This document shows, in pieces, positions 1 to 23,419 of a stretch of DNA of 23,419 nt. Position 1 is the stretch's first letter; each line of letters starts with the position of its first letter. Under the pieces are notes generated by a model. That model saw only the letters and a program-made list of their open reading frames with translations. It searched no databases and had not been told where the DNA came from. This DNA is from a virus: IMG/VR virus record IMGVR_UViG_3300048550_000288, positions 1 to 23,419 of that record; one strand, written 5' to 3'. The position numbers and the translations under genes were made by a program.

Positions 1-1
1 T

Positions 2-637
2 ACTCCACCATTTCCTAGAGTAAATGTTTTTAACGCTGTTAAAGACCAAATAGAAAATTTATATCCTACTCTTTATGCAGTAGAGACACAAACAATAGCC
101 AGTGCTGTAGGCTATGTAGCTTTATCAGGTGCAGATGACAACAGAATTGTTGCTCCTCTTAAAGCAGTATCTCAATATCAAACTCTTGATGCAGGTAATG
201 AAACAACAGTACAGTTTAGAGGTGTAGCTATAGAACTTATAGATGTTCCTACTAGTGTTACAGCTAGTGGTAAAGTTGTACAGTTTAGTGGTGTAAGTAC
301 AGGAATAAATGTACATTGCACATTCAAAAAAAAATTTGGAGAAGTAGCTACTGAAGCTACAACACTTGCTGAAGTAGGCCTAGAAACAGAATATGAACCA
401 ATCATAATGGCAGGAGTTGCTGCACAGATGATTGCAGGTAAAGATATACCTACTTACACAGCAGACTACATTACAGAACAAATGGCTGTAAGTAATTATC
501 CAGTTAACTCATCTAGCAACATAAGAAATTCATTGTTACAATATCAACAAGTACTTATCAATCAAGCAAGAAAAGATTTAAGAGCTAGATATCCTGAGCC
601 TGTCAGTTTAAACAGCGTGGTATATCCAAGTGCCTAG
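2..637 (+). CDS. Tail/head-tail joining protein, C-terminal part (5' truncated)
   Basis: An open frame enters from the left edge and ends at the TAG at 635-637, so only the last 211 residues are present and the start lies outside. It contains beta-rich sequence followed by a helical C-terminus with a run of Gln/Arg (QYQQVLINQARKDLRARYPE). No catalytic motif is visible. Its place directly before the large tail gene suggests a structural protein of the neck or proximal tail; the exact role is not recognised. The next gene starts with GTG inside its last codons (8-nt overlap), indicating translational coupling. A one-mismatch version of the window's palindrome (AGTTTAAACA) lies in the frame at 605-614. 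Confidence 0.7.
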   Translation, partial: TPPFPRVNVFNAVKDQIENLYPTLYAVETQTIASAVGYVALSGADDNRIVAPLKAVSQYQTLDAGNETTVQFRGVAIELIDVPTSVTASGKVVQFSGVSTGINVHCTFKKKFGEVATEATTLAEVGLETEYEPIIMAGVAAQMIAGKDIPTYTADYITEQMAVSNYPVNSSSNIRNSLLQYQQVLINQARKDLRARYPEPVSLNSVVYPSA

Positions 638-2603
638 AGTAGCTACAACTAATATTATTAATAACCCAAAAAGATATGGGTATGATGTAAGAGTTGACAC
701 ATTGCTTCTCAGGTCAGCTGTTGGACCTGGTAGAGAGATGACAATACAATCATCAGATGTACAAGAGGCACAAATTAATGTTAAGCAAAACGCTGAAGAT
801 TTTACATCTAACTTAGGGCGTATATATTCGAGGAATAATTTTACAGGTGGACAGGGACTAGACACAGCACATAGAGCTGATGGTACACCTAAAGACACAA
901 CAAGATTTTGGGATAGTAAAGGTATAGATGTATTTCATGGAGATGATGAAACTTCTTACAACATACATCTTTTACATACAACAGCAAAAAAAAATGTTAC
1001 ATTTAATGGCGATAACAATTACATAACAAGAACTCAAAATGGTTACTTATATGTAACAGATGAAAACGATATATATTTATCTACTGACCATGGAGAAAAT
1101 TTTTCTGTTGTGACTACAGGACTTACTGTAAATTACAATTATACAGGAATTACAAGTGTAGGAAATAGAGTATATGCAGTTACTGCTGATGGCACTTCTA
1201 ATTCAGAACTTATTGAGTTTGATGGAACAACCTGGCATGAAAGAACTACAGACCAATCTACTAATGCAGGTATAACCTTTATTGGTTTTGCCAAAGGACA
1301 ATTGTTTATAGCAGCAGATGATGGAACTGTAGAGTATGTGTGGGCAGTAAGCCCTTTTGACAAAAACTGGACTGGAGCTGATTTAGCAGAAGCAGATGCA
1401 ATTTTTACACATGAAGACACAACACACATTTCTCAAATAACCGATGCAGGTGCTGTTGTTTTATTAGGTTCTACTGATGGCAATATATATTCTGTTAAAG
1501 ATGTTGCCGGAACTATGACACTAAAAGGACAGACCACAATACCTTTTGAGGAAATACACTCTATAGCTTCTGCTGAAGGTATAGTCTTCTTTGGCACAAA
1601 AGAAAAAGCTAGAAATGTTGGTAGATTTTATCGTGCAGATTTAACTGTAGCTGATGACTTGTATGTTTTAGCTAACAAACAGTTAATAAAAGAGTGGCTT
1701 ATTGATGGAATAGATACAACACCTAAACACATGTTTGTTTCAAGAGATAGTGTATATTGTGGAATTAAAGAAGATAATAACAACAGTTATTTGTGGAGAT
1801 ACTACTTGCCAACTGCAGGATTTGCTAGAGACATAAAAATGAACTCTACTTCAGGATTTATTACAGGAATAACACAAGCAGATGGAAAATTTATTGTATG
1901 CGTAACAAGTGTAGATATTTATAAAGAAACATCTACATACGAAAGCACAGGTTATCTTATAACATCAGCAGCAGATTTCTTTACAGCAGAAAGTAAACAA
2001 TTTGTAGGTGCAGAATTATCTACATTTTCTATGGAAGATAATACAAATGTAGAACTAAGATTTTCAAATGTATTTGAAGATTTAGATAATCCTGATAGTA
2101 CAAATTTCAGTCTTGCTATAAAACAAACAGAAGGTGTTGGAGACAGTGAGAAACAGATAAGTCCTGTAGCAAGATACATTATTGGTAAATTAGTTTTAAA
2201 CTCAACAGATGGTGTCAATACACCTAAAGTTAAATCTTTACAGTTTCGTGCATTAGCTAGGCCTGAACTTGTCGTTGCACAAGTGCCTATAAATATATCA
2301 GATAGAGTAGAAAGACCTGGTAGAAAACCAATAAAAGTAAAAGGTTTAGGAGATACTCTTTACAATGAATTGCGACAACTTGAAGGAGATGCTGTTACTT
2401 TAGAATTATTTGACCCTGATGAAATTATTAGAGGTGTTGTAGAAAGAATTAGCTACCCTATACAAACTAATACAGAAATAGGTTCAGTGACACATTATGC
2501 TGTCTTAACTGTTAGAGGAACTAGACAACCAGTTGTTACTCCAGTATCTAGTTTATTTACTTTTGGTGTAGAAACATTAGGTAAAATGAGATTTGGTGGG
2601 TAA
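630..2603 (+). CDS. Large tail protein, beta-propeller-like (657 aa)
   Basis: Starts at GTG 630, overlapping the upstream stop. Residues of about 100-450 show repeated short beta-strand blocks with Gly/Asp turns and YVTDEN-, YAVTADG- and IYSVKD-type segments, the look of a multi-bladed propeller. The last ~110 residues form a separate compact domain (around LGDTLYNELRQLEGD) followed by a Val/Thr-rich tail, resembling C-terminal domains of phage baseplate or tail-hub proteins. No enzyme motif is seen. Size, position before fibre genes and absence of a signal peptide support a virion tail component. Function beyond that is inferred. A TATAAT hexamer and a TGTTTAAACA palindrome follow its stop. 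Confidence 0.75.
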   Translation: MPRVATTNIINNPKRYGYDVRVDTLLLRSAVGPGREMTIQSSDVQEAQINVKQNAEDFTSNLGRIYSRNNFTGGQGLDTAHRADGTPKDTTRFWDSKGIDVFHGDDETSYNIHLLHTTAKKNVTFNGDNNYITRTQNGYLYVTDENDIYLSTDHGENFSVVTTGLTVNYNYTGITSVGNRVYAVTADGTSNSELIEFDGTTWHERTTDQSTNAGITFIGFAKGQLFIAADDGTVEYVWAVSPFDKNWTGADLAEADAIFTHEDTTHISQITDAGAVVLLGSTDGNIYSVKDVAGTMTLKGQTTIPFEEIHSIASAEGIVFFGTKEKARNVGRFYRADLTVADDLYVLANKQLIKEWLIDGIDTTPKHMFVSRDSVYCGIKEDNNNSYLWRYYLPTAGFARDIKMNSTSGFITGITQADGKFIVCVTSVDIYKETSTYESTGYLITSAADFFTAESKQFVGAELSTFSMEDNTNVELRFSNVFEDLDNPDSTNFSLAIKQTEGVGDSEKQISPVARYIIGKLVLNSTDGVNTPKVKSLQFRALARPELVVAQVPINISDRVERPGRKPIKVKGLGDTLYNELRQLEGDAVTLELFDPDEIIRGVVERISYPIQTNTEIGSVTHYAVLTVRGTRQPVVTPVSSLFTFGVETLGKMRFGG

Positions 2604-2629
2604 TATAATGTGGTATCATTGTTTAAACA
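2604..2629 (+). promoter_or_regulatory. Possible promoter -10 with adjoining palindrome before the fibre genes
   Basis: TATAAT at 2604-2609 directly follows the stop of the tail gene and is followed 10 nt later by the palindrome TGTTTAAACA (2620-2629) and the Shine-Dalgarno of the next gene. No good -35 box is visible. If used, the start site would lie just ahead of the palindrome, so the palindrome would be at the extreme 5' end of the mRNA. Confidence 0.3.
2620..2629. repeat. Dispersed palindrome copy 1 (TTGTTTAAACAA)
   Basis: TGTTTAAACA running straight into the AAGGAGA ribosome-binding site of the fibre-type gene at 2639. Confidence 0.85.
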
Positions 2630-2638
2630 AGGAGATAA

Positions 2639-3175
2639 ATGACAGCTCAACAAGTTAATTACAGCAACTTTTTTGAAACTACATTAGATGGTAATGTTGG
2701 TGCATCAGATACATCTATAACATTATCTTTAGCTCCTACTTCAGATGGAACAAGTGCTATATCTGCACCTTTTTATTTAGTTATAGACCCTGACAGTGCT
2801 ACAAATAAAGAAATAATATTGGTTACTGCATCTTCAGGTGTAACAATGTCTACAGTAACAAGAGATGTAGAGGGTAGACATTCTCCTGATATATCTCATT
2901 CAGATGGAACAACAGTTCGTATGGCAGTTGTTGGAGAAATGTTTGAAGATTTACATGACCAACTTACATCAGGAACTTTAACTCTAACAAATAAAACTTT
3001 GACAAGTCCTGTACTTAATACAGGAGTTAGTGGTACTGCAGTATTAGATGAAGATACAATGTCATCTGATAGTGCTACACAACTAGCTACACAACAATCA
3101 ATCAAAGCCTATGTAGATGCTCAGATTGCAGCTAATGCAGGAGTAAGTTTAGGCTTAGTACTGGCACTTTCGTAA
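2639..3175 (+). CDS. Tail-fibre-type structural protein (178 aa)
   Basis: ATG at 2639 has a Shine-Dalgarno AAGGAGA 4 nt upstream. The N-terminal two thirds are beta-rich; the middle carries the LTNKTLTSPVL segment seen repeatedly in phage tail-fibre shafts, followed by a helical stretch (ATQQSIKAYVDAQIAAN) typical of trimeric fibre stalks or chaperone-like caps. It begins the receptor-binding block and is joined by a TAATG overlap to the next gene. The palindrome TGTTTAAACA abuts its Shine-Dalgarno. Assignment as a fibre or fibre adaptor rests on these shaft-like motifs and position; no receptor domain can be named. Confidence 0.7.
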   Translation: MTAQQVNYSNFFETTLDGNVGASDTSITLSLAPTSDGTSAISAPFYLVIDPDSATNKEIILVTASSGVTMSTVTRDVEGRHSPDISHSDGTTVRMAVVGEMFEDLHDQLTSGTLTLTNKTLTSPVLNTGVSGTAVLDEDTMSSDSATQLATQQSIKAYVDAQIAANAGVSLGLVLALS

Positions 3176-3372
3176 TGGGTATGTTAACCATGCTCAAAGA
3201 AGGTGGAAGCCTTCTTATAGACACAATAGGTAACTTACCTATAAGCGAGGATTTAGATTTACTACCTGATACAGGCGGTAGTCTATCAACAACTTTTAGA
3301 ATAATCATGGATAGTTTTTTCATAACAAGTAGCAATAGTTCGCAAGCTTATGCTATAGTTATGGGAGATTAA
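3175..3372 (+). CDS. Hypothetical small protein in tail operon (65 aa)
   Basis: ATG overlaps the preceding stop (TAATG), so translation is probably coupled. Residues 1-20 are hydrophobic or amphipathic (MLTMLKEGGSLLIDTIG), and the rest is polar with Ser/Gly/Thr-rich ends. No recognised domain. It lies between a fibre-type protein and a small beta-rich protein in one same-strand run, which argues for a minor structural role, but this is inference only. Confidence 0.55.
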   Translation: MGMLTMLKEGGSLLIDTIGNLPISEDLDLLPDTGGSLSTTFRIIMDSFFITSSNSSQAYAIVMGD

Positions 3373-3387
3373 CAATTTGGAGATATA

Positions 3388-3714
3388 ATGGCAGATACAC
3401 TACATTCAGTACAAGGAGTTCTTGGAACATCAGCAGGAGATATTATTGATGCTGTTCCTGCTTCAACTACTGAAACAGTTATTGGTATTTTAGTATCTAA
3501 TGTTAGTGCAACAAGTGCAGATGTTACAATAGATTTAAGTGTGACTAAATCAGGTGGAAGTTTAACTCATATTCTTAATGATGTATCACTACCTTTTGGC
3601 ACAACAATAGAGATTACAACAAAGATATCATTAGAAACAGGTGATGTACTACAAGGATTATGTTCTGCAGCTTCTAGCGCAGAATACAATGTATCATTTC
3701 TTAGACAAGCTTAG
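3388..3714 (+). CDS. Small beta-rich tail-associated protein (108 aa)
   Basis: ATG is preceded by GGAGATATA. The product is almost entirely predicted beta-strand with alternating hydrophobic residues (VIGILVSNVSATSADVTIDLSV) and a Thr-rich end, and carries no Cys. Such small beta-sandwich proteins are common beside phage fibre genes as fibre tips or decoration proteins. It is followed after 9 nt by the first of six paralogous genes but is not obviously one of them. Confidence 0.6.
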   Translation: MADTLHSVQGVLGTSAGDIIDAVPASTTETVIGILVSNVSATSADVTIDLSVTKSGGSLTHILNDVSLPFGTTIEITTKISLETGDVLQGLCSAASSAEYNVSFLRQA

Positions 3715-3723
3715 GGGTAATTT

Positions 3724-4335
3724 ATGCCCTACATAGGCACACAACCAAATGATGTAAAAAAGAATACAGGTTTATATACACCTAGTGAAATATTGCAACT
3801 TACTAAAGATGGTAGTTGGGGTGGCTCATTAGAACTTATTGCTGAACAATCACATAGTTCAGATGTTGCAATAGTAGATTTCACTTCAATAAAAGAAAAT
3901 GTTTATGATGTACACTTGTTACAATTTAATAATTTAGCTACAAGTGGTAGTGCAAGTAATATTAGATTACAACTTTATGAAAGTGGTGTATTAGAAACTG
4001 CAAGTGTTTATCAATGGGCAAGACAATTTGGAGATACAAGTGGCTCATTTAGTGATAGTAAAAGTACATCAAATAGTTATTTCACTATTAGTAATTATCA
4101 AGGAAGTACAAGAACAGGTAATGGATATATTTATTTATACAATTTAGGAAATTCAAGCAAATATAGTTTTTGTAATTTTCAAACATTAGGTGGACATTCA
4201 ACAGACCAAATGAATTTTGGGGGTGGTTGTTTACCACAAGCAAGTTTAGTAGATGGAATTAGGGTTTTAGGTAGCACAGGCACAGTTGATATGACAGATT
4301 TTTCTTTTAAACTCTATGGAGTAAAACAGATATGA
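3724..4335 (+). CDS. Receptor-binding-type paralogue A1 (203 aa)
   Basis: First of six tandem paralogues. It has an A-type N-terminal extension (MPYIGTQPNDVKK through PSEILQLTKDG) that B and C types lack, then a shared beta-sandwich-like core: a YDVHLLQF strand, LYESGVLETAS, a YLYNLGNSSKYSF strand and a final FKLYGVK strand. Its closest partner is A2 (5354-5986), which has the matching extension and YESGVLETA block; 30 bases are identical between them. The N-terminal extension may anchor the assembly to the virion. The next gene begins 4 nt before this stop (ATGA). The receptor-binding role is inferred from multiplicity, position and beta-rich content. Confidence 0.7.
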   Translation: MPYIGTQPNDVKKNTGLYTPSEILQLTKDGSWGGSLELIAEQSHSSDVAIVDFTSIKENVYDVHLLQFNNLATSGSASNIRLQLYESGVLETASVYQWARQFGDTSGSFSDSKSTSNSYFTISNYQGSTRTGNGYIYLYNLGNSSKYSFCNFQTLGGHSTDQMNFGGGCLPQASLVDGIRVLGSTGTVDMTDFSFKLYGVKQI

Positions 4336-4850
4336 GTAACCTAAGATTAATTAATGAAACTTCTGCTACTTCTATTGCAACACTAAATATTACTGATGTC
4401 TTTTCAGCAGATTTTGATATTTATAAAATAGCAGTAAATCTTGGGGAAATAGGAACAGCATCATATATAAATTTTAGATTAATAAATTCTAGTGGAAGTG
4501 TTGTTACTGCAAGTAATTATGACAGAGCAGCTTTACAAATGAATAGTGATAATCCTTTTGGTGAAGCTAGAAGTACAAATATAACTTATTTAAATTATTT
4601 AGCTGATGTTGGTGCAACTTCAAATACAGGTGCAGGTTTTGTTAGTTATATATTCAATCCTTATTCATCAAGTAGTTATACATTTTCTATAAGTCAATCA
4701 TCATCAGTTAGACCAAATCATAGGTCAATGAAAAATATTGGAGTGTTAAAACAAACTGCAAGTATGAGTGGCTTTCAAATTTTAAATACAGGTGGTTATT
4801 CATTTAGTAGTTTAAATGTTAGAACTTATGGATTGAGAGTTGATAGCTAA
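4332..4850 (+). CDS. Receptor-binding-type paralogue B1 (172 aa)
   Basis: Starts inside the A1 stop (ATGA overlap). Lacks the A-type extension and begins directly with the core (MSNLRLINETSAT...FDIYKIAV). Characteristic pieces are RLINSSGSVVTASNYDRA, the YIFNPYSSSSYTFS strand and a closing NVRTYGL strand. It pairs with B2 (5989-6513), which has RRLLDSTGTVIS and YIYNPYDSSSYTFS at the same places. The YxFNPYxSSSYTF element matches the YLYNF/YLYNL element in A and C types, so all six are diverged copies of one fold. No signal peptide or enzyme motif. Confidence 0.7.
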   Translation: MSNLRLINETSATSIATLNITDVFSADFDIYKIAVNLGEIGTASYINFRLINSSGSVVTASNYDRAALQMNSDNPFGEARSTNITYLNYLADVGATSNTGAGFVSYIFNPYSSSSYTFSISQSSSVRPNHRSMKNIGVLKQTASMSGFQILNTGGYSFSSLNVRTYGLRVDS

Positions 4851-5353
4851 TGGGATTAGTACAAGTAGCAACATCAACTGTAACAAGTGCAACAGCTACT
4901 GTTACCTTAACAGGCATAGATAGTGATGATGTTTATATGGTTGCTATGAATAATGTTTCTACTGATACTGATGCACAGGGTGTAAGATTTAGATTTACTG
5001 TTAGTGGTAGTGCAGATACATCAAGCAATTATGATAGAGCTTATAAAAATTTAAGAGCAGATAGTGCTTTTAGTAATATTGCTTATACAAACCAAACTGA
5101 ACTTGATTTAGGAAATGCTGGAACAGGTACACAGGAAGTGGCTAATTCTATTCAATATTTATATAATTTTAATAATGCAAGTGAGTACTCTTTTGTTACT
5201 GTTGAAGCAAGTAACAGAAATCAAGATAGTCATTTAAGAGGTTTTCAGGGTGGTGGAGTATTAACAGTAGCACAAGCCACAGATGGTGTTATTTATTTTA
5301 TGCAAAGTGGCAACATAACAGGTGGAACTTTTACATTGTACAGGGTGGTTTAA
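4850..5353 (+). CDS. Receptor-binding-type paralogue C1 (167 aa)
   Basis: Its ATG overlaps the last base of the B1 stop (TAATG). The core reads DVYMVAMNNVS, RFRFTVSGSADTSSNYDRAYKNLR, LYNFNNASEYSF and a final FTLYRVV strand. It pairs closely with C2 (6513-7037), which shares SADTSSNYDxAxKxLRxDSxF and LYxFNNASEYxF. As with its neighbours it is beta-rich and Ser/Thr/Asn-rich, typical of virion surface proteins. C1 ends one base before the start of A2, so the two A-B-C sets abut with no linker. Confidence 0.7.
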   Translation: MGLVQVATSTVTSATATVTLTGIDSDDVYMVAMNNVSTDTDAQGVRFRFTVSGSADTSSNYDRAYKNLRADSAFSNIAYTNQTELDLGNAGTGTQEVANSIQYLYNFNNASEYSFVTVEASNRNQDSHLRGFQGGGVLTVAQATDGVIYFMQSGNITGGTFTLYRVV

Positions 5354-5986
5354 ATGAGTGAATATGGATACATACCAGAAGCACCAGAACAAAGTTTTGG
5401 AAATAATAAAGGTATCTTTAACCCTAAAGATATTTATGATTTAACAAGAGCAGATAAATACACTAACTATGGACAATTAGAATTAATTGAAACTCAAACT
5501 GTTAGTAGTGTAGCTAATGTTGAATTCACAAACTTAGGAAATTATAATGTTCACTTTTTAACAATTAATGATACAAAAGTTGTTAATGATAATGTTTGGT
5601 TTCAAGTTAGGTTTTATGAAAGTGGTGTATTAGAAACTGCAAATGCTTACCAATTTGCAAATCAAGTTGGAACAAGTACAGGAACTTTTTATTATGCTAA
5701 AAGTACAGCCAATTCTAAGTTGCAATTTATGACAGGTGCAAATATAGGAAATGCAACAAATGAAAGTGGTAATGCTTACTGCTACTTTTATAACTTAACA
5801 GACAGTTCAAAGTACAGTTTTATGACACATCAATGTGTTGTAACTAGTCCCTCAACAAATGTAAATATGAATTTTGGAAGTGGTACTATGTCACAAAAAA
5901 GTGCAGTAGATGGAATACAATTATTTTTGGCAAGTGGCAATATTGCTAGTGCCTCTATTTCTCTCTATGGCATAAAGGAATATTAA
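5354..5986 (+). CDS. Receptor-binding-type paralogue A2 (210 aa)
   Basis: Second copy of the A type, with the long N-terminal extension (YIPEAPEQSFGNNKG to NPKDIYDLTRAD) equivalent to that of A1, then the core: YNVHFLTIND, RFYESGVLETANAYQFA, CYFYNLTDSSKYSF and closing SLYGIKEY. Starts immediately after the C1 stop. Bases 5613-5642 are identical to 3974-4003 in A1, an island of DNA identity in otherwise diverged genes that suggests recent gene conversion or strong constraint. Role as in A1, inferred. Confidence 0.7.
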   Translation: MSEYGYIPEAPEQSFGNNKGIFNPKDIYDLTRADKYTNYGQLELIETQTVSSVANVEFTNLGNYNVHFLTINDTKVVNDNVWFQVRFYESGVLETANAYQFANQVGTSTGTFYYAKSTANSKLQFMTGANIGNATNESGNAYCYFYNLTDSSKYSFMTHQCVVTSPSTNVNMNFGSGTMSQKSAVDGIQLFLASGNIASASISLYGIKEY

Positions 5987-5988
5987 TA

Positions 5989-6513
5989 ATGACTAATTTA
6001 CAATTCATAAAATCTATCAGCTCAACTGGAACATCATCAGTAGATATAACAAATATTTTTACTGATAAATATGATGTGTATTGTATAAAATCAGATACTT
6101 TTGAACTAGTTGGCTCTGCATCACAAAATTTATATAGAAGATTATTAGATAGCACAGGCACAGTAATTAGTGCTACTGAATATCAAAGTGCTACTTTAGA
6201 GGGCAGAGCTTGGGATAGTTCTATGCTTGAAAGTAGAAGTACTGGTCAAAATTATATGGCAACTGGTGGTTATATTAATGATGACAGTACAGAGGGAACT
6301 GGATTTGTACAATATATTTACAATCCTTATGACAGTTCTAGTTACACTTTTTCTCAAACTCAAAGCAGTTCTTGGAATAACAATGCAAGTAGAGGTTTAG
6401 TTATGAGAAAAGGAATTAGTGTTCACAAGAATGCTGAACAAATAACAGGGATAAGATATTATGTTGCAGGTGGCACATTTACTTTTAAAGCAAGTGTATA
6501 TGGAGTTAAATAA
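5989..6513 (+). CDS. Receptor-binding-type paralogue B2 (174 aa)
   Basis: Follows A2 by two bases. B-type protein without extension: starts MTNLQFIKSISSTGTSSVDITNIF, matching the start of B1 (MSNLRLINETSATS), then YDVYCIKSD, a RRLLDSTGTVIS strand, YIYNPYDSSSYTFSQTQSSS and a closing FKASVYGVK strand. Differences from B1 concentrate in the loops between these strands, as expected for receptor-binding surfaces. Joined to C2 by a TAATG overlap. Confidence 0.7.
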   Translation: MTNLQFIKSISSTGTSSVDITNIFTDKYDVYCIKSDTFELVGSASQNLYRRLLDSTGTVISATEYQSATLEGRAWDSSMLESRSTGQNYMATGGYINDDSTEGTGFVQYIYNPYDSSSYTFSQTQSSSWNNNASRGLVMRKGISVHKNAEQITGIRYYVAGGTFTFKASVYGVK

Positions 6514-7037
6514 TGGCAGGTAGCTTAATAAAAATAGATGAAGAAATAGTTTCATCAGCAGTAGCAAGTGTTACTTTAGGTGGCTCTGATTGGGATAGTT
6601 CTTATGATGTGTATATGGTACAGTTTTCTAATCTCAAACCAACCACAGATAATGTTTTAAATAGAGTAAGAATACTTGTTTCAAGTTCAGCTGATACCAG
6701 TTCAAATTATGATTTTGCAAATAAAGGTCTTAGAAGTGATAGTACTTTTGACAACAATTCAAATACTAATCAGACATATTGGGAGTTTGACAGAAGTGGA
6801 AATGCAACAGGAGAAAATACCAATGCAACTTTATACCTTTTTAACTTCAACAATGCTAGTGAATACAATTTCATCACAAATGAATTTGCAGGCAGTAGTC
6901 CTTTTGATTTGATTTATGGTAGTACAGGTGGTGCAGTTCATACAGTTGCACAAGCTAGTAATGGTATTCAATTCTTTTTTTCAAGTGGCGATATAGATAC
7001 TGGCTCAACATTCACTTTATATGGTTTAAAGAAGTAA
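6513..7037 (+). CDS. Receptor-binding-type paralogue C2 (174 aa)
   Basis: Last of the six. C-type core: SSYDVYMVQFSNL, RVRILVSSSADTSSNYDFANKGLRSDSTF, LYLFNFNNASEYNF and closing FTLYGLKK. Starts in the B2 stop (TAATG). Pairing with C1 completes the A-B-C/A-B-C order, best explained by duplication of a three-gene cassette after an older round of single-gene duplication. The next gene, assembly-chaperone-like, starts 33 nt downstream with its own Shine-Dalgarno AGGAGAT. Confidence 0.7.
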   Translation: MAGSLIKIDEEIVSSAVASVTLGGSDWDSSYDVYMVQFSNLKPTTDNVLNRVRILVSSSADTSSNYDFANKGLRSDSTFDNNSNTNQTYWEFDRSGNATGENTNATLYLFNFNNASEYNFITNEFAGSSPFDLIYGSTGGAVHTVAQASNGIQFFFSSGDIDTGSTFTLYGLKK

Positions 7038-7070
7038 TAATAAAAGAAGTATGCTAACATAGGAGATATT

Positions 7071-7373
7071 ATGGCAACATTAGAAGAACTAACAACTGAA
7101 GCTACAGCGGAGATAGAAGCTGCTAAGCCAATGTACAAGCAAGTTAATAACGAAAGACTAGAGTTTACTGATGCTGATTATGCACAAGCTGTAACAGACT
7201 TGGCTAACAGTAAATGGGATGCTCAACAGTTTGGTTATATACAAGCTAGACAAGAAGCTTATGGTTCTATCGGCGACCAACTTGATATGCAATATAAAGA
7301 TTTGGTAGATGGTACTACAACTTGGAAAGACCACATAGCTACAGTTAAATCAGACAATCCAAAACCTGCGTAA
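7071..7373 (+). CDS. Tail-fibre assembly/chaperone-like protein (100 aa)
   Basis: ATG preceded by AGGAGAT. The product is mostly helical and charged. Its C-terminal half contains a segment (about residues 62-93, YGSIGDQLDMQYKDLVDGT then TWKDHI) found in many small proteins encoded just after phage fibre genes, where they are thought to aid fibre assembly or form part of the fibre. Position after the last fibre-type paralogue agrees. I cannot assign a named family with certainty. Confidence 0.55.
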   Translation: MATLEELTTEATAEIEAAKPMYKQVNNERLEFTDADYAQAVTDLANSKWDAQQFGYIQARQEAYGSIGDQLDMQYKDLVDGTTTWKDHIATVKSDNPKPA

Positions 7374-7379
7374 ATAATC

Positions 7380-7395
7380 TGTTATAATCGTCCTT
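7380..7395 (+). promoter_or_regulatory. Extended -10 promoter of the lysis region, leaderless start
   Basis: TG-T-TATAAT (7380-7388) is an extended -10 element. Only 7 nt separate it from the ATG at 7396, so transcription would begin at or one base before the start codon and the mRNA would lack a ribosome-binding leader. No -35 box is evident. The same layout recurs at 20284-20299. Confidence 0.5.
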
Positions 7396-7536
7396 ATGGA
7401 TTTTATAATTGGATTTTTATTAGGGTATTTTTTAAAAGAAATTAGTTCTTATCTTAAAAGATTAAGCAACTGGGATTTAGATAATCGTTCCTATGATAAA
7501 GAATGGGACTGGATGTCGCATGAGGATTTACCATAA
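7396..7536 (+). CDS. Small membrane protein at head of lysis region (46 aa)
   Basis: ATG sits 7 nt after a TGTTATAAT extended -10, with no Shine-Dalgarno, suggesting leaderless translation. Residues 2-13 (DFIIGFLLGYFL) form a short hydrophobic segment, and the remainder is polar and acidic (NRSYDKEWDWMSHEDLP). Stop TAA is followed directly by the ATG of the next gene. This could be a lysis-regulatory or holin-associated peptide; it matches no family I recognise. Confidence 0.5.
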   Translation: MDFIIGFLLGYFLKEISSYLKRLSNWDLDNRSYDKEWDWMSHEDLP

Positions 7537-7704
7537 ATGACAGACAGCAATGGCTATACCCAAAAGGAACTTCTCAATATGGTTATTGAACGACTTGATA
7601 AAATAGAAGATAAGCTAGATGCCAAGTTAGATAAGGCAGAGTTTTACAAAGTATTAATGCTCATTGTAGCAATAGGTGGAGTTGTAGCAGCTTTTGTAAT
7701 GTAA
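7537..7704 (+). CDS. XhlA-like coiled-coil/TM lysis protein (55 aa)
   Basis: Starts directly after the preceding stop. Residues 8-36 form a heptad-like charged helix (LLNMVIERLDKIEDKLDAKLDK), followed by one TM segment (about 37-55, FYKVLMLIVAIGGVVAAFVM) at the extreme C-terminus. This layout matches the XhlA family of small haemolysin/holin-associated membrane proteins found in lysis cassettes of Gram-positive phages. The stop overlaps the ATG of the 650-residue protein (TAATG). Confidence 0.55.
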   Translation: MTDSNGYTQKELLNMVIERLDKIEDKLDAKLDKAEFYKVLMLIVAIGGVVAAFVM

Positions 7705-9656
7705 TGCTGTTTAAACAAGCAGCAGTAACCCTTATACTATCGTTACTTATTCCAGGAGTAGTACTTGCAGACCATGTACCTACACAAACACCTTACGATA
7801 TTTCTATAGCTTGTGATGCTGATGGTGATACAACGAAGGGTGACATCACTGTTACATGGCAAGAGAGTGATGGCTTTGAAAGCAGCCCACCTGAACGATA
7901 CGCTATAGCATTTAGTAACGACAACTTTGTAGAAACTAATTATGCAGTAGCTAACAGTACTGGTTGGGAAGAAGCATTATCTTATAAGAGCTATGTGTTT
8001 ACTGCTAGTTATAGAGAAACAATATTCGGTACAACAGCAGATACATTCTATGCAAAAGTAAGAGCAGACAATGACACAGATGCTAGTTATTCTGAATGGA
8101 CAAGTGTTGTAAGTATTGATTGTGACTATGGTTCTACCACTACTACAACGACTACTATTCCACCTGCTGTTCCTGATGACGCAACAAATGTATCAGTAAA
8201 TTATCAAGGCAAAGATGTTTATTTTGCTTGGGAATATACAGATGGGAATACTTTAGTAAACGAATTTCATATTAACTACAGTTATGATAATTCTATTTGG
8301 GATAGGGTTATTATTACAGATACTACTGCTAGGACATACACATTAGACTATACAAATATACAGACAGGAACTTTTTACTGGGCATTTAGTGTATGTGGCG
8401 ACATAGAAAATGGAGAAAGCTGTACAGATAGTGATAGTAATAACTTTGAAACTTACCAATATGTTGCACCAACTACAACTGTTTATGTTGCACCACCTCC
8501 ACCACCACCACCACCACCTACACCTGAAGAGATTATTGTTGATGTAAAAGTTGAAGGTGTTGATAAGACTTATACACAAGCAGATGTTAATGATGGAACT
8601 ATTGAGCGTGACCAGGAGCGTGTAGATAATGAAAAAGAATATGGTTGCTTTATGACTGATGCACAAATAGAGCGTGGTGATTGTGATATACCTGAAGAAG
8701 AACCCATAGAAGAAGTTATAATTATAGAAGATGAAGAAAAATACGATACCAAAGAAGAGTTTTCTGATGATGATGATGTGGTACTTGACCTGGAACTTGA
8801 AGATGAAGTGGAAGAACTTGAACCTGTTAAAGAAGAAATTATTATTGAAGAGGAAACTAAGATTGATATTGAGAAAATTGAAAAAGAGTTTGAGTTTGAA
8901 GATGAAATCATTGAGCTACCTGAAGAAATAATAATTGAAGAGGTTATAGAAGATGAGTTGGACCAAGAGATACTACGAGATGACAAAGTACGAGAGGATG
9001 AAGTTCCGATTAAAGATGAGGAAATTCAAGAAGAGATAGTCGAAGACACGCTGTTTAAACAGCCAGTAGTAGAACTTACAGATGAAGAAGTAGCTATAGA
9101 AGTTGCTGAAGTAGAAGAAATCATTGAAGATATTGTCATAGAAGAAGTCACTACTGAAGAAGTCATAGAAGTTATACAGCAAGTTAATGACATCGGTGTG
9201 CAAAACCTAGACCAGGCAACAGAAGAAGTACAAGAGGTTGTTCAAGCTGTAGTTGAAGAAGCTATAGAAAATGTAGAAGACTTAACTGTTGAGCAAGTTT
9301 CAGTCGTAGCAGAAGTACTACAAGTAGAAGAAGATGATGTTGAGATTATCGCTGAAGCTGTAAAAGATGATGAGGTTATAGCAGAGGCTGTAGAAGAATA
9401 TGTACAGAGAGCTGTAGATAATGCAGATGTAGAGAACTATACACTTGCTGATGTTGTCACAGAGAAAACTTATGAGGCCTTCCTGGAAAACCCAATAGAA
9501 ACATTTGTAGATTTAGATTTTGAAGGAATAACAATTAATAATATAGGAGATGATATGACACAAGACCAAAAGGAAAAAGCACAGGAAGTGGTGGTTCCAG
9601 TTATTTTGACTAGAATAGCTACTATGGCAGCTTTTGTATTTAGGAGAAGTCTATGA
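7704..9656 (+). CDS. Secreted FN3 protein with acidic C-terminal half (650 aa)
   Basis: Residues 1-22 form a signal peptide (MLFKQAAVTLILSLL, cut probably after VLA). Two FN3-like domains follow (about 30-143 and 153-255), separated by a Thr run (145-151) with IPPA. A Pro run (264-272) leads into a very acidic Glu/Asp/Ile/Val-rich region (about 325-575) with regular EExxIE-type repeats, probably extended helix or coiled coil. Residues 629-647 are hydrophobic, followed by RRSL, so the C-terminus may be membrane-held. This is unusual for a phage lysis region; the Thr/Pro linkers resemble cell-surface proteins of actinobacteria. It may span the envelope or alter the cell surface. Function unknown. 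Codons 2-5 and a second Leu-Phe-Lys-Gln (residues 450-453) are copies of the palindrome. Confidence 0.7.
   Translation: MLFKQAAVTLILSLLIPGVVLADHVPTQTPYDISIACDADGDTTKGDITVTWQESDGFESSPPERYAIAFSNDNFVETNYAVANSTGWEEALSYKSYVFTASYRETIFGTTADTFYAKVRADNDTDASYSEWTSVVSIDCDYGSTTTTTTTIPPAVPDDATNVSVNYQGKDVYFAWEYTDGNTLVNEFHINYSYDNSIWDRVIITDTTARTYTLDYTNIQTGTFYWAFSVCGDIENGESCTDSDSNNFETYQYVAPTTTVYVAPPPPPPPPPTPEEIIVDVKVEGVDKTYTQADVNDGTIERDQERVDNEKEYGCFMTDAQIERGDCDIPEEEPIEEVIIIEDEEKYDTKEEFSDDDDVVLDLELEDEVEELEPVKEEIIIEEETKIDIEKIEKEFEFEDEIIELPEEIIIEEVIEDELDQEILRDDKVREDEVPIKDEEIQEEIVEDTLFKQPVVELTDEEVAIEVAEVEEIIEDIVIEEVTTEEVIEVIQQVNDIGVQNLDQATEEVQEVVQAVVEEAIENVEDLTVEQVSVVAEVLQVEEDDVEIIAEAVKDDEVIAEAVEEYVQRAVDNADVENYTLADVVTEKTYEAFLENPIETFVDLDFEGITINNIGDDMTQDQKEKAQEVVVPVILTRIATMAAFVFRRSL
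7708..7717. repeat. Dispersed palindrome copy 2 (CTGTTTAAACAA)
   Basis: Inside codons 2-5 (Leu-Phe-Lys-Gln) of the 650-residue secreted protein, at the junction with the XhlA-like gene. TGC and GCA flank it as short arms. Confidence 0.85.
9052..9061. repeat. Dispersed palindrome copy 3 (CTGTTTAAACAG)
   Basis: In frame within the secreted protein (Leu-Phe-Lys-Gln, residues 450-453); extended to a perfect 14-bp palindrome GCTGTTTAAACAGC. Confidence 0.85.
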
Positions 9657-9838
9657 TAAAGAAGTTATGGACCTGGTTCGTAGCAGCAATAAAAGAAACA
9701 TTAAACCTTAGTTGGACTTTGGTTGGTTTAGTTATTGCTACGCTTACACTAACTGGTTCTGCTCAGCAAATCACAGGACTTGCTACTATAATTACACTAG
9801 CAGTATGGCTGCTAACAATAAGTTTCAGAAAGGAATAA
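9653..9838 (+). CDS. Two-TM holin-like membrane protein (61 aa)
   Basis: ATGA overlap with the preceding gene. A short basic/aromatic N-terminus (MIKKLWTWF) is followed by two hydrophobic segments (about 18-35 and 40-57) joined by a short polar turn (GSAQQ), ending in RKE. Size, topology and context match class II holins, which perforate the inner membrane at lysis. A second holin-like gene lies at 10547, so this could instead be an antiholin. Confidence 0.55.
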   Translation: MIKKLWTWFVAAIKETLNLSWTLVGLVIATLTLTGSAQQITGLATIITLAVWLLTISFRKE

Positions 9839-9840
9839 TT

Positions 9841-9882
9841 ATGGATGGTTGTTGCGGTGGTGGCTGTTGTGGCGGAAAGTAA
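9841..9882 (+). CDS. Cys/Gly-rich 13-residue micropeptide (tentative)
   Basis: ATG at 9841 is 7 nt after AAAGG and encodes MDGCCGGGCCGGK, with two Cys pairs spaced by glycines, a metal-binding-looking pattern. It overlaps in another frame the start of a 41-residue ORF (9845-9970). The better Shine-Dalgarno spacing favours this ATG, but GC-rich repeats can produce such peptides by chance from the Val/Ala codons of the other frame. Only one of the two may be real. Confidence 0.3.
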   Translation: MDGCCGGGCCGGK

Positions 9883-9970
9883 ATGTCGCACATTCACTGA
9901 TAAGAATGGAACGCATATAACAATATGCAACTGTAAGTATGGAGGTATAGGTGAAATTACAAGTTGTTAG
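9845..9970 (+). CDS. Small Cys-containing secreted-type peptide (41 aa)
   Basis: ATG 9845 lies in a different frame from 9841. Residues 1-10 are purely Val/Ala (MVVAVVAVVA), like a minimal hydrophobic leader, and the remainder (SKCRTFTDKNGTHITICNC) has the look of a folded beta-hairpin with four Cys in total. The stop lies inside the next gene, which starts with GTG at 9951 (20-nt overlap). Located between a holin-like gene and an endolysin-like gene, it could be a spanin-like or lysis accessory peptide, though there is no clear lipobox. Confidence 0.4.
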   Translation: MVVAVVAVVAESKCRTFTDKNGTHITICNCKYGGIGEITSC

Positions 9971-10547
9971 ACATCAGTTCGGTACTGATGCAACTAATGG
10001 AATGTTATTTATAGATGGTATTTTTGAGTGTTATACACTTGAAGACCAGTATCAAGCGGTAAAAGTTATGCATGAGACTTGCATACCGGAAGGTACATAC
10101 GACATTCAATTTAGAAAAACAGGTGGTTTTCATGCAAAATATTCAGAGAGATATAAGAATGCACATCATGGTATGCTGCACATACAAGATGTTCCTAATT
10201 TTACTTATATCCTTATACACTCCGGAAACACCGATGAACATACCTCGGGTTGTCTTATTGTCGGGGAAACTCAACAAGACTTAGACTTAGGTAAAGATGG
10301 GTTTATTGGACATAGTAAAACAGCGTACTCGAAAATGTATAGGAAAGTTGCAAATCATTTATTACAAGGTAAAAAAGTTACTATAGAATACACAACAATA
10401 GACAAGCTGTTTAAACAGACACCTATTGTAGATAACAAAGCAAAAGACCATGTAGTCTTAGCGGAAACAGTTTATGACAAGCTACAAGAAATAAATGGTA
10501 ATGTAATCAAAACCAATGCAATGCTTAAAGGTAGGATAATAAACTAA
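9951..10547 (+). CDS. DUF5675 endolysin-like protein (198 aa)
   Basis: GTG start at 9951 after GGAGGTATAG. Residues 1-108 match the DUF5675 family: an LEDQ segment near 30-33, PEGTY (46-50), HHGMLHI (72-78), and a conserved end with H90, SG, and SGC (99-101). His plus Cys in an HxxG...SGC arrangement resembles the L,D-transpeptidase (YkuD-like) active site, so the family is suspected to act on peptidoglycan cross-links. The ~85-residue C-terminal extension is helical, carries an in-frame palindrome (Leu-Phe-Lys-Gln at codons 153-156) and ends in a basic tail. Followed by the r1t-like holin with a one-base TAATG overlap. Confidence 0.65.
   Translation: MKLQVVRHQFGTDATNGMLFIDGIFECYTLEDQYQAVKVMHETCIPEGTYDIQFRKTGGFHAKYSERYKNAHHGMLHIQDVPNFTYILIHSGNTDEHTSGCLIVGETQQDLDLGKDGFIGHSKTAYSKMYRKVANHLLQGKKVTIEYTTIDKLFKQTPIVDNKAKDHVVLAETVYDKLQEINGNVIKTNAMLKGRIIN
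10408..10417. repeat. Dispersed palindrome copy 4 (CTGTTTAAACAG)
   Basis: In frame within the C-terminal extension of the DUF5675 protein (Leu-Phe-Lys-Gln). Confidence 0.85.
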
Positions 10548-10852
10548 TGTTTGAGAGATTTAAAAGAAAAAGAAACTCTGATGGGACATTCAAGAAGGAT
10601 GTGGCGTGGACCCCTTGGAACGAAGCATGGGAGTACAAAATGTCTGAGGACTTAAAAGACATGTTGGAGCGTACTGCTTGGACCTTCATTGAGGCCTTCA
10701 TTGGTGCATTAACTATTGCACCTTTAGTTGGAATTGAAGCTGAGACAGTACAATTAGCTGCTTTATCAGGTGGTGCTGCTGCACTAGCTGTTATTAAAGC
10801 GTATGCCAAGAAAAAAATTGGCAGCTCTAACACACAACAATCATCTAAGTAA
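10547..10852 (+). CDS. r1t-like holin (101 aa)
   Basis: A basic N-terminus (RFKRKRN) and a tryptophan-rich linker precede two hydrophobic segments: about 48-63 (TAWTFIEAFIGALTIA) and 70-87 (ALSGGAAALAVIKAYA), ending KKKIGSS. The pattern RTAWTF...LxxxG-AALSGGAAALAVI is typical of the r1t-type phage holin family of Gram-positive and actinobacterial phages. It would form the lesion that lets the upstream endolysin-like protein reach the wall. Starts inside the preceding stop (TAATG). Confidence 0.65.
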   Translation: MFERFKRKRNSDGTFKKDVAWTPWNEAWEYKMSEDLKDMLERTAWTFIEAFIGALTIAPLVGIEAETVQLAALSGGAAALAVIKAYAKKKIGSSNTQQSSK

Positions 10853-10893
10853 ATACTTAGGTATTTCAATAACTGTTATATACTAGGTATATA
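10845..10893 (+). promoter_or_regulatory. Promoter region with two inverted repeats before the metallophosphoesterase gene
   Basis: An inverted repeat CTAAGTA-AA-TACTTAG (10845-10860) covers the stop of the holin gene. It is followed by an extended -10 TG-T-TATATA (10874-10882) embedded in TATATAC-TAG-GTATATA (10877-10893). The dyad over the -10 would suit a repressor. No T-tract follows the first repeat, so a terminator role is less likely. Confidence 0.4.
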
Positions 10894-10909
10894 AATAGAA
10901 AGGTGGAAT

Positions 10910-12112
10910 ATGCCTAGTAAAAACAGTAAGAAAAAGAAAAAACCTGCAATCCCTGCAGAGAATGGTAATAACTTTTATAAAGCAGGGTGGCAGCCCTCTA
11001 TAGATATAGACCCTAATACAGGTAAAGGGGAAGTTGTACATGTCGGGACTAACCCGGATTTTGAAAACGACTTCGACAACATCATAAAAAAATGGGGATT
11101 TGACCCTAACATCTACGAGATAGATGGCATCTTAAAAGTATCTTCCTGGAATGCACAGTTAAAAGGTGGTATTGTTGAAACCTTCCACGCATTTAAAGGA
11201 ACTATACGCAGAAAATCAGCAACTCACGACAAACATTACGATGCATTGTTTAAACAAGCAGTAAAGAAGCCGCCTTTAACTAAGCGTAATCTATTTGGTG
11301 GTGATACAGCTATGTTATTTATGATGTCAGATTGGCAACTAGGCAAGAATGACTATGGAGTTGAGGCTACAGTAGCTAGGTATGATGTAGCATTACAGGA
11401 TGCAGTTAAGCTTCTAAAGAACTACAGGAAAATGGGAATGCAGATAGATGAGATTTATTTAGTAGGAATGGGTGACCTTACAGAAGGATGTAGTAAATTC
11501 TTTTACGACAGTCAGCCACACAATGTTTCTCTCAACCTATTGGAGCAATACTCATTAGCTAGAGCTATGATATTTAAAACAGTAGAGACATTCTTACCTC
11601 ATGTAGATAAGATTATATTGACAGGAGTGCCAGGAAACCATGGTGAAATGACTAGAAGTGGTAAAGGCCAGGTTCTATCTAACAGATTAGACAACTCAGA
11701 TACTATGCATTTAGAAATAATGGATGAGATATTTGCTGCTAATAAAAAAAGATACAAGAAGGTAGAGGTAATAGTACCCGAAGGATATCATTTAAATTTA
11801 GAAATAAAAGGTAAGAAGACTGCATTCACTCATGGTCACATGACTAATGGTGGAGGTAATGCAGAGGCTAAGATAGAGGCCTGGTGGAAGGGTCAGATGT
11901 TTGGGTTCTTACCAACAGGTGAGGCCGAGGTACTTATAACTGCTCACTATCATCATTTTCGTGCTAAAAATCAAGGAGATAGGCACTGGTTTCAATGCCC
12001 ATCTCTTGATAAATCCATAGACTTTACTCAAAGAAGTGGTTTATGGTCACACCCTGGAGTGTTAACCCTCTTAATAAATGATAGAGGGCCTAGCTTTCCG
12101 GTCATTGTTTAA
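10910..12112 (+). CDS. Metallophosphoesterase (MRE11/SbcD-like fold, 400 aa)
   Basis: ATG follows AGAAAGGTGG. A lysine-rich N-terminus (1-15) and a ~115-residue leader domain precede a calcineurin-like phosphoesterase core: SDWQ (140-143, in place of the usual DxH), GDLTEG (188-193), PGNHGE (241-246), THGH (307-310) and AHYHH (345-349). These are the metal ligands and catalytic His of the superfamily. Related proteins are common in actinophages, annotated as phosphoesterases or MRE11-like nucleases, and probably act on DNA or nucleotides. The replacement of DxH by DxQ is notable. Codons 112-115 (ALFKQ) carry a palindrome, and another palindrome supplies the stop codon TAA at 12110-12112. Convergent with the leftward operon. 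Confidence 0.75.
   Translation: MPSKNSKKKKKPAIPAENGNNFYKAGWQPSIDIDPNTGKGEVVHVGTNPDFENDFDNIIKKWGFDPNIYEIDGILKVSSWNAQLKGGIVETFHAFKGTIRRKSATHDKHYDALFKQAVKKPPLTKRNLFGGDTAMLFMMSDWQLGKNDYGVEATVARYDVALQDAVKLLKNYRKMGMQIDEIYLVGMGDLTEGCSKFFYDSQPHNVSLNLLEQYSLARAMIFKTVETFLPHVDKIILTGVPGNHGEMTRSGKGQVLSNRLDNSDTMHLEIMDEIFAANKKRYKKVEVIVPEGYHLNLEIKGKKTAFTHGHMTNGGGNAEAKIEAWWKGQMFGFLPTGEAEVLITAHYHHFRAKNQGDRHWFQCPSLDKSIDFTQRSGLWSHPGVLTLLINDRGPSFPVIV
11247..11256. repeat. Dispersed palindrome copy 5 (TTGTTTAAACAA)
   Basis: In frame within the metallophosphoesterase (Ala-Leu-Phe-Lys-Gln), before the catalytic core. Confidence 0.85.
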
Positions 12113-12129
12113 ACAACCGGATATAAGCT
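12090..12129. promoter_or_regulatory. Inverted repeat at the convergent gene junction
   Basis: Arms AGCTT-TCCGGT and ACCGGA-(TAT)-AAGCT flank a palindrome copy (12106-12115) between the ends of the rightward phosphoesterase gene and the leftward operon. The hairpin includes the phosphoesterase stop codon. It lacks a T-run, so it is not a classic terminator, but it could stop or process both transcripts. Confidence 0.45.
12106..12115. repeat. Dispersed palindrome copy 6 (TTGTTTAAACAA)
   Basis: Supplies the stop codon TAA of the metallophosphoesterase and lies at the convergent junction with the leftward operon, flanked by arms TCCGGT and ACCGGA. Confidence 0.85.
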
Positions 12130-12562
12130 AACGATTAAAGGGTATTGCAGCAATACGCTCAATAGGTACAGCCACTCCCTTACTTCTTTTACCATCTCCT
12201 CCTCTAACAAGACCACTCTCGTGGTATATTTCTCTTGCTAGTTTTTTAAGGTCTTCAACTAATACAAAGTAAGTTGCTATGCACTGCTCGTTATCATCGA
12301 CAAGCATCAAGGCCCAGTAAGTAGCAGTTGTAGCTGCTATCCCACTATCCTCCCAGTTCTCATCGATATCTTCTTTTCCGAATGGAAGATAACTAAATTC
12401 AACAAAATGATTTTCTGTATTCTCCCATATATGTCTTTCGGATTTTATTTCAACTTGATAACCTATCATAAAAGTGTCAAACAACTTCTCCATTGCTACA
12501 CCTTTGCTATAGTCTCTATCAAATTTTTTATTTCGTTCTTCTTTTTTATTTTGTTCTGTCAT
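12128..12562 (-). CDS. Hypothetical protein at the end of the leftward operon (144 aa)
   Basis: I place the start at ATG 12562 (MTEQNKKEERNKK), which has GGAGGA 5 nt upstream; a longer frame to 12652 would run deep into the upstream lysozyme gene. Acidic/basic mixed N-terminus, a beta-rich middle (YQVEIKSERHIWE...FVEFSYLPFG) and a helical C-terminus (LKKLAREIYHESG). No recognised domain. Its first 17 nt overlap the lysozyme stop region, so translation is likely coupled. Confidence 0.6.
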   Translation of the reverse strand: MTEQNKKEERNKKFDRDYSKGVAMEKLFDTFMIGYQVEIKSERHIWENTENHFVEFSYLPFGKEDIDENWEDSGIAATTATYWALMLVDDNEQCIATYFVLVEDLKKLAREIYHESGLVRGGDGKRSKGVAVPIERIAAIPFNR

Positions 12563-12974
12563 TTGTCCTCCAACATTTACTTGAACTGTTCCAATGGTGG
12601 TTACCATCGTTGTAGTACAGCCAGGCCGCATACCTAACATTTGTCCTGGCATCGTATCTACTATTCTTTATATTTAATTTTTGTGAAAGCCAGGCCCAGG
12701 TATCATCATTGAATTGAAACAATCCGATGTCCCTGGTGCCATTACGATTTTGGCCAACAGCTTTTGGCCTACCGCTGCTCTCACAATATATAATCAAAAG
12801 GGCCTCCGGAATATCCTCTTGTTTGAAGTATTCAGTGACTAGAGGTTCCCATTCGATTACATGTTCTATCTTCTTCTCTTGTTGTACGCAAACATAGAAG
12901 TTATAGATTTCTACTGGTGTCTCTTGGATAGGGATGAGACACAAGGGGAGAATGCTAGCTAAGAGGCTGAGCAT
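12546..12974 (-). CDS. Secreted SLT/lysozyme-like muramidase (142 aa)
   Basis: N-terminal hydrophobic segment (MLSLLASILPLCLIPI) looks like a signal or signal-arrest sequence. The C-terminal ~85 residues match the lysozyme-like/SLT fold: catalytic Glu65 in YCESSGRPKAV, DIGLFQFN (82-89), W93, NVRYAAWLYY and a final SSKCW. This is the resuscitation-factor/transglycosylase-type domain that cleaves the glycan strand. Two Cys (64, 134) could form a disulfide outside the cell. It is encoded in the leftward operon with recombination genes, not in the lysis cassette on the other strand, so it may have a separate timing or role. Overlaps neighbours on both sides. Confidence 0.7.
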   Translation of the reverse strand: MLSLLASILPLCLIPIQETPVEIYNFYVCVQQEKKIEHVIEWEPLVTEYFKQEDIPEALLIIYCESSGRPKAVGQNRNGTRDIGLFQFNDDTWAWLSQKLNIKNSRYDARTNVRYAAWLYYNDGNHHWNSSSKCWRTNDRTK

Positions 12975-13260
12975 TATGTCTTCTCTTCTGTTCAGCTCTT
13001 CTAATAGTTAGGTCAACTAAAAAAGCTCCGCATTCTCTTGTTGATTTTTCCATGGAGTTTGGGTCCATTAACTTTACCTGGGCTCCACAAAAATAGTTAC
13101 CATCGTTGTCGTAGTAGATAGCCCTGTTACCAGGGCATCTTCCACCCATCTTACAGGTGCTATCTAACTCGGCCTTAATATCGAAATTGTGATTAGGATA
13201 TTTCTTTTTTAGTTTGGCCTTAAGTTTATCTACAGACAAGCTCGGGTTTTCTAAAGCCAA
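12955..13260 (-). CDS. Hypothetical Cys-containing protein (101 aa)
   Basis: TTG start at 13260 overlaps the annealing-protein gene by 10 nt; its Shine-Dalgarno is weak (AAGGAAG some distance upstream), so coupling is likely. The N-terminus is a basic helix (VDKLKAKLKKKYPN). The middle carries four Cys: C36, C42, C58 and C77 (STCKMGGRCPGN, YFCGAQ, RECGAF), a possible metal site or disulfides. The C-terminus is basic (RRAEQKRRH). No family recognised. Confidence 0.55.
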   Translation of the reverse strand: MALENPSLSVDKLKAKLKKKYPNHNFDIKAELDSTCKMGGRCPGNRAIYYDNDGNYFCGAQVKLMDPNSMEKSTRECGAFLVDLTIRRAEQKRRHNAQPLS

Positions 13261-14207
13261 TGGGAAGGAACTTCCTTGTCACCCTTGGCTCCTATATAGC
13301 CGCCCCATCCGCAACCATTAGCAGCAGGCCTATACTTAGGGTCCTGTTTCTCGCATAGAAAATCCGGTAGATTTTTAATGCCACTTCCCTCGGGTGCCTC
13401 AGCTTTTTTACTTCTCATATCGGTTATGTCATCACCCTTGTTACACTTCGGGCATAACTTAAGCTCATTTGACTTATCGATTACTCCTTGTTCAAACACC
13501 TCGCCTATGCTTTCAAGTAGGTCATCACCTTCGGATTGTTGGAACTCAAAAAACAAATCCATAAATGCATCGAAGTCTTGTTCTGTCCACTTAGATACAT
13601 CTGTTTCTCTGTTGTTCTTCTTCCAATTGGCCCATGCTTTTTCTTTGACTAGTTTTCTAATCTGCTCGTTCTTCTCGTGATGAGATAGTGCAGCTCTCAA
13701 CCTATTCAACATATCGCTTGGGTCTTCATCCAGGAACTTTGTTGGTGGTGGTGGGTTATCTTCAGTAGCTGATTTCTGCGGAAACTTTTCAACAGGTTTT
13801 GTGTCTGTTGGGTTTGCGTAGTATTCTTCTTCTGTAGTGTCACCGGTCCACAACTCAAGGCCAATACCCAGTCTCATGCAACATCTTTTGATACCATCTG
13901 ATACAGCGAGTTTAAGTAACTCACTCTCAGTAATATTTCTGTTGACTGCATTCATATCAGTGTCACCAACCTCTTGTATTGTTTGGTCTGTTGACTTGAT
14001 ATAAAGAGTACACTTGGCCCCTGTTATAGCTCCTGTCTTGTCTCTTACTTCTTCATAAGTGAAGTCGTATCCTCCAGGTATCACATCTACTAGTCTCTTT
14101 GTGTAAATGTGATGTGGTACATACTTGCCGAACTTACCTTTAGGTGCATCTTTAACCACATCCTTTGGAAAGTTTTTAGTTAACGCCTTAAGCGTTTTCT
14201 CATCCAT
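13251..14207 (-). CDS. Rad52/Sak-like single-strand annealing protein with zinc ribbon (318 aa)
   Basis: Start chosen at ATG 14207 (MDEKTLKAL), with AAGGAGA 6 nt upstream; the frame extends to 14237 without an RBS. Residues 25-125 resemble the Rad52-type annealing domain: YVPHHIYTKRLVDVIPGGY, YEEVRDKTG with a beta-hairpin, then ESELLKLAVSDGIKRCCMRLGIGLELW, matching the A-S-DAIKRAA-FGIG-LY motif of Rad52/Sak proteins. A Pro-rich linker (152-156) and an acidic middle follow, then a C-terminal Zn ribbon (CPKC 252-255, C285, C299). It would pair ssDNA during phage replication or recombination. A helper exonuclease is not visible here. Confidence 0.7.
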   Translation of the reverse strand: MDEKTLKALTKNFPKDVVKDAPKGKFGKYVPHHIYTKRLVDVIPGGYDFTYEEVRDKTGAITGAKCTLYIKSTDQTIQEVGDTDMNAVNRNITESELLKLAVSDGIKRCCMRLGIGLELWTGDTTEEEYYANPTDTKPVEKFPQKSATEDNPPPPTKFLDEDPSDMLNRLRAALSHHEKNEQIRKLVKEKAWANWKKNNRETDVSKWTEQDFDAFMDLFFEFQQSEGDDLLESIGEVFEQGVIDKSNELKLCPKCNKGDDITDMRSKKAEAPEGSGIKNLPDFLCEKQDPKYRPAANGCGWGGYIGAKGDKEVPSHWL

Positions 14208-14352
14208 TGTCTTCTCCTTCATTGTTAAATGTGACATTCGCTACTTTGAATGGCACTGCTTTTAATTTTTCTTGCAACAAGTCTAAACCTTGGGTAAGAC
14301 TGTTTGCTTTTATTGTGTGTTCTATTGTTACAACAAACTTATATTCCTTCAT
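14200..14352 (-). CDS. Hypothetical protein upstream of annealing gene (50 aa)
   Basis: ATG at 14352 overlaps the HTH gene stop (ATGA) and the TGA stop overlaps the start of the annealing-protein gene by 8 nt, so it fills an otherwise empty gap exactly. Sequence MKEYKFVVTIEHTIKANSL followed by a helix LTQGLDLLQEKLKAV and a beta strand (FKVANVTF) looks like a small folded alpha/beta protein. No family recognised. It is too well packed to be chance. Confidence 0.6.
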   Translation of the reverse strand: MKEYKFVVTIEHTIKANSLTQGLDLLQEKLKAVPFKVANVTFNNEGEDNG

Positions 14353-14555
14353 ACTGTTTCCAGGATTTTGTATACCCTGGCCATACTAATTTTAAGAATG
14401 GCTGCAATATCTTTGACTGGTACCCCATTGTTTAAACAATGCTTAATGTAATCAGTCCTGATGTCACGCTTTTCTTCTAACATAATTTGCAGTCTGTTTA
14501 TCTCTGCTTGTATGCCTCTTAATTGATTAGTTGCTATTATCGAACCATCTGTCAT
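14349..14555 (-). CDS. Small helix-turn-helix protein (68 aa)
   Basis: ATG preceded by GGAGGTGATT, the strongest Shine-Dalgarno in the operon. Residues 10-35 form a charged helix or coiled coil (LRGIQAEINRLQIMLEEKRDI). Residues 46-66 (VPVKDIAAILKISMARVYKILE) form a resolvase/sigma-type HTH. It is therefore a DNA-binding protein, possibly dimeric through the first helix, and a candidate transcription regulator. The gene contains a palindrome copy at 14429-14438 extended to 16 perfect bases, read here as Cys-Leu-Asn-Asn. Whether it binds the dispersed palindromes is untested. Confidence 0.65.
   Translation of the reverse strand: MTDGSIIATNQLRGIQAEINRLQIMLEEKRDIRTDYIKHCLNNGVPVKDIAAILKISMARVYKILETV
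14429..14438. repeat. Dispersed palindrome copy 7 (TTGTTTAAACAA)
   Basis: Inside the small HTH gene; extended to a 16-bp perfect palindrome CATTGTTTAAACAATG. Read in the Cys-Leu-Asn-Asn frame, unlike the Leu-Phe-Lys-Gln copies. Confidence 0.85.
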
Positions 14556-14740
14556 AAGTTAATCACCTCCGCATCTTCTACTTTTGTAAAGTAAACTTCG
14601 CATCCATCAATGTTATTGATATAACCTATAAAGAAATTCTCTCTTTCTTTTGCGGTCTGTCTCGAAGTTTTATCTACTATAACTTTTAAGGTTAGTACTT
14701 CAACCTTGTCATTCTTCTTCACCTTTTGTATCGGTGTCAT
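14552..14740 (-). CDS. Hypothetical small protein (62 aa)
   Basis: ATG at 14740 follows AGGAGAGG. Basic N-terminus (MTPIQKVKKNDKVEV), then beta strands and a FFIGYINNIDGCEVYFTKV segment, consistent with a small beta-barrel or beta-hairpin protein. Ends with an ATGA overlap into the HTH gene. Its start overlaps the upstream gene by 32 nt. No family recognised. Confidence 0.55.
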   Translation of the reverse strand: MTPIQKVKKNDKVEVLTLKVIVDKTSRQTAKERENFFIGYINNIDGCEVYFTKVEDAEVINL

Positions 14741-14930
14741 TGTTATCCTCTCCTATTAATTGTGTATTGTATGCTACTGCGAACTGTTCTAACAGTGCAT
14801 TAGCTTTTGTTGGGTTTGGTTTTTTTATATTTCCAAACATGATTTTGCTACCACCACAAGCATTAGCTAATTCAATAGCCCAATTTTTTATGCTTGCAGG
14901 GTCACGAAAATCAATACCAGGGTTTGGCAT
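14709..14930 (-). CDS. Hypothetical small protein (73 aa)
   Basis: ATG at 14930 (MPNPGIDFRD) has AGGAGGCA directly upstream, an octamer shared by six starts in this operon. The protein is helical in the middle (SIKNWAIELANACGG and NALLEQFAVAYNTQL) and ends in a polyacidic tail (EDNNDTDTKGEEE). No family recognised. Confidence 0.55.
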   Translation of the reverse strand: MPNPGIDFRDPASIKNWAIELANACGGSKIMFGNIKKPNPTKANALLEQFAVAYNTQLIGEDNNDTDTKGEEE

Positions 14931-14958
14931 GTTGCCTCCTCTTCATTTAATTACTTGC

Positions 14959-15126
14959 TTATACTGGTTCTATTACAGTCTGATAAAGTTTTATCAAATA
15001 ATAATTTGAACCTGTGTCTTTGAGTTCTCTAATCTTGGCCTTGGCCTCATCCTCGTTATCAAACTCGTACATGCTCACAACATTAGTGAACATATTGACA
15101 CACTTCACAATGTATTTCATACTCAT
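14959..15126 (-). CDS. Hypothetical small protein (55 aa)
   Basis: ATG at 15126 follows AGGGG. Sequence MSMKYIVKCVNMFTNVVSMYEF, then EDEAKAKIRELKDTGSNYYLIKLYQTVIEPV: a beta-alpha-beta-like small domain with two hydrophobic strands around one helix. No family recognised. Codon use and packing agree with the neighbours. Confidence 0.55.
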   Translation of the reverse strand: MSMKYIVKCVNMFTNVVSMYEFDNEDEAKAKIRELKDTGSNYYLIKLYQTVIEPV

Positions 15127-15164
15127 AGTTTAACCCCTATTGAAAATTAAACAAGTATTGATTG

Positions 15165-15317
15165 TTATTCATCTTCTTGTTTAAACAAGCTCTCGTTGAA
15201 TAGGTTTTCATCTTGTACTGCTTTCAACAATTTGCCATATCCAGTGTGTACTTTTTGTGCTCCACCTTTTTTCTTAGATGCAGCTCTTCTTCTTTGTGCT
15301 CTATTGGCTCTCACCAT
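15165..15317 (-). CDS. Basic small protein (50 aa)
   Basis: Start placed at ATG 15317 (MVRANRAQRRRAASKKKGG), 5 nt after GGAGAG, giving a 17-nt overlap with the upstream gene; a longer frame to 15359 has no RBS. The N-terminal half is very rich in Arg/Lys, suggesting nucleic-acid binding, and the C-terminus is acidic. The final residues Leu-Phe-Lys-Gln-Glu-Asp-Glu come from a palindrome copy right before the stop. Confidence 0.5.
   Translation of the reverse strand: MVRANRAQRRRAASKKKGGAQKVHTGYGKLLKAVQDENLFNESLFKQEDE
15178..15187. repeat. Dispersed palindrome copy 8 (TTGTTTAAACAA)
   Basis: Encodes Leu-Phe-Lys-Gln immediately before the C-terminal Glu-Asp-Glu of the basic 50-residue protein; 14-bp palindrome CTTGTTTAAACAAG. 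Confidence 0.85.
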
Positions 15318-15498
15318 GTGTCTCTCCATTTCTTTGGTAGTCGTATGGGCTGTACCCATACAACTTCCAAAATGTTATATCGAATATTTTCCTGGCAAAT
15401 TTATAACCTATCTTCTCTGTCCTGGTCTGTCTTTTGTCTAGCCTTTCCATTGCATATAAAGAATAGTCTTTAAAGTATTTATAGAACTGGGTCAACAT
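15301..15498 (-). CDS. Hypothetical Tyr-rich small protein (65 aa)
   Basis: ATG at 15498 follows AGAGGTGG. The protein is basic and aromatic (MLTQFYKYFKDYSLYAMERLDKRQT then FARKIFDITFWKLYGYSPYDYQ), with about ten Tyr. No family recognised. Overlaps both neighbours by 17-20 nt, as is usual in this operon. Confidence 0.5.
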   Translation of the reverse strand: MLTQFYKYFKDYSLYAMERLDKRQTRTEKIGYKFARKIFDITFWKLYGYSPYDYQRNGETHGESQ

Positions 15499-15760
15499 TT
15501 TGTTCCACCTCTATTACTTTTACTACTTTGCCTTCTTGTAGCTCTAATACAAAACCCTGGTCTGTATCTTTAACAACATCAAAATGTTGTAATACAGTAG
15601 GTCTGTTTAGCTCTTTTGTTGTTTGTCTCTCAATAGCTTTGTCTTTGCTATCGAACATTACCCATCTAATATCACCTTGCTCGAATGATTTTAGATTAAA
15701 GTCGAAACATATAGATACCACTTTGGCATCTGATATTTCTTTATAATGGTCCTTCATCAT
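15479..15760 (-). CDS. Hypothetical protein (93 aa)
   Basis: Several closely spaced starts (GTG 15763, ATG 15760, ATG 15757); ATG 15760 is best placed 6 nt after GAGG. Beta-rich sequence with a clear C-terminal pair of strands (GFVLELQEGKVVKVIEVEQN), suggesting a compact barrel-like fold. No family recognised. The start overlaps the end of the membrane-protein gene. Confidence 0.55.
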   Translation of the reverse strand: MMKDHYKEISDAKVVSICFDFNLKSFEQGDIRWVMFDSKDKAIERQTTKELNRPTVLQHFDVVKDTDQGFVLELQEGKVVKVIEVEQNVDPVL

Positions 15761-15941
15761 CACCTTCCTCGAAGAATTTCTTCTGAATTTTTTTTCTTAT
15801 TTCAGCTTCCCATTCTTCTTTTGCTAGTCTGTCTGCTCGTTCTAATTTCCATTCGTGATACATCAACCAAAATGACATCACTGCCATGGCTACTAGTATC
15901 CCGAACAGAAACATTATTGTTAGGCCTTGAATGCTTAACAT
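15741..15941 (-). CDS. Single-TM membrane protein (66 aa)
   Basis: Start placed at ATG 15941 (MLSIQGLTIMFLFGI), 5 nt after AGGAGG; the frame extends upstream to 16004 through the palindrome but without an RBS. Residues 5-26 are a TM segment (LTIMFLFGILVAMAVMSFWLM), followed by a highly charged helix (WKLERADRLAKEEWEAEIRKKIQKKFF) and an acidic end. The layout (short outside, charged cytoplasmic helix) is seen in superinfection-exclusion and other early phage membrane proteins, but no family is recognised. A palindrome abuts the Shine-Dalgarno. Confidence 0.6.
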   Translation of the reverse strand: MLSIQGLTIMFLFGILVAMAVMSFWLMYHEWKLERADRLAKEEWEAEIRKKIQKKFFEEGDDEGPL

Positions 15942-15951
15942 TATTCCTCCT

Positions 15952-15961
15952 TGTTTAAACA
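15952..15961. repeat. Dispersed palindrome copy 9 (TTGTTTAAACAA)
   Basis: On the minus strand it runs directly into AAGGAGG, the ribosome-binding site of the TM-protein gene; TCTC on the other side can pair with GAGG. Confidence 0.85.
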
Positions 15962-15975
15962 ATGAGATTGACTGG

Positions 15976-16224
15976 TCACTCGAACCAGTCGTTCTCACCA
16001 TCACCTTCTACTACATCGATGCTTAGGATTTCTTCTCCTGTCTGCTTTGCATCATTTTCATTCGCCCACATGGTCATAAAACGATTAGGCTCATTCAATG
16101 CATCTTGTCTTGCATCAAACAATTCGTTCTCTCTCATTGGGTATTGGTATTTGTATGTAACTACCTTTGTAACCTGGAAACTAATCTCCTGGTCATTGGG
16201 TAGCGTATCTGCTTGTTCTACCAA
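15976..16224 (-). CDS. Hypothetical protein, uncertain start (82 aa)
   Basis: The frame is open to 16293, but that start lies deep in the upstream gene. TTG at 16224 has AAGGAG at 6-nt spacing and gives a 32-nt overlap, so I prefer it; the ATG of MRENELF further in is a fallback. Product mixed alpha/beta with an acidic C-terminus (DVVEGDGENDWFE). No family recognised. Confidence 0.45.
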   Translation of the reverse strand: MVEQADTLPNDQEISFQVTKVVTYKYQYPMRENELFDARQDALNEPNRFMTMWANENDAKQTGEEILSIDVVEGDGENDWFE

Positions 16225-16462
16225 ACTTTGCTCCTTTACATTCTTGTGATAACACGAATGTGTCCCACTCTTTTGTTGCTTTGTCCCCATCAACTGCTCC
16301 GATTTCTTTTGCCTTAGCTATTGCTTTGGTCAAGCTATCGAATGCACTCGGGTGAATAAGGATTGTTCTATCCTCATCTCCATCAAGGGCTACCTCTAAC
16401 CATACGCTGTATTCGTTAATGGTATATTCTGCCCCATCTTTTATTTCATTTAATTTTGGCAT
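16193..16462 (-). CDS. Hypothetical protein (89 aa)
   Basis: ATG at 16462 directly follows AAGGAGGCATT. Sequence begins MPKLNEIKDGAEYTINEYSVWLEVALDGDEDRTILIHPSAF and continues with a Lys/Ala helix and a WDTFVLSQECKGAKFGRTSRY end. It resembles small beta-sheet proteins of unknown function in phage early operons. No catalytic motif. A palindrome lies 26 nt upstream of the start. Confidence 0.55.
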   Translation of the reverse strand: MPKLNEIKDGAEYTINEYSVWLEVALDGDEDRTILIHPSAFDSLTKAIAKAKEIGAVDGDKATKEWDTFVLSQECKGAKFGRTSRYATQ

Positions 16463-16487
16463 AATGCCTCCTTATAATTTACTGCCT

Positions 16488-16497
16488 TGTTTAAACA
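16488..16497. repeat. Dispersed palindrome copy 10 (TTGTTTAAACAA)
   Basis: Intergenic, 26 nt upstream of the start at 16462 and beside the GC-rich hairpin at 16508-16533; outer arms ACT/AGT. Confidence 0.85.
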
Positions 16498-16507
16498 ATT
16501 AGTCAAG

Positions 16508-16533
16508 CGGGGAAGCAAGGCAATTCTTCCCCG
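16508..16533. promoter_or_regulatory. GC-rich hairpin between two leftward genes
   Basis: CGGGGAAG and CTTCCCCG form a perfect 8-bp stem with a 10-nt loop, 20 nt beyond a stop codon. It is the strongest GC stem inside the operon. No T-run follows on either strand, so a Rho-independent terminator is not supported; an mRNA processing or stability element is possible. The palindrome at 16488 lies next to it. Confidence 0.4.
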
Positions 16534-16552
16534 AATGACTGTCCCTATTGGG

Positions 16553-17137
16553 TTAGTTAATTACAACTTGATGTGTAATTTTGGTTAACAATTTAAGTTG
16601 GTTTTGAAACTCATCGCTAGATAAGTATTCTGATACTGGCTCTAGCGTTGCCTCTTCTACCCAACCTGCTTTGAATGGTATGTCTAGGATTTTTATGTCG
16701 GTATGAACATAATCATCACCCATAGCCATGTCACCTTTAGCTCTTCTTGCTAAGTACCTACTCTTGTCAATGTAAGTTATGACTGCTCCAAAGTAATAGT
16801 CACGCTCTTCTTTTTCATCATTCCAATTCCATGTTAGGTTATCTATTCCTATCTGTCCTTGGCCTGCATCTGAGATTGTTTTTACATGTATCTCTAACAT
16901 CTCATCACAACCATAATGATTACAGTGATGATTAATCTCTACGATTTCTGTCTCTGTATCGCTCATGCTTGTTAGTATTGTGTCACAAAATACCTCGCTA
17001 TAAAAACGAACTTGTACTTCTTGTCCATCTCTAAGTAGCTTTAGGTTTAGTGTGTCCAGTTTGTTTGTGATATCTTTGATATCTTCTTGGAATTTTTCTG
17101 CAACTTGTTGTGCATCATCCCTACTAAAGTCACTCAT
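16553..17137 (-). CDS. Hypothetical protein (194 aa)
   Basis: ATG at 17137 preceded by AAGGAGGCACA. Residues 1-40 form a charged helix (DDAQQVAEKFQEDIKDITNKLDTLNLKLL). The middle is beta-rich with a CNHYGCDEM segment (possible metal ligands with the preceding HHC), and the end is helical (EYLSSDEFQNQLKLLTKI). No family recognised. One of the larger unknowns of the operon; the gap to the next gene holds a GC-rich hairpin and a palindrome. Confidence 0.6.
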   Translation of the reverse strand: MSDFSRDDAQQVAEKFQEDIKDITNKLDTLNLKLLRDGQEVQVRFYSEVFCDTILTSMSDTETEIVEINHHCNHYGCDEMLEIHVKTISDAGQGQIGIDNLTWNWNDEKEERDYYFGAVITYIDKSRYLARRAKGDMAMGDDYVHTDIKILDIPFKAGWVEEATLEPVSEYLSSDEFQNQLKLLTKITHQVVIN

Positions 17138-17150
17138 TGTGCCTCCTTCC

Positions 17151-17321
17151 TTATTGTGTGTCTGTAATTAATTTTAATTTATTAATTACTTCATCTATTG
17201 ATGCATCTACTTCTGATGCATCTGTATCTATCATTAATATTTCTTCTGAAATACAATAGAATAAATCTCTGCTGATTTTTTCTTTTGTAAATTTCATTCC
17301 GATTTCTACTGCTGTAGCCAT
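17151..17321 (-). CDS. Small acidic protein (56 aa)
   Basis: ATG at 17321 follows GAGGAGGCACG. Sequence MATAVEIGMKFTKEKISRDLFY then acidic DTDASEVDASIDEVINKLKLITDTQ. A short helical protein with no recognised motif. It fills the gap between two longer genes and carries the octamer AGGAGGCA shared by other starts here, which supports it as real. Confidence 0.55.
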   Translation of the reverse strand: MATAVEIGMKFTKEKISRDLFYCISEEILMIDTDASEVDASIDEVINKLKLITDTQ

Positions 17322-17382
17322 CGTGCCTCCTCTATTCTTATTGTGTCGTAATTATCCTTGTGATAACTACCATAAACCCCAC

Positions 17383-17392
17383 TGTTTAAACA
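17383..17392. repeat. Dispersed palindrome copy 11 (CTGTTTAAACAA)
   Basis: Intergenic between the 126-aa and 56-aa genes; arms ACCCCA and TGAGGT. Read leftward as RNA the single arm mismatch becomes U-G. Confidence 0.85.
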
Positions 17393-17410
17393 ATGAGGTC
17401 TAGCTAGTTA

Positions 17411-17791
17411 TTAGAATGGTGCTCCATCCGGATACAATTCGGAAAATTCTTTTTCAAAATTCTTCTCAATTCGCATCCACTCTATAGCATCCTTTTGCTC
17501 TGCCGCTGTTAGCTCACTCCATCCAACAAGCTCGTGGTCTCCATTAGTATCGCTACTATTGCCACTATGTGCTATGTTGACTGGTAAGTTATCCATGTAA
17601 GTGTGTTGAACTTTGAAGTGCTCTAGCTTACAAGCAATTGGTTTTGGATATCTGTACTCGGGCTCTTGGCCTAATTTAGATATTGATTTCTTCCATTGCT
17701 CTACTGCTGCTATAGCATCCTCTGCCACAACTCTCCATACATCGGTATAACCGCTGAATGAACATCTAGCTTGAACTATGTATGTCTCCAT
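17411..17791 (-). CDS. Hypothetical protein (126 aa)
   Basis: Start at ATG 17791 (METYIVQARCSFSGY), right after GAGGAGGCAGT; the longer frame to 17854 passes through the palindrome and has no RBS. The N-terminal part (YTDVWRVVAEDAIAAVEQWKKSISKLGQ) resembles small DpnD/PcfM-like domains in which a beta strand and a helix accept signals from the environment, but the match is weak. The C-terminus is helical and acidic. No catalytic residues are evident. Confidence 0.55.
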   Translation of the reverse strand: METYIVQARCSFSGYTDVWRVVAEDAIAAVEQWKKSISKLGQEPEYRYPKPIACKLEHFKVQHTYMDNLPVNIAHSGNSSDTNGDHELVGWSELTAAEQKDAIEWMRIEKNFEKEFSELYPDGAPF

Positions 17792-17843
17792 ACTGCCTCC
17801 TCTAATTGTGTACTTACTTTTGTAAGTATCTTTGACAGCTCGC

Positions 17844-17853
17844 TGTTTAAACA
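17844..17853. repeat. Dispersed palindrome copy 12 (CTGTTTAAACAA)
   Basis: Intergenic between the SprT-like and 126-aa genes; perfect 7-bp arms GACAGCT and AGCTGTC with a 3-nt bulge. Confidence 0.85.
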
Positions 17854-17868
17854 AGCTGTCTAAGATAT

Positions 17869-18594
17869 CTACTGATAATCTTTGCGTAGTCTCTCGGGTA
17901 GCTCAACTACAGTCGATGAACCGCATGCCATACATCTGAAGTTGTCTCCAACTTTTCTGAATACTGCGATTGATACTCTTGCAATTAAACCCCAACCCTG
18001 GGCTAACGATTTGTCGCTAGCTCCTGGGCAAGTCTCCGCTCCAGTGCATCGAACTGCTACTGTTGTAGAACCTTTACCCTCTTTGTTTTCTATCATCTTT
18101 GAGTGCGGTAGATAACCCAACTCTTCGATGAAGTCTTTTATCATTAGGGTGAATTGAGGGCCTGCTGTTGTTGCTGTTGGTTTCCCTTCGGCTCCTAAAT
18201 AATTTTTGATTATTCTTGCGAACTTAGGGCCATGGCCTGTCTTAACTGGTAAGATTGCATGGGTTACCTCGTGTGCTACAACCTGGGCTGTCTCAATGCA
18301 TTCTACTAAAGTACTAGCTCCCAATGTTGGCTTAATGAATATCTCTCTAAAGTTTCCTTGAGAATGATTTTCATAATGACAAACTCCGATTGCTGAACCG
18401 CCTGCACCATTAGGCATAAACCCGATTGATAATTTAATATTTTCTCTCGGAACCACTGGCACGAACTCTTCTTCGATTTTGTCATAAATAAAGTCTGCTA
18501 CTTTATTCAACCAGTCTTCACGATTACCACTAAATAAATTTTTGTGTTCTTCGTGTACTGGGTTTTCTGCTAAAAGAATATTTCCATTCTTCAT
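17869..18594 (-). CDS. SprT-like zinc metalloprotease (241 aa)
   Basis: ATG at 18594 follows AGGAGGCAAA. Residues 100-130 contain VVAHEVTHAILPVKTGHGPKFARI: HEVTH (108-112) with a third ligand at H121 is the SprT/Wss1-type zincin signature. A C-terminal zinc ribbon is suggested by C183, C189, C221 and C224 (CMAC), also usual in SprT-like proteins. SprT/Spartan relatives cleave DNA-bound proteins; in phages they occur in replication/early regions. The Tyr-poor, Gly-rich loop GFMPNGAGGSAIGV precedes the active site. Transcription probably comes from the promoter at 18628-18656. Confidence 0.7.
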   Translation of the reverse strand: MKNGNILLAENPVHEEHKNLFSGNREDWLNKVADFIYDKIEEEFVPVVPRENIKLSIGFMPNGAGGSAIGVCHYENHSQGNFREIFIKPTLGASTLVECIETAQVVAHEVTHAILPVKTGHGPKFARIIKNYLGAEGKPTATTAGPQFTLMIKDFIEELGYLPHSKMIENKEGKGSTTVAVRCTGAETCPGASDKSLAQGWGLIARVSIAVFRKVGDNFRCMACGSSTVVELPERLRKDYQ

Positions 18595-18624
18595 TTTTTG
18601 CCTCCTATATTTTTTGTGTATATA

Positions 18625-18656
18625 TCAACATTAGTTGAATAATGTCGGATAGTCAA
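18625..18656 (-). promoter_or_regulatory. Leftward promoter with TCAAC-N4-GTTGA operator
   Basis: On the minus strand TTGACT (18651-18656) and TAATGT (18628-18633) are separated by 17 nt, a good sigma-70-type spacing. The -10 lies inside the inverted repeat TCAAC-ATTA-GTTGA (18625-18638), so a bound protein would block the promoter of the protease gene. The same repeat form occurs at 19441-19454. Confidence 0.5.
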
Positions 18657-18679
18657 TTCATAACTACCTATCTACTCAC

Positions 18680-18689
18680 TGTTTAAACA
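18680..18689. repeat. Dispersed palindrome copy 13 (CTGTTTAAACAA)
   Basis: Intergenic just after the 91-aa gene; perfect 7-bp arms CTACTCA and TGAGTAG. Confidence 0.85.
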
Positions 18690-18711
18690 ATGAGTAGTTA
18701 GCTAATCACTT

Positions 18712-18987
18712 TTATAGCATTCCATGTTTTTCTAAAAGTTTTTTCAAGTCTTCATTAAAAGAATGGGCGTTGCTGTCTTCCATAGCATAATAAAATGCTG
18801 TTGCAATTAGGCTCGGGCTCCATCCAAATAATTTAGATAAATTAACTCCTAGTTTGCTTTGTGCGGTAATTAAATTATCATCGCTCAAATTTTCATAGTC
18901 TCTCAACAAATAAACAATTTCCGAATATTCTGTAATTCGGTCATGTGTTCTTTGTAATTTTTGTTTTTCTAAACTGATGTTACTCAA
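18712..18987 (-). CDS. Hypothetical first protein of the leftward operon (91 aa)
   Basis: I place the start at TTG 18987 with GAGGAGG about 7 nt upstream; the frame continues to an ATG at 19026 that lies within an RNA hairpin and has no RBS. All-helical protein (LEKQKLQRTHDRITEYSEIVYLLRDYENL...LKKLLEKHGML) with a hydrophobic helix GWSPSLIATAFYYAM. It is the first gene after the control region, so it may be a regulator; no DNA-binding motif is certain. Confidence 0.5.
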   Translation of the reverse strand: MSNISLEKQKLQRTHDRITEYSEIVYLLRDYENLSDDNLITAQSKLGVNLSKLFGWSPSLIATAFYYAMEDSNAHSFNEDLKKLLEKHGML

Positions 18988-19007
18988 TTTGCTCTCCTCC
19001 TCTAAAA

Positions 19008-19026
19008 TTGCACCACGATGATGCAA
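19008..19026 (-). promoter_or_regulatory. Leader hairpin just before the first early gene
   Basis: In the minus-strand RNA, UUGCAUCA and UGGUGCAA pair over 8 positions (one U-G wobble) around a UCG loop, directly upstream of the GAGGAGG ribosome-binding site of the 91-residue gene. The wobble pairs only in the minus-strand RNA, supporting an RNA-level structure. Confidence 0.35.
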
Positions 19027-19039
19027 TTTATAAAGGGGG

Positions 19040-19410
19040 CTAGAATGATTATGCGGCCTGTCTGCTGTTGGCTCCCTTGCGTAAAGTTGGCCGCGTATCG
19101 TTGAACACTGGGGCTGCTAGTTTGGTTTTAATCTCTCTAGCGTTTTACCTATTGTCTGCGGTTTCCTTAGCTTGGATTTTTCGCTTGTGAGGTTAGATTT
19201 ATAAAGTTTCCTTCAGTACCCTTGCGGGCTAGAGGTAAGCGGTTATTTCCTTCCGCGTCTATGTTTCCCTCTAATCATTCTTTGGGCTGTATTCCGGGGC
19301 CTTGGCCTCTGTCCGGTGATTTAGTTGAACACCCTCTAAATGGTCTCTGTCTTTGCTCACTTCCCGAGGCTATTTTCTGAAGGTCTCGGGGCCCCTCTCT
19401 TTTGTGTATG
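19040..19410 (-). ncRNA. Candidate structured non-coding RNA / long leader (~370 nt)
   Basis: This stretch has no plausible gene on either strand, is visibly richer in G+C than the genome around it, and folds into many nested GC stems when read leftward. Stems: CCCGAG/CTCGGG (19363-19368 with 19385-19390), ATTTAG/CTAAAT (19319-19324 with 19336-19341), CCGG/CCGG enclosing GGCC/GGCC (19294-19316), GCGG/CCGC (19239-19256), a GCAA tetraloop on CCC/GGG (19219-19228), GCTAG/CTAGC (19116-19141) and GCGGCC/GGCCGC (19053-19094). On the minus strand the unpaired parts are A-rich with GGAAAC-type loops, typical of structured RNA. Tandem TTGACA promoters lie directly upstream. No RNase P, tmRNA, tRNA or group I intron signature. 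Ends are approximate. Confidence 0.5.
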
Positions 19411-19415
19411 ATTTA

Positions 19416-19480
19416 ATTTAAGCAGGTTTCCTTAATCCTGTCAACAGTTGTTGAATAAATACATAAAAAATATATGTCAA
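19416..19480 (-). promoter_or_regulatory. Tandem leftward promoters with operator dyad
   Basis: Two consensus TTGACA boxes face left: 19475-19480 with TATTCA 17 nt on (19452-19457), and 19439-19444 with TTAAAT 17 nt on (19416-19421). The inverted repeat TCAAC-AGTT-GTTGA (19441-19454) overlaps the first -10 and the second -35. These would drive the structured RNA and the whole early operon and be controlled by one regulator. Confidence 0.55.
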
Positions 19481-19695
19481 GAAACCCAATGAATAAAGGG
19501 TATTTCGGGGGCCTAAAAAAAACTTAAAAAAAAATAAAAAAAGTTTCTCTTTTTGGTGCAAGAATTGGCCGAAGACTTTGCAAGAGGCAAGCTAAAGAAT
19601 TGTTAGTAGTAAAACATTCGGGGGGTAGTTGTTTAAATTTCTATATCATTAGTCTACAGAGTGTTTATACAATGAGACAAACAGAATATATATAC

Positions 19696-19741
19696 TGGTA
19701 AATATTACCAAAACTGTTTAAACAATTGGTAAATATTACCA
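19696..19741. promoter_or_regulatory. Compound operator: two 15-bp dyads flanking the palindrome
   Basis: Two identical copies of TGGTAAATATTACCA (19696-19710 and 19727-19741), each a 6-3-6 inverted repeat, lie 31 bp apart, close to three helical turns. Between them is one exact TGTTTAAACA (19715-19724). The arrangement suggests cooperative binding of one protein to the outer sites with a second protein, or RNA event, at the centre. Confidence 0.55.
19715..19724. repeat. Dispersed palindrome copy 14 (CTGTTTAAACAA)
   Basis: In the control region, centred between two copies of a 15-bp dyad; arms TACCAA and TTGGTA. Confidence 0.85.
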
Positions 19742-20006
19742 ATAAATTTAGGGGGAGGTTAAATGTTGACCCCTTTATTATTATATGTGTACCCCTTAGA
19801 AATATGCTGTTAACCTATCAGTAAAACACCTCTGTTTCTTTACTAGTAAGTTATTACTTAAATTAGATATTAAGTGGTTCTTACCCTGTGCTACGCCCTC
19901 CCAAACCGAATTAAATCCATATCGCAGCATTTAAACAAATGTAGAATAATAGCCTTTTACGCTAGTTACCATGGTCAGGCCAGTCCACTTACATGAGTTC
20001 TTATCG

Positions 20007-20037
20007 GATAGATTTGTCGTAGGGCCTGTAATCTATC
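20007..20037. promoter_or_regulatory. Inverted repeat in control region
   Basis: GATAGATT (20007-20014) and AATCTATC (20030-20037) are perfectly complementary over 8 bp, with a 15-nt loop containing GGGCC. On the minus strand it lies about 15 nt downstream of the extended -10 at 20054, so it could be the first hairpin of a leftward transcript. Confidence 0.35.
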
Positions 20038-20053
20038 GTGTTTGTGTAATTCA

Positions 20054-20062
20054 ACTATACCA
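20054..20062 (-). promoter_or_regulatory. Leftward extended -10 promoter
   Basis: On the minus strand the sequence reads TG-G-TATAGT, identical to the extended -10 in front of the rightward gene at 20299. No -35 is evident and no gene begins nearby downstream, so its product may be an untranslated RNA across 19750-20045 or a long leader. Confidence 0.35.
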
Positions 20063-20105
20063 TAATAAATTTATAGTAGAATTATTTAGGGTAATTTTTT
20101 TAGTT

Positions 20106-20216
20106 TTAGTGCCTCCAAAAACTTCTAATTTTACCCCACATAAAATAAAGGTATGATAGAATAAGAACAGATAAATAGGACATTAAACATTCTTTATTCG
20201 TATAAATTTTGTTCAT
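20106..20216 (-). CDS. Small membrane protein (36 aa)
   Basis: ATG at 20216 is preceded by a strong AAAGGAGGAGCA. Encodes a basic N-terminus (MNKIYTNKECL), a hydrophobic segment (about 11-28, LMSYLSVLILSYLYFMW) and a basic end (GKIRSFWRH): a single-TM micropeptide. Divergent from the zinc-finger microprotein at 20299, with a hairpin between them. No family recognised; reliable because of the strong RBS and TM pattern. Confidence 0.5.
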   Translation of the reverse strand: MNKIYTNKECLMSYLSVLILSYLYFMWGKIRSFWRH

Positions 20217-20245
20217 TGCTCCTCCTTTCTATTGTGTATAAAGTT

Positions 20246-20282
20246 AAGTAAGGCCCTACTGGCAACAGCAGGGCTTTTACTT
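20246..20282. terminator. Hairpin with GCAA tetraloop between divergent small genes
   Basis: On the plus strand AAGTAA pairs with TTACTT and GCCCT-A-CTG pairs with CAG-C-AGGGC around a GCAA tetraloop (20253-20274), followed by TTTT. This fits a Rho-independent terminator for rightward transcripts leaving the control region. Because no rightward gene lies upstream, it may instead end a non-coding or read-through RNA. Confidence 0.45.
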
Positions 20283-20283
20283 A

Positions 20284-20298
20284 TGGTATAGTCTTTTA
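20284..20298 (+). promoter_or_regulatory. Extended -10 promoter with leaderless start
   Basis: TG-G-TATAGT (20284-20292) is followed after 6 nt by the ATG at 20299, so the mRNA would begin at or beside the start codon. No Shine-Dalgarno is present. This matches the arrangement at 7380-7396. Confidence 0.45.
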
Positions 20299-20400
20299 AT
20301 GGATTATGTAAGTGTCGAGGATTGTGATATTTGTTTGCACCCTTATTGGGCTGACCAGTTAATGGATGGTGTCTGCGAGAACTGCCAAGAGTTTACATAA
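20299..20400 (+). CDS. Zinc-finger microprotein (33 aa)
   Basis: MDYVSVEDCDICLHPYWADQ then a turn and VCENCQEFT: two C-x2-C pairs 14 residues apart, a complete single zinc ribbon/knuckle in 33 residues. No Shine-Dalgarno, but an extended -10 lies 6 nt before the ATG, implying a leaderless message. Tiny treble-clef-like proteins in phages often bind host transcription or replication factors; here only the metal-binding pattern is clear. Confidence 0.55.
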   Translation: MDYVSVEDCDICLHPYWADQLMDGVCENCQEFT

Positions 20401-20422
20401 AAAATTTTCGGTCCTACCTGCA

Positions 20423-20431
20423 TGTTATAGT
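20423..20431 (+). promoter_or_regulatory. Extended -10 promoter
   Basis: TG-T-TATAGT lies 28 nt before the ATG at 20460, leaving room for a short leader with the AAAGGAGG ribosome-binding site. No clear -35. Confidence 0.45.
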
Positions 20432-20459
20432 AAAAACTGATATAACAAAAGGAGGACAT

Positions 20460-20771
20460 ATGTTGTCTGAAAACGAAAAAATAATTGGAACTTTTATTAA
20501 TGAGATAGTTATTAATAAATACATTGATGAAACTATAAAAGCCTGGTCTACTTCAAAAAAAGCTAATATTGATAATTTAGTTGATAATTATGGATATTAC
20601 TACGAGGGTGGAGAAGATGATGAATATACTTCATTAGACTATTTGCACGAAACCTTTGCTAGTCGAGTAGAAGTATTGAGCTTATTTATGAAAGAACTTA
20701 ATGGTGTTCAAGATAGAATACATCATTTTTTAGAGATGATGCAAGATACACAAAAAACTATCTCTTCATAA
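20460..20771 (+). CDS. Hypothetical acidic helical protein (103 aa)
   Basis: ATG follows AAAGGAGGACAT. Helical throughout with a strongly acidic centre (YYYEGGEDDEYTSLDYLHE) and a coiled-coil-like C-terminus (VEVLSLFMKELNGVQDRIHHFLEMMQ). Probably a small cytosolic regulator or anti-host protein; no family recognised. Downstream lies a run of hairpins ending in a terminator, so it is likely transcribed as a single gene. Confidence 0.6.
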   Translation: MLSENEKIIGTFINEIVINKYIDETIKAWSTSKKANIDNLVDNYGYYYEGGEDDEYTSLDYLHETFASRVEVLSLFMKELNGVQDRIHHFLEMMQDTQKTISS

Positions 20772-20779
20772 AAATTTTT

Positions 20780-21001
20780 TTTACCTCCTATAAAAACATA
20801 GATAAGGTAAATTAAATATACCTGGAAAATCCAGGCAATTGTATGAGGATACAATTCAATTTATGAAAGAAAGAAAAACTTTTCATCTAAGTAACAGTAC
20901 ATGGTGTGCGGTGTGAGGAAGGAATGATTTTGTGGATTTCATATTTTTCATAACAGTTTGGACAACTGTACGATGACAAGACCTCGCTTCGGCGGGGTTT
21001 T
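20780..21001 (+). ncRNA. Possible small structured RNA or long 3' UTR
   Basis: Between the stop at 20771 and the next gene at 21037 there is no ORF but a string of stems: CCTGG/CCAGG (20821-20835), AATTGTAT/ATACAATT (20837-20856, loop GAGG), ACAGTT/AACTGT (20953-20969) and a UUCG-capped terminator (20981-20998). This could be the 3' UTR of the preceding gene or an independent RNA; TATAAA near 20790 is a weak -10. Confidence 0.35.
20981..21001 (+). terminator. Rho-independent terminator with TTCG loop
   Basis: ACCTCGC pairs with GCGGGGT (one G-T) around a TTCG tetraloop, followed by a TTTT run. It separates the 20299-20771 genes from the packaging region. Confidence 0.7.
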
Positions 21002-21036
21002 GTGTTATTATGAAAGAAAGATTTGAAAGGAATATA

Positions 21037-21108
21037 ATGCCAAAAGGAATTGGATATCCAAAAGGGATGCCTAAAAAGAAAAAAGCTAAAAAGAAAAAAA
21101 AGAAGTAG
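21037..21108 (+). CDS. Lysine-rich micropeptide (23 aa)
   Basis: ATG follows AAAGGAATATA. Encodes MPKGIGYPKGMPKKKKAKK with further lysines to the end. Such short Gly-Tyr/poly-Lys proteins precede packaging genes in many environmental phages and probably bind DNA. The stop TAG shares its last base with the GTG start of the next gene. Confidence 0.5.
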   Translation: MPKGIGYPKGMPKKKKAKKKKKK

Positions 21109-21365
21109 TGGCTGAGTATCAAGGTAAATCTGTAACTTTAAATAAACCTTCCAGGATTGGTAAAGGTGAACCCGGTCATGGCCGAAAGAAATTTAAAGTG
21201 TATGTTAAGGATGGAGACAAAGTTAAAAAAGTAATGTTCGGTGACCCTAACATGGAGATTAGAAAAGATAATCCAAAGGCCCGGGCTTCATTTCGTGCCA
21301 GGCATAAATGCGATACAGCATCTGATAAAACAAGTGCAAGATATTGGTCTTGCAAAATGTGGTAA
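21108..21365 (+). CDS. DUF5872-like protein (85 aa)
   Basis: Starts with GTG in the stop of the previous gene. Sequence KPSRIGKGEPGHGRKKFKVYVKDGDKVKKVMFGDPNMEIRKDNPKARASFRARHKCDTASDKTSARYWSCKMW split across two halves matches my memory of the DUF5872 family, common in aquatic phages and usually placed near head/packaging genes. Conserved features seen are the GDPN turn, RARHKC and the YWSCKMW end. Function is not established. Confidence 0.65.
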   Translation: MAEYQGKSVTLNKPSRIGKGEPGHGRKKFKVYVKDGDKVKKVMFGDPNMEIRKDNPKARASFRARHKCDTASDKTSARYWSCKMW

Positions 21366-21368
21366 GTA

Positions 21369-21581
21369 ATGGCTAAGATACCTGAAGCTGCATTAACCAG
21401 TTTAAAGAAAAAAGCAAAGTCTAGTGGTATATCATTAGCAACACTTAAAAAAGTATATAAACGAGGACAAGGGGCCTATCTCTCTTCCGGTTCCAGGAAT
21501 GTTTCAATGGCAGCCTGGGCAATGGGTAGAGTAAATAGTTACATCAAAGGCTCTAAAAAACACGACACAGATTTGAGATAA
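21369..21581 (+). CDS. DUF5824-like protein (70 aa)
   Basis: Begins 3 nt after the previous stop. LKKKAKSSGISLATLKKVYKRG forms a helix-turn-helix-like start, then WAMGRVNSYIKGSKKHDTDL, matching the DUF5824 pattern that regularly accompanies DUF5872 in phages. Basic and helical, likely DNA- or protein-binding; function unknown. Its TAA overlaps the ATG of the next gene. Confidence 0.65.
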   Translation: MAKIPEAALTSLKKKAKSSGISLATLKKVYKRGQGAYLSSGSRNVSMAAWAMGRVNSYIKGSKKHDTDLR

Positions 21582-21760
21582 TGGGTAAAAGAACACAGCC
21601 TTATAGGTATGGTGTTCCTGCAAAGTATTTAGCAGGATTATCTGATAGCGAAGCTAAGAAGAAAGCTGCAGAAATTAAAAGAACAGCAGCTGCATACAAG
21701 GCAGGTAAAAAAGTTAATCTTAGAGCGGTATCTCGAAGCAGAGCTAAACTAGGAAAATAG
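21581..21760 (+). CDS. Basic small protein upstream of terminase (59 aa)
   Basis: TAATG overlap with the previous gene. Sequence MGKRTQPYRYGVPAKYLAGLSD, then a Lys/Arg/Ala helix (EAKKKAAEIKRTAAAYKAGKK) and NLRAVSRSRAKLGK. The YGVPAKYLAGLS motif occurs in small conserved proteins beside terminase genes of environmental phages. Probably nucleic-acid binding. No named domain. Confidence 0.55.
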   Translation: MGKRTQPYRYGVPAKYLAGLSDSEAKKKAAEIKRTAAAYKAGKKVNLRAVSRSRAKLGK

Positions 21761-21761
21761 T

Positions 21762-21863
21762 TTGAAGATAGGGTGCCCTAAATGTGGGCTATACTTAACT
21801 TACGATATAGACAGGGCCAAAATGACCTGTTTAAACAAAGAGTGTGAAGGATATAAGAAATGA
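21762..21863 (+). CDS. Zinc-ribbon microprotein (33 aa)
   Basis: TTG start directly after the previous stop; reads LKIGCPKCGLYLTYDIDRAK then TCLNKECEGYKK. The four Cys (CPKC and C-x4-C) form a rubredoxin-like zinc ribbon. Ends with ATGA overlap into the terminase gene. The palindrome TGTTTAAACA lies inside it, read as Cys-Leu-Asn. The TTG start is the only weak point. Confidence 0.5.
   Translation: MKIGCPKCGLYLTYDIDRAKMTCLNKECEGYKK
21828..21837. repeat. Dispersed palindrome copy 15 (CTGTTTAAACAA)
   Basis: Inside the zinc-ribbon microprotein gene, about 30 nt upstream of the terminase start codon. Confidence 0.85.
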
Positions 21864-23419
21864 GTAAAGTTAAATTATGTTTCGCACAATCATGTCATAA
21901 TGTTTTAAAACCACCTGCTAGAAAATTTTGTTCACCTAAATGTTCTAAATCTTATCATAATAAAAAATACCAGGCCCAACAGAAGGGTGCAGTGTATGAA
22001 CCTGAACATGAAGGTAAACCAGTAGCACAACCTAATGTACAAAAAAGAAGAGGCGAAGTATATCAAAAACTTGTAGATAAGAACTTAGGCCCTCTCATAC
22101 TCAAAGGTAGTTTAAAAAAACAAGATGCAGCTGATTTATTAGGATGTACAAAAGCTGCACTTAGTTATGCTTACGCTGCCTGGATAGAAGATATGGAGAA
22201 CAAAGAGAAGGCCGAAAACTGGACCTTACCTGCTAAAGCAGAGAAGTCACTAGCTGATTTTAAAATATTTAGAGATAGGTACTTTGAAACCGAGGTAGGT
22301 GAACCATACGAGACACCTCCATTTCATATTCGTTGGATTAAATCAATCTTAGAAGCGATTGAACATGGTAATCAGCAGATGATACTATCTCCTCCTCGAC
22401 ATGGCAAGACTGACCTACTAATTCATTTTGCAGTATGGCTCATTATCAAGAACCCTAATGTTAGAATATTATGGGTAGGTGGTAATGAAGAGATAGCTAA
22501 GAATGCAGTTAGCTCAGTAATTGACCAGTTAGAGAATAATGAAAAACTTATCGAAGAACTTTGCCCACCTGGAAAAAGTTTCAAGCCAACTAGCAGAGCA
22601 GGAAAAGCGTGGTCGCAGAGTGGGTTCACTGTTGGCACTCGTACTGTTACCGGGATTAAGTCTCCTACCATGGTTGGTATCGGTAGGGGTGGAAAAATAT
22701 TATCCCGAGATTGTGACATCATTATCGGAGATGACTTGGAAGACCACTCATCAACTATGCAGCCAGCTTCCCGAGAAAACACTAGAACCTGGTGGACTAC
22801 CACATTGTCAAGTCGTAAAGAGGAACATACAGCCTTAATAGTTATTGGTTCAAGACAACACTACGATGACTTATATTCTCACTTACTAGAAAACGAAAGT
22901 TGGAATACTTTAGTAGAAGAGGCTCATGATACTGGGTGTACTAAACCTGATTGGGATGATGAAGCTCATGTTGATTGTATGTTATGGCCAGGTAAAAGAA
23001 CTTACAAATGGTTAACAGGCCGAAAGTCTGCTGCTGAAACTACTGGTGGTAGAGCTATTTATGAAATGGTCTATTTGAATGTTGCAATGCCTGATGGTAT
23101 GGCATTATTTGACAGCGTTGAAATAGAAGCATGTCGAGACCAAACTAGAGAAATTGGGCAGGTACCTGCAGGAGTGAGGTTAATTGCAGGACTTGACCCG
23201 GCATCAACAGGTTATCAAGCTGCATTCTTATGGGGATATGACCAAACATCTAACAAAATGTATATGATAGATATGGAAAACTCTTTAGGTGGCGGTATAC
23301 CCCAGGCCTTAAAGATTATTAAAGAATGGTTTGTTAAATATAACTTAGCTCATTGGGTTATTGAAGAGAATGGATTTCAAAGAGCTATACGACAAGATGC
23401 ATCTATAAGAGATTTTTCT
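21860..23419 (+). CDS. terL: Terminase large subunit (3' truncated by window end)
   Basis: The frame is open from ATG 21860 to the window edge (520 residues seen). N-terminal Zn finger: C7, C12, C24, C28. A short HTH-like segment follows (about 85-112, LKKQDAADLLGCTKAALSYAY). ATPase core: Walker A SPPRHGKTD (177-185), a strand RILWVGGN (202-209), Walker B CDIIIGDDLED (285-295) and a coupling-type segment IVIGSRQHYDD (327-337). The nuclease domain starts with LIAGLDPAST (441-450), the first metal-binding Asp at 446. It drives DNA packaging and cuts concatemers. The N-terminal zinc finger plus HTH is an extra domain that could recognise pac/cos DNA, a task usually done by a separate small terminase, which I do not see nearby. 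Confidence 0.85.
   Translation, partial: MSKVKLCFAQSCHNVLKPPARKFCSPKCSKSYHNKKYQAQQKGAVYEPEHEGKPVAQPNVQKRRGEVYQKLVDKNLGPLILKGSLKKQDAADLLGCTKAALSYAYAAWIEDMENKEKAENWTLPAKAEKSLADFKIFRDRYFETEVGEPYETPPFHIRWIKSILEAIEHGNQQMILSPPRHGKTDLLIHFAVWLIIKNPNVRILWVGGNEEIAKNAVSSVIDQLENNEKLIEELCPPGKSFKPTSRAGKAWSQSGFTVGTRTVTGIKSPTMVGIGRGGKILSRDCDIIIGDDLEDHSSTMQPASRENTRTWWTTTLSSRKEEHTALIVIGSRQHYDDLYSHLLENESWNTLVEEAHDTGCTKPDWDDEAHVDCMLWPGKRTYKWLTGRKSAAETTGGRAIYEMVYLNVAMPDGMALFDSVEIEACRDQTREIGQVPAGVRLIAGLDPASTGYQAAFLWGYDQTSNKMYMIDMENSLGGGIPQALKIIKEWFVKYNLAHWVIEENGFQRAIRQDASIRDFS

Follow-up and report, generated by a model that had tools for sequence, protein, structure and literature searches.

Few large structured RNAs have so far been described from phages, and even for the best known of them the function is not settled. 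GOLLD forms an RNA-only nanocage, and pRNA of the phi29 type serves a packaging ATPase which is different from the conventional terminase. GOLLD, ROOL and OLE are large, pseudoknotted RNAs of unknown or poorly understood function (PMC12286853). The stretch of DNA analysed here (the window, 23,419 nucleotides) is the 23.4-kb record IMGVR_UViG_3300048550_000288 of an uncultured virus, a marine phage. The terminase large subunit gene (terL) is located on the plus strand at 21860, and the genes below 19026 are on the minus strand and run leftwards. Based on DNA comparison with relatives, most of the intergenic region 20400-19030 is conserved at least as well as the flanking genes, and two blocks are prominent in it: 20060-19760 (RNA A) and 19047-19410 (RNA B). 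The original prediction had described the second block as a large RNA upstream of the early operon, similar to GOLLD in style and of no known class, and this reading stands; RNA A, a second and more conserved structured RNA, had been missed.

The RNA B stretch was expected to be free of ORFs over about 370 nt and richer in GC than its surroundings, and both are the case. It contains no ORF of at least 60 amino acids (the longest stop-to-stop runs are 69 codons on the plus and 44 codons on the minus strand), and its GC content of 48%, versus 30% and 32% in the flanks, is unmatched by any other 376-nt stretch of the window. The minus strand folds with a z-score of -2.55 against dinucleotide shuffles (1 of 100 shuffles was as good) and the plus strand with -0.60; in single-sequence folding of the relatives the mean z-scores are -1.07 (minus) and -0.33 (plus). 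Since the relatives fold only modestly better than chance, folding energy alone is indecisive and the comparative evidence decides.

We used the Rfam 15 models to compare the region with described families. With cmscan at the gathering thresholds no match was found in the window or in 13 relatives, in agreement with the expectation of no known class; at E<=5 there was also none in the window region, and at E<=3 no match to GOLLD, ROOL, OLE or a group I intron was obtained at 7 loci. tRNA genes, near which (or near islands of which) GOLLD is often found in phages, are absent from the window and from 31 relative loci. Both RNA B and RNA A are close to GOLLD, ROOL and OLE in style, but by these tests, the lack of a covariance-model match and of a tRNA neighbourhood, neither is a member of these families. 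The group I intron was rejected as a candidate, as RNA B lacks an Rfam match, is intergenic and interrupts no gene. RNA B could still be a highly diverged member of one of these four classes, as its size, pseudoknots, GNRA loops and A-rich joints are alike in style and some of the classes are phage RNAs (PMC12286853); however, with no Rfam match, no tRNA genes nearby and no intron-interrupted gene, we find this barely credible.

Scanning IMG/VR with the neighbouring proteins returned about 70 related contigs, and 23 distinct complete versions of RNA B are present in related phages. The search for homologues and covariation suggested with the original prediction is thus answered by 23 complete, covarying homologues. 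Of the matches listed for a 15-nt RNA B pattern in IMG/VR most are due to chance, and no further complete homologue is found among them. A DNA search of named phage genomes and plasmids gave no usable match, matches at E 0.5 or shorter than 50 nt being regarded as chance. Concerning bacterial or prophage copies, the RNA A pattern and terminase relatives are absent from the 84,980 species genomes searched. Neither RNA is described in the literature searched, the scope of which excluded most subscription journals and preprints. The genomes of the phages carrying these RNAs are roughly 40 kb. The parts of RNA B, with the evidence for each, are as follows.

19047-19410, minus strand: RNA B, structured noncoding RNA (homologues, covariation, covariance model)
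19363-19397, minus strand: 5' pseudoknot domain, H1 CCCGAG/CUCGGG (19385-19390 with 19363-19368) and H0 (changes on both sides in H1 and H0)
19187-19360, minus strand: H2, GUGAG (19356-19360) with CUCAC (19187-19191), the long-range helix which closes the central multibranch domain (RNAalifold, covariation)
19273-19343, minus strand: arm of H3 (CAUU/AAUG), H4 (GGUGU/ACAGCC) and H5 (CCGG/CCGG) (subtype alignments)
19229-19274, minus strand: arm of H6 (UAGAGG/CCUCUA) and H7 (GCGG/CCGC) (subtype alignments)
19219-19228, minus strand: H8, hairpin CCC-GCAA-GGG (ACC-GCAA-GGU in relative L008)
19176-19184, minus strand: A-rich motif GCGAAAAAU, conserved and unpaired, which follows H2 and hardly varies among 22 sequences
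19056-19175, minus strand: exchangeable 3' domain, with terminal hairpin GCC-AACAGCAGACA-GGC (19056-19072)

RNA B is about 360 nt long and contains at least eight helices. Its predicted 5' end is near 19408-19410, and its provisional 3' end is the conserved ...CGCAU at about 19051. At its start the predicted transcript has ...ACACAA, a box which is also found just before several ribosome-binding sites of the phage. From 5' to 3' the order is H0/H1, H2, the H3-H4-H5 arm, the H6-H7 arm, small hairpins (several of them GNRA-capped), H2', GCGAAAAA, the 3' domain, the last hairpin and CGCAU. H0 is formed by the strand preceding H1, which pairs with the H1 loop. H4 contains a conserved bulged G and encloses the conserved UGUUCAACUAAAU loop (19319-19331).

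The alignment used for RNAalifold, pair counts and the covariance model comprises 22 sequences. Given no structure, RNAalifold returned two helices, the long-range H2 and the short pseudoknot H0. H2 is paired in all 22 sequences, with changes on both sides in four of its five base pairs; its versions are AUGAG/CUCAU, GUGAG/CUCAC, GUGUU/AACAC, GUGGU/ACCAC and AUCGG/CCGAU. For H0, H1 and H2 together, 93.6% of the cells are paired versus 75.7% when the letters of the 3' strands are shuffled (29-49% in slid controls), and 48 cells carry double changes versus 12.3 after shuffling; no shuffle reached either value. In a tree-preserving test of all column pairs, our own implementation of an R-scape-like null, an H2 pair ranks first (E=0.033). 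MAFFT misaligns the swapped arms across subtypes, so this test gives only one significant pair on all 23 sequences, and H3-H9 were checked in subtype alignments instead. There the arms H3-H7 covary, the alignments for most helices beyond H0-H2 being small (7 sequences each) and the structures hand-placed. The covariance model built from the 22 sequences recovers two homologues on which it was not trained, L203 (E 1e-13) and L160 (E 4e-9), the latter with a further compensatory version of H2 (GUGGG/CCCAC). L086 is an apparent, more diverged relative with the same H1/H2 plan (by eye, CUUAG/CUAAG and AUCGGG/CCCGAU).

The direction of the RNA can be derived from the wobble pairs: G-U cells outnumber A-C cells, 48 vs 19 in alignments A2-A4 (A2 34 vs 11; A3 10 vs 4; A4 4 vs 4) and 148 vs 46 over all four alignments, RNA A included, which identifies the minus strand as the RNA strand. 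The same asymmetry bears on the view that the region is conserved as DNA, as a replication origin, operator array or bent DNA whose stem-loops are DNA hairpins. The surrounding intergenic region does have operators and T-tract repeats, and TGTTTAAACA sites are many genome-wide; however, G-U against A-C points to an RNA strand, and H2 spans about 165 nt and is accompanied by a pseudoknot, unlike origin hairpins, and we regard this view as very improbable. The structured minus-strand RNA of the original prediction is supported by covarying homologues and by the wobble excess. RNA B is almost certainly a real minus-strand structured RNA family, and comparison of its sequences demonstrates that its fold (H2, H1 with the H0 pseudoknot, arms H3-H7) is under selection.

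As to particular elements, the GCAA tetraloop (CCCGCAAGGG, 19219-19228) is located exactly where the original prediction had placed it, and UGUUCAAC does occur at both 19324-19331 and 19100-19107, but the second copy is found only in one 3'-domain subtype and varies. The proposed GCGGCC/GGCCGC closing stem and the alternative folds ATTTAG/CTAAAT and GGTG/CACC were rejected, as the relatives do not support them: the letters of the closing stem are present but broken in L004 and L005, and the hairpin GCC-AACAGCAGACA-GGC covaries instead; CUAAAU is kept, but at the proposed position ATTTAG is unique to the window; CACC is lost in the closest relatives, and GGUGU pairs instead with ACAGCC about 40 nt downstream. 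A link through TCAAC between the RNA and the operator had also been proposed, to which conservation lends no support.

The stems differ considerably between relatives. In the 5' pseudoknot domain L021, L023 and L070 have the swaps GUUG/CAAC, GAUG/CAUC and GAAG/CUUC. H6 and H7 are represented by 10 and 9 different stems, all complementary; these, like all stem versions in the helix table, were picked by eye and are biased, so that the table serves only to list versions. The H8 hairpin is replaced by CUUC..GAAG in other subtypes. The 3' domain is 56-138 nt long in the clearly delimited relatives, and its terminal hairpin stem is GCC/GGC, GGGC/GCCC, GGC/GCC or ACC/GGU, with CGC/GCG in L203. Arms are swapped as blocks; in L003, a 5' part and a middle part from two different subtypes are joined. 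Judging from these alignments, it appears that shape, not letters, has been retained by evolution, and the exchange of stems and whole domains around a kept core looks like domain shuffling and not simple drift.

The elements located before and after RNA B are the following.

19441-19455, minus strand: predicted operator TTCAACAACTGTTGA; it overlaps the -35 of the promoter from which RNA B would be read
19415-19444, minus strand: predicted sigma70-type promoter of RNA B, TTGACA (19439-19444), 17-18 nt, TTAAAT/TAAATT (activity untested)
19004-19026, minus strand: weak terminator-like hairpin UUGCAUCAUCGUGGUGCAA with a UUUU tail, located after RNA B and before the next gene
18712-18987, minus strand: first small ORF after RNA B, with a probable TTG start behind GGAGGAG, not conserved
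18625-18639, minus strand: second copy of the predicted operator; the SprT-like gene (17869-18594) has its own predicted early promoter here, downstream of RNA B

The operator and the -35 motif are present upstream of RNA B in 23 of 23 complete homologues (the promoter of relatives reads, for example, TTGACA-17-TATATT), at a nearly constant distance except in L203, where they lie about 45 nt farther up. Only the two listed operator copies are found in the window, and similar second sites are found in L003, L005, L007, L012, L014, L016, L018 and L019. The hairpin at 19004-19026 has counterparts with different stems in L003, L006 and L007; the terminator scan did not call it and found no strong terminator between RNA B and the next ORF. 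The gene behind RNA B differs between phages while RNA B is retained, and among the matches listed a relative of the 18712-18987 ORF is found beside only 2 of 103 distinct RNA A loci.

Upstream of the RNA B promoter (19505-19555, minus strand), T-runs at roughly 11-base spacing are kept in relatives; these are phased A-tracts and possibly bent DNA. Between RNA B and the first ORF, L012, L018, L019 and L070 contain variable long hairpins (AGCUUGUAGC...GUUACAAGCU) with differing inner domains, which we read as a further exchangeable RNA module.

Early transcription of RNA B is implied by the promoter and position, and no expression data are available. The main rival concerns what RNA B does once transcribed, namely that it is a cis-acting early leader which modifies host RNA polymerase (antitermination or anti-pausing, as HK022 putL) or controls downstream translation. 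RNA B meets the put-type trait of lying directly downstream of an early phage promoter, here a predicted one (PMC9378689), and without a strong terminator ahead of the following ORF it could belong to the leader of an mRNA; its retention while the downstream gene changes is also what would be expected of an operon-level element. However, put RNAs have about 70 nt and two stem-loops (PMC9378689), a size which RNA B, about five times larger and with exchangeable domains, does not meet. Also, the main early genes have the same type of promoter motif downstream of RNA B, so that much early transcription would proceed without it. The changing downstream gene and the SprT operon's own promoter motif together favour a separate RNA over the leader of one gene and weaken the case for an operon-wide leader. 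We hold a cis-acting leader to be possible but not probable; for a stand-alone RNA working in trans, which is inferred without transcript data, we put the chances at about even.

As a stand-alone RNA, RNA B would be read early from the minus strand by host RNA polymerase, from its own operator-controlled promoter of the predicted sigma70 type. It would fold into a compact tertiary structure through the pseudoknot, GNRA loops and A-rich joints, and would be released or processed from the transcript. In trans it may serve a factor of the host or the phage (a protein, the ribosome or another RNA) as a scaffold or decoy, acting together with or beside RNA A. The expected order would be control at the operator by a repressor or the host and then a surge of early transcription, after which A and B would fold and act before the late terminase-side genes dominate. 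All of these steps are inferred.

The features of RNA A are these.

19750-20047, minus strand: RNA A, structured RNA with core 19890-20047, 3' end not determined (covariation)
20054-20059, minus strand: predicted -10 of RNA A, TATAGT

RNA A lies about 0.6 kb upstream of RNA B and is not in Rfam 15. Its core pattern is found in at least 120 viral contigs of IMG/VR. Among the matches listed, the tree-based test on 99 distinct cores gives top pairs at E<=0.025, mostly within helices: the pseudoknot CAGGCC (20023-20028) with GGCCUG (19976-19981), a long-range helix whose end immediately precedes CACAGGG, and the hairpin UAGC..GCUA. In 44 diverse sequences 94.2% of the cells are paired versus 78.9% after shuffling, with 205 double changes versus 66.5.

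At 19890-19946 (minus strand) two upstream strands are alternative partners of the 3' strand preceding CACAGGG, the first able to pair with it in 98 and the second in 86 of 99 sequences among the matches listed (swapped controls 34% and 56%). A built-in conformational switch is possible on the basis of these pairings. In L171, RNA A has an internal insert of about 100 nt, closed by AAGUUAC/GUAACUU, whose GAUUGGU..AAAACAAC motif resembles one of RNA B; an exchange of modules between the two RNAs is possible.

The RNA B covariance model finds nothing in RNA A phages outside one clade. As far as the sequences extend, RNA A is the mark of the whole phage group and RNA B an additional module in one clade of it, and this confinement implies that the function of RNA B is dispensable or replaceable.

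Among the matches listed, terL was found in 83 loci, and in every one of them it and RNA A are divergently oriented, roughly 1-4 kb apart. This terminase neighbourhood is what suggests that RNA B (and A) could serve packaging or particle assembly like phi29 pRNA. There is, however, no Rfam match, pRNA included, the phage has a conventional terminase large subunit, and RNA B is optional and on the early, not the late, side, and we consider a packaging role very improbable. A wider and only tentative idea, which we would sooner doubt than accept, is that the two RNAs belong together as one phage RNA machine. In this view, uncultured phages of a large and mostly marine family would encode them at a constant location between the early and late transcription units, A being near-universal and B modular and exchangeable; expressed early, the RNAs would work in trans on the gene expression apparatus of the host, perhaps in the form of RNA-only assemblies.

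Other elements were also observed. The palindrome TGTTTAAACA occurs 15 times in the window (0.1 expected), at 2620, 7708, 9052, 10408, 11247, 12106, 14429, 15178, 15952, 16488, 17383, 17844, 18680, 19715 and 21828, and is also frequent in relatives; many sites are near gene boundaries and some within genes, as in a stoperator-like or a boundary/processing element. At 20225-20285 (minus strand) a hairpin with a UUGC-type loop, whose stem varies yet stays complementary in relatives, is followed by conserved ACACAATAGAAAGG; it is a third RNA element or a two-way terminator. A 33-aa ORF at 20301-20402 (plus strand) with CxxC...CxxC (MDYVSVEDCDICLHPYWADQLMDGVCENCQEFT) is possibly a tiny zinc-binding protein.

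RNA A and RNA B add two further families outside Rfam 15, with covariation-supported structures, predicted starts and a rigid genomic place. Their alignments and alternative helix versions are ready-made compensatory mutants, so that function is directly testable. The high rate of domain exchange in RNA B is uncommon, and it points to either an arms race or targets that can replace one another.

Compared with the known systems, RNA B and phi29 pRNA are both structured phage RNAs whose sequence lies outside the protein genes; RNA B differs in having no Rfam match and in the conventional terminase of its phage. Like OLE it is a large ornate RNA, but OLE is found mainly in extremophilic bacteria (PMC12286853) and its model does not match. 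HK022 putL likewise is structured and opens an early transcript of its phage (PMC9378689), but it is a short element of two stem-loops acting in cis on RNA polymerase, and RNA B is far larger and swaps domains. ROOL is a phage and prophage RNA with multiple helices and pseudoknots (PMC12286853); pseudoknots are present in both RNA B (H0/H1) and RNA A (CAGGCC/GGCCUG), which is a general feature only, and the solved ROOL example has 659 nt, whereas RNA B is not near tRNAs and has no covariance-model match. GOLLD resembles RNA B in being large, elaborate, phage-borne and of unknown function, with a conserved and a variable part (PMC12286853); many of its members exceed 800 nt, versus about 360 nt, and RNA B has no match to its model, no tRNA island and a position directly at a predicted early promoter. 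Our best reading, to which we give roughly even odds, is that RNA B is an early-transcribed, probably stand-alone structured RNA which is similar to GOLLD and ROOL in style without being a member of either.
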